The notes beneath the pieces are model-generated. The model was not told where the DNA came from, ran no database searches, and worked only from the letters and a program-made list of their open reading frames with translations. This document shows, in pieces, positions 1-64,000 of a stretch of DNA of 64,000 bases; position 1 is the stretch's first letter, and each line of letters opens with the position of its first letter. The position numbers were made by a program, and so were the translations under genes. The DNA is from Synechococcus sp. CBW1002 (GTDB lineage Bacteria; Cyanobacteriota; Cyanobacteriia; PCC-6307; Cyanobiaceae): the NCBI RefSeq assembly GCF_015840915.1, contig NZ_CP060398.1:2356001-2420000 (forward strand). Reading direction: 5' to 3'.

Positions 1-135
1 CGCTGGCCACCGGCGAGAACACGATGTCCACGTGCCTGGCGAGTTCGAACAGCCACTCGTCAAGATCGAGAAACGACATGTGGCAGCCGCTGCAGCCGGC
101 CAGCCACACGGTGGCGAATCTCAACTTGGGGGCGG

Positions 136-139
<4 letters not shown>
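1..139 (-). CDS. hoxY: Bidirectional NiFe hydrogenase small subunit HoxY (partial)
   Basis: Small subunit of the bidirectional NiFe hydrogenase, which passes electrons between the HoxH active site and the HoxEFU diaphorase in the cytoplasm. Only about 46 codons are in the window; the gene continues past the left edge. The visible N-terminus reads [20 protein letters not shown], containing the C-x-x-C-H iron-sulfur motif of hydrogenase small subunits just after a hydrophobic strand. The GTG start overlaps the hoxU stop codon in a GTGA, so translation is probably coupled. The order hoxE-F-U-Y matches known cyanobacterial clusters; hoxH is expected further left. Confidence 0.9.
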
Positions 140-2503
<2,364 letters not shown>

Positions 2504-2504
<1 letters not shown>

Positions 2505-3151
2505 CAGCGTGCCCCGGTTCCACTGCCGTCTGCCCTGCCGTCTGCCCTGGCATCGGCGCCGGAAGCGTCGTCTGCCGAGAGCCCCAGGGCGCCCAGGCGT
2601 GCATCCAGGGCCGCCGGATCGTCCACCGGCAGGCGGGCCTCCAGGTGGCCATCCACCACCAGCACAGGCGCCTGGCCGCAAGCCCCCAGGCAGCTGACGT
2701 GTTCCAGGGCCCAGGTGCCGTTGCCGGCAGCATCATCGAGCCGAAGCCCCAGCCGCCGCTCCAGCCGTGCCGCCAGCTCCCCACCTCCCTTGACGAAGCA
2801 GGCGGTGCCCAGGCACACGGCGCAGCGGTGTGCGGTGGGGGCCTCGAGCCGGAACAGGTGGTAGAAGCTCGCCACCCCGAACACCCGGGCCAGGGGCAGC
2901 TTCAGCTCCCGCGCCACCTGGGCCAGGGCCCCCGGCGGCAGATAGCCGTAGAGCTCCTGCACCTGGTGCAGCACCTCGATCAGGGCATCGGAGCGGCCAC
3001 GGTGCTGACGAATCAGCCGCGAGGTGCGCTCCACCGCCTCGGCAGGCAGAACTGCCTCAGCAGGCAGAACAGTCTCGGCAGGGAGAACCGCCTTGGGGAG
3101 CAGATCCGCCCGGCGGAGCGCTGATGGTGGCGCGGAGAGCGGCGCGGTCAT
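2504..3151 (-). CDS. hoxE: Bidirectional hydrogenase diaphorase subunit HoxE
   Basis: NuoE-like [2Fe-2S] subunit of the HoxEFU diaphorase (215 aa). Cluster ligands are visible in C-x4-C (CLGTAC) and C-x3-C (CLGAC) motifs, preceded by the helical bundle (ELYGYLPPGALAQVARELKL). The protein is longer than the roughly 165-175 aa I expect for HoxE: the first ~40 residues carry a three-fold VLPAE(A/T) repeat, and the last ~25 residues form an Ala/Asp/Gly-rich tail. No other ATG or GTG lies between residue 1 and the conserved core, so the extension is probably translated. First gene of the hox operon, divergent from the deacetylase gene with 97 bp between them. Confidence 0.93.
3035..3088 (-). repeat. 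Three tandem 18-bp units in hoxE
   Basis: Residues 22-39 of HoxE are three copies of the hexapeptide VLPAE(T/A), encoded by three 18-bp direct repeats with a few silent differences. The unit lies in the N-terminal extension outside the conserved fold and looks like a slippage-generated linker. Confidence 0.85.
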
Positions 3152-3248
3152 GGGCTGACGCGACAGGCGCGGTCTTGCCACCGGCCTAGCCAGCGCCGGC
3201 ACGGCTGTCAGCGAATGTGGTGGAAGTCTGGCCTGGAGGCCGTCAGCG

Positions 3249-4193
3249 ATGGGCGCCACGGGACTGGTGATCGATCCGGCCTTCCGGCTGCACGAGACGG
3301 GCAGCGGCCACCCCGAGAGCCCGCGGCGGCTGGAGGCGATCGAAACCGAACTGCAGCGCCGCGGCCTGCGGCAGCGCTGCCAGCTGATCCGGGCCCGGCC
3401 CGCCACGGACCTGGAGCTTCAGCGTTGCCACACGGTCCGCTATCTGGAGACGGTGCGCCGCGATGTGGCTTACGACGCCAGGCAACTCTCCACCGGCGAC
3501 ACCACCATCTGTGACGCGTCGGAAGATGTGGCCAGGCTGGCGGCCGGCGGCACCCTGGCAGCGGTGGAGGCGGTGCTCAGCGGCCAGGTGAACCACGCCT
3601 TCGCCCTGGTGCGCCCCCCCGGTCACCATGCCGAGGCCGATCGGGGCATGGGGTTCTGCATCTTCAACAACGTGGCCCTGGGCGCCCGCCATGCCCAGGT
3701 GGTGCATGGCCTGGAGCGGGTGCTGATCATCGACTGGGACCTGCACCACGGCAACGGCACCCAGGCGATCTTCTGGCGCGATTCCAGCGTGCTCTTCGCC
3801 AGCGTGCATGAATGGGGCAACTACCCCGGCAGCGGCGCCGCCACGGAACGGGGGGAGGGTCCGGGCCTGGGCTTCACCCTCAACTGCCCCCTGCCCGGCG
3901 GCAGTGACGGCCCGGCGGTGCTCACGGCCCTGACCGCCGTGCTGCGGCCCGCCGCCGAGCGGTTCCGGCCCCAGTTGGTGCTGGTGTCGGCCGGCTTCGA
4001 CAGCCACCGGGACGATCCCCTGGGCAGCTTCCGGCTCGAGGACAGCGACTATGGCGCCCTCACCCAGCTCTGCCTGGACATCGCCAGCGAACACGCCGAT
4101 GGCCGGCTGGTGTCCGTGCTGGAGGGGGGCTACGCGCTGCAGGGCCTGGCGGGCGGCGCCGCCGCTCACGTTGAGACCTTGCTGGAGACCTGA
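3249..4193 (+). CDS. Histone deacetylase superfamily protein (AcuC/acetylpolyamine hydrolase-like)
   Basis: Zn-dependent deacetylase fold (314 aa); bacterial members remove acetyl groups from lysines of enzymes (AcuC type) or from polyamines. Catalytic landmarks are complete: tandem histidines in RPPGHHAE, the metal Asp/His in [11 protein letters not shown], the second metal Asp in [13 protein letters not shown], and the C-terminal LEGGYAL. The ATG is preceded by GGAGG about 11 bases upstream. The gene is divergent from hoxE and overlaps the 3' end of the acyl-CoA synthetase/GNAT gene on the other strand by 28 bp. Being next to a putative protein acetyltransferase suggests an acetylation/deacetylation pair; the substrate cannot be read from sequence. 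Confidence 0.9.
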
Positions 4194-7024
4194 TCAGCCT
4201 GCACCGCATCACCGGGAAGCGCGGCGCTGGCCAGATCGATCCAGGCCTCCATCACCTCGGGGGTGGAGCGCAGGCTGAACCCGAGCTTGCTGCACACCCG
4301 TTGCATGGCGCCGTTCTCGTGCAGGATCTCGGCCGTCACCCGGTCGACACCTTCATCGCGGCCGCTGCGCAGCAGCTGGGCCAGCAGCTCGGTTCCCAGA
4401 CCCTGCCTCTGATACGGGTCGCTGATCAGCATCGAGAACTCGGCGTCATTGGAGCCATGCATCCGGCTGAGCCGCCCCACCGCCAGAACCCGGTGCTCGC
4501 CGGAATCGGGGTCGCGCCGGTCCACCACCAGGGCCAGCTCCCGGTCGTAGTCGGTGAAGCAGATGCGCAGCAGCCGCTCGTGGGTGATGCGGTGGCTCAG
4601 CGACATCATGTGGAAGTAGCGGTAGTAGACGCTCTCTTCCGAAAGGGTGCGGTGGAAGGCCACCAGCAGGGGTTCGTCCTCGGGCCGGATCGGGCGGATG
4701 GTCACCGGACTGCCGTCCTGCAGACGCCAGTGGTGCACGTACTGGCTGGGGTACGGGCGAATGGCCGGTCGGGGCAGGGGACAGGTGGCGCCCGCCACCG
4801 GCTGGATCAGAATGCGCGCATCAACAGCCACCAGGGGCCGCACCGGATCGCCGGGCCGCACCAGCAGCGGATTGATGTCGATCTCGCGGATGGCGGGCTG
4901 CTCCAGTACCAGTTGGCTGAGCCGCACCAACAGCCGCTCCAGCTCCTCCAGATCGGCTGGCGGGCCGCCGCGCACCCCCTGCAGGGCGTGGTAGACGCGG
5001 GTCTGCTCCATCAACCGCCGCGCCAGGGTGGTGTTCAGGGGCGGCAGAGCCACGGCGCTGTCGCGGTACATCTCCACCAGGGTGCCGCCGCTGCCGAACA
5101 GGATCACCGGCCCGAACTGGGGATCGAGACTGCTGCCCACGATCAGCTCCAGGCCCCCCTGCCGCTGCAGCATCGGCTGCACCGACACCCCATCGAAAGC
5201 TTCCGGCCCGCACTGCTCCGGGATCCGGCTGGCCATGGCGGCGAAGGCCGCCTCCACCGCCTCGCCGCTGGCGAGATCCAGCCACACACCACCCACATCG
5301 CTCTTGTGGGTGATGGTGCGGCTGTTGAGCTTCAGCACCACGGGGAAGCCGATGGCCTCGGCGGCGGCGCGGGCCTGGCTGGCGCTGCGGGCCAGGCGGG
5401 TGTCCAGCACCGGAATGCCGTAGCCCGCCAGCACCTGCTTGGCCTCCGTCTCGCTCAGCAGCTCACGGCCCTCATCCAGGGCTCGCTCCAGCACGCGGCG
5501 ACCGGTGGCATGGTCGTCCGGCGCTCTTGCGCCGGCACCCTCATCGGCCTCAGGCAGCAGGGCGGGGGTCTCGTACAGACCGCGCAGGTTGTAGCTGAAG
5601 GTCCAGAGGGCGATGAACAGACGGGCCGCGGCGTCGGGGTAGGAGTTGGTGGCGATCCCGGCGGCATTGAGAATCGCCACCCCACGGGCCACCTCGTCGC
5701 CCCCCATCCAGCTGGCCAGCAGGGGCTTGCTGCTGGCCTCGGCCAGCTGCCGCAGGCGCTGGGCCGTGGTGGTGGGATCGGTCATCGCCTGGGGTGTGAG
5801 GATCACCAGCAGGCCATCGCTGCCGGGATCGGCCAGGGCGATCTCGATGGTGCGGGCGTAGCGCTCCGGATCGGCATCGCCGAGGATGTCAATGGGGTTG
5901 CCATGGCTCCACTGGGCCGGCAACACCGCATCGAGGGCAGTGAGGCTCTCGTTCGAGAGCTGGGCCAGCTGGCCGCCGCTGAGCACCAGGGCATCGGTGG
6001 CGAGCACCCCCGGGCCGCCGGCATTGGTGACGATCGCCAGGCGCCGGCCGCTGGGGCGTCGGGGCTGTTTGGCCAGCACACCGGCCAGGTCGAACAGGTC
6101 CGAGAGGCGATCCACCCGCAGCACGCCGCAGCGCCGCAGCGCTGCCTCCAGCACCACGTCGCTGCCCGCCAGGGCCCCGGTGTGGGAGGCCGCCGCCCGC
6201 GCCGCCTCGGCACTGCGCCCGCCCTTGATCAGCACGATCGGTTTGGTCAGCGCCACCTCGCGCGCAGCCGAGAGGAAGGCGCGGGCATCGCCGATCGCCT
6301 CCATGTAGATCACGATGCTGCGCGTGGCGGGATCGTCACCCAGATAGGTGATCAGATCGCCCCAGCCCACATCCAGCATCGAGCCCATCGACACGAAGGC
6401 GCTGAAGCCCACCCCCTGCTGATGGCTCCAGTCGAGCACCGCGGTGCAGATCGCCCCGGACTGGCTCAGGAAGCCCACATGGCCTGGCGCCGCCATGCCG
6501 GAGGCGAAGGTGGCATTGAGCCCCAGGCGGGGGTTCATCAGCCCCAGGCAGTTGGGGCCGAGCAGCCGCAACCCGGAGCCGCGCAGCGTCTCGCGCAGCT
6601 GGTTCTCCAGCGCAAGCCCTGCGGGCCCCACCTCCCGGAAGCCCGCGGAGATCACAATCACCGCCTTCACCCCGGCGGCGGCGCACTCCGCCAGCCGCTG
6701 GGGCACGGTGGCGGCCGGCGTGGCGATCAGGGCCAGATCCACCGGCTCGGGAATCTCCGCCACGCTGGCGCTGCAGCGCACTCCCAGCACGCTGTGGCGC
6801 CGCGGATTGACCGGATAGACCGTGCCGCCGAAGGGCGAGCGGATCAGGTTCCAGAGCAGGGTGCGGCCCACGCTGCCGGGCCGCTCGCTGGCACCGATCA
6901 CAGCCACGCAGCCTGGCCTGAACAGGGCCCCGAGCGGCTGCCTCTCGCTGCGCAGGATGTCGTAGGTGGGGTCGGTGCTTCTGCCCTGGCCATGGCCGGG
7001 GGTGCGGCCCACTGGGTCGGTCAT
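4166..7024 (-). CDS. ADP-forming acyl-CoA synthetase fused to GNAT acetyltransferase
   Basis: Large 952-aa fusion. Residues ~35-300 hold the CoA-binding domain ([15 protein letters not shown]) and the phospho-histidine region ([11 protein letters not shown], His281). Residues ~500-720 form the ATP-grasp domain ([19 protein letters not shown]). The C-terminal ~180 residues are a GNAT domain with the acetyl-CoA loop [13 protein letters not shown]-forming synthetases interconvert acetyl-CoA + ADP + Pi with acetate + CoA + ATP. The related Pat/PatZ protein acetyltransferases share the architecture, but as I recall lack the catalytic histidine. Here the histidine is present, so both activities are possible. 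The ATG overlaps the upstream HoxF-like gene (ATGA), suggesting coupled translation. Confidence 0.9.
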
Positions 7025-7431
7025 GGCAGGCGCTCGCGATGGTGCGGCTCTGTCATCCAGCCGACAGCAGGTTCCCCGCCGTCCATCACAGCCGAATTCT
7101 GCCCGTCAACATCGGGCTCCTGCAGCTGGAAAGTGAGTTGATCCAGATCGATGCGATGGGGCTCCAGGCGGGCCTGACAACCCGCGAGCAGATCGGCGGC
7201 CTGCTCGGTGCCGAGGCCGCCGAAGAGCTCCGTTCCGCGAGGCCCGTCGCGGGCCACCAGCGGCCCGCGGCCGCAGAGTCTCAGGCAGCCCACCGCTCGG
7301 ATCAGCACGGCGGCCTCACCGGCTTCGCCGTTGGCGCGGGCCGCAAGCAAGGCCCTGCTCAGCCGTTCACTGCCGGCGCTGCGGCAGCTGCTGGCACTGC
7401 AGCAGCGCAGCACGACGGGCTCACGGCTCAT
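7021..7431 (-). CDS. Free-standing HoxF-like thioredoxin-fold [2Fe-2S] protein
   Basis: 136-aa protein whose first ~90 residues closely parallel the N-terminal domain of HoxF at 852-2504. The cysteine pattern is the same (C11-x4-C16 in CCSASSC; C49-x3-C53 in GCLRLC), followed by an identical CGRGPLVA. Members of this fold carry a [2Fe-2S] cluster and act as small electron carriers. There is no FMN or NADH domain. I chose the ATG at 7431 because a purine-rich GGGGGGAA lies just upstream; an in-frame GTG-like start at 7452 has none. The stop overlaps the acyl-CoA synthetase/GNAT gene by 4 bp, so the two are probably one operon. Partner and role are unknown. Confidence 0.8.
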
Positions 7432-7541
7432 GGCGTTCCCCCCGCTGGGCATCGCCGCTGGAACGTTCAGGCACGACGGGCAGGCGGCTGATCCCTGCGT
7501 CTGCTTTAGCCAGGTCAGCCGCCGCTGTCAGCGAGCCGCTC

Positions 7542-7889
7542 TCAGGTTTCGTTGCCGCCGAACATGTCGTCGTACCCCTGGTAGGGATCGAACTCGTTCC
7601 ATCCCGGGCTGGCTTCGTCGAACAGGCCGAAGCGAGCGGCTTCGTCGTCCATCAGGGTGTTGCCGGTGGGCCGGGTGTCGCAGGTGATGCCGCCATCGGC
7701 ATCCTGCACACAGTTCTGGAACACCACGCCGGCCTGGCCCGCACCCGCGCCGATCAGGGCGAGGGCGGCGGCAGGGGCAAGCCCCCGGATCAGTACCCGC
7801 AGAGACAGAGCTCGCAGAGGCTGTTCACCCAAAGAGAGAACGCGCAGGGACAGCCTGTCCATCGGAAGCTCGAACGGGACGGATGTCAT
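7542..7889 (-). CDS. Small conserved exported cyanobacterial protein
   Basis: 115 aa. A basic N-terminal stretch with repeated LSLRVL runs into a hydrophobic Ala/Leu-rich segment ending near GAGAGQAG, which looks like a signal peptide. The mature part (FQNCVQDADGGITCDTRPTG, then ASPGWNEFDPYQGYDDM) resembles a small family of unknown function I associate with unicellular cyanobacteria. It has two cysteines, about ten residues apart, that could form a disulfide. ATG start at 7889; the M10 ATG is an alternative giving a more typical signal peptide length. No function is assigned. Confidence 0.7.
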   Translation of the reverse strand: MTSVPFELPMDRLSLRVLSLGEQPLRALSLRVLIRGLAPAAALALIGAGAGQAGVVFQNCVQDADGGITCDTRPTGNTLMDDEAARFGLFDEASPGWNEFDPYQGYDDMFGGNET

Positions 7890-7946
7890 CAGTGTGGAAT
7901 GGCGCAGACCGGCTGGGATGATGGCCAGGCGTTGATCCCACCGGAC

Positions 7947-8063
7947 ATGTACACCGACTGGACAGCCGTGGCCCTGCTGCTGCTCACCGCAGCTCCTCTG
8001 GCGATCGTGGTGGGCACGGCCGGCTTCTTCATCTGGAAGCAGAAGCGTTCGTCACAACGGTGA
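7947..8063 (+). CDS. Possible 38-aa single-pass membrane protein
   Basis: Short frame encoding MYTDWTAVALLLLTAAPLAI followed by a second half ending FFIWKQKRSSQR. It contains one hydrophobic helix of about 25 residues and a positively charged C-terminus, the shape of small photosynthetic-complex subunits. It does not match the small photosystem or cytochrome b6f subunits I can recall. The ribosome site is weak (ACCGG shortly before the ATG), and the end overlaps the tail of the convergent zinc-finger gene by 35 bp. I keep it because hydrophobic/charged patterning of this kind is unlikely by chance in GC-rich DNA. Confidence 0.4.
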   Translation: MYTDWTAVALLLLTAAPLAIVVGTAGFFIWKQKRSSQR

Positions 8064-8334
8064 TGTGGTCCGAAAGCCCCCGTGACAGCGGGCCGCTCCA
8101 GGACCCTTCGATCAGCCTCCGCAGCGTGTTGCCCTGTTCTGTGGTCCTGAGCTGGCCCTGCCCGAGGCAGTCGAGACAGGTGCGGAACTGTTGATCGCCG
8201 TGGCGCAGGATGCCGCTGCCGCCGCATTGGCGGCATTGGGTTGACACGCTGCTGTAGCCCTTGCCACTGGCCATCACAGCCGTGCTGGCTTCGGCATCGG
8301 CTCCGATGGCTGCATGGGGTCTTGGGCTTTGCAT
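8029..8334 (-). CDS. Small DnaJ-type zinc-finger protein
   Basis: 101 aa with one pair of CxxCxGxG motifs: CRQCGGSG and CLDCLGQG, separated by about 14 residues. This is half of a DnaJ cysteine-rich domain, without a J-domain. Proteins of this kind can act as small chaperones or redox factors; the actual client is unknown. ATG at 8334 has a GAGG/GGAG stretch just upstream. A longer TTG-started version would reach back to the gluQRS stop at 8397. Downstream of gluQRS on the same strand, so possibly cotranscribed. Confidence 0.6.
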   Translation of the reverse strand: MQSPRPHAAIGADAEASTAVMASGKGYSSVSTQCRQCGGSGILRHGDQQFRTCLDCLGQGQLRTTEQGNTLRRLIEGSWSGPLSRGLSDHITVVTNASASR

Positions 8335-8396
8335 CTCCGGTCCTCGTCGATTCGGTGGCGGCGGAGCAGAGCTGCAGAGCCAGCCGCCGAGATGCT

Positions 8397-9419
8397 TCAA
8401 CTGTGGGCGATTTTGGTTGTTCTGATCCCGAAACCTTCCTTAAGGTCTGAGGCCAGGTCATCGGCACGCGGCTCCTGCCTGCTCAGCTGACGCAACAGCT
8501 CACTGAGCAACTCGGCGCTGCTGATCCGGCTGCCATCCGGTACCAGCCCCAGGCTCGCGGCCAGGAGCCCGATCGCCGCCGGCCCATCAAGACCCTGCTG
8601 ACGCAGGCCCGCCGCTCCCTCGGCTCCCTCCCGTTTGCTCAGCCGCCGGCCCTGCCCGTCGCGCCAGAGCGGCAGATGGCAGTAGCGGGGTGGCGTGGCC
8701 CCCAGTTCAGCCATCACCGCCACCTGGGCACCACTGGCCCAGCGAAGGTCCTCGCCCCGCACCACATCGGTGACGCCGAACAGCAGCTCATCCACGGCCG
8801 TGGCGAGGTGATAGGCCACGAAACCATCGGAGCGCCGCAGCACCACATCCCCCACCTCGGTGGCAGCATCCAGCCGGCCGGGAGCCCCACGGCGCTCCGG
8901 CCACAGCAGCGCCCCCTCCGCCAGCCGCAACCGCCAGCTGGGCAGCCGCTCCTGGAGGAAGCCCCATTGGGGCAGCCGCTCCCTGCAGTACCCCGGATAC
9001 ACCGCCGGCTGGCCATGGGGCGCGGAGATGTCCGCCAGCAGACGGCGGCTGCAGCGGCAGGGGTAGAGACGCCCGGCCCGGCGCAGGGCTGAGAGCACGC
9101 TGGCGTAGAGGCCGCGGCGTTCGCTCTGGCGAATCACCGGCCCGTCCCAGTCCAGCTCCAGCCAGCGAAGATCAGCCAGGATCCCGTCTTCAGCTCCGGC
9201 TCGGTTGCGCGGCGTGTCGAGATCGTCGAGTCGCAGCAACCATTCCCCGCCGGCCAGGCGGGCATCGAGCCAGCTCAGCAGAGCCGTGCGCAGATTGCCC
9301 CGGTGCAGTGGGCCGGTGGGCGAGGGGGCGTAACGACCGCGGTAGCGGCTGCGCGAACGCAGCTCCATCCCCTGCTCGAGCTGCGCCTGCAGATGGCGGG
9401 GCAACGCAAGGGAGGGCAC
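8397..9419 (-). CDS. gluQRS: Glutamyl-queuosine tRNA(Asp) synthetase
   Basis: Truncated glutamyl-tRNA synthetase paralogue that attaches glutamate to queuosine in the anticodon of tRNA-Asp. It has the class I signature near the N-terminus (YAPSPTGPLHRGNL), the zinc site CRC...Y...C (YPCRCSRR, YPGYCRER), and the KMSKS-like loop LSKREG. It lacks the anticodon-binding domain, as usual for the family. Length 340 aa from a GTG at 9419; an ATG at 9368 (MELRSRSRYRGRYAPSP) is an equally plausible start. Convergence or operon links with HU are broken by a strong terminator at 9443-9467. Confidence 0.92.
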   Translation of the reverse strand: MPSLALPRHLQAQLEQGMELRSRSRYRGRYAPSPTGPLHRGNLRTALLSWLDARLAGGEWLLRLDDLDTPRNRAGAEDGILADLRWLELDWDGPVIRQSERRGLYASVLSALRRAGRLYPCRCSRRLLADISAPHGQPAVYPGYCRERLPQWGFLQERLPSWRLRLAEGALLWPERRGAPGRLDAATEVGDVVLRRSDGFVAYHLATAVDELLFGVTDVVRGEDLRWASGAQVAVMAELGATPPRYCHLPLWRDGQGRRLSKREGAEGAAGLRQQGLDGPAAIGLLAASLGLVPDGSRISSAELLSELLRQLSRQEPRADDLASDLKEGFGIRTTKIAHS

Positions 9420-9442
9420 GGAGAAACGTGGGCTTCAGCGAG

Positions 9443-9467
9443 AAAAAAAGCGGCCCTGCAGGACCGC
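9443..9467 (-). terminator. Rho-independent terminator of the HU gene
   Basis: On the minus strand GCGGTCC-TGCA-GGGCCGC forms a 7-bp stem (one G-T pair) with a 4-base loop, followed by seven T residues. It lies 28 bp after the HU stop codon and before gluQRS. Confidence 0.88.
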
Positions 9468-9495
9468 ACCTGATCCAGGGGGATGAATCGGGGAC

Positions 9496-9771
9496 TCAGC
9501 CCTGAACGCGGTCCTTGAACATCTTGCCGGCCGTGAAGGCAGGAACCTTCTTGGCCGGGATCTTGATCTTCTCGCCGGTCTTGGGGTTGAGTCCCTGCCG
9601 TTCCGAGCGCTTGCGGGCTTCGAAGGAGCCGAATCCAAGGATCGACACCTTCTTGTCTTCCACCACCGAATCGATGATGGTGTCGATCAGGGCGTCGACC
9701 ACCTGGGCCACATCGGTCTTGGTCTGCTCCGTGCGGGCTGCCACGAGGTTGACGAGGTCTGCTTTGTTCAT
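9496..9771 (-). CDS. hup: HU-family nucleoid DNA-binding protein
   Basis: 91-aa histone-like protein that binds and bends DNA as a dimer. Begins MNKADLVNLVAARTEQTK and contains the family core VSILGFGSFEARKR, GLNPKTGEKIKIPA and the C-terminal AFTAGKMFKDRV. Full-length and typical. ATG at 9771. It is a single-gene unit, with its own terminator downstream and about 170 bp of non-coding DNA upstream in which the promoter must lie. Confidence 0.97.
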   Translation of the reverse strand: MNKADLVNLVAARTEQTKTDVAQVVDALIDTIIDSVVEDKKVSILGFGSFEARKRSERQGLNPKTGEKIKIPAKKVPAFTAGKMFKDRVQG

Positions 9772-9944
9772 CGGACGGTGAAAAATCTCAGGTCGGCGGT
9801 GGAGGGCTGGCTGATCGGCGCGGGTTCCGACCGCCGTTTTTGGGTGGGGCGCGCCAATGGTATGGGCACTGATCCCGGTCGGCAACTCGACAGACGGCTT
9901 GCCGCAAGGGATCTCGGCCAGTCTGGAGAGTGGGGATACCCCCG

Positions 9945-10634
9945 TCAAGCCGCTGTAGCGACCTGTTCGGCAAGTTCGCTGATCAGGGAACTGCCGCCGG
10001 CCAACAGTTTGTCGCCCCGCAGGGCACCAAGCCCGCCGCCGCAGGCGATCCACTGGGGTGAGGCCGGCGGTAGCCACTGGCGAAGCCGCACCAGACTGCG
10101 CTGCTGCCGCGGCCAGTGGAAGGTGCGGGGAGTGCGCAGCGGTACCAGCCGCCCCGGTGCCGTGGGCCCCAGCAGCCTGCCGCAGAACAGGATGTCGAGC
10201 CCCGCCGCTGCTGGCGCCTGGACGTGAATCACGCAGGAGCCTGGGGTAGGGCCGGGGGTCCAGAGCAGCCGCAGCCCCGGGGCCGGCTCGGCCTCCTCCC
10301 CCCAGTCGACCCGGTCCTGCAGGTTGGGCAGGAGGTAAGACTCCTGTTCCTGCACCAGCACGGGCCAGCCCAGCCGTTCCTGCAGCCGCCGCACCCGGCC
10401 ATGGCCCTCGCGGCTGGTGAGCACGATCCGGCCCAGGGCCGGCCGTGCCTCCAGAAAGGTGAGATTGGCCTCGCTGAGGGCGGGGCAGTCCACCAGCAGA
10501 TCGCCATCCGCCAGGGCGAGCAGCCAGGCGGTGCCTCCCTGGCAGTCGCGATTGGGCGCAAAGCACCAGAGTCCGGGAAGCACAGCCAGGGGAGGACGGC
10601 CCGGATCGATCGGAGGTGCGGACAGGATGGCCAT
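9945..10634 (-). CDS. MBL-fold protein lacking metal ligands
   Basis: 229 aa with the overall plan of a metallo-beta-lactamase-fold hydrolase: N-terminal strands, a central LLVDCPAL, then positions aligning with the metal motifs. The usual H-x-H-x-D-H is replaced by TSREGHGR (residues 73-80), the TPGHTPGS histidine is proline (TPGPTPGS, ~127-133), and the GD motif reads CGR. A metal-dependent hydrolase activity is therefore unlikely. This is a cyanobacterial protein of unknown role, perhaps structural or regulatory. ATG at 10634; divergent from the glycogen debranching gene. Confidence 0.7.
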   Translation of the reverse strand: MAILSAPPIDPGRPPLAVLPGLWCFAPNRDCQGGTAWLLALADGDLLVDCPALSEANLTFLEARPALGRIVLTSREGHGRVRRLQERLGWPVLVQEQESYLLPNLQDRVDWGEEAEPAPGLRLLWTPGPTPGSCVIHVQAPAAAGLDILFCGRLLGPTAPGRLVPLRTPRTFHWPRQQRSLVRLRQWLPPASPQWIACGGGLGALRGDKLLAGGSSLISELAEQVATAA

Positions 10635-10742
10635 GGCAATGGGCTCTCCATTGAATCCGGTCCTGCCGCCGGTGCTGCAGTGGCGGTGCCCGTGGCGTGT
10701 GGCAGGGTCTGCCTTAGCCTGATCACGCCCAAGGCCGGGTCG

Positions 10743-12830
10743 TTGTCTTCAATCCGGATCGGTCATCCCTGGCCCCTGGGAGCCGCGACCACCAGCCATG
10801 GCGTGAATTTTTCTGTGGCCGCCCCCGCGGCCACGCGGCTTGAGCTGCTCCTGTTCCCCCATGGAGAGGCCAGCGAGCCGGATCGGGTGATTGAGCTCGA
10901 CCACCGCCATCGCTCCGGCGACCACTGGCATGTGGAGGTGGAGGGTGTCGGGATCGGCTGCTGTTACGCCTACCGGGTCTTCGGACCGATCCAGCCGGGC
11001 GGCCACGGCTTCAACCCCTCCAAGGTGCTGCTCGATCCCTGCGCGCGGGCGATCGCCGGCTGGCAGAGCTATCGGCGCGGTACGGCCGTGGGCAGCGTGC
11101 CCAACACCGCCTGCTGTCTCAAGGGCGTGGTGACGGAGCGGGATCGCTTCGATTTCGTCGTCGCTCCGCGTCCTCGCCACAGCTGGCAGTCCACGGTGAT
11201 CTACGAGCTGCATGTGGGCGGCTTCACCCAGGGGGGCGGCGTTCCGGTGGCGGCCGAACGCCAGGGCACCCTGTTGGGGCTGATCGACACCATCCCCTAT
11301 CTGCGGGAGCTGGGGGTGACCACGATCGAACTGCTGCCCGTGATGGCCTTCGATCCCCAGGATGCGCCACCCGGTCGCCTGAACCACTGGGGCTACAGCC
11401 CCCTGAGCTGGATGGCGCCCCATCCCGCCTACCTGCAGGGGGACGACCCGCTGCAGGCCCGTGAGCAGATGCGGCAGCTGGTGATGGCCTGTCATCAGGC
11501 GGGTCTGGAGGTGCTCCTGGATGTGGTGTACAACCACACCACCGAGGGGAACCAGGCCGGCCCCACCCTCAGCTGGCGGGGCTTTGGCGATCGCCTGTAT
11601 TACCAGCAGAACGAGCGCGGCGACTATCTCGACGTCAGTGGCTGCGGCAACACGATCGCTGCCAACCGGCCCCTGGTTCGGCGCCTGATCCTGGAATCCC
11701 TGCGTTGCTGGGCGGTGGAGCTGGGCATCGACGGCTTCCGCTTCGATCTGGGCATCGCCCTGAGCCGCGGCGAGCAGCTGGCCCCCCTCAATGATCCTCC
11801 CCTGTTCGAGGCCATGGAGGCCGATCCGGAGCTGAGTGATCTGAAGATGATCAGCGAACCCTGGGATTGTGGCGGCCTCTATCGCCTGGCCGACTTCCCC
11901 GCCCGGCGAGTGGCCACCTGGAACGGCCGCTTTCGCGATGACCTGCGCCGCTTCTGGAAGGGAGACGATCGCACCTGCTGGCCGGTGGGGCAGCGGCTCA
12001 GCGGCAGTCCCGATCTGTTCACCGCTGCGCCGGTGCGTCCGGGCCAGTGCATCACCTTCCTCACCGCCCACGACGGCTTCACCCTGGCTGATCTGGTCAG
12101 TTTCAACGGCAAGCACAACCTCGCCAACGGCGAGGACAACCGCGACGGCGATAACCACAACAACAGCTGGAATCACGGGGTGGAGGGGCCCAGCACCGAC
12201 AACGCCATCAGCGTCCTGCGGGATCGCCAGATCAGGAATCTGCTGGCCTCGCTGTTATTGGCGCCAGGGGTGCCGATGCTGCTGATGGGCGACGAGGTGC
12301 GCCGCAGCCAGGGGGGCAATAACAACACCTGGTGCCAGGACAATCCGCTCGGATGGATGCACTGGCAGCCCGATGCCGAAGACCTGGCCCTGCGCACCTA
12401 TGTGATTCGACTGCTCACCCTGCGTCGCCATCTGGCGGCCCTGCTCAACCCGGAAGCGCCCTTTCTCGATGGCCTGGTGGAAGAAGCGCCCGGTTCGGAA
12501 CCTTCCCATCTGTGGCGGGAGTGGCACGGGGTTGAGCTGCGCAAGCCCGACTGGGCCAGCTGGTCCCACACCCTGGCCTGGAGCCTGCACGATCCCCACC
12601 ATGGCGCCCTGCTGTGGTGCGGCATGAATGCCTATGGCAAGGCGATGCATTTCGACCTGCCGCCCTGCCCCGCCGGCTGGATGCGGATCATCGATACGGC
12701 CCTGCCTGCGGGCCTGGATCTGCCTGCCCGTCCGGAGCGGTGGAGCCCGTCCGGGGCTCCGCTGGAAAGCCGCAGCCTGATGCTGATGCTGGCGGCACCC
12801 CTGGTGAAGGGATTGCGGCTGAAGGGCTGA
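10743..12830 (+). CDS. glgX: Glycogen debranching enzyme (isoamylase, GH13)
   Basis: Cleaves alpha-1,6 branches of glycogen during mobilisation. About 695 aa: an N-terminal CBM48-like domain (HPWPLGAATTSHGVNFSV), then the GH13 barrel with the conserved blocks DVVYNHT (~259), GFRFDLG with the nucleophile Asp (~334), ISEPWD with the acid Glu (~372) and TAHDGF (~442), and a C-terminal beta domain. No ATG lies close to the N-terminal domain. I take the TTG at 10743, with AAGG ~14 bases upstream; in-frame GTGs about 60 bp further up are alternatives. Divergent from the MBL-fold gene. Confidence 0.9.
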   Translation: MSSIRIGHPWPLGAATTSHGVNFSVAAPAATRLELLLFPHGEASEPDRVIELDHRHRSGDHWHVEVEGVGIGCCYAYRVFGPIQPGGHGFNPSKVLLDPCARAIAGWQSYRRGTAVGSVPNTACCLKGVVTERDRFDFVVAPRPRHSWQSTVIYELHVGGFTQGGGVPVAAERQGTLLGLIDTIPYLRELGVTTIELLPVMAFDPQDAPPGRLNHWGYSPLSWMAPHPAYLQGDDPLQAREQMRQLVMACHQAGLEVLLDVVYNHTTEGNQAGPTLSWRGFGDRLYYQQNERGDYLDVSGCGNTIAANRPLVRRLILESLRCWAVELGIDGFRFDLGIALSRGEQLAPLNDPPLFEAMEADPELSDLKMISEPWDCGGLYRLADFPARRVATWNGRFRDDLRRFWKGDDRTCWPVGQRLSGSPDLFTAAPVRPGQCITFLTAHDGFTLADLVSFNGKHNLANGEDNRDGDNHNNSWNHGVEGPSTDNAISVLRDRQIRNLLASLLLAPGVPMLLMGDEVRRSQGGNNNTWCQDNPLGWMHWQPDAEDLALRTYVIRLLTLRRHLAALLNPEAPFLDGLVEEAPGSEPSHLWREWHGVELRKPDWASWSHTLAWSLHDPHHGALLWCGMNAYGKAMHFDLPPCPAGWMRIIDTALPAGLDLPARPERWSPSGAPLESRSLMLMLAAPLVKGLRLKG

Positions 12831-13041
12831 TGATTGCAAGACTGATGGCGGATTTCAGGTTCCGCCGCGCTGGGGACACTGACGCTGCCGGCACATCTCT
12901 GACACAGGCTGCCGATCTGAATCAAATGCCGTACCGCATCGACAGCAGACGCGCACACAGGCCTGCAGACAGAGCTGCACGGCTTTGCAGCAGGATCTGA
13001 GCCGCTAGATTGAGAGAGGATTTCGCTGGTGAGCCTGCCAC

Positions 13042-13839
13042 ATGTGGCTGCGCACAGGCTGTAGTTTAACCTTCACTATCACAGCGCCAACCCCCTTCAT
13101 TCTGATGCTGCGATTGCGCAGTGGCGCTCAGCAATGGATCGCTCGGGAAGAATACAGATTAAATCCCTACATCCCCGTATTCGAGTACACGGATGGTTAC
13201 GGCAATCTCTGCCAGCGACTGGTTGCCCTCCCGGGCCCGCTTGCCATTCACACCACATCCGAAGTGCTGACCGCTGACCACGTTGACCAGGCGCCGGGAG
13301 CGCCCATTGTCACCATCGAGAATCTTCCCGAAAACGTGCTCAGCTACCTGTTGCCAAGTCGCTATTGCGAATCCGACCGATTCGGCCTCATGGCCGCAGA
13401 CATTGTAGCCGGACAACGACTCGGCTACGACCAGGTCAAGGCAATTGAAAGCTGGTTGCGCAGCACAATTCGTTATGAACCAGGCATCAATTACATTCCC
13501 CTATCGGCCACGGAAGTCCATGCAAAAGGATCGGGAGTCTGTCGCGATCTAGCTCACCTTGGTATTGCTCTTTGCCGCAGCCTGAGCATCCCAGCACGAT
13601 TGGTGGCTGGATATCTTTATGGGCTCAGGCCCATGGACCTGCACGCCTGGTTTGAAGCCTACGTTGCAGGGCGTTGGTATACCTTTGATGCCACGCAGAC
13701 CGAGCTTCGTGGTGGCTATGTGGTGATCGGCTATGGCCGCGATGCCGCCGATGTGGCGATTTACAATCAGTTTGGGCCTGCTGTACACCCAGAAACGCAG
13801 AGCGTTCATGTTGATCGCCTGGACGGAGGCGACAGCTGA
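13042..13839 (+). CDS. Transglutaminase-like cysteine protease family protein
   Basis: 265 aa. The C-terminal half is a transglutaminase-like core with a complete catalytic triad: Cys in GSGVCRDLAHL, His in DLHAWFEAYV, Asp in TFDATQ. The N-terminal ~100 residues form the beta-rich domain common to bacterial members. Such proteins are often proteases or amidases; substrate unknown. Codon use and base composition (AATACAGATTAAATCC and similar) are clearly less GC-rich than neighbours, as is the 210-bp upstream non-coding stretch, suggesting acquisition. ATG at 13042. Confidence 0.85.
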   Translation: MWLRTGCSLTFTITAPTPFILMLRLRSGAQQWIAREEYRLNPYIPVFEYTDGYGNLCQRLVALPGPLAIHTTSEVLTADHVDQAPGAPIVTIENLPENVLSYLLPSRYCESDRFGLMAADIVAGQRLGYDQVKAIESWLRSTIRYEPGINYIPLSATEVHAKGSGVCRDLAHLGIALCRSLSIPARLVAGYLYGLRPMDLHAWFEAYVAGRWYTFDATQTELRGGYVVIGYGRDAADVAIYNQFGPAVHPETQSVHVDRLDGGDS

Positions 13840-13972
13840 TGGCACCGACTGCAGCGCAGCAGGCCTGAACCACGCGCCATGCAGAACCACGCGATCGACG
13901 CAACGCTGACGTGGCGCGCGACGATCGGTCTGTCGTGGGGCCAGGGCAGAGACTCACGATCCGCACCTGGCT

Positions 13973-16219
13973 TCAGTCCCTGAGGCATCGATTGGAGAAG
14001 AAAAACTGCGGTGCTTCCGGTTGCCGCCTGCTGGGCTCGGCGGCCCCAGCGGCCTTGCGCGGCGGCGCGGCGTCCGTCTCCCCATAGACCGCAAGGGCAG
14101 CTCGAACATGCCGCAGCAACTCCTGACGCATCCCATCGGGTGCCTCGATGCGAAGCTCGCCTCCGAAGCCGAACAGCCAGTTGCGCAGGTCCACATCACG
14201 GGCCACCGTCCAGCTGGGCAGGTCCAGCTCCACCGGATAGGGATGGCTGTCGTCTTTTGCATTCGGCCTCAGCACATGGGGCGCCTTGGGGTGGCGCCAC
14301 CAGCGATCACCCGCCAGGGGAAGGGAGAAGCGGGTGTGCTCGATCGGGTAGCGCGCCACCCCCTCGCGAATGAAGGCGAAAGCCGAAGCGGTACAGGAGA
14401 AGCGCAGGGTCTCCAGGGCCGTGTCGCGCAGCCGCGCTGAGCTGCTGGCGATGGCGAGCTGCGGCGCCAGCTCCTCGCCGAAGTAGATGCCGCCGCAATG
14501 GTGCAGCAGGCGCTCGACCCGTTGCAGGGAGCGGCGATGCTCCTCAGGACTGCGGCGCAACCGCCCCTCGCTGCGGGTCCGAGCCAGTCGATCGAGCCGC
14601 TCGCTGCGGATCAATCCCTCCGCCTGCCCCACCTGGTCGTCCTCGTAGAGGAGATACCAACCGATGTTGTGGAAGATCAACTGGAGCGGCCACACCCTCA
14701 GAATCCCTTGAGGGCTTTCTGGAAAACTGCCGGCGGAGGCGAACCGCTCCAGGCACACCCGCCGGTGTTCCAGGATCGCCGTCTCGATCCGCTCGGCCTG
14801 CCGGGGTGCAGCGAGCGACTCCCTGCGAACAAGGGCGGCTTCGAGGATGGAGTGGCGGGCATAGCTGCGCACCGGCAGGGCTTCGCTGATGTCGAGTCCC
14901 GCCCAGCCCAGCCGTTCATCCAGTTCGGTCAGCAGCTCCTGGGCCGAGGGATCAGCGAGTCGCCCGGCGGCCTGGCGCACCACGTCGTGCACCTCCCGCA
15001 GCCGCGCCGCCGAGAGGATGGCGGTGCCGAGGCAGTAGCCATGGCGGACGTTGTCGTTGCGGGAGCGGAAGCCGTAGGGGGTGAGGATCTTTTCGATGTC
15101 CTTGCGCAGGGTGGCGCTTTCGCCGCGGAGATAGGCGCCGGGAATCGCTTCGATCTGGGCGATCAGGTGCTGGTGCAGATTGCTCCCCTTTTCCCCCGCC
15201 CGATCGAAGGGGGCTTGCAACATGTGGCGCAGCAGGGTCATCACCCGCAGGAACACCGGGCCATCGGCCATGGGCGGCGAGCCACCGTGCACACCCCCAC
15301 TGGCCGGCACAGCCGGGCGCCGCAGCGGCTGATCCGCCGGTCCCGGCTCCAGCAGCTGGATCGGTGCATCGACCGCCACAGCACTGGTGAAGCCGTTCTG
15401 CTCGAGCCAGAGCAGGTCACGGCGGAGGGCTGCGGCATCGGCGTAGCAGTCGCCATGCAGACGGCGCAGATAGGCTGCGGCCCGTTCGGCCAGGTCCCCT
15501 TGCGGCGGTGGTGACACCCAGGCTTCCAGTTCCTCCCGCGTCCCCGGATCGGAGGCCTCGAGATCGGGGAAGGAGACCAGCAGGCGAATCAGGTGAAGCA
15601 GCCGCTCCAGATCGAGCAGGCGCGAGTACCCGTGTCGCTGCAGCCGATTCTCGCGATTGCGGGACGATCGAATCCGCTTGACGAGACCGGCCAGTTCGCT
15701 CTGCAGCACCGGCACCAGATCGTCATGGTGGCTGGGCACCAGGGCGCAGATCGCCGCAAAGCCCTCGCTGCGCTGCGGGCCGGCATGGGAATCGGCCAGG
15801 GCGGCGGCCATCTCCTGAATCACCGGCACCGGCACGGGGCGCTCGCGTCGCTGGTTCCACTCCAGGCAGGTGGGCAGGGGCGTATGGAGCCACCAGCCGA
15901 TCCACTCCACGGCCACCGGCAGCGACAGGGCCTGGGTGATTGCCAGCCGCCAGGCCCGCCTGGCATGGGTGGCATCCACGATCACCGGGCTGCCGTTGGC
16001 CACCGCCTCCTGCAGGCGCTGGTGCAGGCGTTGCTGGATGTCGCCCCAGGGCCCCTGAACGGCCGCATCGCCGAACACCTCGGCGCGGATCGCATCCGTG
16101 GAGAGCACCACCGCGGGCGGCTGTCCGGGGCCGCTGAGCAGGGGAGCCAGGGCTCGCGCCAGGGTGGTCTTGCCACTGGCGGGTGGACCGATCAGCAGGT
16201 GGCAACGCAGTGGCGCCAT
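13973..16219 (-). CDS. P-loop kinase fused to WYL-domain regulator
   Basis: 748-aa fusion. Residues 1-170 form a P-loop kinase/ATPase of the AAA_33 type: Walker A GPPASGKTTLA at 11-21, then VIVDATHARRAWR. A middle region of ~250 residues is helical and charged. The C-terminal half includes a WYL domain with the diagnostic FHNIGWYLLYEDD at about residue 515 and a basic-rich regulatory part. WYL domains bind ligands or nucleic acid in bacterial transcription regulators and defence systems; linkage to a nucleotide kinase domain is uncommon. I chose the ATG at 16219, directly before the Walker strand. The frame extends upstream to 16300 without conserved features. Target unknown. Confidence 0.75.
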   Translation of the reverse strand: MAPLRCHLLIGPPASGKTTLARALAPLLSGPGQPPAVVLSTDAIRAEVFGDAAVQGPWGDIQQRLHQRLQEAVANGSPVIVDATHARRAWRLAITQALSLPVAVEWIGWWLHTPLPTCLEWNQRRERPVPVPVIQEMAAALADSHAGPQRSEGFAAICALVPSHHDDLVPVLQSELAGLVKRIRSSRNRENRLQRHGYSRLLDLERLLHLIRLLVSFPDLEASDPGTREELEAWVSPPPQGDLAERAAAYLRRLHGDCYADAAALRRDLLWLEQNGFTSAVAVDAPIQLLEPGPADQPLRRPAVPASGGVHGGSPPMADGPVFLRVMTLLRHMLQAPFDRAGEKGSNLHQHLIAQIEAIPGAYLRGESATLRKDIEKILTPYGFRSRNDNVRHGYCLGTAILSAARLREVHDVVRQAAGRLADPSAQELLTELDERLGWAGLDISEALPVRSYARHSILEAALVRRESLAAPRQAERIETAILEHRRVCLERFASAGSFPESPQGILRVWPLQLIFHNIGWYLLYEDDQVGQAEGLIRSERLDRLARTRSEGRLRRSPEEHRRSLQRVERLLHHCGGIYFGEELAPQLAIASSSARLRDTALETLRFSCTASAFAFIREGVARYPIEHTRFSLPLAGDRWWRHPKAPHVLRPNAKDDSHPYPVELDLPSWTVARDVDLRNWLFGFGGELRIEAPDGMRQELLRHVRAALAVYGETDAAPPRKAAGAAEPSRRQPEAPQFFFSNRCLRD

Positions 16220-16324
16220 GGGGCAGACGACCGGATTCTCCCCAGTTTTTCGCACGCTACCTGCACCCGCCAGTCCTTCACTGGCAAACGCTGGCATCAC
16301 AAGCCAGACCCGGGTACCACAAGC

Positions 16325-17155
16325 ATGGCGGCTGGGACGGGCACTGCTCTAGCTGCCTCTGCAGGAGCAGTCCTTGCTCAAGGCCCTGGATCGAGCGGGG
16401 ATCACGCGACGCCGTGCCGGTTTCCACTCCCGGTCGGCTCTTCTGCAAATCGGAGGAATGCCGTTGAATTTTTTCCAGACGCTTGCGGGGCACCCACGAT
16501 TTCTCCTCCCTCTCCTGCACCCGCCGTCGCCGCCACACCGCCCGCGTCCGATGCTCCGGCGCCGTCGGCCCCTCCCCTGGTGCTGGTGCATGGGCTGCTG
16601 GACAGCCCGCAGGTCTTTGATCGGTTGAAACGGGAGCTGGGGGACCGCCGCCATCCGCTGCTGATCCCCGATCTGCCGTTGCGCTTGGGCCGCACACCGA
16701 TCGAAGAGGCAGCCGTTCTGCTCGGCAGCCACATCGAGGCGGCCTTCGGGCTGGATCAGCCCATCGATCTGCTGGGGTTCTCGATCGGTGGTGTGATCGC
16801 CCGCACCTGGATCCAGCTGCTGGGGGGCTATCGGCGCACCCGGCGGTTCATCAGCGTCGGCAGCCCGCAGCAGGGCACGCTCACGGCCGAGCTGTGGCCC
16901 CGCCAGCTGGTGGCCGGCATCGCCGATCTGAAGATGGGCAGCCCCCTGTTACAGCAGCTCAACAGCGATCAGGACGCCCTGCGCGGGATCGATTGCCACA
17001 GCTTCTACTCCGCCATCGATCTGGCCGTGCTGCCGGGATGGCGTGCCGTGCTGCCGGTGGGAGAGCGCACCATGCTGCCGGTCTGGACCCATCCCCAGAT
17101 CCTGCGTGACCCCGCCTCGATCCGGCCCCTGGCCCAGGAGCTGCTGCGGCCCTGA
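16325..17155 (+). CDS. Lipase-like alpha/beta hydrolase
   Basis: Alpha/beta-hydrolase of the triacylglycerol lipase/LipA-like type. Key features: the oxyanion strand LVLVHGLLDSPQVFDRL, the nucleophile elbow GFSIGG (G-x-S-x-G), SVGSPQQGT after it, and a C-terminal WTHPQI with the probable catalytic His. The start is uncertain: the first in-frame ATG (16325) gives 276 aa with a ~90-residue Ala/Pro-rich N-terminus of low quality, while no ATG, GTG or TTG lies close to the conserved core at ~16570. A non-standard or misread start is possible. Divergent from the kinase/WYL gene. Confidence 0.75.
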   Translation: MAAGTGTALAASAGAVLAQGPGSSGDHATPCRFPLPVGSSANRRNAVEFFPDACGAPTISPPSPAPAVAATPPASDAPAPSAPPLVLVHGLLDSPQVFDRLKRELGDRRHPLLIPDLPLRLGRTPIEEAAVLLGSHIEAAFGLDQPIDLLGFSIGGVIARTWIQLLGGYRRTRRFISVGSPQQGTLTAELWPRQLVAGIADLKMGSPLLQQLNSDQDALRGIDCHSFYSAIDLAVLPGWRAVLPVGERTMLPVWTHPQILRDPASIRPLAQELLRP

Positions 17156-17221
17156 ACGGGGATCCCTACTGGCCCCCCAGGGGAAGCCGCATAGCGTTGG
17201 GGTGATCCGGCAGGCAGGCCT

Positions 17222-18337
17222 TTGATCGACTTGCTCGGTATCTCGTTGTTGGTGCGCTGGCTGCTGGGCTGGTTCCTCTCCCTGCGCATGCCCCTGCTGC
17301 CGGAGGCCTCCCTCAGTCAGGTGCCGCGGGTCTCGGTGCTGATCCCGGCCCGCAATGAGGAGACCACCCTGCCCAACCTGCTGGCCGCCCTGAACCGCCA
17401 GAGCGTACGGCCGCTGGAGGTGATCGTGATCGACGACCACTCCACCGATCGCACCGCCTCGATCGCCATGGAGTGTGCCCAGGAGCTGCCGATCACCGTC
17501 ATGCAACCGCCGCCGCTGCCGCAGGGTTGGTGCGGCAAGACCTGGGCCTTGCACAACGGCGTACGAGCCAGCCACGGCGAGGTGCTCGTGTTCCTGGATG
17601 CCGACACCGAGCCCCTGCCGAGCTTCCTCGAACGGCTGCTGGCGAAGCACCAGACCCTGGGTGGACTGGTGTCCGTGCAGCCCTACCACCGCACGGAGAA
17701 GCCCTATGAACAGCTCTCGGTGCTGTTCAATCTGGTGGGGCTGATGGCCGTGCCCCTGGGCCAGGGCAGTGGCGTCGCCTTCGGTCCGGCGCTGGTGACC
17801 AGCCGCATCGACTACGACCGCAGCGGCGGCCATGCCGCCGTGGCGGGGAAGGTGGTGGAAGACTGGTTTCTAGGCCACTGCTATGAACAGGCGGGCCTGC
17901 AGGTGAGCGCCTTCCTCGGCCTCGGCGCGATCGACTACCGCATGTATCCCGGTGGTCTGCGCGACATGGTGACGGGCTTCGGCAAGAACTTCGCCACCGC
18001 CGCTGGCGAGGTGCGCTGGCCCTGGATGCTGGCTGTGCTGTTGTGGCTGTCGGGGCTGTTCTGGGCCGCCTGGTGCCTGCCGGCCTCCCTGCTGGGCTGG
18101 CCGATGGTGGGCGATCCGGCCCTGCTGCCCAATGCCGTGGTGTACGGGGCCTACGCGCTGCAGCTGCTGCTGATCACCCGCCGGGTGGGTCGTTTCGGCT
18201 GGATCAACCTCGTGTTCCCGATCCCCGTTCTGTTCTTCATCGGCGTCTTCGTGCTGGCGATTCTCAACCTCGAGCGCGGTCGCGTCAGCTGGAAGGGCCG
18301 CACCTTCAGCACCCGCGACCGAGCCAGAACAGCCTGA
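17222..18337 (+). CDS. Membrane-bound family 2 glycosyltransferase
   Basis: 371 aa. A short N-terminal hydrophobic anchor precedes a GT2 domain (VSVLIPARNEE, VIDDHSTDRT at ~74, FLDADTEP at ~126 as the DxD metal site, KVVEDWFLG). Three or four C-terminal membrane helices follow. The QGWCGKTWAL block is shared with carotenoid and hopanoid-type glycosyltransferases of this subfamily, so a lipid or pigment acceptor is plausible. The start is a TTG at 17222 with GGCAGGC upstream; the only early ATG (17288) would cut into the anchor. It ends 11 bp before the convergent GH3 gene. Confidence 0.85.
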   Translation: MIDLLGISLLVRWLLGWFLSLRMPLLPEASLSQVPRVSVLIPARNEETTLPNLLAALNRQSVRPLEVIVIDDHSTDRTASIAMECAQELPITVMQPPPLPQGWCGKTWALHNGVRASHGEVLVFLDADTEPLPSFLERLLAKHQTLGGLVSVQPYHRTEKPYEQLSVLFNLVGLMAVPLGQGSGVAFGPALVTSRIDYDRSGGHAAVAGKVVEDWFLGHCYEQAGLQVSAFLGLGAIDYRMYPGGLRDMVTGFGKNFATAAGEVRWPWMLAVLLWLSGLFWAAWCLPASLLGWPMVGDPALLPNAVVYGAYALQLLLITRRVGRFGWINLVFPIPVLFFIGVFVLAILNLERGRVSWKGRTFSTRDRARTA

Positions 18338-18348
18338 GGCTGCTGGCG

Positions 18349-20544
18349 TCAGCGGCCCAGGATGCGGCCTTCGACCTGCAACTCCAGGGCAAGTCCAGCG
18401 TCTTCGGCATGGCGCGCCACCACCAGCCGGTGCAGGCCAGGTTCGAGCACGAAGCCATCGCTGGATTCCTCGAAGTAGGCAAGCCGCCGCAGCGGGATCC
18501 GCAGCACGAGGCGCCTCTGCTCTGCCATCGCCATGCTGGCCCTCTGGAAGCCCACCAGCACCCGAGCGGGGCGTTCCACCTGCCGGCCGGGCGGCTCCAG
18601 GTAGACCTGAACCACCTCATCGGCCTCCATCGCGCCCCCATTGCGCACCGTGACCTCCACCACCAGCTCGCCCTCCTCCCCGGCCTGCGGCTCGATCGCG
18701 GCTGTGAGGTCTGCCAGCTCGAAACGGCTGTAGGAGAGTCCGTAGCCGAAGGGATAGGCAGCGCGATGGCCCTCACGCCGCAGGCGGCGGTAGCCATGCC
18801 ACAGGTCGTAGGTGACCTGCTGAGCGCGGGGCTCGAAGGGCGGCAGATGCGCCGCATTGGTGGGGATCGTGAAGGGGAGGCGCCCGGATGGGGAGACCCG
18901 GCCCAGCAGCACGTCGGCCAGAGCCTCGCCGCCCCGCTGCCCCGGGTACCAGAGCAGCAGCAGGCCGGGCACCCGGTCGTGCCACCCCTCGGTGAGGATG
19001 GCGCCACCACCCATCAGCACCACCACGGTGCGTGGATTGGCGGCGGCCACCGCCTCGATCAGCGCCACCTGCTCAGGCGGCAGATCCAGCCCGGTGCGAT
19101 CTCCCGCGGCGAAGTCGCCGCCCCGCCTGGCCGAGCCGTAGCTGGTGATCCAGGCGATCAGGCGGGCCACGGGTCGCCAGAGCGGCAACACCCGGCTCCG
19201 CCCCAGGCGCAGCAGGCCATCGGGCGGGGGGACCTGCTGCAGGATCGGGGCAATGTCGCCGGGATGGATGTGCTCTCCCTCCAGGCGCCAGTCCAGCCCC
19301 AGCACCAGCAGGGCCGCGTCGCACTCGGCGGCCAGGGCGGTGGCCGCCCTGAGGTCGGCGCCATCGGCAACCTCCAGCCGCAGCTCTGGGGCGGCGGCCT
19401 GCAGGCCCGCCAGGGGTGTGACCACCGATCCCGGCTCGGGCCGGGTGTCCGAGGAACCCCGATCGCCCAGGTTCGCCACCGCCAGATACGGACCGATCAC
19501 GGCCAGGGAGTGCAGACCCCGCAGGGGCAGCACCGATCCTTCGTTCTTCAGCAGCACGATCGACTTGGTGGCCGCCTCCCGGGCCAGTTGCCGATGGTCG
19601 GCGCCGTGGCGCAGGGACATCGGATAGGAGCCTGGAGGAACCGTGAGCTGGGCCTGCAAGAGCCGCAGCACTGCCTCGTCAATGCGGTGGATCGGCAGGC
19701 GCCCATCCGCCACCGCCTCGCTGAGGCTGCCCTCGAAGATCATCCGGAACGGCATCTCCAGGTCCTGGCCCGCCAGCAGAGCCCGCACCCCATCCCGCAC
19801 ACCGAAGATGAAATCGGTGACGACAAATCCCCCAAAGTCCCAGCGGGTCTTGAGGATGTCCTGCAGCAGCTGGGGATGCTGTCCGCACCATTCGCCGTTG
19901 ACCCGGTTGTAGGCGCTCATCACCGAGCCGGCGCCGGCCTTGACACAGTCGCGGAAGTGGGGGAGGTAGAGCTCATGCAGCACCCGCTGCGAGGCACGAA
20001 CGTCCACCAGGAAGCGGGAGCTGTCGATCGAGTTGAGCGCAAAGTGCTTGACGCAGGCGATGGCGTGGCGCTGCAGACCGCGGGTCATCGCTGCTCCCAT
20101 GGCACCCAGATGCACCGGGTCTTCGCCATAGGTCTCCTGGGCCCGGCCCCAGCCGGGATGGCGCAGCAGGTTGACGCACACGGCGGCCACCCAGTCGGCC
20201 CCGAAGCTGCGGGCCTCGCGGGCGATCGCCTCGCCGATCCTCTCCTCCAGCTCGGGATCCCAGGTGGCACCGCGGGCGATCGGTACCGGAAAGGTGGTGG
20301 CACCCCCTTCGAGCACCACACCGCGGGGACCATCGACAAACTGCAGCCCCTTCAGGCCCAGCCTCGGCAGGCAACCGGTGGGCCAGGGATGGCGATGGGA
20401 GGCATCCCGGGTGGCGATGTCCACCATGCCGGCCCAGAACGGGGTGTCGCCGTCGAGCAGATGCAGCTTCTCGGCCAGGCTCATCTCCGCCAGCAGCGAC
20501 AGAGCCCGGGCCTGAGACGCAGGGTCGGGAGCGGGATCAGTCAC
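18349..20544 (-). CDS. Glycoside hydrolase family 3 beta-glucosidase
   Basis: 731 aa with the full three-domain GH3 layout: an N-terminal TIM-barrel (GPRGVVLEG, HFALNSIDSSR, and the nucleophile Asp in FVVTDFIFG near residue 240), a C-terminal alpha/beta sandwich (SIVLLKNEG, LLLWYPGQRGGEALADVLLG) and a fibronectin type III-like tail (YPFGYGLSYSRFELADL). Hydrolyses terminal beta-linked glucose from oligosaccharides or glycosides. No signal peptide is evident, so it is probably cytoplasmic. GTG start at 20544. Confidence 0.93.
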   Translation of the reverse strand: MTDPAPDPASQARALSLLAEMSLAEKLHLLDGDTPFWAGMVDIATRDASHRHPWPTGCLPRLGLKGLQFVDGPRGVVLEGGATTFPVPIARGATWDPELEERIGEAIAREARSFGADWVAAVCVNLLRHPGWGRAQETYGEDPVHLGAMGAAMTRGLQRHAIACVKHFALNSIDSSRFLVDVRASQRVLHELYLPHFRDCVKAGAGSVMSAYNRVNGEWCGQHPQLLQDILKTRWDFGGFVVTDFIFGVRDGVRALLAGQDLEMPFRMIFEGSLSEAVADGRLPIHRIDEAVLRLLQAQLTVPPGSYPMSLRHGADHRQLAREAATKSIVLLKNEGSVLPLRGLHSLAVIGPYLAVANLGDRGSSDTRPEPGSVVTPLAGLQAAAPELRLEVADGADLRAATALAAECDAALLVLGLDWRLEGEHIHPGDIAPILQQVPPPDGLLRLGRSRVLPLWRPVARLIAWITSYGSARRGGDFAAGDRTGLDLPPEQVALIEAVAAANPRTVVVLMGGGAILTEGWHDRVPGLLLLWYPGQRGGEALADVLLGRVSPSGRLPFTIPTNAAHLPPFEPRAQQVTYDLWHGYRRLRREGHRAAYPFGYGLSYSRFELADLTAAIEPQAGEEGELVVEVTVRNGGAMEADEVVQVYLEPPGRQVERPARVLVGFQRASMAMAEQRRLVLRIPLRRLAYFEESSDGFVLEPGLHRLVVARHAEDAGLALELQVEGRILGR

Positions 20545-21422
20545 CGCCTCAACCTAGGAACATCCTCCAGTTCCGCCACGCTGCTCAACAATGCCTGCTG
20601 CGGCTGCGGCTGCGGCTGCGGATCAGCGGGGCGGGACTTCATGACAACGCCCATCCATCCATCGGGCTCCCAGGACGTCTGGCTTGACCAGCTCATGGTC
20701 CTCGAAACTGAGGGTACGGCGGGCGATCGTGGTGCGGTGCTTCAGGTCGTGGCGATGGTCGAGATGAATCACCACGGGAGCAACCCGAAAGGGGATTCCT
20801 AGGGCCCGAGCATCTGGACTGGGAACTCCAACAGCAACATCATCAGTATCGTTGTCGGAGAGATGGAAACTGTTGGTTTCCTTCTCCTCAAACGTGATCT
20901 GATCGCGGGAGGTCTGCACCGGCACGGTCAGGCCATCAGCGAAACGAACCTGATCATCCCCTTGGCCGACATCGACCCTGAAATCGATCGTTCCCTCAGG
21001 ATCATCCCGATGGCGACAGCCCATCACACTCCGCAATACCGTCCAGACCAAGCCGATCTACAGAATTATGGAGACGGAATGGACCGACGTGGTCCTGCAT
21101 TGCTGTCACCTTCCTCTGATGCTCCAGATGAATGAAGAACGGCACTCCCCTCCGGTCAATGGGCAGCGACCATGCCGCAAAGATTGTCGAGGTCGTGCAG
21201 ATCGCCGAGCCCTGCAATCTCAGGAGGTCTGGCGAACCTGCCAGCCGTTCCCCTTTTGAAAGGGGCGATTGAATCCACAGGCGCAGAACCTGGCTCAGCC
21301 GCCAGAACGAAGCTGGGATGGGCTGTGACCACCACGACTCCGAAGATCAGGTGCGACGCACGATCAGCTCCGGATTCATTCAAAACGCTAGCGTGATGAA
21401 GTCGTGATGCGGAATTGCCGTC
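20545..21422 (+). other. Non-coding or decayed region, 0.9 kb
   Basis: No gene is supported with confidence. Base composition is less GC-rich than the flanks. The longest frame on either strand that is not obviously a shadow is 20623-21051 on the minus strand (142 codons, acidic and Asp-rich, e.g. LSDNDTDDVAVGVPSP). It has no family I recognise and no clear ribosome site. A 6-bp-stem hairpin GGAAAC-TGTTG-GTTTCC lies at 20865-20881. The region may be the remains of a gene. Confidence 0.5.
20598..20621 (+). repeat. Tandem hexamer (CTGCGG)4
   Basis: Four perfect copies of CTGCGG in the spacer upstream of the GH3 gene, 54-77 bp before its GTG start. It is a simple-sequence tract of the kind that can vary in copy number. 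Confidence 0.95.
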
Positions 21423-21992
21423 ATGAGAATCTCTGTCCTGGTCGCCTGCGGGCCAGATCTGGGAGTGCGGCGATCCTGGCGCCGGTGCTGGCAGGCCCTG
21501 CTGATGGTCCGCCTTGTTGCCTTCCTTCTGATCCTGGGGCTGGGGATTGCCCCACCGGCTCAGGCTGCAGCCGATATTCAGCGCTGGTCGCAGGGCGACA
21601 CCAGCGGCGATCGCTGGCTGGTCAGCCTGTTCGAGCAGCCTGATCCGGATTTCGAGGCCGGCTGGCGACTGCGGCTCAATGGCCTGGGCCCGGATCAGCA
21701 TCCGGATCATGGCCGCTCTGTCGCCATCGAGGACACCATGGGCAATCACTGGGAGCTGCCCAACCGAAGCCAGGAAATGGTGCCCGCCGGGGAGACGGCC
21801 ATTCCCGATGGATCGGCTCAGTTCGATCTGGCGGAGCTGATGCCACGGCCCAGTTCCGCCCTGCCCCTGAGGCTGTTGGTGCCGATGCAGGGTGGGGCCG
21901 ATCGGGAGCTGGTGCTGATCCCCGACATGATCGCCGCCATCAGCACACTGCCCCGGGCTCCTGCAGAGGCAGCCGACCATCCAGTCAGCTGA
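21423..21992 (+). CDS. Exported cyanobacterial protein (DUF3122-like)
   Basis: 189 aa from the ATG at 21423. An internal ATG at 21504 begins a textbook signal peptide (MVRLVAFLLILGLGIAPPAQ), so the real start may be there, giving 162 aa. The mature part is a small beta-rich domain (RWLVSLFEQPDP, WRLRLNGLGPD) that resembles the cyanobacterial DUF3122 family; I hold this family match loosely. No catalytic residues are apparent. It lies 28 bp before feoA on the same strand, so cotranscription is possible. Confidence 0.65.
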   Translation: MRISVLVACGPDLGVRRSWRRCWQALLMVRLVAFLLILGLGIAPPAQAAADIQRWSQGDTSGDRWLVSLFEQPDPDFEAGWRLRLNGLGPDQHPDHGRSVAIEDTMGNHWELPNRSQEMVPAGETAIPDGSAQFDLAELMPRPSSALPLRLLVPMQGGADRELVLIPDMIAAISTLPRAPAEAADHPVS

Positions 21993-22020
21993 ACCGAGCA
22001 GGCTCGCCCAGGAATCCACC

Positions 22021-22323
22021 ATGCGGGACCTAGAGTTGTTCAGCGCCCGGAGCAGTCGCGCAGCCATGATCCTCAGCCAGGCCTCTGCCGGCGACCACGT
22101 CACCCTGCAGACCCTGCCAGGCCATCCAGCGCTTTGCCAGCGGTTGAAGGCGATGGGCATCAAACCGGGTGTTCGCCTCGAAGTGATCCGGCGTGGCAGA
22201 CCTGGCGGGATTCTCCATCTCGCCCATGGCATGTTCGAGTTCATGCTGCGCCAGGAGCATGCCAGGCAGATGGAGGTCTGCGCCGATGAAGCCGCTCAGG
22301 CCAGCAGCCAGCCGCCGGCCTGA
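22021..22323 (+). CDS. feoA: Ferrous iron transport protein A
   Basis: Small SH3-like cytosolic partner of FeoB. The conserved core runs from HVTLQTLPGHPALCQRLKAM through GIKPGVRLEVIRRGR to GGILHLAHG. The ATG at 22066 gives the usual ~85 aa; the ATG at 22021 gives 100. Unusually, feoA and feoB are not in one operon here: they face each other and their 3' ends overlap by 28 bp. Confidence 0.9.
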   Translation: MRDLELFSARSSRAAMILSQASAGDHVTLQTLPGHPALCQRLKAMGIKPGVRLEVIRRGRPGGILHLAHGMFEFMLRQEHARQMEVCADEAAQASSQPPA

Positions 22324-24199
22324 TACACCAGCAGAGCCATCAACCAGGCCAGCGACAGCGACCAACCCACGGACATGAGCGCAAACATCCTGCTTTTCGA
22401 TTCCTTCAGCTGAATCGCCACCGTTGACAGGCAGGGGGTGTAGAGCAGGGTGAAGGTCATGAAACTGAGCGCCTGCAAGGGTGTGATCGCGCTCTGGATC
22501 GCTGTTCCCAGGCCGCTCTCGCTGGTGCGGTAGATCACAGCCATGGCCCCAGCAGGATTTCCTTGGCGATGAAACCGAAGAACAACGACACCGTGAGATC
22601 CGGGGTCATACCGATCGGGCCCAGCAACGGTTGAAAGAGCCCACCGATGGCACTCGCCAGACTGGCGCCACTGCCGGAGGCCGCCGCCGGGGGAAGGTTG
22701 GTCAGCAACCACACCGCCGCAGCACCGATCACGATGAACAGGCGCGTGCTGGTGACGAAGTTGAGCATCTCCATCCAGGCCCGTTGCAGAATCGTGCCCA
22801 GGCTCGGCTGGCGATAAGGCGGCAGTTCCAGCACGAAAGCCTCATCACTGCGGTAAGCTCGCTTGAACAGGAGTCCTGTGATGATCGCCGCCAGGAAACT
22901 GAGCAGATAAAAGGCGAAGACCACAAGCCCAGGAGCCCACCAGGGTTTAGGGAAAAAGATTCCAGCCAGAAAGATGAAGACGGTGAGCCTCGCCTGGCAG
23001 AGGGCAAACGGAATCACCAGCATGGTGAGCAACCGCATGGCGCGATCGCGGATCACGCGGGTGCCTAGAATTGCCGGCACATTGCAGCCGCAACCCATCA
23101 CCTGCAGCACGAAGGCGCGACCATCCAGGCCGAGCCAGTGCATGAAGCCATCCATCAGAAAGGCGGCCCGGGGAAGATAGCCCGAGTCTTCCACCACAGC
23201 CATCACCAGATAGAAGACAAAGATCAGCGGCGTGAAACTGACGACGGTGGTGACACCCATCCAGACGCCGTCCACCAGAAAGCCCTGCAGCAACTCCGGG
23301 GTGCCGAGGTTCGCAAGGGGAGGAACAATTAGGTGGTTCTCAATCGCATCGAAGATCACCCCCAGAACCTCCTGAAGGCTGCCACCAACGATGTAGAGCC
23401 CCTGGAACATGATCAGCACAATCGCCAGGAACACCAGCGGGCCCACCAGGGGATTGAGCAGAATCCGATCGAGGCCGCGGCTTCTCGTCACACGCCTGTC
23501 CGGCGGCATCACCACGACACCTGCAAGCAGCTCCGCCACCTGCCGATCCAGCGCCTCATCGACAGGTGAAGCGGCCGCAATGGTGGGGCAAGGATCCGCC
23601 TGGACGGTATGGAGAGTGTGGAGCAGCGCCTCCAGGCCCTCACGACTCTTGGCGTTGATCGCCAGCACCGGCATCTCCAGCCGCCGACTCAGGGCAGCGT
23701 GGTCAATGCGGATGCCATAACGTCTGGCCTCATCACTCATGTTGAGCGCCAGCACGGTGGCAACGCCCAGGCTTCGCACCTGCAGGGCCAGGGCGATCTG
23801 GGTGCTGATCTGACTGGCGTTGATCACCACCAGCGCCAGATCCGGCGGGGTTGTTCGCAGGTAACTCTGGACGATTGCTTCGTCTTCACTGGAGCCACTG
23901 AGGTCGTGGATACCTGGTAGGTCGACCAGCTCGAACCGACGACCATCGGCGGCCGGCGGCAGATCGCCACAGAGCAGATCAACGGTGAGCCCGGGCCAGT
24001 TGGCGATATGGGCATGGCGACCGGTCAGCCGGCTGTAGAGCGTCGACTTACCGGTGTTGGGCAGGCCCAGCAACGCCACCGTGACGGAGGCGGAGCCTGG
24101 AGGCTTGGTTGACGGCCCATGACATCCGCCAGCCGAACCAAAGCGCCGACGTTGGGCCCCGCCCTGGGCAGAGGCCTCTGCAGCTTCGGAATGTTTCAT
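22296..24199 (-). pseudogene. feoB: Ferrous iron transporter FeoB, one-base frameshift near the 3' end
   Basis: Fe(II) permease with an N-terminal G domain (GLPNTGKSTLYSRLTG, DLPGIHDLSGSSEDE, NMSD) and a polytopic membrane domain carrying the Gate and core motifs (VMGCGCNVPAILGTRVI, VIPFALCQARLTVF). The main frame ends at 22535 with FFGFIAKEILLG then a premature PWL-stop. The expected continuation AMAVIYRTSESGLGTAIQ is in another frame and runs to a proper end at 22296. The break is at the C4/G4 run 22547-22550, where one extra G would restore LLGAMAVIY. It may be a true mutation or a homopolymer sequencing error; repaired, the protein is about 634 aa. ATG at 24199. Confidence 0.88.
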
Positions 24200-24434
24200 G
24201 CCTGGCACGCACCGGGTCGAAGGAGTTGAGACCAGCCAGCCCCAGGCGGGACGTGAACCCGACGGAAGTCACCGCCATTGTCCAGTCTGCTCGACAAGGC
24301 AGCCCCCTGGTCCAGGGACATGGCCCCACTCGGATGGAGCGTGGACAGCTGAGAAAGACAGAGCCCAAAGGGGAGAGAGGGGCCGCAGCAGCACGCCAAA
24401 AACTCAGGCACAACTACTTATCCCCCTTTGCTCC

Positions 24435-24451
24435 GTTAAAGCGCTTTCAAC
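24435..24451 (+). promoter_or_regulatory. Palindromic element upstream of psbA
   Basis: GTTAAAGCGCTTTCAAC is an almost perfect 17-bp inverted repeat centred on AAAGCGCTTT, about 97 bp before the psbA ATG, in the 350-bp spacer between divergent feoB and psbA. It is a candidate operator. I see no convincing -35/-10 pair, so the promoter position is not fixed. The rest of this spacer holds no gene. Confidence 0.4.
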
Positions 24452-24547
24452 GCTAGTGTTGTATGAGGAAGAGACGGATGCTGGCTGGCTCGCCCTCCCG
24501 GCAGGGCCGGCCCCTCCGCTTTCCATTCTCCCTTTGCTCCTGTGTCG

Positions 24548-25627
24548 ATGACGTCTGCCTCAGTCGCTCCATCCCGGAGCCGCCCGTGGGAGTCCTTCAA
24601 GGACTGGATCACCAGCACCAGCAACCGCCTCTATATCGGCTGGTTCGGTGTGCTGATGATCCCCACCCTGCTGGCGGCAGCCATCTGCTTCATCGTTGCC
24701 TTCATCGCCGCTCCGCCCGTCGACATCGACGGCATCCGCGAACCCGTGACCGGCAGCCTGCTTTACGGCAACAACATCATCACGGCCGCGGTGGTGCCCA
24801 GCTCCAATGCGATCGGTCTGCACTTTTACCCCATCTGGGAAGCCAGCAGCCTCGATGAGTGGCTGTACAACGGCGGCCCCTATCAATTGATCATTTTCCA
24901 CTTCCTGATCGGCATCTATGCCTATCTCGGCCGCGAGTGGGAACTGAGCTACCGCCTGGGCATGCGCCCCTGGATTGCCGTGGCCTACAGCGCCCCCGTG
25001 GGTGCCGCCACCGCCGTGCTGCTGGTGTATGCCATCGGGCAAGGCTCCTTCTCAGACCCCATGCCCCTGGGGATCAGTGGCACCTTCAACTTCATGATGG
25101 TGCTGCAAGCCGAGCACAATGTGCTCATGCATCCGTTTCACATGCTGGGCGTGGCCGGCATCTTTGGTGGCAGCCTGTTCTCTGCCATGCATGGCTCCCT
25201 GGTGACCAGTTCCCTGGTGCGGGAAACCACCGAGAGCGAGTCTCAGAACCGTGGCTACAAGTTCGGTCAGGAAGAAGAGACCTATAACATTGTGGCCGCC
25301 CATGGCTACTTCGGCCGCCTGATCTTCCAGTACGCCTCCTTCAATAACAGCCGCAGCCTCCACTTCTTCCTGGCAGCCTGGCCTGTGGTGGGGATCTGGT
25401 TTGCCACCCTGGCCGTGATCAGCTTCTCGTTCAATGTCAACGGCTTCAACTTCAACCATTCAGTGCTCGACCATCAAGGCCATGTGATCAACACCTGGGC
25501 CGATATCCTCAACCGCGGCGGTCTTGGTATCGAGGCCATCCACGAACGCAATACCCATAACTTCCCGCTCGATCTTGCCGCAGTGGAAAGCCAGCCCGTT
25601 GCCCTGAGTGCACCAGCGATCGGTTAG
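24548..25627 (+). CDS. psbA: Photosystem II D1 protein, low-oxygen (D1') type
   Basis: D1 reaction-centre protein, 359 aa from the ATG at 24548 (a GTG two codons earlier is possible). Numbering matches standard D1. TyrZ Y161, H190, H198, H215, H272 and the Mn-cluster ligands D170, E189, H332, E333, H337, D342 and A344 are all present, so water oxidation is not excluded. Distinctive positions are A80, L158 and A286, the triad that marks the microaerobically induced D1' of Synechocystis, Anabaena and Thermosynechococcus. Also notable are A144, A162 and P171 (SFSDPMPLG), and E130 as in high-light forms. It lies upstream of sqr on the same strand and is divergent from feoB. Confidence 0.97.
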
Positions 25628-25673
25628 TGAGACTTTGAATCTCGCCCAGTCGATCCATCACTGAGCCGGTGCC

Positions 25674-25752
25674 GCTGGCTGCTCCGTGGAGCCAGCTGCG
25701 TCACTAAGACGCTCCCTCGCACGGGCCGGGATCACTCCAGGCCCGTGTTTCG
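25674..25752 (+). terminator. Two tandem hairpins after psbA
   Basis: GCTGGCT...AGCCAGC (25674-25696) is followed by CACGGGCC...GGCCCGTG (25720-25747) with TTTCGTT after it. The second has an 8-bp stem and a short T-rich tail and is the likely transcription terminator of psbA. sqr would then need its own promoter in 25750-25960. Confidence 0.65.
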
Positions 25753-25768
25753 TTCAGGCGTGCCTGCC

Positions 25769-25912
25769 ATGAACAGATCCACGAGCGACACCCAGAGCTC
25801 TCAACCTGCTCACCTTCGCTCCAGTGACCTGGACAGAATCCGACTTCTGAGATGGCAGCAAACCCTGGTGGGCTTGAGCTGCTGCCCCAGCCCAGCCCCT
25901 TTCTGCTGGTGA
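25769..25912 (+). CDS. Possible 47-aa ORF between psbA and sqr
   Basis: An open frame starting MNRSTSDTQSSQPAHLRSSD and ending CCPSPAPFCW. It has no recognisable domain or strong ribosome site. Listed because it is the only plausible frame in the psbA-sqr spacer; it may be chance. Confidence 0.15.
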   Translation: MNRSTSDTQSSQPAHLRSSDLDRIRLLRWQQTLVGLSCCPSPAPFCW

Positions 25913-25961
25913 TGCCTTGTTAGTTTTGATACCTGGACCCTGTTGATGGGCGTTAGCTCTG

Positions 25962-27290
25962 ATGGCTGCCTCTTCCCGTCATCATCAGGTCGTGATCGTC
26001 GGTGGGGGGTGCGCCGGCATCACGGTGGCCAACCTGCTGCTGCAGCAGCGTCCCGGCATTGAGATCGCGATCCTTGAGCCATCGGCGGATCATGACTACC
26101 AACCGGGCTGGACCTTGGTGGGGGGAGGGATCATGGCTCTCGAGCAGACCCGCCGCGATGAGGCCTCCCTGATCCCCACCGGGGTGACCTGGATCCAGGC
26201 TGCCGCCACGGGCTTCGATCCTGCGGCCAACGCCGTGTCCACCAGCAGCGGTGAGATCCTGACCTACGACACCCTGGTGATGGCCCTGGGTCTGCAGTCG
26301 CGCTGGGAGCGCATCGCGGGTCTTCCGGAGGCCCTGGGAAGCCATGGGGTGTGCAGCAACTACTCACCCCGCTATGCCCCCTACACCTGGGAAACGATCA
26401 AACAGTTCCAGGGCGGCACCGCGATCTTCACCGTGCCCGAGACACCGATCAAATGCGGCGGTGCGCCGCAGAAGGTGATGTATCTGGCCGACGATCACTT
26501 CAAGGCCAGAAGCGGCGTGGGGGTGAACACACGGGTGATCTTCTGCTCTGCCCTCACATCTCTGTTTTCCGTGCCGGCCTATGCACGCACCTTGGAGAGG
26601 GTGGTACGGAACCGCGGCATCGAAGTGCATTTCGGCTGGAATCTCAGGCAGGTTCGGGCCAAGGAGCAGGTGGCGGTCTTTGAAGTGGAGGAGCCAGGCG
26701 GCAGCAAGCGCATCGAGGAACTGTCCTTCGCGATGCTCCACGCTGTGCCGCCGATGACAGCACCGGAGGTGGTGTCTGGCAGTCCGCTGGCGGGCGACGG
26801 ACCTGGCGGCTGGGCGGCGACAGATCCGTTCACGCTGCAGCATCCCAGCTGGCCGAATGTGTTCTGCCTGGGCGATGTGGCCGGCCTGCCCACCTCCAAG
26901 ACAGCCGGTGCCGTTCGAGGAGAAGCCCCGGTGGTGTCGGCCAATCTGCTGGCTTTCCTGGATGGCAAGCCCCTGGATGCTCAGTACGACGGCTACACGG
27001 TGTGCCCCCTGATCACCGGCTACGGCAACGTGGTGATGGCGGAGTTCGATTACAGCCAGAAGCCGGTGAGCTCCTTCCTGGTGGACCCCACCAAGCCGCG
27101 CTGGAGCATGTGGCTGATGAAGACCCGCCTGTTGCCATGGCTCTACTGGAACCGAATGCTGCCCGGGAAGCCCCACGAAAGCCGCTACCTCAAACCCTTC
27201 GCACCGTTGGTGCACCTGTTGCGGCTGGACTATCGCGAATCGGACAGCAGCGAGGCCGAATCGGGAGCCGGCCAGGCCGGAACCTGCTGA
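25962..27290 (+). CDS. sqr: Sulfide:quinone oxidoreductase, type II
   Basis: FAD-dependent enzyme (442 aa) that oxidises sulfide and passes electrons to the quinone pool, peripherally bound to the membrane. Visible: the N-terminal dinucleotide fold (VVIVGGGCAGITVANLLL), the redox cysteines Cys165 in IKCGGAPQKVMYLAD and Cys348 in TVCPLITGYG, the FAD segment FCLGDVAGLPTSKTAGAV, and C-terminal hydrophobic/basic helices (WMLWLMK-type, WLYWNRMLPGK). The two-cysteine signatures match type II SQR (mitochondrial and Synechocystis SuoS-like). ATG at 25962. It ends 9 bp from the convergent ArsR gene. Likely role: sulfide detoxification or use as an electron donor. Confidence 0.9.
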   Translation: MAASSRHHQVVIVGGGCAGITVANLLLQQRPGIEIAILEPSADHDYQPGWTLVGGGIMALEQTRRDEASLIPTGVTWIQAAATGFDPAANAVSTSSGEILTYDTLVMALGLQSRWERIAGLPEALGSHGVCSNYSPRYAPYTWETIKQFQGGTAIFTVPETPIKCGGAPQKVMYLADDHFKARSGVGVNTRVIFCSALTSLFSVPAYARTLERVVRNRGIEVHFGWNLRQVRAKEQVAVFEVEEPGGSKRIEELSFAMLHAVPPMTAPEVVSGSPLAGDGPGGWAATDPFTLQHPSWPNVFCLGDVAGLPTSKTAGAVRGEAPVVSANLLAFLDGKPLDAQYDGYTVCPLITGYGNVVMAEFDYSQKPVSSFLVDPTKPRWSMWLMKTRLLPWLYWNRMLPGKPHESRYLKPFAPLVHLLRLDYRESDSSEAESGAGQAGTC

Positions 27291-27299
27291 GCCGAGAGC

Positions 27300-27620
27300 T
27301 CAGGCAGCCCTGAGTTGCTGCAGCTGCTGCTCCAGCCTCTGCTTCAGCCGGGTCTGGACCAAGGTGCAGAGGTCTTGCACCAAGGGATCATCAGCGAGGT
27401 AGATCATCCGCACCCCATCGCGCTCACAGCTCACCAGCCCGGCACGCTGCAGCTGGCCCAGCTGACGGCTGATGTGGGACTGGGAGAAACCGGTGGCCTC
27501 GATCAAGGAGGCCACGTCCATCGGCCCCTTCTGCAGGTGACAGAGCAGCTGCAACCGGGCCGGCTCGCTCAGGAGCCTGAAAAACTGGCTGTACTCCTCA
27601 AGGAGCTGAGGACTGGGCAT
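27300..27620 (-). CDS. ArsR-family transcriptional repressor
   Basis: 106-aa winged-helix regulator: LSEPARLQLLCHLQKGPMDV, recognition helix GFSQSHISRQLGQLQRAGLV, wing ERDGVRMIYLADD. It has no classical CxC metal site in the recognition region but has Cys27 (helix 2), Cys65 (start of the wing) and Cys85 (last helix). C27/C85 sit roughly where the dithiol of persulfide-sensing SqrR/BigR proteins lies. Adjacent to sqr, so probably its regulator, by analogy with the ArsR-type SuoR of Synechocystis. I chose the ATG at 27620; the frame opens at a GTG at 27638. Confidence 0.88.
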   Translation of the reverse strand: MPSPQLLEEYSQFFRLLSEPARLQLLCHLQKGPMDVASLIEATGFSQSHISRQLGQLQRAGLVSCERDGVRMIYLADDPLVQDLCTLVQTRLKQRLEQQLQQLRAA

Positions 27621-27648
27621 GGACCCGGCAACACCCACGGCAGAAGGG

Positions 27649-28227
27649 TTATGTCTCTGTACGCATTATGCACGCTGCCGGCAAGGGCTGACTGCCCATG
27701 GGGAGCGGATCACCGGGCAGGAAGCGCTGGATGAAGGTGGCCAGGAGCATCGGGCCGCAGCGGCGCTGCCAGCTGGTCGCCCCCGGCAGCCGGCGCCAGC
27801 ATTCCACCTGCAGACGGGGAACGTGGCGGCCCACCAGCGTCAACAGATAGCGGTAGTCGGCATCGGCGGCCTGGTCGGCTCCAGCCAGAGGGGCCGCCCC
27901 TGGCTGGGAGCTCACGAAAGCGGCGAGGAACGTCGAGGCGTTGCCGCCCTGGCGCAGGGCCGCGGCAAACCTCCAGGCGGCGCCGGTGGGATAGCCGTCG
28001 TGATGAAGGGTGAGATGGCGCACTGGAGCATCCGGGAAGCGGGCGAAGGTATAAACGGCGCGGGTGGCCAAGGGAAGCGAGCGGCTGCACCGAATGAGTG
28101 CCACCGCTGTCTCAGAGCCCCAGGCAGGCCCGCATGGGGCTGCCTCGTCTCGACTGCGATCCTTCCGCCCACTGGTGGCTCCAACAGTGCTGGCTCCGTG
28201 TCCCGAGCCCATGAGGCCGGCTGTCAT
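27649..28227 (-). CDS. Protein of unknown function upstream of arsR
   Basis: 192 aa from the ATG at 28227. The core reads like a compact conserved domain: YTFARFPDAPVRHLTLHHDG, YPTGAAWRFAAALRQG, YRYLLTL, VECWRRLP, and CGPMLLATFIQRFLPG. I do not recognise a named family. There is no signal peptide or membrane helix. It lies 28 bp upstream of arsR on the same strand and could form an operon with it. The N-terminal ~50 residues are Gly/Ser-rich and poorly patterned, so the true start may be further in. Confidence 0.6.
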   Translation of the reverse strand: MTAGLMGSGHGASTVGATSGRKDRSRDEAAPCGPAWGSETAVALIRCSRSLPLATRAVYTFARFPDAPVRHLTLHHDGYPTGAAWRFAAALRQGGNASTFLAAFVSSQPGAAPLAGADQAADADYRYLLTLVGRHVPRLQVECWRRLPGATSWQRRCGPMLLATFIQRFLPGDPLPMGSQPLPAACIMRTET

Positions 28228-28353
28228 GGCGTTCAAGCCGTCATCAGAGCCGCTGTGCCATCTACCGCCTTGCTGCCAGTCTGCTGCAAGGGCACGATCA
28301 GCGGACTGCTTGCACCGGCAAGGGCTGAAAGTTCAAACCTAGTATGATCCAAA

Positions 28354-28976
28354 TCATGGCAATCTCTCAGGACGATCGATTGTGCCTCCGCATGGCCGAT
28401 CGACATTGTTCATTCCATGGGCCAGCGTCGTCATAGCCCTGTCCGGCGTGCTGGCTTTCTCCGTGTACTGGGCGTAGAACGCCCCGCGTACGAAGTGCCC
28501 CACCGAGGTGTTGGATGCAGGCAGGCCCGTGGTCGCAACTCCGGAATCCGGTTGAACCGCCATGGAGTCGCCGAAGTGAACTGTCGGTCAATCGATCTTG
28601 CTCAGGACCGTAGAGTTATCGAGATTGGTTAAATGCCAATCAAACCGTGGTGCATTGGTCATCACCATCACTGGATTGTCGTAGAGCGACAACTTGCCCC
28701 TGTGAAACTCGATGACAATGGAAGCGCCGTTGGCGTCGTTCACCACGTCATCGAAGGGAGACACCACACCTCCCAGCAGCGCGAGGGCTCGAGCTTCACG
28801 GGCTGTGGGGCGATGGCAGCGTTGACTTCGGCAACCGACCCGAACTGGCCCAGGGGCCAGAGGCCAAGATCAGACGCTGAAAGCAGGGCCTCCCCACCTT
28901 GCTGACCTGGGGCTGGTTCTTCCTTTCTCAGGAGGCCCTGCTTCATTCCCTTGAGCACGCCCGTGCAGGAATCCAT
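28354..28976 (-). pseudogene. Decayed choloylglycine/linear amide C-N hydrolase
   Basis: Remnant of an Ntn-hydrolase (penicillin V acylase-like) gene read in three frames on the minus strand. In order: SASDLGLWPLGQFGSVAEVN (to ~28740), then after a frameshift NGASIVIEFHRGKLSLYDNP and MVMTNAPRFDWHLTNLDN to a stop near 28592, then after another shift HFVRGAFYAQYTEKASTPDR and AMTTLAHGMNNVDRP. These match successive blocks of the family. The catalytic N-terminal Cys end is not recognisable. The gene is not functional as it stands. Confidence 0.75.
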
Positions 28977-29166
28977 TCAGGCCGGCGCGATTCTCGAGCA
29001 CGAATGCCCTGCAGAACATCGCTGAAGCTCCTTTGAAGGACGGGTCGGCCACCGCCCGTCGATCCGATGCCCAGAGATGAAGCCGTCTGCACCTCTGCAA
29101 GACGCACATCCTCTTTTCCCAGTGCCTCGATTCGCAGGGCGGGTGCTGAACACAGTCAGATTTCAC

Positions 29167-29192
29167 CGCTGAACTTCAACGCTGAACTTCAC
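29167..29192 (+). repeat. Two tandem 13-bp repeats
   Basis: CGCTGAACTTCA plus one base occurs twice in direct succession in the non-coding stretch between the two pseudogenes. No function is suggested. The rest of 28977-29206 shows nothing I can support. Confidence 0.8.
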
Positions 29193-29206
29193 CGCCGATC
29201 CGAGCC

Positions 29207-29541
29207 TTGGCGCTCTGGGGTTGGGTTGTGTCCGATGCCGGCGGCGGTATCGGCGTCGGTCGCGCCATTCAGAGCTTGGACAGGATAGGGAAAGTCCAGA
29301 TTGTCGGCCTGGATGATCTATTCGAACTGCTTCAGCTGATCGGGAGCGCCGTGGTCGATTCCACCGCCGCCACCAAGCCGCGTTCGCAGGGGTACAGGTC
29401 TGTACTCAGCCTTTAGCAGTACAGACCAGTACCCCACCCATCGAGCGGATCGACACGGGCATCGCGGTGCAGGGTTCGGCAACAAACATCCGTAGTAAGG
29501 GGGTCCTCCCTCACCACCGGCAGGCTGATCTGATGGACTAG
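29207..29541 (+). pseudogene. Remnant of an ABC-type sugar-binding protein
   Basis: The C-terminal part of a periplasmic ribose-type substrate-binding protein. The first frame gives GKVQIVGLDDLFELLQLI, VVDSTAATKPRSQGYRSVLS and then a stop at 29416. The following region, in a shifted frame, gives PPIERIDTGIAVQGSA and ends at 29541. No N-terminal two thirds, signal peptide or transporter genes are present. It is a decayed fragment, perhaps left by recombination. Confidence 0.65.
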
Positions 29542-29789
29542 CACCAAGGTATTCAGATCGGCATGACTGTAGGTCTGGGGTGATTGGCAAGGCCGGGCGT
29601 GCACTGGTACGACACGACGTTCATGGTTGGGTCAGCACCCAAAGTGGGACAGTGTCAAAGCCCGGGTTGTGAATGCGCTTCATTGCGGCCGGCAATCTTT
29701 TATGGCCTTCAGACGAGACGAGCGCAAGCCGTGAACTTGGTGAAGATCAACTGCACTGCAATCCAACAGTATGGCGGGACATGAATCAT

Positions 29790-29860
29790 GGGTCGCCTGA
29801 GATTCGAACTCAGGACCAATCGGTTAAAAGCCGAGTGCTCTACCGCTGAGCTAGCGACCC
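29790..29860 (-). tRNA. tRNA-Lys (TTT)
   Basis: The minus-strand sequence folds as a cloverleaf: acceptor GGGTCGC/GCGACCC, D-arm GCTCAGCGGTAGAGC, anticodon loop CTTTTAA with anticodon TTT, and T-arm CTGAGTTCGAATCTCAG. No CCA is encoded. The 5' side of the gene faces the gamma carbonic anhydrase-like gene, and the 3' side faces the pseudogene region. Confidence 0.97.
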
Positions 29861-30011
29861 GCCAGTGGGCGAAACCCATGGCAGCCCTTTCGGGCTCCAA
29901 GCGAACGTATCACCCGGCGGGGGTCCCGTCCAAGCGGGCGGAGAATCGTCAGCCGATCGCAGGCCGATCGCGAGCCGACCGAGAATGGAACTTCCTTGCC
30001 AGCCGCGCCCC

Positions 30012-30527
30012 ATGGCCCCCTTCCCCTGGCCCGAGCCGCGGATCCACCCGGAGGCCTGGGTGGCCGATTCGGCGGTGGTGATCGGTGAGGTGGATCTCGC
30101 CACCGGGGCGAGCCTCTGGCCCACGGCGGTGGCCCGCGGTGATGTCTGCCCGATCGTGATCGGCGCCAACAGCAACGTGCAGGATGGCGCCGTGCTGCAT
30201 GGCGATCCCGGCCAGCCCGTGACCATCGGCGCCGACGTGACCATCGGCCACCGGGCCGTGGTGCATGGCGCCACCCTCGAAGACGGCTGCCTGATCGGCA
30301 TCGGCGCCATCGTGCTCAATGGCGTCACCGTGGGGGCTGGCGCCCTGGTGGCGGCCGGCTCGGTGGTGACGCGCGACGTGCCGGCCGGCGCCCTGGTGAT
30401 GGGGGCACCGGCCCAGGTGAAACACCAGCTCAGCCCGGAGGCGATCGCTGAGCAGAGAGAGCATGCCCACCGCTATCGCCAGCTGGCGCAGGCCCATGCC
30501 GGCCGCAGCAGCGAGCGGGGCTTCTGA
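30012..30527 (+). CDS. Gamma carbonic anhydrase-like hexapeptide-repeat protein
   Basis: 171 aa, left-handed beta-helix built from hexapeptide repeats ([53 protein letters not shown]). The three metal histidines of the gamma-CA family are present ([14 protein letters not shown]). A C-terminal helix follows ([19 protein letters not shown]). Whether it is an active carbonic anhydrase or a YrdA/PaaY-like relative cannot be told from sequence. ATG at 30012. Confidence 0.88.
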
Positions 30528-30573
30528 ATGCCAGCCTGGCCTTAAGATCCCTCCAAATTCCCCTTTTCAAGCC

Positions 30574-30696
30574 ATGGATCTGCGGCTGCTGCTGGTTGCC
30601 ACTCCGATCGTTCTGGCTGCGGCCTGGGCCGTGTTCCATATCGGCCGCGCCGCCGTGGGTCAGCTGCAGCTGATGATCAAGCGCGCCCGCGCCTGA
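30574..30696 (+). CDS. psbY: Photosystem II protein PsbY
   Basis: 40-aa single-helix PSII subunit, starting [20 protein letters not shown] and ending with the basic QLMIKRARA. Length, central helix and charged C-terminus fit PsbY, which sits at the edge of PSII near cytochrome b559. It lies 7 bp before trmFO, so it is probably cotranscribed. Confidence 0.9.
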
Positions 30697-30703
30697 TCCC
30701 TTC

Positions 30704-32137
30704 ATGGTTCTGGTGATCGGTGCCGGACTCGCCGGCACTGAAGCGGCCTGGCAGATCGCCCAGGCCGGACTTCCTGTTGTACTGGTGGAAATGCGGCCGC
30801 TGCGGCGCTCCCCGGCTCACCACAGCGCTGACTTCGCTGAGCTGGTGTGCAGCAACAGCTTTGGTGCGCTCTCCAGTGATCGGGCTGCTGGCCTGCTTCA
30901 GGAGGAATTGCGTCGGCTGGGTTCCCTGGTGATCCGCACCGCCGATGCCCACGCGGTGCCCGCCGGAGGTGCCCTGGCTGTGGATCGCGGCCGCTACAGC
31001 GCTGCCCTCACCGCCGCCCTGGAAGCCCATCCGTTGGTCACGATCGAGCGGCGCGAGCAGGTGGACCTGCCGCCGGCCGATCAGATCACCGTGCTGGCCA
31101 CCGGACCGCTCACCAGCGAACCGCTTGCGGAGCAGTTGCGCGCCTTCACCGGCCGGGCCGATTGCCACTTCTTCGATGCCGCCAGTCCGATCGTGGAGGG
31201 CGAGAGCATCGATCTGGGCCGCGCCTTCCGCGCCTCCCGCTACGACAAGGGCGATGCCGACTACATCAATTGCCCGATGAACAAGGAGCAGTTCCTCGCT
31301 TTCCGAGAGGCGCTGCTGGCCGCTGAGCAGGTCGAGCTCAAGGATTTCGAGCAGGAGAGCGCCAGCTTCTTCGAGGGCTGCCTGCCGATCGAGGAGCTGG
31401 CCCGCCGCGGTGAAGACACCATGCGCTATGGGCCGCTCAAGCCGATCGGTCTCTGGGATCCCCGCTGGGGAGATGTCAACGACCGCGACGTGCGCCGCGC
31501 CAACCGTGCCTATGCCGTGGTGCAGCTCCGCCAGGAAGACAAGGACGGCCGCCTCTGGAATCTGGTGGGCTTCCAGACCAACCTCAAATGGGGCGAGCAG
31601 AAGCGGGTGCTGCGCCTGATCCCGGGGCTGGAGAACGCTGAATTCGTGCGCTTCGGCGTGATGCATCGCAACACCTTCCTGGAGTCGCCCCAGCTGCTCG
31701 ATCCCACCCTGCAGTTCCGCAGCCGGTCCACCCTGCTGGCCGCCGGCCAGATCACCGGCACCGAGGGCTATGCGGCGGCCGTGGCCGGCGGCTGGCTGGC
31801 CGGCACCAACGCCGCCCGGCTGGCCCGGGGTGAGCAGCCGATCCAGCTGCCCGCCACCACCATGATCGGCGCCCTCACCCACTTCATCGCCGAGGCCCCC
31901 TGCGGCGGCTCAGGCAAGCGCGGCGGCTTCCAGCCGATGCCGCCAACCTTCGGCCTGCTGCCCGAGCTGGCCGAACGCATCCGCGACAAGCGCCGCCGCT
32001 ACGGCGCCTACCGCGACCGGGCCCTGTCTGATCTGGAGCCCTTTCAGGCGGCCAGTCTTCAGATGGCCGGTCTCCAGCCAGCCAGCCTTGAGGCAGCCGG
32101 TCTTCAGGCCACTGCCCTTCAGGCAACCACCGCTTAA
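30704..32137 (+). CDS. trmFO: Methylenetetrahydrofolate-tRNA (uracil-5-) methyltransferase TrmFO
   Basis: FAD enzyme that forms ribothymidine 54 in tRNA using methylene-tetrahydrofolate. N-terminal FAD fold ([18 protein letters not shown]), family blocks [43 protein letters not shown] and [15 protein letters not shown]; 477 aa. After the normal end (~residue 445) there is an extra tail of five 15-bp units encoding [25 protein letters not shown], resembling pentapeptide repeats. The stop overlaps the remnant 3' end of the disrupted adh gene on the other strand by 4 bp. Confidence 0.95.
32051..32125 (+). repeat. Five 15-bp units at the 3' end of trmFO
   Basis: Consecutive 15-bp units beginning GCCAGTCTTCAG, GCCGGTCTCCAG, GCCAGCCTTGAG, GCCGGTCTTCAG and ACTGCCCTTCAG. 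Each encodes an A-(S/G)-L-x-x pentapeptide. Confidence 0.9.
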
Positions 32138-32208
32138 ATGGGACCGTCCAAAACAAAGCGGTAGCGCACATCCCCTTGGCGCAGCCGCTCGATCGCGGTG
32201 TTGATCTA
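32134..32208 (-). pseudogene. Detached 3' end of the adh gene
   Basis: The minus strand encodes INTAIERLRQGDVRYRFVLD then GPI and a stop, the C-terminus expected for the zinc alcohol dehydrogenase at 33351-34283. The two parts are separated by the IS630 element. About 24 codons including the stop. The fragment has no start and cannot be expressed as part of the enzyme. Confidence 0.88.
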
Positions 32209-33297
32209 GTGTGCCGTCCCGGAGATCTGCGAGCAAAGTCGCTGGAGCTTCTCCAGGATTGAATCCGCTGTGGCCGTCCAGTTGAACGGCGCCTTGGTCT
32301 TGTTGTAGGCCGCCACGAATTGCTCGATCTTGGAGATCAACTCCTTGACGCTGGAGAAGCTGCCGCGTCGGATCGCCCGCTGGGTGATGATCCCAAACCA
32401 ACGCTCCACCTGGTTGATCCAGGAGGCGTAGGTCGGTGTGTAGTGCACGTGGAAGCGGGGCCGCTGCGCCAGCCAGGCCCTCACCTTGGCGTGCTTGTGG
32501 GTGCAGTAGTTGTCGACGATCAAGTGGACATCAAGCTCCTCGGGGACCGACTTCTCGATCTGGCGCAGGAACCCCAGGAACTCCTGATGCCTATGGCGGG
32601 GCTTGCATTGGGTGATCACCTCGCCTGTTGCCACATCCAGAGCAGCGAACAGCGTGGTGGTGCCGTGGCGGATGTAGTCGTGGGTGACGCCCTCCACGTA
32701 ACCCAGGCCCATGGGCAACAGCGGCTGGGTGCGGTCCAGTGCCTGGATCTGCGTCTTCTCGTCGACGCAGAGCACCATCGCCTTATCCGGAGGGTTCAGG
32801 TACAGGCCGACGATGTCGCGGACCTTCTCCACAAAGAACGGGTCGGTGGAGAGCTTGAACGACTTCTGCCGGTGGGGCTGGACCGAGAAAGTCTGCAGCC
32901 AGCGGTGAACGGTGGTTTTGGAGATGCCGGTGGCAGCCGCGAGGGAGCGCGCAGACCACTGGGTGCTGCCATCGGTGGGCTTGGTCTGCAGTGCCCGGTT
33001 GATCACCTCCGCCACCGTGTCGTCCTCGTAGGTGCGAGGCCTACCCGGCCGCAGCTCGTCATGCAGGCCCTCCAGGCCCAGCTCCCGGTACCGCTTGCGC
33101 CACTTGCCAACGGTCATCCCCGTCAGCCCCATCCGTTTGGCGATGGCGGTGTTGGTCTCGCCGGCACCGCAGGCCAGCACGATCTGAGCGCGCTGCACGA
33201 TCGAATGCGGCAACGACCGGGAATTTGCAAGGGCCCGCAACTGCTGAACCTCGTCCTCGCTGAGGACCAGCGGAGGCATCGGACGACCAAGCGCCAC
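32206..33297 (-). CDS. IS630-family transposase
   Basis: 363 aa. N-terminal helix-turn-helix domain ([20 protein letters not shown]) and a Tc1/mariner-like DDE catalytic domain: [32 protein letters not shown] and [10 protein letters not shown] supply D, D and E. The frame is intact, so the element is probably active or recently active. The stop TAG is built from the duplicated target TA plus the next host base. ATG-equivalent start at 33297; downstream [10 protein letters not shown] is an alternative. Confidence 0.93.
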
Positions 33298-33351
33298 AAG
33301 GCACCTCGGGTGACACTCTCGATTCTAGCTGTTATTTCCGGGACGGCATAC
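32209..33351. mobile_element. IS630-family insertion sequence
   Basis: 1143 bp with terminal inverted repeats GTGTGCCGTCCCGGAGAT (left) and GTATGCCGTCCCGGAAAT (right, read inward), 16 of 18 matching. It is flanked by TA at 32207-32208 and 33352-33353, the target duplication typical of the family. It contains a single transposase gene. Inserted in the last ~24 codons of an alcohol dehydrogenase gene. Confidence 0.92.
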
Positions 33352-34283
33352 TAGGCCATCGGCAGGTGCTCCACCTGGGGCTTGATGCCATGGCGGGCGC
33401 AGAAGTCGACCATCCGCCGCAGGCTGGCGGGGGAGGAGGTGGGACTGCCGGTGAACTGGAGGCGGCCGGCGATGAAGGGAAACGCCTGCAGGGGGATCGG
33501 CTCGGTCACCACCCCGAGCTGATGCAGCCGCCCCCGCGGTGCCAGGGCCCCCACCACGGCATCCCAGTCGAGGCTGTGATTGCTGGTGTTGACGATCAGA
33601 TCGAAGCGGCCGCGATGGTCTGTCAGGGCCGAGAGCGCCAGCACACCATGGGCTCCGAAAGCCGCGGCCTCAGCGGCCTTGCCCTGCGGATGGGTGGTGA
33701 TGGCGGTGACCTCACAACCCCAGGCCTTGGCGAACTGCAGGGCCATGTGGCCCAACCCACCGATGCCGATCACGGCCACGCGGGCCGTGGGCGACACGGC
33801 CTCATCAAGCAGGGGGGCGAACACGGTGATGCCACCGCAGAACAGTGGACCGGCATCGGCCGGCGAGAGCCCCTCAGGAATCGGAATCAGCCAGTCCTGA
33901 TGGCCCTTCACATGGCTGGCGAAGCCACCGCTGCGGCCCACCACGGTGGCCTCAAGATCGGCGCAGAGGTTCGCCTCGCCCCCCAGGCACCAGCTGCAAT
34001 GGCGGCAGGAGCCGGCGATCCAGCCCAGACCCCGCAGCTGGCCCACCAGGGAGGGATCCACCCCCTCGCCCACCTGCACCACCCGGCCCACCACCTCGTG
34101 GCCAGGCACCAGGGGATAGGAACTGATGCCCCAGCTGTTGTCGATCATCGACAGATCGCTGTGGCAGAGGCCGCCGTGCAGCACCTCCAGCAGCGCTTCA
34201 TCGGGGCCTGGCTCCAGCAGCTGCGCCGAGCTGCGCTGCAGCGCAGCCCCGACGCTGTCGGCCTGCCACACGGTGATCTGCAT
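33351..34283 (-). pseudogene. Zinc-dependent alcohol dehydrogenase truncated by IS630
   Basis: Medium-chain Zn alcohol dehydrogenase (AdhA/cinnamyl-alcohol type), 310 of about 334 residues. Catalytic zinc ligands in GGLCHSDLS and GHEVVGRV, structural zinc cysteines in GSCRHCSWCLGGEANLC, and the NAD(P) fold VAVIGIGGLGHMALQFAK. The C-terminal ~23 residues are on the far side of the IS element, and the frame now stops at a TAG made by the insertion. The lost segment completes the catalytic domain, so activity is doubtful. ATG at 34283; divergent from crtH. Confidence 0.88.
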
Positions 34284-34358
34284 CGAGGGGGGCTGCGGCT
34301 ACCGCCCGGTTCTAGCCAGGCCGGCACCTAGGGTCTGCGGCGGCGATGCTGGCAAGAC

Positions 34359-35948
34359 GTGAGCGATTCCCTCGCAGCACCGGTGGACAGGCCTGACTGG
34401 GACGTGATCGTGATCGGCTCGGGCATCGGCGGGCTGGTCACCGCCTCCCAGCTGGCCGCCAAGGGCGCCCGGGTGCTGGTGCTGGAGCGCTACCTGATCC
34501 CGGGAGGCTCGGGGGGCAGTTTCCGGCGGCAGGGCTTCACCTTCGACGTGGGCGCCTCAATGATCTTCGGCTTCGGCGAGAAGGGCCACACCAACCTGCT
34601 CACCCGCGCCCTGGCGGATGTGGGCGAACGCTGCGCCACGGTGCCGGATCCAGCCCAGCTCGCTTACCACCTGCCCGACGGCCTGGAGGTGGCGGTCGAC
34701 CGCAACTACGATACCTTCCTCGCCGATCTCACCGCCCTCTTCCCCCACGAAGCCCGCGGCATCCGCGCCTTCTACGACACCTGCTGGCAGGTGTTCCGCT
34801 GCCTCGATGCGATGCCGCTGCTCTCGCTCGAGGATCCGGCCTACCTGGCCAAGGTGTTCTTCCGTGCACCGCTGGCCTGCCTCGGCCTGGCCCGCTGGCT
34901 GCCGGTGAACGTGGGCGACGTGGCCCGCCGGCACATCCAGGATCCGGCCCTGCTGAAGTTCATCGACATGGAGTGCTTCTGCTGGAGCGTGATGCCGGCG
35001 GATCGCACGCCAATGATCAACGCCGGCATGGTGTTCTCCGACCGCCACGCCGGCGGCATCAACTACCCCAGGGGCGGCGTGGGGATGATCGCCGAGAAGC
35101 TGGTGGCTGGGCTGGAGCGGCACGGCGGCGCGATCCGCTACAAGGCCCGCGTCACCGAGGTGCTGCTCGAAGGCGATCGGCCCAACGCCCGGGCGGTGGG
35201 CGTGAAGCTGGCCAGCGGCGAAACGATCCAGGCGCGGCGGGTGGTGAGCAATGCCACCCGCTGGGACACCTTCGCCGGCGCGCCCGACGCTGAAGGATCC
35301 GTCAACCAGCCGCTGGTGGATGCCGCCCATACCCCCAGGGCCGAAGCCACCTGGCGTCGCCGCTACAGACCCTCCGCCTCCTTCCTGTCGCTGCACCTGG
35401 GCGTGGAGGCCTCGCTGATCCCCGCGGGCCTGCACTGCCACCACCTGCTGCTCGAAGACTGGTCGCAGATGGAGGAGGAACAGGGGGTGATCTTCGTGTC
35501 GATCCCCACCCTGCTGGATCCCTCCCTGGCGCCGGAGGGCCGCCACATCGTGCACACCTTCACCCCCAGCGCCATCGAGCACTGGCGCCAGCTCAGCCCC
35601 GCCGCCTATCGCGCCAAGAAGGAGGCGGACGCGGCGCGGCTGGTGCAGCGCCTGGAGGCGATCCTGCCCGGCCTGGCCGGAGCCATCCGCCTGCAGGAGA
35701 TCGGCACGCCCCGCACCCACCGCCGTTTTCTCGGGCGCATGGGCGGCAGCTACGGGCCGATTCCAGCCCTGCCCCTGCCGGGCCTCCTGCCGATGCCCTT
35801 CAACCGCACCGGCATCGGCGGCCTCTACTGCGTGGGGGATTCCTGCTTCCCCGGCCAGGGGCTGAATGCCGTGGCTTTCAGCGGCTTCGCCTGTGCCCAC
35901 CGCATCGGCGCCGATCTGGGCCTCAACCCCTGGGCGCTGCCCGCCTGA
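34359..35948 (+). CDS. crtH: Carotenoid (prolycopene) isomerase CrtH
   Basis: FAD-dependent isomerase that converts poly-cis to all-trans lycopene, 529 aa. Rossmann FAD site VIVIGSGIGGLVTASQLAAK, family blocks LIPGGSGGSFRRQGFTFDVG, GGINYPRGGVGMIAEKL and the C-terminal GLYCVGDSCFPGQGLNAVAF. GTG start at 34359. The bidirectional spacer to adh is 75 bp. Confidence 0.9.
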   Translation: MSDSLAAPVDRPDWDVIVIGSGIGGLVTASQLAAKGARVLVLERYLIPGGSGGSFRRQGFTFDVGASMIFGFGEKGHTNLLTRALADVGERCATVPDPAQLAYHLPDGLEVAVDRNYDTFLADLTALFPHEARGIRAFYDTCWQVFRCLDAMPLLSLEDPAYLAKVFFRAPLACLGLARWLPVNVGDVARRHIQDPALLKFIDMECFCWSVMPADRTPMINAGMVFSDRHAGGINYPRGGVGMIAEKLVAGLERHGGAIRYKARVTEVLLEGDRPNARAVGVKLASGETIQARRVVSNATRWDTFAGAPDAEGSVNQPLVDAAHTPRAEATWRRRYRPSASFLSLHLGVEASLIPAGLHCHHLLLEDWSQMEEEQGVIFVSIPTLLDPSLAPEGRHIVHTFTPSAIEHWRQLSPAAYRAKKEADAARLVQRLEAILPGLAGAIRLQEIGTPRTHRRFLGRMGGSYGPIPALPLPGLLPMPFNRTGIGGLYCVGDSCFPGQGLNAVAFSGFACAHRIGADLGLNPWALPA

Positions 35949-36099
35949 AGGGAGCTGGCTGTCCAGCTGATCCGCACAGAACTGGTCAGCTCAGAACCAG
36001 CGGAAAACCGCCCGTGCTGCTCTCGCAGCTGCGGGGATGTCTCCATAGCGTGACCATCGTTCCTGCCGTCGCGCGCCCTCGGGCGACGGCTTCCAGCCG

Positions 36100-36384
36100 A
36101 TGAGTTCCGTCCCCACCCCCAGCTCCGAAGACCTGGCCCGCTACCTCGAAGCCCGCGGCGAGATGGGCAAACCCTGGATGTGGCACCTGCTGCGCCTCAC
36201 CAAGCTCAAGGAGGCCAAGGACGAGATGGAGCCGGAGGCCTACCTGACCAGCCTCCAGGACGCCCATGCCGACCTGATGCGCCTGGGTGCCTTCTGGAAG
36301 GGCCGTGAAGCGGAGGTGTTCGGCGGCCGCTACCAACCGAGCGCCGTGATCGAACCGCTGCCCGGCTCCGCCGACGACCGATGA
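36100..36384 (+). CDS. Conserved cyanobacterial hypothetical protein
   Basis: 94 aa, acidic and mostly helical (EDLARYLEARGEMGKPWMWH, LLRLTKLKEAKDEMEPEAY, FWKGREAEVFGGRYQPS). No known domain that I recognise and no signal peptide or membrane helix. Overlaps the next gene by 4 bp (ATGA), so the two are probably translated together. Confidence 0.75.
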   Translation: MSSVPTPSSEDLARYLEARGEMGKPWMWHLLRLTKLKEAKDEMEPEAYLTSLQDAHADLMRLGAFWKGREAEVFGGRYQPSAVIEPLPGSADDR

Positions 36385-36920
36385 CCCCGGAGCAGGCCCA
36401 GGATCCGGCCATCCATCCGATGGCGCCGCTGATCCGGCTGACCCTGCTGGGGCTTTACCTGGCTCTGGTGCTGCCCCTGCCGCCCCTCGCCCCTGAGGGG
36501 CTGCGTCTGGCCATGGCCGTGCTCGTGGCGCTGGGTCTGCTGCTGGTGCTGGCGGTCACCAGCGAGCGGGTCGAGCTGGACGCGCAGGGGCTGCGGGTGG
36601 GCCATCCCGCCTGGTGCCGCTGGTTGCTGCGCCGCGGCTGGAGTTTGCAGTGGAGCCAGGTGCGCGGCCTCACGCCCGTGGCCACCAGCCAGGGGGGGCG
36701 CGTCTACTACGTGCGAAATACGAAAGGAGCGGCCACCCTGCTGCCACAGCGGGTTGCCGCCTTCGAAGACTTTCTGGGCCGCTTCAGCCAACAAACAGGG
36801 CTCGACACCAGCTCCATCGGCCGGATCAGCCCACCCTGGACCTACCAGCTCCTGGCGGCGCTGGTCGTTGCACTGTTGATCGGCGAAATCATGGCCTTGG
36901 CTGTCAGGCCGATTGCCTGA
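36381..36920 (+). CDS. Small membrane protein of unknown function
   Basis: 179 aa with two N-terminal membrane helices (LIRLTLLGLYLALVLPLP and MAVLVALGLLLVLAVTS), a central soluble domain of ~90 residues resembling a bacterial PH-like sheet (SLQWSQVRGLTPVATSQGGR), and one C-terminal helix (LLAALVVALLIGEIMALAV). Coupled to the preceding 94-aa gene. Function unknown. Confidence 0.75.
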   Translation: MTPEQAQDPAIHPMAPLIRLTLLGLYLALVLPLPPLAPEGLRLAMAVLVALGLLLVLAVTSERVELDAQGLRVGHPAWCRWLLRRGWSLQWSQVRGLTPVATSQGGRVYYVRNTKGAATLLPQRVAAFEDFLGRFSQQTGLDTSSIGRISPPWTYQLLAALVVALLIGEIMALAVRPIA

Positions 36921-36937
36921 GCATTCCATCCTGAGGG

Positions 36938-37723
36938 TCAGTTCAGCCGACCGAGCTGGTGGGGCTGGTGAAGCTGAAGCTGGTCGGATGCAGCGTCCGG
37001 TACAGGATCGGGAAGGGTGTCGAGGCTGAAGCGATAGCCCTGCTGCCGCATCGTTTCGATGCCGCCGCCCTCGCCAAGACCGGCCTGCTCGAGCTTGCGG
37101 CGCAGGGTGAGCACCTGGGTATCCACCGAGCGGGGACCGCCACTGAACGGCGGCCAGGCCATGCGAAGCAGTTCCTGGCGGCTGCGCACCACCCCGGGGG
37201 GCATCAACAGGGCACAGAGCAGGGCAAATTCCCGAGGACTGAGTTCCACGGGCTGATCCCGCAGGGTCACCTGCCGCAGCAGCAGATGCACTTCCAGAGG
37301 CCCCACACAGACCCGCTCCTGCAGGCCACTGCCACTGCGGCGCAGCAGGGTGCGGCAGCGGGCCGCCAGTTCCTCCAGACCGAACGGTTTACGCAACACG
37401 TCGTCGGCGCCACCATCGAGCAGGGCCACCACTGGCTCAGAGCCCGAACGGGCGGTGAGCACCATCACTGGGCAACGCAGCATGGCCCCCAATCGCAGAG
37501 CTGAACTTTCCTCCAGCAGCTCCGCACTCACCAGTAGGTCAGGAGCCTGCTCCTGACAGACATCCAGAGCCTCGCGCGCCGTGGACACGGCGGCAGCCAG
37601 ATGACCATCCTGCCGGAGCCGCTGGGCCAGAACCGTGCGCAAGGTGGCATGGGGGTCCACCACCAAGACCCGTTTCGGTTGGCTGATGGCTGGAGCCTGA
37701 TTCTGTTGGGTCTTCAGGTCCAC
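36938..37723 (-). CDS. OmpR-type response regulator with degenerate receiver
   Basis: 261 aa: receiver domain (residues ~17-128) and winged-helix DNA-binding domain (~135-240; SPREFALLCALLMPPGVVRS, VDTQVLTLRRKLEQ). The phosphoacceptor Asp, expected after PDLLV at about residue 67, is Ala (PDLLVSAELL), and the acidic pair is reduced to VVDPHA. The Thr and Lys (VLTARSG, LRKPF) remain. It therefore probably works without phosphorylation, as do several cyanobacterial atypical regulators. GTG start at 37723. No partner kinase is nearby. Confidence 0.88.
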   Translation of the reverse strand: MDLKTQQNQAPAISQPKRVLVVDPHATLRTVLAQRLRQDGHLAAAVSTAREALDVCQEQAPDLLVSAELLEESSALRLGAMLRCPVMVLTARSGSEPVVALLDGGADDVLRKPFGLEELAARCRTLLRRSGSGLQERVCVGPLEVHLLLRQVTLRDQPVELSPREFALLCALLMPPGVVRSRQELLRMAWPPFSGGPRSVDTQVLTLRRKLEQAGLGEGGGIETMRQQGYRFSLDTLPDPVPDAASDQLQLHQPHQLGRLN

Positions 37724-37876
37724 CCCTGGCCCCCTGTTGCCGATACGCTACTGGCAGGGTAAGGGGAAAACGGGTATCGCCTGATGCCTTTCGTTCTGTC
37801 CCCTGCCTCTCCCTCCGCAGCGAACGCCTCAGCCCGTCTGTGCGCCGGTGTCCCGGCCCCGGGTTTCTTGCCCCCC

Positions 37877-38143
37877 ATGACCGCCCTCCAGCACCCCGAC
37901 GCCATCCGCCATTTCCAGTCGCTCTGCGATGCCTGCCAGGAGCTGGCCAGCCGTTACCACGGGCCGGCGGAGCTGCGTCTGTATGCCGATGGCTACCTGC
38001 ACGCCCTGCGGCGCACGGCCGTGCTCGACCCCCTGGCCCAGCGGCGCCTCGAGGAACTGATCGATCGCTGGATCCTTGATCCCTCCAGCTTCATCGGCCC
38101 CGATGGTGACCCCCGCTCCCTCTACGAGATGGAGCGGCACTGA
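37877..38143 (+). CDS. Conserved cyanobacterial protein (DUF6761-like)
   Basis: 88 aa from the ATG at 37877: MTALQHPDAIRHFQSLCDAC, ELRLYADGYLHALRRTAVLD, RWILDPSSFIGPDGDP. A small, helical, soluble protein that I associate with a conserved cyanobacterial family, probably DUF6761. The frame extends upstream to an ATG at 37784, but that part is low-complexity Pro/Ala and probably untranslated. Confidence 0.7.
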   Translation: MTALQHPDAIRHFQSLCDACQELASRYHGPAELRLYADGYLHALRRTAVLDPLAQRRLEELIDRWILDPSSFIGPDGDPRSLYEMERH

Positions 38144-38201
38144 GTCAATTCGGGGTCATCGCTTCTGGGCTTCGGGATCGTCGCGCCGGGATTCGAGGCC
38201 T

Positions 38202-38525
38202 TCAGGAGGCCAGGGCCACCGCCAGGGTTTCGCGCAACTCGCCGGAGTTGTACATCTCGATCAGGATGTCGGAACCCCCCAGAAAGGTTCCGTTCACATA
38301 GATCTGCGGGATCGTGGGCCAGTCGGAGAATTCCTTGATGCCCTGGCGGATCTCCATGTCCGAGAGGACATCAAAGGTTTCGAACGGCACCGCCATTGCG
38401 TTGAGGATCTGCACCACATTGTTGGAGAAGCCGCACTGGGGCATCAGCTTGCTGCCCTTCATGAACACGAAGACCGGGCTGCTGCCGACCAGGGTCTCGA
38501 TGCGCTGCTGAAGACTGGCGTCCAT
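38202..38525 (-). CDS. grxD: Monothiol glutaredoxin (Grx4/GrxD type)
   Basis: 107 aa with the CGFS active site (LMPQCGFSNNVVQIL) and the glutathione-binding blocks WPTIPQIYVNGTFLGGSDIL. CGFS glutaredoxins bind a [2Fe-2S] cluster and serve in iron-sulfur trafficking and iron sensing, often with BolA. The BolA-family gene lies 117 bp upstream on the same strand. Confidence 0.95.
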   Translation of the reverse strand: MDASLQQRIETLVGSSPVFVFMKGSKLMPQCGFSNNVVQILNAMAVPFETFDVLSDMEIRQGIKEFSDWPTIPQIYVNGTFLGGSDILIEMYNSGELRETLAVALAS

Positions 38526-38642
38526 GGGGTGAGGGGGGAACGGTGAAGGACATGGCGAAACGGGTCGCCGGAATCAAAGGCCCGACCTGACCAGACAGCC
38601 GGTCAGACACAGGCATGCTCACAAAGAGCGGAAAATCCGATC

Positions 38643-38876
38643 TCAGGCGGGAACCGAGGTCTGCAGGGCCAAGGCGTGGATGGCCTCGCTGGCCAGTTCC
38701 TGCTTGAGGGCTCCGTAGACGAGTTGGTGCTGGCGCACCCGCGGCAGTCCGGCGAAGGCAGCCGAGACCACCGACACCTGCAGATGATCACCACCGCCGG
38801 TCAGATCCTCCACCGACACGCTGGCATCGGGCAGAACCCGGCTGATCGCCTCCTTGACCTGATCCGGATGAACCAT
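38643..38876 (-). CDS. bolA: BolA-family protein
   Basis: 77 aa with the BolA fold: [40 protein letters not shown] and [21 protein letters not shown]. The conserved RxxxHRxVYxxL-like segment provides the cluster-ligating His. Probably cotranscribed with grxD and expected to form a heterocomplex with it. Confidence 0.92.
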
Positions 38877-38976
38877 GGGGGCGGTGAACGAGCACTGTGC
38901 GGAGCGGAATCTAGGGACTCGCTCTCTCAGCCGACGAGAAAGTCCCCCCTCCGGGTTGGATCAGGCGAGGCGGGCC

Positions 38977-39552
38977 TCAGGGGGCCGGGGTGGAGGGAGC
39001 CCCGTAGGGGGTGGTCACGAAGCCCAGTTCCACCAGGCTCTGATAGGCCTTGCGGCCCTCCTCGTTGGTAGGGGTCATCACCTTCACCACTTCAACCAGC
39101 AGGGGCACGGCCACCTCGGGCTGGTTCTGGCGCCGGAACAGGGCCGCCAGGCGCAGGTTCACCTGGGCGAGGGTTTCGAGGGCTTCGCGGCCCTTCCGAT
39201 CCATCTCGCGCGGGATCCGGGCATCGAGGCCGCGGAAGGAACCGCTCAGATCGCGGTAGAAACCAAGCAGGCGGCGGGTGGCATCCCGGGCCTGGTCGTA
39301 ATCCTTGCGGGCCTGGGTGAGGTTGCCGGCAGCGGCGGCCGCATCACCGCGGGCGATCACCGCCCGCACCGACTCGAGATTGAAGGCGCTGCCGGAGGCT
39401 TCGAGGGCCTTCTGGGGCTCCTCCTGCTGGGCCTGGGCCGGAGCCACCAGCACAGGGGCACCGAGCACAGCGGCCAGGGCAACGGAACCGGCCAGAGCAC
39501 CGGCATGGCGCCCAGCTCGGATGAGGCGTTGGGCAGCGAAGAGCCTGCGCAC
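38977..39552 (-). CDS. Exported TPR-like helical protein of unknown function
   Basis: 191 aa. A signal peptide (GALAGSVALAAVLGAPVLV, cleavage near AQAQ) precedes helical hairpins (VIARGDAAAAAGNLTQARKD, RRLLGFYRDLSGSFRGLD, RLAALFRRQNQPEVAVPLL) and a Pro-rich tail. It looks like a periplasmic or lumenal TPR-like protein. It lacks the lipobox of PsbQ. GTG start at 39552. Confidence 0.7.
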   Translation of the reverse strand: MRRLFAAQRLIRAGRHAGALAGSVALAAVLGAPVLVAPAQAQQEEPQKALEASGSAFNLESVRAVIARGDAAAAAGNLTQARKDYDQARDATRRLLGFYRDLSGSFRGLDARIPREMDRKGREALETLAQVNLRLAALFRRQNQPEVAVPLLVEVVKVMTPTNEEGRKAYQSLVELGFVTTPYGAPSTPAP

Positions 39553-39578
39553 GGGACGGCCAATGACTGGGTGGGACT

Positions 39579-40400
39579 TTATGAGACCCGCAGTGGTCGC
39601 CCCACCGCTGCACGAGCCGCTTCCTCAGCTGTTTGCATCGCGTCGGCCAGGCGGTGGGTGAGCGAGAGGGCAGCGGCGCGGCCCTGCCCCTCCACCCGAA
39701 GCGGCTCGCCGAACTGGAGGGCAGCCGGATCGCCGAGTTGCGGCGCGGCGTGCCCATAGGCGATGCCCACCGGTACCACCGCCGGATCCACTCCCTGACC
39801 GGCAGCCATCAGCGCCAGGCGGGCCAGCCCCTGGTGCAGGCGGATCGGGCCGTCCTCCCGACGGATCCGCCCCTCGGGGAACACCACCAGCTGCTCCCCG
39901 TTGGCCAGCAGATCGAGGGGGTAGCGCAAGCTGGCCAGGGTGGGGTGGCTCTGGTTCACCGGGAAGCAGCCGAGCCTGTGCAGAAACCAGCCCTGCAGCC
40001 CGCGCATTTCATCGATGGTCACCATGAAGCGGCAATCGCGGCCTGTGACGCGTCGACCGGCGGCAAAGGGCAGCATCAGCGCATCCCAGCGGGCCCGGTG
40101 GGTGGGAGCCAGCAAAACCGGCCCCAGATGGGGCAAATGCTCGGCCCCCTGCACGATCAGTCGGGAGAAGAAACCCTTCAGGGCCACGTCCTGGGTAAGA
40201 ACCATGGCCAGCGGGGCCAGCCAGGGATTGATGCCGTTGCAGAGGCCGCGCTCGCGCAGGGAGCCACCCTCGCCGCGCAGAGCCAGGCTTGAAGAGGGTG
40301 CCGGCTCTGATGAACAGTCCGAGCCGTGGGACTCCACTGCATGGAAGGGATGGCCGCTGCACGGCTTCTCGGTCTGCGCCAACACCGAACCGCCGATCAC
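39579..40400 (-). CDS. plsC: 1-acyl-glycerol-3-phosphate acyltransferase-like protein
   Basis: PlsC-family acyltransferase (273 aa) for phosphatidate synthesis or related acyl transfer at the membrane. H-x4-D motif in THRARWDAL and the substrate motif VVFPEGRIRR are present. The N-terminal ~50 residues are Ser/Gly-rich and non-conserved. A GTG at 40400 opens the frame, but the functional start may be closer to the core (MVLTQDVALKGFFSRL). Confidence 0.85.
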   Translation of the reverse strand: MIGGSVLAQTEKPCSGHPFHAVESHGSDCSSEPAPSSSLALRGEGGSLRERGLCNGINPWLAPLAMVLTQDVALKGFFSRLIVQGAEHLPHLGPVLLAPTHRARWDALMLPFAAGRRVTGRDCRFMVTIDEMRGLQGWFLHRLGCFPVNQSHPTLASLRYPLDLLANGEQLVVFPEGRIRREDGPIRLHQGLARLALMAAGQGVDPAVVPVGIAYGHAAPQLGDPAALQFGEPLRVEGQGRAAALSLTHRLADAMQTAEEAARAAVGRPLRVS

Positions 40401-40515
40401 CGCGAAACGTCGCCTGCACTCAACTTAAGAAGCCCGCCGCGGCCACGGGCAGCGCCACGGGCAGTTACGCCTGCGGCCCTTCATAAACTCGGCCCCCCGC
40501 CCCCATTCCCTGTTC

Positions 40516-41265
40516 ATGGCCAGCCTCGGCGTCAACATCGATCACATCGCCCAGGTGCGCCAGGCCCGTCGCACGGTCGAGCCCGATCCGGTCACCCACG
40601 CCCTGCTGGCGGAGCTGGGCGGGGCCGATGGCATCACCGTGCACCTGAGGGAAGACCGGCGCCACATCCAGGACCGGGACGTGGAACTGCTGCGCGCCAC
40701 CGTGCGCAGCCGCCTCAACCTGGAGATGGCGGCCACCGCCGAGATGGAGGCGATCGCCCTGCGCCTGCGGCCGGACATGGTCACCCTTGTGCCGGAACGG
40801 CGCCAGGAGGTGACCACCGAAGGGGGGCTGGACGTGGCCGGCCAGATCGATCCGCTGCGCGCCCTGGTGGGCCATCTGCAGGACAACGGCATCGGCGTGA
40901 GCCTGTTCGTTGATCCGGACGGGGCCCAGCTGCAGGCCTGCGTCGCCAGCGGCGCCCGCTGGGTGGAGCTCCACACCGGCGCCTACGCCGAAGCCCCCTG
41001 GGAGCAGCAACCGCTGGAGCTGGCCCGCCTGATCGAGGCCACCACCCACGCCCGCCAGCTGGGGCTGCGGGTCAATGCCGGCCACGGCCTCACTTACCGC
41101 AACGTCGAACCGGTGGCAGCGATCGAGGGCATGGAGGAACTCAACATCGGCCACACGATCGTGGCCCGCGCCCTGGCGGTGGGCCTGGAGACGGCGGTGC
41201 GGCAGATGAAGGCGCTGATTCAGAATCCCCGCCGCGACCCCCTGTTCGGCAGCCACCACCCATGA
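40516..41265 (+). CDS. pdxJ: Pyridoxine 5'-phosphate synthase
   Basis: TIM-barrel enzyme (249 aa) that condenses 1-deoxyxylulose 5-phosphate with aminoacetone phosphate in vitamin B6 synthesis. Blocks: [54 protein letters not shown] and [12 protein letters not shown]. Overlaps ycf54 by 4 bp (ATGA). Confidence 0.97.
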
Positions 41266-41582
41266 GCACGTACCACTTCGTCGCCGCCAGTGAAGCCTTC
41301 CTCACCGTCGAGGAGCCGCTTGAGGAAGTGCTGCGCGAGCGGGTGAGCAACTACGGCGAGAAGGGACGCGCCATCGATTTCTGGCTGGTGAAGCGGCCGG
41401 CCTTCCTCGAGGCGCCCGAACTGGCGGCCATCGCCGCCACCGTGCCTCGCCCGGCCGCGGCGGTGGTCTCCACCGATGAGAAGTTCATCACCTTCATGAA
41501 ACTGCGCCTGGAATTCGTCGCCCAGGGATCGTTCGAGGCCCCGAGCGCGTCCATCCCCGATGCCCTGGCCAGCCTGGCCTGA
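41262..41582 (+). CDS. ycf54: Mg-protoporphyrin ester cyclase-associated protein Ycf54
   Basis: 106 aa; an assembly/activity factor for the oxygen-dependent cyclase that makes the fifth ring of chlorophyll. Family blocks: [58 protein letters not shown] and [15 protein letters not shown]. Translationally coupled to pdxJ. Confidence 0.93.
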
Positions 41583-41588
41583 GGGGCT

Positions 41589-41927
41589 TCAGAACAACCC
41601 CAGGAAGCGCTTGCGTTCCGGTTCCCCCTCCGATCCGGAGGCGAGTCGCCCCTGGCCACCATCCTGCTGGTAGCGGGGCTTGCTGTCGCCGATCGTGAGC
41701 GGCGCTTCCTTGTTCTTCCACCAGATCCAGTCGCGGATCGGCGGGGTGTTCATCAGGTCGTCGCGGCTGAGGCCAAGGCCGAGCTTCGCGGAGGCATCCA
41801 GCAGCACATCGAGCATGGCCTCGCCATCGCTGCAGCGGGCCAGGGCCTCGTTGGTGCGCTTGGCACCATTCAGGGCCGAGACGAGAAGCTTCACCCGCTG
41901 ACTCGGTGGCAGAGTTTTTGGATCCAT
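41589..41927 (-). CDS. Conserved cyanobacterial protein, Nif11-like helices
   Basis: 112 aa. The N-terminal ~65 residues (VKLLVSALNGAKRTNEALAR, MLDVLLDASAKLGLGLSRDD) have the helical spacing of Nif11-like leader-type domains, followed by TPPIRDWIWWKNKEAPLTIG and a charged low-complexity tail. Role unknown. Convergent with ycf54, 6 bp apart. Confidence 0.7.
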   Translation of the reverse strand: MDPKTLPPSQRVKLLVSALNGAKRTNEALARCSDGEAMLDVLLDASAKLGLGLSRDDLMNTPPIRDWIWWKNKEAPLTIGDSKPRYQQDGGQGRLASGSEGEPERKRFLGLF

Positions 41928-42060
41928 CCCATCGCAGCTCCAGGCCGCACCGTATCAGCGATCTCAGCGAACGATGGCGCCCTCTGCGCTGCATGGCCAG
42001 GAGAGAAAAGATGACAATCCGACCGGCCCGGGGCAAGACTCTGACTAACGCATCCGATTG

Positions 42061-42741
42061 ATGACGCCCTTTTCACGTCCCCCACGCCATTGGGTCATCG
42101 GGGACGTCCATGGCTGTGCTGATGCCCTGCAGAGGCTGATCGGAGCGCTGCCGCCTGACGATCGGCTGGTGTTCTGTGGCGACGTGATCAACCGCGGCCC
42201 CCAGATCGAGCGCACCATGCGGATGGTGTGGCAGCTGGTGCTGAGCGGCCGGGCCGTCTGGCTGCGTGGCAACCACGAGCAGGCGCTGCTCGAGGCCCTC
42301 GACCAGGGCCACTGGTTCGGCCAGCAGGCCCTGGCCGGTTGCGACACCTACCGCCAGCTGGGCGATGGCCTCTGCCGCATCTGGCGTGATCGCCTGGCCA
42401 GCCTGCCGCTGGTGTATTGGGGGCAGGGCTGGGCCGCCACCCACGCCGGCTTCGATCCGGTGGACTGGACGCCCGACCTGCGCATCCGCCTGCCCTTCTG
42501 GCAGGCCTACGACGGCCGCTTCGGCGAGGTGGTGGTGGGCCACACCCCAGGGCCAGAGCTGCGGCGCCTCAACGGCATCGTGATGATCGACACGGCCGCC
42601 TGCTACGGCGGCGAACTCACCGCCTACTGCCCCGAAACCGGTCGCCACAGGGCGGTGCCGGGTCTCAGAAGCGGTCTGGATCTCTGCCCACTGCCGCCCG
42701 GCATGCCCTACCCGGAAGCACTGGCGGGCGGCCGCTTCTAA
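42061..42741 (+). CDS. Serine/threonine-type metallophosphatase (PrpA/ApaH-like)
   Basis: 226 aa with the three metal blocks of the PPP family: GDVHGCADAL, FCGDVINRGPQ and RGNHEQALLEAL, plus the later histidines in ATHAGFD and VVGHTPGPE. Could dephosphorylate proteins or cleave dinucleoside tetraphosphates. Ends 12 bp before recC on the same strand, so probably part of the recCBD transcription unit. Confidence 0.88.
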   Translation: MTPFSRPPRHWVIGDVHGCADALQRLIGALPPDDRLVFCGDVINRGPQIERTMRMVWQLVLSGRAVWLRGNHEQALLEALDQGHWFGQQALAGCDTYRQLGDGLCRIWRDRLASLPLVYWGQGWAATHAGFDPVDWTPDLRIRLPFWQAYDGRFGEVVVGHTPGPELRRLNGIVMIDTAACYGGELTAYCPETGRHRAVPGLRSGLDLCPLPPGMPYPEALAGGRF

Positions 42742-42753
42742 GGGCAGACCACC

Positions 42754-45700
42754 GTGCTGACGCTCTATCGCAGCAACCGGGCCGAGGTACTGGCCCAGCT
42801 GCTGGCCGCCCAGCTGCTGGCGCATCCGCCCGGACCGTTCGAGCGTGTCGAGATCCTGGTGAACACCTGGCCCACCAGCCGCTGGCTGGGGGAACAGCTC
42901 GCGATTGGGCTGGGGGGCATCGCCGCCAACCTGCGCTTTCCCTTTCCCGGCAGCCATCTGCGCCAGCTGGTGGAGAGCCTGTTGAACGCCGATGACCACA
43001 CCAGCGTCTACACCCCTTCTGACCAGGCCGCCCCAGCGCCGGTCGCAGCCGATCCCTGGCGTGCCAGCCAGCTGGTCTGGCCGCTGCTGGAGCGGCTTCC
43101 GGCCCTGATCGAGCGGCCGGAGGCCCTGCCCCTGCGCCGCTGGCTGGACGAACGAGGTCATGGCAGCGGCCGGCCAGAGACCCTCGACCGGTCGCTCTGG
43201 CAGCTGGGCCGCAGCATCGCCGACGCCTTCGACGACTACACCCTCTACCGGCCGGCGATGGTGGGGGCCTGGATCGAGGGCCGGGCGGTGGACGGCCGCG
43301 GCCGGGAACTGAGTGCGGCACAGCGGTGGCAGCCCCTCTTGCTGGCGGAGCTGGCCGAGCATCTGTCGGTGCCGCCGTTCGGTCTGCGGGTGGGCCAGGC
43401 GATCGAACGGTTACGGGAGTGGTCTGCCGACCGGTTGCCTGGCGAGCCGTGGCCCGATGGAGCTCTGCCAACGACCCTGAGACCCGACAGGCCCCTGCGG
43501 CTGTTCGGGCTGAGCAGCATGGCGCCCGTTCAGGTGGAGCTGCTGCAGGCCCTCTCGGGGGTTCTGGATGTGGAGATCTACCTGCTCACCCCCTGCCGTG
43601 AGCTCTGGAAACGGCGGGGTGATGGGGGCCTGGCCCAGCTCCCCCTTGGGGAAGACTGGCTGCTGGAGGCGCCGCGCCTGGAAGCCCGCTTCGGGCGGCT
43701 GGGCGCCGAATTTCAGCAGCTGCTGGAGGGATCAGGGGAGACCCAGCTGGGTGCCTGGGAGGAACAGGATCTGTTCCTGGGCGCTGCAACCATGGCCCGC
43801 CACGGCTCTGCTGTCCAGGCGCCACGCGCCGCCACGCTGCTGGAGCAATGGCAGCAGCAGCTGGTGGAGCCGGAGGCCGCCGAACCACTCTGCCTTCCGC
43901 CGGGCGATCGCTCCCTGGAGTTCCACGCCTGTCCGGGGCCGTTGCGGCAGGTGCAGATCGTGCGGGATCGGCTGCTGCAACTGATGGCGGCCGATCCCGG
44001 TCTCGCCCCGCGCGACATCCTGGTGATGACTCCCCAGGTGGAGGCCTTCGCGCCATTGGTGGCCGCGGTGTTCGGTGACACCGACGCCACCGGCGTGGCG
44101 CTGCCATGGCGCCTCACCGACCGCAGCCAGCAGAGCGAGGCCGGCATCGCCCAGGGGCTGCTGGGCCTTCTGGCGCTCGGCGGAGAACGGCTCACCGCCT
44201 CAGGGTTCGAGGGTCTGCTGGGCTGCTCGCCACTGCTGGAGAACCGGCGCATCCCCGCCAGCGAGGCGGGCGCCATCACGACGCTGTTGCAACGGGCCGG
44301 CTTCCGCTGGGGCCTCGACGGCGACAGCCGTGCTGGCGACCCCACCCACAGCCTCGGCTGGGCGATCGACCGGCTGCTGCTGGGGTTGGTGCTGCCAGCG
44401 GAGCCGGGGCTGGCTCCGGCGGAGTGCTCCCCCCTGCCGCTGGCTGGGAGCCTGGAACAGCAGACTCGCTGGCTGCTGTTCCTCCAGGACCTGCGCCGCT
44501 GGCTGGGGCTGCTGGGCCAGGGCCGCACCCCGGCGGCCTGGGCACCCGTGCTGCGCCAGCTGCTGGAGGAGCTGTTCGGAGCCGGTGGCGAACGGGCCTG
44601 GGAGCTGCCGCTGATTCAGGGGGCGATCGCCGACTGGCTGCGTGTGGCCGGCTCCAGTGCGCTGATCCTCGATGCCACCGTGGTGGCGGAGGTGCTGGGC
44701 GAGCAGCTCAGTGCCGACAGCGGCCGCTTCGGCCACCGCAGTGGGGCGCTGACGATCAGCGCCCTGGAGCCGATGCGGGCGATTCCCCATCGGGTGATTG
44801 TGCTGATGGGGCTGGATACCGGTCAGTTCCCGCGCCAGGTCGAGCGGCCCGGCTTTCACCTGATGGAGCGCCAACGGCAGCTGGGTGATCCCAGCCCCGC
44901 CGATCAGGATCGCTACGTGCTGCTCGAAAGCCTGCTCTCGGCCCGCCAGCACCTGCTGATCACCTGGAGCAGCCGCGATCAACGCAGCGGCGAAGCCCTC
45001 AGCCCCTCGACGCCGGTGCGTCAGTGGTTGGCCTTGCTGGAGCAGGAGCTGGGAGAGGAGGCCGTGGACCGGCTGCGCTGGAACCACTGCGCCAATCCCC
45101 TGGAGCGGCGCAACTTTCTGCCTCAAGGCGATCGTCCCGCCCCCTGCAGCGACCGCCGGTTGCTGCAGGCGCGCCGGCTGCTGGAGGAGCAGCGCAGTGA
45201 ACCGCCCGCGGCCCTGGCCGCCCCCGGCCGCGACCAGCTGACCGTCAGCGCCACCGACAAGACCAAGCCTTCTGCCGCCGGCGAAGCCTTTGCTGACCTG
45301 CTCGCCTGGCTGCAGGCCCCGCAGGACTGCTGGCTCGAGAGCCTGGGGCTGCGGCCGCGCGAATGGGCCCGCCGGGTCGATGATCTTGAAGATCTCAGTC
45401 TCGACGAATTCCAGCGGGCCCGACTGCTGCGCCAGGAACTGGACCGGTTGGCAGTCGACACCTTGGCTGGCACGGAACACCCAGCACCGGAACCTCCACC
45501 GCCTCCCGACTGGCCGCGGCGACAGCGGGGCCAGGGGGTGCTGCCGCCCGGTGCCGCCGGCCTGCTGGAGAGCAGTGGACTCGATCAGCGCTGGACCTCG
45601 CTGCACACCTGCCTGGCCGGGCTGGGGGAGCCGCGTCAGGAGACGCTGCGCCATCAGGATCTCTGCGGCGATCTGAGCTGGCGCGGCGACCAGCTGGTGC

Positions 45701-46173
45701 TGGTCCACACCGCCACCCCCCGCTGCCGCCAGCGGCTGCAGCTTTGGCTGGAGCTGCTGCTGGCCTGCGCCGCCGGCGCCGGCCCGCGCCAGGCCCTGCT
45801 GATCGGCCGCGACGGTGCCTGCTTCCGGGCCCGCGAGCGCCTGAGCCCCCCCAGCCCAGCGGAGGCCGCCGCCGCCCTGGACAACCTGCGCCAGTGGCGC
45901 CAGGCCTTCCAGCGGATCTGCTGGCCGGTGCCGCCGGAAACGGGCTGGGCCTACGCCGCCGCCGAAGCGAAGAAGGCCGGCTCCGGGGCCGCCGCGGCCT
46001 GCAAACGATGGGAAGGCGGCCCTGAGCAGCAGGCGGAACGGGATGAGGAGGTGATGGCCCTCTGTTTCGGCCGCAGCCTCAGCGGCCGTGCCCTGCTGCA
46101 GGGGCCCTGCACCGCCCACGCCCTGGCCCTGCATCAACCACTGCTGCAGGTCTGGGAGGAGCTCAGGCCATGA
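42754..46173 (+). CDS. recC: Exodeoxyribonuclease V subunit RecC
   Basis: 1139 aa, similar in length to E. coli RecC (1122). RecC is an inactivated helicase/nuclease that splits the duplex and recognises Chi. N-terminal VLTLYRSNRAEVLAQLLAAQ and NTWPTSRWLGEQLAIGL, SMAPVQVELLQAL, ALEPMRAIPHRVIVLMGLD (pseudo-helicase motif), FHLMERQRQLGDPSPADQDR. GTG start at 42754; the end overlaps recB by 4 bp. Confidence 0.93.
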   Translation: MLTLYRSNRAEVLAQLLAAQLLAHPPGPFERVEILVNTWPTSRWLGEQLAIGLGGIAANLRFPFPGSHLRQLVESLLNADDHTSVYTPSDQAAPAPVAADPWRASQLVWPLLERLPALIERPEALPLRRWLDERGHGSGRPETLDRSLWQLGRSIADAFDDYTLYRPAMVGAWIEGRAVDGRGRELSAAQRWQPLLLAELAEHLSVPPFGLRVGQAIERLREWSADRLPGEPWPDGALPTTLRPDRPLRLFGLSSMAPVQVELLQALSGVLDVEIYLLTPCRELWKRRGDGGLAQLPLGEDWLLEAPRLEARFGRLGAEFQQLLEGSGETQLGAWEEQDLFLGAATMARHGSAVQAPRAATLLEQWQQQLVEPEAAEPLCLPPGDRSLEFHACPGPLRQVQIVRDRLLQLMAADPGLAPRDILVMTPQVEAFAPLVAAVFGDTDATGVALPWRLTDRSQQSEAGIAQGLLGLLALGGERLTASGFEGLLGCSPLLENRRIPASEAGAITTLLQRAGFRWGLDGDSRAGDPTHSLGWAIDRLLLGLVLPAEPGLAPAECSPLPLAGSLEQQTRWLLFLQDLRRWLGLLGQGRTPAAWAPVLRQLLEELFGAGGERAWELPLIQGAIADWLRVAGSSALILDATVVAEVLGEQLSADSGRFGHRSGALTISALEPMRAIPHRVIVLMGLDTGQFPRQVERPGFHLMERQRQLGDPSPADQDRYVLLESLLSARQHLLITWSSRDQRSGEALSPSTPVRQWLALLEQELGEEAVDRLRWNHCANPLERRNFLPQGDRPAPCSDRRLLQARRLLEEQRSEPPAALAAPGRDQLTVSATDKTKPSAAGEAFADLLAWLQAPQDCWLESLGLRPREWARRVDDLEDLSLDEFQRARLLRQELDRLAVDTLAGTEHPAPEPPPPPDWPRRQRGQGVLPPGAAGLLESSGLDQRWTSLHTCLAGLGEPRQETLRHQDLCGDLSWRGDQLVLVHTATPRCRQRLQLWLELLLACAAGAGPRQALLIGRDGACFRARERLSPPSPAEAAAALDNLRQWRQAFQRICWPVPPETGWAYAAAEAKKAGSGAAAACKRWEGGPEQQAERDEEVMALCFGRSLSGRALLQGPCTAHALALHQPLLQVWEELRP

Positions 46174-49100
46174 GCAAAGCCACCGCAATCGAGGGCGTCG
46201 ATCTCGAGGGTGCCGCTCTCGATTTCGATGCCAACACGGTGCCGCTCACCCCGGGAGTGCAGCTGCTTGAAGCCAGCGCCGGTACCGGCAAGACCTTTGC
46301 CCTGGCCCATCTGGTGCTGCGGCTGGTGACCCGAGAGGAGGAGCCCCTCAGCCTCGAGCAGTTGCTGGTGGTGACCTTCACCGAAGCCGCCGCCGCCGAA
46401 CTGCGCGACCGGATCGCCCGCCGGCTGCAGGAGGCCCTGACGCTGCTGGAGACCCCCGCCGCCGCGACCACCCAGCCCCCCGACCAGGTGCTGGCCGACT
46501 GGCTGGCCCTGCAACCCCCAGACCCGGAGGTGCGCGACCGGCTGCGGGGCCGGCTGCTGCTTGCCCTTGAGGAGCTCGATCGGGCCGACATCACCACCAT
46601 CCACGGCTTCTGCCGCCGCACCCTGCAACGCCGTGCCCTGGAGGCCGGCTTGGGTCCGGCGGTGGAGCTGGAGAACGACGATGGCGAACGCAGCCGCCAG
46701 GTCTGCCACGACTACTGGCAGCAACAGGTGCTCGGCCTGGCGCCGGAGTTATTGGCGGGGTTGCAGAGCCGCGGCCTGGGGCTCCAGCGTCTGCAGAAGC
46801 TGCTGGGGCAGCTCGACGGCGACCCGGCCCTGGAGCTCGATGCCCTGCCGGCGGCGATGGCGGCCGACCAACCGCTGGCACCCCAGCTCACGGCCCTGTG
46901 GCCGCAGCTGTGGGAGCGCTTTGTGAAGGAGTGGAGGGAGCACGGCGCCGCACTGGAGCAGAGCTTCCGCCGCCTGCCGGCCGACTGGAAAGCGCTCGGC
47001 ATCCAGACCAAGACAACGCCCTACGCCGCCAAACCGAAAACAGACCGGGCCGCCCAGGTGGATCACTGGATCGCCTCCCTGGAGACCACTCCCAGCTACG
47101 CCATGGTGCTGGAGCTGCGCGAGGGCGGCACCACCGCCAGAAGCCCCAAGGCCCTGCTGCGCGACTACTTCCACCCCGCACCCTGGGTGAAGCTGACCGC
47201 ACCGATGGAAGGGGAGGGCAAGACCCTGCCCGAAGCGCCGCTGATGGAGGCGATCGCAGCCCTGGTGGACGGGCCGGCGGAGCTGACCCTGCTCCATTTC
47301 GGCCACTGGGGGCGCCTGGAGCTGCGGCGGCGGCGCCGGCAGAACGGCCAGATGGGATTCGGCGACCTGCTGCTGGGCCTGGACCCCGGGCCCCAGGGGG
47401 ATCGCCATGCCGCCCTGATCGCGGCCGTGCGTCAGCGCTACCGGGTGGCCCTGGTTGACGAATTCCAGGACACGGACCCGATCCAGTGGCGAATTCTCGA
47501 ATCAGCCTTCACGACGGGGGGCCACCACCTGCTGGTGATGGTGGGGGACCCCAAACAGGCGATCTACCGCTTCCGCGGCGGCGAACTGGCCACCTATCGC
47601 CTGGCCCGGCACCGCGCTGACGCGGTCCATGCCCTGCGGGAGAACCGTCGTTCTGCGGAGCCCCTGGTGAAGGGGCTCAATGCCCTGATGCACATCGGGC
47701 TGGAGCGGTCGGAGCTGCCAGCGCCCAAGGTTCTCTCGCGCGCCACCAAGGGCGAGCTGGTGTTGCCCGCCGGCGAGAGACCGCTGCAGCTGCTGGCCTG
47801 CGCCCAGGAGGCCGAGCTGCCCGAGGCCATGGCCGGCCTCTGCCTGCAGCTGCTGGAGCGGGATCTGCGCCTCCGCACCGCCGCAGCGGACGAGGGCCCC
47901 GCCCCAACGCGCCCGCTGCAACCCCAGGACCTCTGCCTGCTGGTGCGCACCCATAGCCAGGCCGAAACCCTGCGCCGGGCCCTGGACGAGCGTGGACTGC
48001 CCAGCCGCCTGGTGAGCCGCGGCGATGTGTTCGCCAGCGAGGGTGCCACCACCCTGCAACGCCTGCTCGATGCCCTGGCCGACCCGGCCAGCGACGGCCG
48101 CCGCCGCCTGCTGGCCGCGTCGCCGCTGCTGGGCTGGAGTGCCACGGAGCTGGCAACGGCGACGCCGGAGGCCTGGGCCGAACTGGCCGAGCGCCTCGGC
48201 CGGCTCGCTCAGCTGCTGCCCCGTCAGGGTCTGATGGGGGTGCTTTCCCAGCTGTTGAGCACCACCGGCTTGGCCCGGTTGTCACTGGGGGGACGGCTGC
48301 TGGCCGATCTGCAGCAGGCCGCCGAACTGGTGCAGGAACGCATGCATCAGCAGGCCCTGCCGGCCGCGGCCGCGGCGGACTGGCTGCGGCGGCTGCGGCT
48401 CGATCCCGATCGCGAGGTTCCGGAGGCCCATCAGCTCCACAGCGATGCGGCCGATTCCGCCGTGGCGGTGGTCACGGTGCACCGCAGCAAGGGCCTGGAG
48501 TATCCGGTGGTGCTGTGTCCCTACCTCTGGCACGCCCCACCGGCCCCCACCAGCAGCCCACGGGAGCTGGGCCGTCGCTGGCGGCCACCGGGCAGCGCCG
48601 CGCCGCGCCTCGACCTGCATCTCTCGCCCTACTGGGGCCCAGGCCGCCAGGCCGCCCTCGCCGACCGGCAGGCCCAGGTGCAGGAACGGGAACGGCTGGC
48701 CTACGTGGCCCTGACCCGGGCCCAGCACCTGCTGGTGCTCGGCTGGCTCGATCCCCTGCCCGCCAAGCACACCGACAACCCCCTGACGCCCTGGCTCCAG
48801 GACGCCTCCGGCCAGCCGCGCAACGAGGATGACCTGCCCCTGCAGCGCCTCGATCCGGCCCAGTTGCCGCCGCCTGGCCGCCGCTGGCAGCGACCGGCGC
48901 CCGAGGGAGCGTTGGAGGGCGGCCCCCTGCCCCGCCACCGCATCGACACCAGCTGGGGCCGCAGCAGCTACTCCAGCTGGACCCACGGGGCCGCCTCCCT
49001 GGCGCCGGAGGCCCGCGAGCAGGGGCGCGACACCGATGGCCTGGTGGGCGAAACCGAGGTTCTGGGCAGCGCTGAGGGCGTCAGCGGCCAAACCCCAGCC

Positions 49101-50093
49101 CAAAGCGCCAGGACCAAGGATCAGGACAGCAAGCCCTTAACGGCTTCAGAACGCAGTCTGCCGAACGCCACGGTCGTCGGGCAGCCCTGGTCCCGCCACG
49201 GACCACTGGCGGAGTTCCCCCGCGGCGCCGGTCCTGGAGACACCCTGCACCGCATCCTGGAGCGGCTGGATTACCGCCAGCCCACGGACACACCAGCCAG
49301 CGTGGCGGTGGTGCAGCAGGAACTGGAGCGTGCTGGCCTGGCGCCGGAGCTGCAACCCAACCTGCTGGCCGGCCTTGAGCAATTGCGCCAGACCCCCCTG
49401 GGCGGGGAGCTGGGATCGTTCGGGCTGGCGGATCTGCCCCTGGCGGAACGGCTGAACGAGATGAGCTTCGATCTGCCCCTTGCCATCGAGCCTCCCGACG
49501 GATTGGAGCTGCCCCGTGATGGCTTTGAGAAGCCTTACCGGCGCCCTCCGCAGGTCACGGCCGCCGGCCTGGCCGAGGTGTTCGCCGCCCATCCGGGCGG
49601 CCTGGTCGATGCCGGCTATGCCAGGTCCCTTGGCGGGCTGGAGGTGGCCAGCCGCGGCTTCCTCACCGGCTCGATCGATCTGGTGTTTTGCCAGGGGGAG
49701 CGCTGGTGGGTGCTCGACTGGAAAAGCAACTGGATCGGGGAACGGGACGCGGAAGGACGGCCGCTGGCCTGCGGACCCGCCCACTACGACCGCCAGGCCA
49801 TGGCGGCCCAGATGGTGGAGCGCCACTATCTGCTGCAGGCGCATCTCTACCTGGTGGCCTTGCATCGCTACCTGCGCTGGCGACTGCCGGGATACCGGCC
49901 GCAGCGGCACCTGGGCGGCTGGGTGTACGCCTTCCTGCGCGGTGCCCCGGGTCCCTGCCAGGCCGAGCAGGTGCCCGGCATGGTGGTGGAACGACCACCG
50001 CTGCAGCGCCTGCTGGCCCTGGATGCGCTGCTGCAGCGCGGTGATCGGGAGACTGGTGTTCGCGAGAGCGATGTTCGGAATACCACCGCATGA
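46170..50093 (+). CDS. recB: Exodeoxyribonuclease V subunit RecB
   Basis: 1307 aa; SF1A 3'-5' helicase plus nuclease. Walker A LEASAGTGKTFALAHL, helicase motif II VDEFQDTDPIQWRIL, motif VTVHRSKGLEYPVVLCPYL, and the C-terminal nuclease site GSIDLVFC...WVLDWKSNWIG with the following Q-x3-Y-type motif (LQAHLYLVALHRYL). About 60 residues of low-complexity linker (TDGLVGETEVLG onward) separate the domains. Overlaps both recC and recD by ATGA. Confidence 0.95.
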   Translation: MSKATAIEGVDLEGAALDFDANTVPLTPGVQLLEASAGTGKTFALAHLVLRLVTREEEPLSLEQLLVVTFTEAAAAELRDRIARRLQEALTLLETPAAATTQPPDQVLADWLALQPPDPEVRDRLRGRLLLALEELDRADITTIHGFCRRTLQRRALEAGLGPAVELENDDGERSRQVCHDYWQQQVLGLAPELLAGLQSRGLGLQRLQKLLGQLDGDPALELDALPAAMAADQPLAPQLTALWPQLWERFVKEWREHGAALEQSFRRLPADWKALGIQTKTTPYAAKPKTDRAAQVDHWIASLETTPSYAMVLELREGGTTARSPKALLRDYFHPAPWVKLTAPMEGEGKTLPEAPLMEAIAALVDGPAELTLLHFGHWGRLELRRRRRQNGQMGFGDLLLGLDPGPQGDRHAALIAAVRQRYRVALVDEFQDTDPIQWRILESAFTTGGHHLLVMVGDPKQAIYRFRGGELATYRLARHRADAVHALRENRRSAEPLVKGLNALMHIGLERSELPAPKVLSRATKGELVLPAGERPLQLLACAQEAELPEAMAGLCLQLLERDLRLRTAAADEGPAPTRPLQPQDLCLLVRTHSQAETLRRALDERGLPSRLVSRGDVFASEGATTLQRLLDALADPASDGRRRLLAASPLLGWSATELATATPEAWAELAERLGRLAQLLPRQGLMGVLSQLLSTTGLARLSLGGRLLADLQQAAELVQERMHQQALPAAAAADWLRRLRLDPDREVPEAHQLHSDAADSAVAVVTVHRSKGLEYPVVLCPYLWHAPPAPTSSPRELGRRWRPPGSAAPRLDLHLSPYWGPGRQAALADRQAQVQERERLAYVALTRAQHLLVLGWLDPLPAKHTDNPLTPWLQDASGQPRNEDDLPLQRLDPAQLPPPGRRWQRPAPEGALEGGPLPRHRIDTSWGRSSYSSWTHGAASLAPEAREQGRDTDGLVGETEVLGSAEGVSGQTPAQSARTKDQDSKPLTASERSLPNATVVGQPWSRHGPLAEFPRGAGPGDTLHRILERLDYRQPTDTPASVAVVQQELERAGLAPELQPNLLAGLEQLRQTPLGGELGSFGLADLPLAERLNEMSFDLPLAIEPPDGLELPRDGFEKPYRRPPQVTAAGLAEVFAAHPGGLVDAGYARSLGGLEVASRGFLTGSIDLVFCQGERWWVLDWKSNWIGERDAEGRPLACGPAHYDRQAMAAQMVERHYLLQAHLYLVALHRYLRWRLPGYRPQRHLGGWVYAFLRGAPGPCQAEQVPGMVVERPPLQRLLALDALLQRGDRETGVRESDVRNTTA

Positions 50094-51829
50094 CCTCCGC
50101 CGCCGCTGGACTGGGCCTGGCCGAGCTGCTGCTGGAGGCCCTGCCACGCCTCTACGCCACCCAGATCAACGCAGGCAAGTGCACCGCAACGCCGCTGGAT
50201 CCGGCCCTGCTGGAGGTGATGGCCGCCCTTGGCAGCGCGCTGGAGCGGGGCGAACTGGACCTGGACCTGGAGGGACCGGCACCGGCGGAGGTGGAAGCCA
50301 GCCACTGGCCGCAGCGGCACCGGCAGGCCCTCGCCCACTCGCCCCTGAGCACCGAGGCCATCCAGCTGAACGAGGCTCCGGAAGCACCGCTGGTGCTGGT
50401 GGATGGCCGGCTGGTGCGCTGGCGCCGCTGGCACCAGCAGCTGGAGGGGGTGATGGAGAGCCTGATCCAACGCGCCCGATCCCCACTGCCGGCGATCGCC
50501 GATTCCAGCCCGCAGCGTCTGGCCCTCGACCGTGCCGCCGCTGCAGGCCTGGATCGGACGCAGCAGAGGGCGGTGGCCGCCGCTCTGCACCACGGCCTGG
50601 TGCTGCTGGGCGGCGGCCCCGGCACCGGCAAGACCAGCACCGTGGTTCAGATCCTGGCGGCCCAGCTGAGCCTGCAGCCCGCCCTGCGGATCCAGCTGGC
50701 GGCCCCCACCGGCAAGGCCGCGGCCCGGTTGCTGCAGGCGATCGAGGATGGTGCCGGCTGCCTCGCCCCCGCTGTGGCCGGCAAGCTGCGCCGCACCCCC
50801 TGCGGCACCCTGCATCGGCTGCTGGAGAGCAACGGGGAGCGATTCGGACGACACCGCCACCGGCCCCTGCAGCTGGATCTGCTGGTGGTGGATGAGGTGT
50901 CGATGGTGGATCTTCCCCTGATGGAGGCGCTGCTGGACGCCTTGCCGGCCACCTGTCGGCTGGTGCTGGTGGGAGATCCTGCCCAGCTGCCGCCGGTGGG
51001 TCCCGGACCGGTACTGCTGGAACTGCAGCGACCGGCACGGCTGAAGGCGCTGGGGGAGGCCGCTGTGCAGCTCACCACCACCTACCGCAACCACGGCGCC
51101 ATCGCCGAGCTGGCCAACTGGCTGCGCGGCCGGGAAGGCCATGACCCGCAGGGCAGCAATCTGCACGGCCTGGCCAGCCAGCTTGAGGCGTGTCGCTCCA
51201 GCGGCAATCTGGCGTGGCAACAAGCCAATCCAGTCCGGGGCCTGCCTGCGGCGCTGCTGGAACCCCTGCGCCGCAGGCAGCTGCAGCTGGCCAGCCTGGC
51301 CGCCGCCATGGCCAGCTCCAGCCAGCCAACCGATGGGGCCAGTGCTCTGCTGGAGGCGCTGGGGGAGATGCTGATCCTGACGCCTGTGCGCAGGGGGCGT
51401 TGGGGAGTGGAAGCGATCCATCAGGCCCTGCTCGGCGACGCCGCCACGGCCGGTCCTGGCGCCTGGCCGCCGGGAACTCCGGTGCTGTGCTGCCGCAATT
51501 TGCCCGATCTGGGCCTGGCCAATGGCGATCTGGGCGTGGTGGTGCACAGACGCGGCGGCGCGCGGCGCCTGCTGTTCGCTGCCGCATCAGGCGGCCCAGA
51601 CCGCGCCGCAGCATCCAACCAAGACCATCTGCGCTGGCTGCATCCGGCCCAGATGGCAGGGGCGGTGGAACCGGCCCTCGCCCTCACCGTGCACAAGGCC
51701 CAGGGCAGCGAAGCCGACACGGTGATCGTGCTGCTGCCGGATCCAGAGCGCGACGACCCTCGCCTGCTTTACACCGCCTTGACCCGGGCCCGCCACCAAG
51801 CCCTGCTGATCACGGCTCCACTCACCTGA
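50090..51829 (+). CDS. recD: Exodeoxyribonuclease V subunit RecD
   Basis: 579 aa; SF1B 5'-3' helicase of the RecBCD complex. Walker A GGGPGTGKTSTVVQIL, AAPTGKAAARLLQAIED, Walker B LLVVDEVSMVDLPLM, GDPAQLPPVGPGPVL and C-terminal LTVHKAQGSEADTVIVLLPD, YTALTRARHQALLITA. Last gene of the overlapping recC-recB-recD string. Confidence 0.95.
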   Translation: MTSAAAGLGLAELLLEALPRLYATQINAGKCTATPLDPALLEVMAALGSALERGELDLDLEGPAPAEVEASHWPQRHRQALAHSPLSTEAIQLNEAPEAPLVLVDGRLVRWRRWHQQLEGVMESLIQRARSPLPAIADSSPQRLALDRAAAAGLDRTQQRAVAAALHHGLVLLGGGPGTGKTSTVVQILAAQLSLQPALRIQLAAPTGKAAARLLQAIEDGAGCLAPAVAGKLRRTPCGTLHRLLESNGERFGRHRHRPLQLDLLVVDEVSMVDLPLMEALLDALPATCRLVLVGDPAQLPPVGPGPVLLELQRPARLKALGEAAVQLTTTYRNHGAIAELANWLRGREGHDPQGSNLHGLASQLEACRSSGNLAWQQANPVRGLPAALLEPLRRRQLQLASLAAAMASSSQPTDGASALLEALGEMLILTPVRRGRWGVEAIHQALLGDAATAGPGAWPPGTPVLCCRNLPDLGLANGDLGVVVHRRGGARRLLFAAASGGPDRAAASNQDHLRWLHPAQMAGAVEPALALTVHKAQGSEADTVIVLLPDPERDDPRLLYTALTRARHQALLITAPLT

Positions 51830-52540
51830 GTCTTTGACCTGACGATCTGATCTGAGTACCTGAGCTGTGTGCCAGCTCTTGCCTGAATACCGATGCTGCA
51901 CGGGCGTTACACAGCACCACATCGCGCAACCTGTCAACGAAACATGAACGGCCCGCGCGAGCCATTGCCAAGCGATTCATACTTCTCTCAACCGGGAAGG
52001 GAGCTATCCCCCAACCGGCGGTTTCAGAGCCCCTGCTCCAATAGTCTCTCCCCCTGGGAGTTCTCCAAATCGATATCAGGATGTTCATCGTCCTGGGCGA
52101 TTCCTTCCTGCATCCCTGACCCCGCCTTCACCCTCTGTGGCGAACGCGAGCGAGGTGCCCCAAAGGTTCTCGGAGAACCGCCACCTGGACGCCCCGGCCC
52201 CAGGCGGCTCTGAAACCACCCCCTTCCAAAGCGTTCCAAGTCCTGAGCTCGAAGGTGCAGCTCAGCTGGATCGCCATCCTTGGTCGAACCCAGGCGGGCT
52301 CCCAGGCTCGACCCATCGAGTCTGCTGATGAAGGTCAAGCAGGTTCAGCCGAATTGGAAGATTCAGATGAATCATCCCGGCCTGTTCAGCCCATGCAAGA
52401 GCCAGGATGCCGGTGAACGACTCGACTTGCCCAGGCTGGTGATCATTCATCCGCAATCCGCCGATCAACAGCCCATGGCCGTGATCGATTTGAGCTGCTC
52501 TTTTCCACCTGGACCTGATTCTCTGGCTGGACCTCTGCCG
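51830..52540 (+). other. 0.7-kb spacer without a recognisable gene
   Basis: Follows recD. Less GC-rich than the neighbouring genes, with no frame showing a known domain, no tRNA and no strong terminator hairpin with a T run. The cupin frame is open back to 52280, so part of it may encode an N-terminal extension of that protein. Confidence 0.5.
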
Positions 52541-52957
52541 ATGTCTGGACCCGTATCGGAGTCAGGAACGGCCCTGGACACAGCGGTGTCTGATCGGGCC
52601 GTTGTTGAGCCACCGGAGCAGCGTCCCTGGGGCTGGTTCGAGCTTCTGGCGGAAGGGCCCGGCTATCGGGTCAAGCGCCTGCACCTTGATCCGCATCAGC
52701 GCCTCAGTCGGCAGCGGCATCAGCATCGCCTGGAGCACTGGCTTGTGGTACTGGGCCAGGGCAGCGTGGAACTGGGTGACGCGCCGCTGAGCAGAACCCA
52801 GCCGCTCGAACCGGGCAGCAGCCTGATCATTCCGCCGCTCACGATCCACCGGGCGGCAGCGGGCAGCGAAGGATTGGAGATCATCGAGGTGCAGCGCGGC
52901 CCCCTGTTACGGGAAGACGACATTGAGCGCTTTGCCGATGACTACGGTCGCGTGTAA
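52541..52957 (+). CDS. Mannose-6-phosphate isomerase type II-like cupin
   Basis: 138 aa from the ATG at 52541. It is the small cupin domain found at the C-terminus of bifunctional ManC proteins: RPWGWFELLAEGPGYRVKRL, HLDPHQRLSRQRHQHRLEHW (metal His), IIPPLTIHRAAAGSEGLEII, VQRGPLLREDDIERFADDYG. Catalyses fructose-6-phosphate/mannose-6-phosphate exchange in ManC relatives; the nucleotidyltransferase part is absent here. Start uncertain because the frame is open upstream. Confidence 0.85.
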   Translation: MSGPVSESGTALDTAVSDRAVVEPPEQRPWGWFELLAEGPGYRVKRLHLDPHQRLSRQRHQHRLEHWLVVLGQGSVELGDAPLSRTQPLEPGSSLIIPPLTIHRAAAGSEGLEIIEVQRGPLLREDDIERFADDYGRV

Positions 52958-53211
52958 GGTGCAGCCTCACCCTTTGATGAAGGGCGTGGCAGTTCAGGTG
53001 AGCTGTCGAACCACAGGACCGGAGCTGGGACCCCCATTCATTCATCCCGATCCGATCAAGCCTCAGTCCGCACAACCCTGCAGCGCAGGAGCCGCCGATC
53101 CACGGCAGCCAGCAAGCCGCAGAAGATTGCTGATGTTCGACACCATTTCAAGTTCCAATTCTTGGGTCTCTGCCGGCCTGCGTTGAAGGATTTCCCAGGC
53201 CCGGACATCCC

Positions 53212-55233
53212 GTGACCCCATCTCAAGAAGGCGGCAGCACCCTGTGCGCCGTCACCGGCGTTGACGCCGCCAGCCTGATCGAGGCCAGCTTGGCTGTGGC
53301 CGCTGACTCGATCGCAACCTCTGCAGAACTGCTGACCAGCGATTTGCCGAGCTCTGCTGAACCCCTCCAAGCCAGCGACAACGCTGACGCTGAAGACCTG
53401 AATCACGACAACAGCAATCGCGAAAGCCGTGATGTCAAGCCGGTGACCGCCGCTGCATCCACAGACACCCTGAAGAGCAGCACTACATCAGAGCCTGAGC
53501 CTGCGGCACCCTCCGGTTTTGCCAGTTTCGGCTTTGCCTCCGAGCTGCTCGAAACCCTCAGCGCCATCGGCTACGAACAGCCGTCACCGATTCAGGCAGC
53601 CGCCATCCCCGAGCTGCTGCTCGGCCGGGATCTGGTGGGTCAGGCCCAGACCGGTACCGGCAAGACGGCCGCCTTCGCCCTCCCCCTGCTGGCCCGTCTC
53701 GATCCCGAGCAACGCAAACCCCAGGTCCTGGTGCTGGCCCCCACCCGGGAGCTTGCCATGCAGGTGGCGGATGCCTTCAACACCTACGCCTCCCGCCTGC
53801 CCAACGTGCGCGTGCTGGCGGTGTACGGCGGCGCCGACTTCCGCGACCAGATCCAGCAGCTTCGGCGCGGCGTACAGATTGTTGTGGGCACGCCTGGCCG
53901 GGTGATGGACCACATGCGCCAGGGAACTCTCGATCTCTCCGGCCTGCGTGCCCTGGTGCTCGACGAAGCCGATGAGATGCTCCGCATGGGCTTCATCGAC
54001 GACGTGGAGTGGGTGCTGGAGCAACTGCCCAGCGAGCGCCAGGTGGTGCTCTTCTCGGCCACGATGCCGGCCGAGATCCGGCGCATCTCCCACAACTACC
54101 TGCGCCAGCCGGCGGAGGTGACGATCCGCACCAAGGCGGCCGACGGCGGCAGAATCCGTCAGCGTTACCTGATGGTGCACGGCCCCCACAAGCTGCCGGT
54201 GCTGCAGCGGGTGCTGGAGGCCGAGTCCAGTGAGGGAACGATCATCTTTGCCCGCACCAAGGCGATCACCCTCACCGTGGCTGAGTTTCTCGAAAGCCAT
54301 GGCTACGAGGTGGCCGTGCTCAACGGCGACGTGCCCCAGGCGCAGCGGGAGCGCACGATCGAGCGGCTCAAGGACGGCCGGGTCGACGTGCTCGTAGCCA
54401 CCGATGTGGCTGCCCGCGGCCTCGATGTGGAACGCGTCGGCCTGGTGGTGAACTACGACATGCCCTTTGATGGCGAGGCCTACGTGCACCGCATCGGTCG
54501 CACTGGCCGGGCGGGCCGCAGCGGCGAGGCGATCCTCTTCCTCACCCCCCGCGAACGGCGCTTCCTCGGAGGCCTGGAGCGGGCCGTGGGCCGTGCCATT
54601 GAGCCGATGGAGGTGCCCAGCAACGCCACCATCAACCAGAACCGCCTTGATCGGCTCCGTCAGAAGCTCACCAACGGGCTCACCACTCCGATCGGCACCG
54701 AGGAGGAGCGCGCCCTGCTCAGCGAGATCCTGCAACGCGTGGCGCAGGAGCATGAGGTGAGCAGCGACCAGCTGGCCCTGGTGGCTCTGCAGATGAGCCT
54801 GGTCGGGAAGCCCTTGCTGCTGCACGGAGACGAGCAGTGGAGCCAGCCCGCGGCCCGCGGCCCCGCCCGCGACAGCCGCAGCGGCAGTCCGCGCGATCGC
54901 GATGGCGGCATACGCCGAACGATTGAGCGGCGCCCCGCCGGCCGGGATGGTCGCAGCACCGGAGCCCCCCGCAGCCAGGAGGTCTCCCCCGTGGATGCGG
55001 ACATGGATCGCTTCCGGATCGAGGTGGGCTGGCGCGATCGCATCAAACCCGGCAACATCGTGGGCGCAATCGCCAATGAAGCCGGCATCGCCGGCAAGAT
55101 GATCGGCCGGATCCACATCTTCGACGCCCATAGCACTGTGGACCTGCCCAAAGGCATGCCCGAAGACGTGTTCGAAAATCTGCGCCGGCTGCGGGTGATG
55201 AACCGCGAGCTGCAGATCACCAAGCTCTCCTGA
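53212..55233 (+). CDS. deaD: DEAD-box RNA helicase (DeaD/CrhR type)
   Basis: 673 aa. An acidic Ser/Ala-rich N-terminal ~95 residues precede the helicase core: GYEQPSPIQAAAIPELL (Q motif), AQTGTGKTAAFALPLL, VLDEADEMLRMGF, FSATMP, VATDVAARGLDVERV and HRIGRTGRAGR. A basic linker and a C-terminal DbpA-like RNA-binding domain follow (FRIEVGWRDRIKPGNIVGAI). Cyanobacterial relatives are cold- and redox-regulated RNA chaperones. GTG start at 53212; a strong terminator follows. Confidence 0.95.
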   Translation: MTPSQEGGSTLCAVTGVDAASLIEASLAVAADSIATSAELLTSDLPSSAEPLQASDNADAEDLNHDNSNRESRDVKPVTAAASTDTLKSSTTSEPEPAAPSGFASFGFASELLETLSAIGYEQPSPIQAAAIPELLLGRDLVGQAQTGTGKTAAFALPLLARLDPEQRKPQVLVLAPTRELAMQVADAFNTYASRLPNVRVLAVYGGADFRDQIQQLRRGVQIVVGTPGRVMDHMRQGTLDLSGLRALVLDEADEMLRMGFIDDVEWVLEQLPSERQVVLFSATMPAEIRRISHNYLRQPAEVTIRTKAADGGRIRQRYLMVHGPHKLPVLQRVLEAESSEGTIIFARTKAITLTVAEFLESHGYEVAVLNGDVPQAQRERTIERLKDGRVDVLVATDVAARGLDVERVGLVVNYDMPFDGEAYVHRIGRTGRAGRSGEAILFLTPRERRFLGGLERAVGRAIEPMEVPSNATINQNRLDRLRQKLTNGLTTPIGTEEERALLSEILQRVAQEHEVSSDQLALVALQMSLVGKPLLLHGDEQWSQPAARGPARDSRSGSPRDRDGGIRRTIERRPAGRDGRSTGAPRSQEVSPVDADMDRFRIEVGWRDRIKPGNIVGAIANEAGIAGKMIGRIHIFDAHSTVDLPKGMPEDVFENLRRLRVMNRELQITKLS

Positions 55234-55270
55234 GCCTGAAGCGATCCACCGCAGCCCCCTGCGTCTTGAA

Positions 55271-55297
55271 GCCGCTGCTAACCGCAGCGGCTTTTTT
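55271..55297 (+). terminator. Rho-independent terminator of deaD
   Basis: GCCGCTG (55271-55277), a 7-base loop, CAGCGGC (55285-55291), then TTTTTT. It lies 38 bp after the helicase stop codon. Confidence 0.92.
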
Positions 55298-55378
55298 CAT
55301 GGTCAGGAGGTCGTGACGATCACCGCTCCAGGGGAGGCTTCCCTCGGCAAGGGCACTGACCTCACGCCGGCACAGTGC

Positions 55379-55579
55379 TCAGGCACACGAGCGGGTGACA
55401 TCGACACTGGACAGCACGCTGAGCTCGGTCACGGACAGCCGCTCGACAGCGGCAATCAGGGAGGGCTGGACCTCGCTGGTCTCGACACAGACCAGGCTCT
55501 GCAGCAGGTCAAAGCGGTCCTGGGCAGCGAGCTCACCGTCATCGCTCCACGCCAGGCTCCAGGGGACAGGGCATGCCAT
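55379..55579 (-). CDS. Possible small conserved protein
   Basis: 66 aa from the ATG at 55579: MACPVPWSLAWSDDGELAAQ, DRFDLLQSLVCVETSEVQPS, LIAAVERLSVTELSVLSSVD. The even helical pattern suggests a real small protein, but I cannot name a family. The 300 bp between it and the RRM gene at 55882 hold nothing I can identify. Confidence 0.4.
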   Translation of the reverse strand: MACPVPWSLAWSDDGELAAQDRFDLLQSLVCVETSEVQPSLIAAVERLSVTELSVLSSVDVTRSCA

Positions 55580-55881
55580 AGGACTAATGGGAACTGGATC
55601 AGGGTTCGCTGACAATGGGACAGGACCGGGGATCGATGGCCGTTCTTCAGGATCCCTTCGCAAGTTCTTCACGCTTCTCCATCCCGCTCAAGGGGAGATC
55701 AGGGATGGGACCTCCGAGTAGGCTGATGGCGATTCATTGATGTCCAGGCTCCCCTCGGCGCGCTCAGCAGGGTTGGACCGCACGGCCTTTCCAAACGGCT
55801 CCGGTACGGACTCCTGGCTCTCAAGGGCCTTCCCAGGGACACACGGCTATCTGCGGATCAGTTCCAGGTCCAGTTCATTGA

Positions 55882-56211
55882 ATGACTATCTACGTCGGCA
55901 ATCTCTCGTTCCAGGCTGAACGGGAGGATCTCCTTGATCTCTTCGGTCAATACGGAGAGGTGCGCAACTGCAGCCTGCCCCTTGATCGGGAAACCGGCCG
56001 CAAACGTGGCTTCGCTTTCGTTGAGCTCAGCGACGATGCCGCTGAGCAGAAAGCCATCGACGACCTTCAGGACGTCGAGTGGATGGGCCGCATGATCCGC
56101 GTCAACAAAGCCACGCCCCGGGAAGGCGGTGGTGGCGGCGGTGCACGGGGTGGCAATCGTGCTGGAGGAGGTGGCGGTGGCTACGGCGGAGGTAGCGGAA
56201 ACCGCTGGTGA
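55882..56211 (+). CDS. Glycine-rich RRM RNA-binding protein
   Basis: 109 aa with one RNA recognition motif (RNP2 IYVGNLSF, RNP1 KRGFAFVEL) and a Gly/Arg-rich tail (GGGGGGARGGNRAGGGGGG). Typical of cyanobacterial Rbp proteins, several of which are cold-induced and bind mRNAs. ATG at 55882. The 250 bp following it contain no recognisable gene before the IS3 element. Confidence 0.94.
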   Translation: MTIYVGNLSFQAEREDLLDLFGQYGEVRNCSLPLDRETGRKRGFAFVELSDDAAEQKAIDDLQDVEWMGRMIRVNKATPREGGGGGGARGGNRAGGGGGGYGGGSGNRW

Positions 56212-56457
56212 AGCGACTGGAATCCGATGGCGCCCCGGCGCCTATCAGCAAAGATGTCCGCTCAGGGTACTGATCTGAGCACCTTCGAAAGCCTACTCCG
56301 GATGGAGGATCATGGGCTTCGAGATCGGATGTTGATCGTCATCGCGCGTTGATCAGGAGCGCAGGCTTGAGCGGCCGGCCCCCGGTCGGAGGCTGAGGCC
56401 GGCCCGCCTCTTGCGGGCGGTCCAACCACAACCCCCTGGGGCCTGGGTTTCTGATCT

Positions 56458-57516
56458 TCAAGCAGCGACAGTGTCCTGCGGTCTGGGATGGTTGACCCGC
56501 ACGACTGTTGGCTGAGCCCAATCGCGAGGTGGCCTGGCCCAGCGGCGTGGATGTTGCGCACGCGCCTGCTCATAGGTCTGCTGACGGACTCTGCAGATCG
56601 CGTCAGCTTCTCCGTAGTGACGTTGATTGGGCGTCACATACTTGATGCCGCTGTGACGATGCTCAGCGTTGTACCAGTCAACAAAACCATCGACCCAGGC
56701 ACGCACTGAGAGAAGATCCCGGAAACGACGCACTGGATAGCTCTGGTGATATTTCATGGTTCGGAACCATGACTCAACGTAGGCGTTGTCATTGCTCACC
56801 CGCGGCCGCGAGAATGACAGGGAGATGCCGAGCTCGGCCAGCTTGGCGGCCAAGGTGTAGGAGCGCATGGGTGCTCCGTTATCGGCGTGCAGGATCGTGG
56901 TCGACCCCGAGCTGATCCCTTCATCACGGCAGACACGATCAAAGAAGTGCTTGGCCAGTTCGCCGCATTCACGATCGTGCACCTCAACGCCAAGGATGCG
57001 CCGGCTCCACACATCCATCACCATATAAAGGTAGTAGAATTGACCCTTCACAGGCCCCGGCAACAGGGTGATATCCCAGGCCAGCACTTGATGGATGCCC
57101 GTTGCCTCCAGCACGGGTGGCTCTCTTGGCTCCCGCGGTGGGCGGCTCCTGCCGCGATGATTTAACAGGCCTTCCTGGCGCATGATGCGGTAAATCGTTG
57201 ACTCCGATCCCACGTAGACTCCCTCCTCGGCAAGGATCGCCACGATCTGACCAGGCGTGAGATCGGCAAAGCGTGGATCGTTGACAGTGGACAACACCTG
57301 TTGGCGCTCCTCCTCGCTGAAACGATGCATGACATGCCTGGACGCTCCCTTGCGTTGATCGCAGCTGAATCCCTGGGTCCGAATCATCAAGCCCCATCGC
57401 CTCAGCGTGCGTGTCGCCAGGCCGAAAAGATCAGCAATGGCCTTGGCCGAAAGGCCACGACTGATGCCTTCCTGTAGAAGCGCGACGATCGCACCGCGAT
57501 CGCCAGACGGAATCAA
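56458..57516 (-). CDS. IS3-family transposase OrfB (integrase domain)
   Basis: 352 aa with an N-terminal helix-turn-helix HTH_21-like part and a retroviral-type integrase core: LAWDITLLPGPVKGQFYYLY, TTILHADNGAPMRSYTLAAK and SNDNAYVESWFRTMKYH give the DDE residues. Frame intact. Its own start would be a TTG overlapping the OrfA stop; expression more likely uses the slippery site at 57549-57555 to make an OrfAB fusion. Confidence 0.93.
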   Translation of the reverse strand: MIPSGDRGAIVALLQEGISRGLSAKAIADLFGLATRTLRRWGLMIRTQGFSCDQRKGASRHVMHRFSEEERQQVLSTVNDPRFADLTPGQIVAILAEEGVYVGSESTIYRIMRQEGLLNHRGRSRPPREPREPPVLEATGIHQVLAWDITLLPGPVKGQFYYLYMVMDVWSRRILGVEVHDRECGELAKHFFDRVCRDEGISSGSTTILHADNGAPMRSYTLAAKLAELGISLSFSRPRVSNDNAYVESWFRTMKYHQSYPVRRFRDLLSVRAWVDGFVDWYNAEHRHSGIKYVTPNQRHYGEADAICRVRQQTYEQARAQHPRRWARPPRDWAQPTVVRVNHPRPQDTVAA

Positions 57517-58022
57517 GGATCCTCGTCCGGTTGAAAGATCTGGTTGAACTTTTTTGAGAGCATCAACAACGTCGCCGCTTCTGTCAGTGCTTTTTCTTTC
57601 TTCTGCAATTCACGCTCCAGCTGGCGATTCCGCCGGACCAGTTCCTGATTCTTGCGTTGCAGTTCCCGCTGATCAGCCATGCTCGGCGCGCTGGGGCCAT
57701 TGGCATCCTCGGCGGCCTGGCGCCAACGGGCAACCTGCTTGGGGTACAGCCCCCGCTCCCTGCAGAACGACCCGAGCTCGCTTCCGTTCAGTCCTGCGGC
57801 CTGGATCACGGCTGCCAGCTTGTCGGCAGCGCTCCACTGCTCCGGCGGCCGGTTCGTGGCAGGCACCAGCTGGCCCTGCTTCTGCCACTGGCTCCGCCAG
57901 TTGTAGATGGTCTGCGCCGTGATCCCGGTGTCGCGGGCGATCTCAGCCACGCTCTCAAGGTTCGGAGGGCTCATCCGCAGGCGGACGGCTTCCCGCAGAG
58001 CGGCGTCATAGGGCGGTTGCAT
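57513..58022 (-). CDS. IS3-family transposase OrfA
   Basis: 169 aa helix-turn-helix protein (VAEIARDTGITAQTIYNWRS) with a C-terminal leucine-zipper-like coiled coil (QRELQRKNQELVRRNRQLER). Binds the element ends. Contains a second HTH (YPKQVARWRQ). ATG at 58022. Ends in a 4-bp overlap with OrfB, after the A6G run. Confidence 0.92.
   Translation of the reverse strand: MQPPYDAALREAVRLRMSPPNLESVAEIARDTGITAQTIYNWRSQWQKQGQLVPATNRPPEQWSAADKLAAVIQAAGLNGSELGSFCRERGLYPKQVARWRQAAEDANGPSAPSMADQRELQRKNQELVRRNRQLERELQKKEKALTEAATLLMLSKKFNQIFQPDEDP
57549..57555 (-). promoter_or_regulatory. Programmed -1 frameshift site (A AAA AAG)
   Basis: On the minus strand the OrfA codons TCA AAA AAG contain A-AAA-AAG in the correct phase for -1 slippage. 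After the shift the frame reads VQPDLSTGRGSLIPSGDRG, with no stop, into OrfB. This is the standard route to the OrfAB transposase in IS3 elements. Confidence 0.8.
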
Positions 58023-58121
58023 AGTCGTCGGTTGGGCCCCCAGGTGGACGGGTCAAACCGAGCGGACTTCTTCCTAAGAAACACCAACGGCCAACAGGGA
58101 TCTCGGCTGACTGACCACACC

Positions 58122-59465
58122 TCAAGCAGAGGCAACAAGTTGAAAACCAAGGGCAATGGCGCGTCGCTGGAGACCACGAATCTGACGATCCCTTGATTCC
58201 TCCTGATATGCGGCAGCACCGGGATCCTGATATACCAAACCATCACGGAGCGTCTTGTAGTAAAGAATGGCAAGCTTTCGGGCAGTAGCAATTAATGCTT
58301 TACTCTTTCCGGCACGTGCTGCCAGACGACGTTGAAAAGCACCCAGTGCAGTATTCGTTCTTCCCAGCGGTACGGCAGCCATCCAAAAGGCACTACCTGC
58401 TCGCGTAGTGCCCTGTCGTGTTCGTGAAGAAAGTACCTTTCCCCCTGAGATCCTGTTCTGAGGACTGAGTCCCAGCCATGACACAAAATGCTGGGCACTG
58501 GGCCAGCGCTTCATGTCCAACCCACACTCACTAATGAGCGTGAGAACTGTTGTTGGTCCTAATCCCGGAAGCCTTAGAAGATTGTGGCCTGACAAGGCTT
58601 GAATTAGGTGGGTTGGGTTAAATGCAAAGCCATGTCCGCATATCTTCCAATCCCCAGGTTGACTGCCTGGATCTTGATAGTCCGAGCCGGCAAGCTCTGT
58701 CATCAATGATTGTGCCGCAAGCTCGCAGGCCCTGATCTTCTCTGAATAGGTGTCAAAGAGCTCAACTGCGATCTTCAAAGAGAACAAGTGATCGTCTTGG
58801 TAGTTCCCCTCAAGAGCAGCCGCAATTGTTGCCGCGCTCTCCTTGCAGCGTCTGTCTCGGAGAGAAGCGAGTCTTTCGGGGTCCCTCTCACCTGAAAGTA
58901 TGGCATCGATGATTCGCCTACCGGTTAGTCCGCTGATATCTCTGACAACATGATGAAGCTGAAGATTCATAAGCATCAGCGCCTTCTGGATGTGTTGCTG
59001 ATGAGACGAGCGGTATCGAACAAGTTGATCACGCTGCCGCAGATATGAGCGTAGTTCTGTGATTTTTTGGTCTGGACGAAAGCTTGCTCTCACCAGGCCG
59101 TAGCTGTGGAGCTGCTGAAGCCATTGTGCATCGTTGATATCCGTCTTGCGGCCCGGAACATTCTTGGCGTGCCTGGCATTAACAAGAAAGACGTCAATGC
59201 CTTTGCCAGAGAGAATCTCGTAAAGCGGAACCCAGTAGATTCCAGTGGACTCCATGGCAATGGTGCTAATTCCAACTGCCAGCAGCCATTCGGCGAGTGC
59301 GATTAGATCCTTTGTGAAGCTTGAAAACTTGCGGACGGGATTCGGATCAAGCTCGACAGGAACAGCAACAACGTGGAATCTACTGCCGACATCAATTCCA
59401 GCGGAACGAGGGTTAATGACTTTCAGACGAGCTCGGCGCTTGCCTGCTGAAATTGGTTCTCCCAT
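58122..59465 (-). CDS. IS110-family DEDD transposase
   Basis: 447 aa. N-terminal RuvC-like DEDD domain: SAGIDVGSRFHVVAVP, AMESTGIYWVPLYEIL, NARHAKNVPGRKTDINDAQW. C-terminal Tnp20 domain with GLGPTTVLTLISECG and the serine-containing RAGSAFWMAAV. Uses a bridge/seek RNA encoded in the flanking non-coding ends. Lower GC than the chromosome. ATG at 59465. Frame intact. Confidence 0.94.
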   Translation of the reverse strand: MGEPISAGKRRARLKVINPRSAGIDVGSRFHVVAVPVELDPNPVRKFSSFTKDLIALAEWLLAVGISTIAMESTGIYWVPLYEILSGKGIDVFLVNARHAKNVPGRKTDINDAQWLQQLHSYGLVRASFRPDQKITELRSYLRQRDQLVRYRSSHQQHIQKALMLMNLQLHHVVRDISGLTGRRIIDAILSGERDPERLASLRDRRCKESAATIAAALEGNYQDDHLFSLKIAVELFDTYSEKIRACELAAQSLMTELAGSDYQDPGSQPGDWKICGHGFAFNPTHLIQALSGHNLLRLPGLGPTTVLTLISECGLDMKRWPSAQHFVSWLGLSPQNRISGGKVLSSRTRQGTTRAGSAFWMAAVPLGRTNTALGAFQRRLAARAGKSKALIATARKLAILYYKTLRDGLVYQDPGAAAYQEESRDRQIRGLQRRAIALGFQLVASA

Positions 59466-60021
59466 GGCTTAAGGACTCACTAGGTGATCGGGAGGGCATC
59501 AGGCAGGATTCGCGCACTAAAATCAGCAAATTCCTAATCGGGATCGGCCGACTAACTCATTGGTCAGTCGAGCCGTCGCCAGGGCAGGGAGCGCAATTCG
59601 AATCCCAGGCCACGTTTGCTTTCGGGGTCAGGCCTCCAAAGATGTCATCGGCCATGGCCCGATGTCCTCATGACCAGAGTGGCAAGGGCGCTCTGGCTTG
59701 GCCGTGGGTGTTTCGGGCGCGAGGGCGTACGCGCGTACTGGTTCGTTTGCTGACACTGGGGGCCCCAAGGGATCAGGCCCATTGGTGCTCTCCTGACGCC
59801 TAACGATGGGATAAGTCGCTCTGCACCCTTCGCACCTCTGCGATCCAAACAAAAACCCCTTGGTGCATTGCGCTCCAAGGGGTTCTAATCGGTTGGATCA
59901 CGACGACGAAGATGATCCCGGTACCATCAGGTGGATCAGGCCAACGATCAAGCTTCAGGAACGGACTCCGTTGTCTGATCGTGCCTTGAGGCACGGATTG
60001 ATCGTCACAAGCGTGGCAGCG
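59466..60021. other. Non-coding flank of the IS110 element
   Basis: No supported gene. The first ~180 bp upstream of the transposase are the likely element end and a candidate site for its bridge RNA; a hairpin GACTAAC-TCATT-GGTCAGTC spans 59550-59569. IS110 elements have no terminal inverted repeats, so the boundary cannot be placed by eye. Confidence 0.5.
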
Positions 60022-60222
60022 TCAGATTTCCAGGAGTTCAGTTTGAGCAGTCTCAAGCTCATCGAGTTGATCGACCTGCCAGGCACGGCGACGCAACTCA
60101 GCTCCTGGGCAAGGTGCAATCGGTTGGCCCTCAAGGCTCTCAGGAAGTGCCGCCCGCAGATGATGGCGACGAACCTTGGCTGTCCAACGATGGAATCGAT
60201 TGAAAGCGCGTGAACGGGTCAT
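60022..60222 (-). CDS. Small basic protein of unknown function
   Basis: 66 aa starting MTRSRAFNRFHRWTAKVRRH and continuing LRAALPESLEGQPIAPCPGA. The N-terminal half is Arg-rich, the C-terminal half acidic (QVDQLDELETAQTELLEI). A good ribosome site (AAGGGAG) sits 6 bases before the ATG at 60222; a second ATG is at 60228. Not a family I can name; the 5' end faces the ABC transporter gene. Confidence 0.55.
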   Translation of the reverse strand: MTRSRAFNRFHRWTAKVRRHHLRAALPESLEGQPIAPCPGAELRRRAWQVDQLDELETAQTELLEI

Positions 60223-60312
60223 GAACATCTCCCTTCTGGGATGTCGTCGTTCTACCCCCGGTGCACCGCTACAAACCGTTCCTGGCAAACATCTTCACCG
60301 CCAACCCGTCGC

Positions 60313-62118
60313 ATGCGGCCAGCCACCGGCTCCACCCCTGCCCTGAAGCGCCTGCTGCGCACCCTGCGTCCCCATCGGCGGCAGGTCTGGCTGGCGGCGA
60401 CCTGCTCGGTGCTCAATAAACTCTTTGACCTGGCTCCACCGGTGCTGATCGCCCTGGCGGTCGATGTGGTGGTGAAACAGCAGAACTCCTGGCTGGCCGA
60501 TCTGGGCGTGGTCTCGGTTCCGGGCCAGCTGGCCGTGCTGGCCGTGCTGTCATTCCTGATCTGGACCGCCGAATCCCTGTTCGAATACCTCTACGGTCTG
60601 CTCTGGCGCAACCTGGCCCAGACCGTGCAGCACGAACTGCGCCTGGAGGCCTACGACCATCTCCAGCGCCTCGAGATGGCCTTTTTCGAGGCGGGCAGTA
60701 GCGGACGGTTGCTGACGATCCTCAACGACGACATCAACCAGCTGGAGCGCTTCCTCGATCACGGTGCCAATGAGATCCTGCAGCTGATCACCACCGTGCT
60801 GGCCGTGGGCGGGGCGATGGTGTGGATCTCACCGGGTGTGGCTGGGGTGTCGTTTCTGCCGGTGCCGGTGATCCTCTGGGGCTCCCTGGGGTATCAGCAT
60901 CGCCTCGCTCCCCGCTACCAGGAGGTGCGCGAGCGGGCCGGCGATCTGGCCAGCCGCCTGGCCACCAATCTGGGCGGCATGCTCACGATCAAGAGCTACG
61001 TGGCCGAGGGCTGGGAGAACGATCGCCTGTTTCAGCAGAGCGAGGCCTACCGCCAGAGCAACCGCCGCGCCATTCGCTTCTCGGCCGGCTTCGTGCCGCT
61101 GATCCGTTTCGCCATCCTGTTCGCCTTCCTGGCGATCCTGGTGGTCGGCGGGCTGCAGGTGTGGCGCGGAACCCTCGGAGTGGCGCCCTACACCTTCCTG
61201 GTGTACATCACCCAGCGTCTGCTGTGGCCCCTCACCACCCTGGGCCGCACCCTCGACGATTATCAGCGAGGCATGGCGTCGACCAACCGGGTGCTGGATC
61301 TGCTCGACACGCCGATCGCCATCCCCGGTGGTGATGGCCACTTGCCACGCTCCCGGGTGCGGGGCGAGATCCGCTTCGAGGCGGTGGGCTTCGCTTACCA
61401 CGATCGCCCGCCGATTTTGCAGAACTTCAACCTGCAGGTACCGGCAGGATCCACCCTGGGCATCGTGGGCGCCACCGGCTCAGGCAAGAGCACCATCGTG
61501 AAGCTGCTGCTGCGTCTCTACGAACAACAGCAGGGCCAGATCCTGCTCGATGGGATCCCGATCCAGACCCTGCGGCTCGATGACCTGCGTCACGCCATCG
61601 GTTTGGTCAGCCAGGAGGTGTTCCTCTTCCATGGCTCGGTGGCCGAGAACATCGCCTACGGCAGCTTCGACGCATCCCGCAGCGCCATCGAACGCGCCGC
61701 TGCCCTGGCCGAGGCCGCGCCCTTCATCGCCGCCCTGCCCCACGGCTACGACACGGTGGTGGGGGAGCGGGGCCAGCGGCTCTCCGGAGGCCAGCGCCAG
61801 CGCATCGCCCTGGCCCGCGCCATCCTCAAGAATCCTCCGGTGCTGATCCTCGATGAGGCCACCGCCGCCGTGGACAACGACACCGAAGCGGCCATCCAGC
61901 GCTCGCTTGTGCGGCTCACGGCGGATCGCACCACTCTGGTGATCGCCCACCGCCTCAGCACGGTGCGCCATGCCGATCGCATCGTGGTGCTGGAGCAGGG
62001 CCAGATCGTGGAAAGCGGCACCCATGAGCACCTGATCGCCGCCGCCGGTGCCTACGCCGGCCTCTGGCGTGTCCAGGCCGGTCTCCTGCCGGACGAGCCC
62101 CTGCGGTTCGATGCCTGA
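60313..62118 (+). CDS. ABC exporter, fused permease/ATPase (half-transporter)
   Basis: About 601 aa from the ATG at 60313. Six membrane helices (residues ~30-310) are followed by an ATPase: Walker A GATGSGKST, signature LSGGQRQRIALARA, Walker B VLILDEATAAVD and the H-loop VIAHRLSTVRHADRIVVLEQ. A homodimeric exporter of the MsbA/lipid or multidrug type; substrate unknown. An upstream ATG at 60241 would add a 24-residue unstructured stretch. Ends 15 bp before the LCP gene. Confidence 0.93.
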   Translation: MRPATGSTPALKRLLRTLRPHRRQVWLAATCSVLNKLFDLAPPVLIALAVDVVVKQQNSWLADLGVVSVPGQLAVLAVLSFLIWTAESLFEYLYGLLWRNLAQTVQHELRLEAYDHLQRLEMAFFEAGSSGRLLTILNDDINQLERFLDHGANEILQLITTVLAVGGAMVWISPGVAGVSFLPVPVILWGSLGYQHRLAPRYQEVRERAGDLASRLATNLGGMLTIKSYVAEGWENDRLFQQSEAYRQSNRRAIRFSAGFVPLIRFAILFAFLAILVVGGLQVWRGTLGVAPYTFLVYITQRLLWPLTTLGRTLDDYQRGMASTNRVLDLLDTPIAIPGGDGHLPRSRVRGEIRFEAVGFAYHDRPPILQNFNLQVPAGSTLGIVGATGSGKSTIVKLLLRLYEQQQGQILLDGIPIQTLRLDDLRHAIGLVSQEVFLFHGSVAENIAYGSFDASRSAIERAAALAEAAPFIAALPHGYDTVVGERGQRLSGGQRQRIALARAILKNPPVLILDEATAAVDNDTEAAIQRSLVRLTADRTTLVIAHRLSTVRHADRIVVLEQGQIVESGTHEHLIAAAGAYAGLWRVQAGLLPDEPLRFDA

Positions 62119-62133
62119 CATAAGTTTTCCAAC

Positions 62134-63075
62134 ATGAAGACATCTGCGGCGCAGCGCCGTCCCAAGAGAGGTCAGCGCGGGCCCGTCACTGTGGCCGTGG
62201 TGCTGGGCCTCAGTGGCGGTCTGCTGCTCGCCGGTCCCCTGAGTCGCTGGCTGTCCATCGAGAATCACATCGAGGACAAGCGCATCACCAACCCCTTTGC
62301 GGGCTGGGCCAATTTCGGTCATCAGGATGTGCTGTTGCTGGGTACGGATGTCGGTGGTGGCAACACCGACGTGATGGCGGTTCTGCGGGTGGAGAACGGT
62401 GTGACCCGCATCATCCAGGTGCCACGTGACAGCTACATCGAGACGGTGGAGTACGGCGGCGTCAAGGCCAACGCCCTTTACAGCCTGGGGGGCGCCGATC
62501 TGGTGAAACAGGAACTCTCCAGCCGCATGGGACGGCCGATCAGCCATCTGGTCAAGGTGAATCTCTCCTCGATCCGGCGCATGGCCGATGTGCTCGGCGG
62601 CATCGAAGTGGACGTGCCCAAGAGGCTGTACTACGTGGACAACAGCCAGGGGCTTCATATCGACCTCCAGCCCGGCCTGCAGACCCTCAAGGGTCGGGAC
62701 CTGGAGGGATTCCTGCGCTGGCGCCACGATGAGATGGGCGACATCGGCCGGCTGGAGCGTCAGCAGCTGGCCCTCAAAGCCCTGTTCCGCAAGCTCACCC
62801 GACCGGAGAACCTGGTGCGGCTGCCGGCCATCCTGGCTGCCGCCGGCAAGGATCTCCATACCGATCTGGGGCCCATGGAGATGGGTGGACTGATCACGGC
62901 GATGGGCATGACCAGCCTGGAAACCGAACGGCTGGACGGCCGCCCCTTCTACCGGGACGGCATCAGCTACTGGGATGCCACCTGGCCGCAGGCCGAGCCC
63001 GGCGCCGAGGGAAGCAAGGCCGCTGACAATGGCGAGACCAATCCGCAGGACGATCGCTACCGCTTCCTGTTCTGA
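62134..63075 (+). CDS. LytR-CpsA-Psr family protein
   Basis: 313 aa with an N-terminal membrane anchor (VTVAVVLGLSGGLLLAGPL) and an extracytoplasmic LCP domain: LLLGTDVGGGNTDVMAVLRV, IQVPRDSYIETVEYGGVKAN, HLVKVNLSSIRRMADVLGGI and GFLRWRHDEMGDIGRLERQQ. LCP proteins transfer glycopolymers from lipid carriers onto the cell wall. Cotranscription with the ABC exporter is likely. Confidence 0.92.
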   Translation: MKTSAAQRRPKRGQRGPVTVAVVLGLSGGLLLAGPLSRWLSIENHIEDKRITNPFAGWANFGHQDVLLLGTDVGGGNTDVMAVLRVENGVTRIIQVPRDSYIETVEYGGVKANALYSLGGADLVKQELSSRMGRPISHLVKVNLSSIRRMADVLGGIEVDVPKRLYYVDNSQGLHIDLQPGLQTLKGRDLEGFLRWRHDEMGDIGRLERQQLALKALFRKLTRPENLVRLPAILAAAGKDLHTDLGPMEMGGLITAMGMTSLETERLDGRPFYRDGISYWDATWPQAEPGAEGSKAADNGETNPQDDRYRFLF

Positions 63076-63152
63076 GACCTGACCACTTCTGAGGCCTGAG
63101 CGCGGGCCATAGGCTGAGCCGGTCATCCCTGCTGCGGCAGCTGCGCGCCCCC

Positions 63153-64000
63153 GTGTCTTCCCCGCTGCTGCACAACAGCCTCAAGCTGGGGATCTCGGCC
63201 ACGATCACCGCTGCCGCAGCCCTGTGGTGGGAGCGGATCGAGTTCGTCTGGTATCCGCTGATGGCGGTGATCGTCGTGGTCGACGACAACGACGACCAGA
63301 CCGTGAACGCGGCCACGTCCCGCATTCTCGGCACCGTCACCGGAGGGCTGATCACCTTTCTGGTGCACACGATCCTGTCGGGCTGGATCGGGGTGCTGGT
63401 GTCGCTGCTGCTGATGGTGCCGGTGCTGCGGATGCTGGGCTGGCAGAGCTCCCTCGGCACTGCCGGCCTGGTGAGCGTGATGTTCCTGATGATTCCCGAC
63501 CACGTGCTCCTCAACTGGAACTACGTGTTCAACCGCGCCCTTGACACGGCCCTGGGCTGCGTGATTGCCATTCTGGTGGGATTGCTGTTCTGGCCCCGCC
63601 AGGGCCTCAGGGAACTGCAGGAGATCGAAGACAGGCTCTGGGAGCAGTTGAGGTGCCAGCTGGAGGAGCATCGCCGCTGGCTGATCGAGCTCGCCCCAGC
63701 GCCACCGCCCCTGCCGCCGGCCGACTTCACCGAGACCTGGCTGCGCATGAGTCAGCTCACCCAGGAGCAGATGCGCGGTCCCCGGCGTCGCTGGCTGCTG
63801 CGCCGGCGCTGGCGCCAACGGCTCAACCTCTGGCAGACCCTCGGCCACCACTGGGTTCAGTGGGAGCGTCTGCTCTCCAACCTGCCGCCAGCAACGCCGC
63901 CTCCCGAGACGGACCCGGCCATCACAGGCCCCTATCCCCTGCGCCAGGTGCTGGCCGACCTGGCCGCCGCCCTGGAGGGGAGCAGGGCGCACCCTGTGCC
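63153..64000 (+). CDS. FUSC-family membrane protein (partial)
   Basis: Aromatic acid exporter/YccS-like protein; the first ~282 codons are in the window and the frame is open at the right edge. Starts VSSPLLHNSLKLGISATITA with several helices (YPLMAVIVVVDDNDDQTVNA, GVLVSLLLMVPVLRMLGW, GLVSVMFLMIPDHVLLNWNY, GCVIAILVGLLFWPRQGLRE), then a cytoplasmic charged helical region. GTG at 63153 is the only ordinary start after the in-frame stop at 63090. Confidence 0.85.
   Translation, partial: MSSPLLHNSLKLGISATITAAAALWWERIEFVWYPLMAVIVVVDDNDDQTVNAATSRILGTVTGGLITFLVHTILSGWIGVLVSLLLMVPVLRMLGWQSSLGTAGLVSVMFLMIPDHVLLNWNYVFNRALDTALGCVIAILVGLLFWPRQGLRELQEIEDRLWEQLRCQLEEHRRWLIELAPAPPPLPPADFTETWLRMSQLTQEQMRGPRRRWLLRRRWRQRLNLWQTLGHHWVQWERLLSNLPPATPPPETDPAITGPYPLRQVLADLAAALEGSRAHPV

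Follow-up and report, generated by a model that had tools for sequence, protein, structure and literature searches.

A candidate ArsR-type persulfide sensor next to sqr in Synechococcus sp. CBW1002 and its predicted persulfide dioxygenase regulon

Genes and features at the arsR locus

The window, by which we mean the whole stretch of 64,000 nucleotides of Synechococcus sp. CBW1002 that was analysed (NZ_CP060398.1, positions 2,356,001 to 2,420,000), contains an arsR-type gene that converges on a gene for sulfide:quinone oxidoreductase (sqr). The sqr stop codon runs up to 27290 and that of arsR starts at 27300, so that 9 bp lie between the two genes. The features are as follows, in window coordinates.

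24542..25627, plus strand: psbA, photosystem II D1 (TIGR01151, 710 bits), upstream of sqr; context, not a shown target
25962..27290, plus strand: sqr, type II sulfide:quinone oxidoreductase (mitochondrial SQR chains, E 2.3e-109), convergent with arsR
27300..27638, minus strand: gene for a predicted arsR-type repressor, probable GTG start, 112 aa (from the ORF list, orthologs and HTH_5)
27366..27368, minus strand: Cys85 codon, middle of alpha5 by structural register; 81/81 orthologs, 40/40 wider relatives
27426..27428, minus strand: Cys65 codon, wing strand; 73/81 orthologs, 0/40 wider relatives
27540..27542, minus strand: Cys27 codon, alpha2 by structural register; 80/81 orthologs, 37/40 wider cyanobacterial relatives
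27650..27667, minus strand: predicted operator AATGCGTACAGAGACATA at the arsR promoter, 18.4 bits with a position weight matrix (PWM)

The open reading frame from the ATG at 27620 (27303-27620, minus strand) encodes 106 amino acids. Translation probably begins at the GTG at 27638, because many orthologs have an ATG at that place and a similar short stretch before MPSP. Residue numbers herein count from the ATG at 27620, and the GTG start would add 6 to each of them. The product belongs to the ArsR/SmtB superfamily with its winged-helix ArsR domain, as observed with profiles, an AlphaFold2 model and structure alignment. Pfam HTH_5 was matched with an E value of 1.7e-11 (44.3 bits, cut-off 22) and the NCBIfam metalloregulator ArsR/SmtB model (NF033788) with 1.9e-21 (75.7 bits, cut-off 55), and the AlphaFold2 model (71 sequences, mean pLDDT 90.7) aligned with solved ArsR structures with Z scores of 13-15. 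The translation contains neither a CxC motif, and so lacks the CVC/CxC signature of classical As(III)-responsive ArsR proteins in alpha3, nor an adjacent cysteine pair such as that of RexT in alpha3. These results confirmed an earlier note on this DNA insofar as it described an ArsR-fold protein with cysteines at 27, 65 and 85 and without a CxC metal site, 9 bp from a type II sqr.

For the comparative analysis, 81 orthologs were aligned, namely the window's protein and those of 80 further loci; of 85 ortholog-level matches, four were dropped, i.e. one at a contig end (G073), one frame-broken (G101 752392) and two partial (G186 and G100). The wider relatives are the best 40 of a longer list from other cyanobacterial families (L231-L270). 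The nearest named relative found was Synechococcus sp. CS-1328, with an ArsR identity of 98%, and in the sister locus of this relative (L031/L111) arsR is kept (99%) and sqr is present beside it only as fragments. Copies of this cyanobacterial arsR (84% and 79%) were also seen on contigs labelled Bifidobacterium breve (L119) and Chitinophagaceae MAGs (L180), which are probably mis-binned. Directly upstream of arsR, a 195-aa ORF without a Pfam match was observed (27649-28236, minus strand), and its homologues sit beyond the persulfide dioxygenase gene in L093, L095 and L101. The psbA product (24542-25627) has the variant residues A80 and L158, which we take to be marks of the low-oxygen D1' form, and the Mn-ligand motifs are kept.

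A predicted operator and the persulfide dioxygenase genes

An 18-bp palindrome, WATGN10CATA, was found within 350 bp upstream of arsR in 69 of the 81 loci, compared with an average of 0.13 loci and a maximum of 2 over 100 mononucleotide shuffles; it was absent from this interval in the other 12. At the window's arsR promoter, the site overlaps a CATAAT hexamer resembling a -10 element and is separated by 11 bp from the GTG start downstream. This overlap with the promoter, together with the fold family, suggests that the protein represses and does not activate. The PWM was built from arsR-upstream sites, this one included in the training set, and ranks it as the best site in the window, with a runner-up of 5.3 bits; the maxima of five shuffled windows ranged from 0.5 to 13.4. 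Given the place of this site in the training set, sites elsewhere provide the more telling test. Where the gene for a persulfide dioxygenase (PDO) is divergent from arsR, two sites are often present, one per gene.

The strict form of the motif, WATGN4TAN4CATA, occurs at a single place in the 3.85-Mb genome that contains the window (C1 2614804-2614821), and this place is the promoter of the PDO gene, 20 bp before its ATG; the reversed control of the strict pattern gave no match in the same 3.85 Mb. The PDO, a persulfide dioxygenase-rhodanese fusion, matches BpPRF (5ve3, E 5e-120), and its gene is followed by those of a membrane rhodanese and a TauE protein. A looser pattern says little by itself, because it gave 30 two-strand matches at 28 places in this genome compared with 16 in the control, and 13 of these places are copies of one repeat. 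One of the 13 identical copies of this dispersed repeat, AATGCAAGCCCCGCCATA, stands in the window at 32592-32609 (minus strand). In addition, a weaker site of 11.1 bits (L198 5031-5048) was seen in the window's own genome directly before a DUF3122 gene that is divergent from PDO. The strict pattern gave 67 strand matches, compared with 10 in the control, in a set of 17 complete or near-complete genomes that have an ortholog, and the corresponding numbers were 25 and 17 in two genomes without an ortholog (G058 and G017) and 3 and 4 in G100, which has a partial ortholog and no PDO. A distant site precedes a PDO in G062, G089, G139 and G054, and other distant matches, e.g. G089 715273 and G054 379491, adjoin none of the query genes. 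The PDO of G054 reads with an internal stop. The motif was found in 0 of the 40 upstream regions of the wider cyanobacterial relatives, suggesting that the operator is a family-level trait.

Among 201 family genomes, PDO was present in 70 of the 73 with an ortholog and in 4 of the 128 without (Fisher p 4e-45, a value that is overstated because the species are related). The three exceptions are G080, G100 and G186, the last two with only partial ArsR matches. Within 5 kb of arsR, a PDO of at least 60% identity was found at 57 of the 81 loci, mostly divergent from arsR; a looser count of 59/81 includes L105 and L106, in which only a rhodanese stretch matched. The same interval holds a TauE homologue at 51/81 loci, sqr at 17/81 and psbA at 11/81, gene pieces included, and, in the wider relatives, PDO at 14/40 (dioxygenase half matched) and TauE at 11/40. 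In nineteen genomes, PDO is missing from the 5 kb around every arsR copy, and one of them (G080) has no PDO at all. In 16 of the remaining 18, the genome of the window included, a PDO has a site scoring 18.9-25.4 bits no more than 100 bp from its aligned start. In G083 and in G051, the only PDO is remote from arsR and lacks a site (best scores -14.6 and -18.0 bits); arsR in these genomes has two sites of its own and adjoins a rhodanese and a TauE-like stretch. Where another PDO already bears the site, extra PDO copies carry one in 1 of 8 cases (G139), although the seven siteless copies include one truncated match and one with only 34 bp of upstream DNA. By these predicted sites, one class of PDO bears the operator and a second class does not. 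The second-class PDO-rhodanese genes are L321 (G083), L322 (G051), L313-L315 (G089, G154 and G174), L325 (G037) and L324 (G169).

Thus, PDO co-occurrence, the shared operator and the conservation of C27 and C85 described below make a repressor of the persulfide type much the best interpretation of the gene, and the earlier note's proposal of a persulfide-responsive repressor is well supported on these three grounds, none of which was available to that note. We propose, with a probability of roughly 0.77, that this ArsR is a dimeric repressor that senses sulfane sulfur and controls its own gene together with an unlinked PDO operon. The target predicted most strongly is the PDO elsewhere on the chromosome, not the adjoining sqr, and the predicted regulon in the window's genome consists of arsR and the PDO operon. 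In Synechococcus PCC 7002, the route through SQR and PDO is established (PMC7042703).

The cysteine pair and the proposed mechanism

Judged from the alignments, C27 and C85 are the conserved pair. The single C27S protein among the 81 orthologs belongs to G080, the genome without PDO. L267, in the wider family, is also C27S, yet has a PDO nearby, and therefore C27 need not be required in every family member. In 36 of the 40 wider relatives, an extra cysteine at 89 accompanies C85 (an LCxLVC-like alpha5). C65, which is missing in L086 and L104-L110 (8/81), was ruled out as a member of the sensing pair on its conservation (73/81 orthologs, 0/40 wider relatives), and the uncertainty that the earlier note attached to this third cysteine is answered by the conservation of the other two (80/81 and 81/81).

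In structure alignments, residues 1-95 of the model align with BigR 3pqj_A 16-110 (95 residues) and residues 4-95 with SqrR 6o8l 18-109 (92 residues), both without a gap; other SqrR/BigR chains gave gaps of 1-2 residues, which shift the register towards the C terminus by the same amount. The sensing cysteines of these proteins we take to be SqrR C41 and BigR C42 in alpha2 and SqrR C107 and BigR C108 in alpha5. In the ungapped register, C27 falls on BigR 42 and SqrR 41, and the earlier placement of this residue at the alpha2 position is borne out. C85, which had been assigned to the alpha5 position, does not stand there: it falls on BigR 100 and SqrR 99, 8 residues N-terminal to the alpha5 cysteine, and the equivalent place in 3pqj_A and 6o8l is residue 93, a lysine in 39 and an arginine in 39 of the 81 orthologs (K/R 78/81). 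The spacing from C27 to C85 is 58. For Cys50 and Cys116 of SoxR and sHdrR, the alpha2-alpha5 spacing is 66 (PMC10451225, PMC12423496); HlyU is printed with Cys38 and Cys101, a spacing of 63 that is at odds with 66 and was not used (PMC10509353). The curated BigR model NF040642 gave 40.8 bits, below its cut-off of 155. An operator before a sulfide or persulfide metabolism gene, as in SqrR/BigR-type systems, is found here as predicted sites at the PDO promoters. This ArsR is predicted to work like SqrR and BigR while lacking their alpha5 cysteine, and because C85 lies 8 residues away from the place of that cysteine, the bridge of SqrR is not directly transferable. With respect to zinc, C85 aligns with SmtB residue 111 (offset 26), and the SmtB alpha5 ligands, which we take to be 104/106 and 117'/120' (D/H/H/E), fall on D78, L80, R91 and Q94, unlike the zinc site of SmtB/CzrA.

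The following mechanism is proposed. First, the resting, reduced dimer would bind WATGN10CATA at its own promoter (27650-27667) and at the promoter of the PDO operon (C1 2614804-2614821), which would supply the PDO-rhodanese fusion, the membrane rhodanese and a TauE-type sulfite exporter. Second, the ArsR-fold dimer would sense glutathione persulfide or polysulfide, i.e. the product of SQR; upon a rise in persulfide, from SQR or from other reactions, Cys27 and Cys85 would be sulfurated and the dimer would leave the operator. Third, the resulting derepression would allow persulfide to be oxidised to sulfite, converted to thiosulfate and exported.

The bridge may join C27 and C85 within one protomer. 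A bond across the dimer, C85-C85' or C27-C85', with the same regulon and effector, is the less likely arrangement. In its favour, C85 stands on SmtB 111, the SmtB ligands place the two-fold axis near 111-112, and C85 alone among the cysteines is invariant in all 121 sequences (81 orthologs and 40 wider relatives). However, C27 is nearly invariant too, and the one ortholog of the 81 that lacks it comes from a genome lacking PDO.

Breadth of the regulon and comparison with known regulators

The proximity of sqr had been offered in the earlier note as support for sulfide sensing, and sqr and psbA as the genes under control. The adjacency counts for little in this case, since the two genes are convergent and the PWM predicted no operator before sqr or psbA in the window (best score -4.7 across 24209-25961, compared with 18.4 at arsR). 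It is improbable that the repressor mainly controls the adjoining sqr and psbA with PDO as a secondary target. The two genes do stand together in the window, sqr is found in 59 of the 73 family genomes with an ortholog compared with 3 of the 128 without, and a predicted operator lies 56-83 bp before the aligned sqr start in four relatives (L052, L064, L083 and L086); nevertheless, 12 of the 14 genomes with an ortholog but no sqr match have PDO. The earlier interpretation is thus partly supported as a whole. The genome that contains the window encodes another type II SQR (L199 3337-4566), 59% identical, without an operator; this gene and an SmtB-like ArsR (L200) were considered as targets and not counted, with best operator scores of 2.9 and 6.0, respectively. 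A selenocysteine form of SQR was also considered, as many SQR matches have one in-frame TGA, and was rejected: the alignments are uninterrupted in the seven loci read, and the TGA is therefore taken as the terminal stop in those seven.

Based on the predicted sites, the regulon is extended or trimmed between lineages. In L064, L073, L077 and L078, a Rieske PetC gene has an operator 23 bp in front of it. In L064 (4994-9961), the PetC gene lies in a run with Tll0287-like, DUF4079 and psbA genes, and it is possible that this run is a sulfide/low-oxygen photosynthesis cluster under the same repressor. A strong operator was also seen near cydA, the gene for cytochrome bd oxidase subunit I, in L067, L070 and L078, about 3.9-4.6 kb upstream of arsR; cytochrome bd resists sulfide. 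In L070 and L078, this operator is also 14 bp in front of a gene similar to the DUF3122 gene in L198. Pfam domains for loci of the PetC and cydA regions were determined on L064, L067 and L198.

We tentatively suggest, at somewhat less than even odds, that cyanobacteria hold an ArsR persulfide-sensor lineage of their own, distinct from SqrR/BigR. In this lineage, the alpha5 partner cysteine would lie two helical turns earlier, near the two-fold axis of the dimer (C85, joined by a further C89 in most other cyanobacterial relatives examined), persulfide might be sensed through a bridge that lies at the dimer interface or crosses it, and the regulon of some relatives would also cover sqr, the Rieske PetC gene by the Tll0287/D1 cluster and possibly cytochrome bd. 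If so, a regulon that reaches PetC, Tll0287, D1 and cytochrome bd would tie sulfide sensing to alternative parts of photosystem II and electron transport. Should the displaced cysteine prove functional, the geometry of dithiol persulfide sensors would be less constrained than is apparent from the solved structures. The analysis thereby offers a defined operator, a small regulon and two candidate cysteines for testing.

Two other effectors were weighed. A general thiol or peroxide sensor, in which C27 and C85 form a plain disulfide upon oxidation and persulfide is not distinguished, is rather improbable: RexT is a cyanobacterial ArsR-fold sensor of H2O2 (PMC8960804), and dithiol sensors often respond to several oxidants, but RexT has adjacent alpha3 cysteines and a thioredoxin gene as its target, whereas the window's ArsR is without an adjacent pair and its predicted operator marks PDO genes. 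An arsenite, antimonite or soft-metal sensor is highly improbable, for although C27, C65 and C85 could form a trigonal S3 thiolate site, the sqr linkage mirrors the arsenite- and sulfide-linked SuoR system and ArsR genes near cyanobacterial sqr have been taken as arsenic regulators (PMC11304991, PMC4307280), five of the eight orthologs without C65 (L086, L104, L108, L109 and L110) keep PDO within 5 kb, C65 occurs in 0 of the 40 wider relatives, the CxC motif and the SmtB alpha5 ligands are missing, and the linked genes encode PDO, rhodanese and TauE, with no ars gene noticed on reading through the listed neighbours.

The persulfide reading can be placed beside several reports. Grim and Dick 2016 found sqr close to low-oxygen or anaerobic psbA in 15 genomes, counted 27 sqr genes in the vicinity of arsR-like genes, and named the psbA-sqr-arsR linkage an attractive target for study (PMC5061849). 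Others described type II sqr genes preceded by arsR, most of them with tauE alongside, as well as petC2 next to sqr, and interpreted the arsR gene as arsenic control (PMC11304991). The literature searched, which left most subscription papers outside and was seen in part, yielded no published account of the ortholog, the operator or the shifted cysteine, a result of little weight. SuoR of Synechocystis (sll5035) is the studied cyanobacterial sqr regulator and, like the window's ArsR, a cyanobacterial ArsR-like repressor adjoining sqr; by its description, it is set apart by a type I SQR and an arsenite transporter on a plasmid, compared with a type II SQR and a PDO/TauE regulon here (PMC4307280). 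RexT of Nostoc is likewise a cyanobacterial ArsR-fold thiol sensor, and differs in its vicinal alpha3 cysteines, its response to H2O2 and its thioredoxin target (PMC8960804). The best sequence match in the PDB is Rv0081 of M. tuberculosis (E 1.3e-11, and 5.3e-14 in a second search), which is assigned to a hypoxia-linked cluster (PMC10509353); this match was counted against the persulfide reading. Rv0081 has no cysteine at the aligned places. SmtB of Synechococcus shares the fold (1r22_B, Z 14.6), and its zinc-site residues are not conserved in the window's ArsR.

The closest comparison is that with the persulfide sensors SqrR (Rhodobacter capsulatus), BigR (Xylella and Acinetobacter), SoxR, sHdrR, HlyU and YgaV, with which the ArsR fold is common and ungapped over 92-95 residues (6o8l, 3pqj_A). 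Sensors of the SqrR/BigR family are known for a tetrasulfide bridge formed with persulfide and for a lack of response to H2O2. The alpha2 cysteine of SqrR and BigR is in the same place as C27, and the window's ArsR is predicted to control PDO, rhodanese and TauE genes; the targets of BigR itself reportedly include PDO, rhodanese and TauE-like genes. The difference lies in alpha5, where the spacing from the alpha2 cysteine is 66 in SqrR (41/107) and BigR (42/108), compared with 58 in the window's ArsR.
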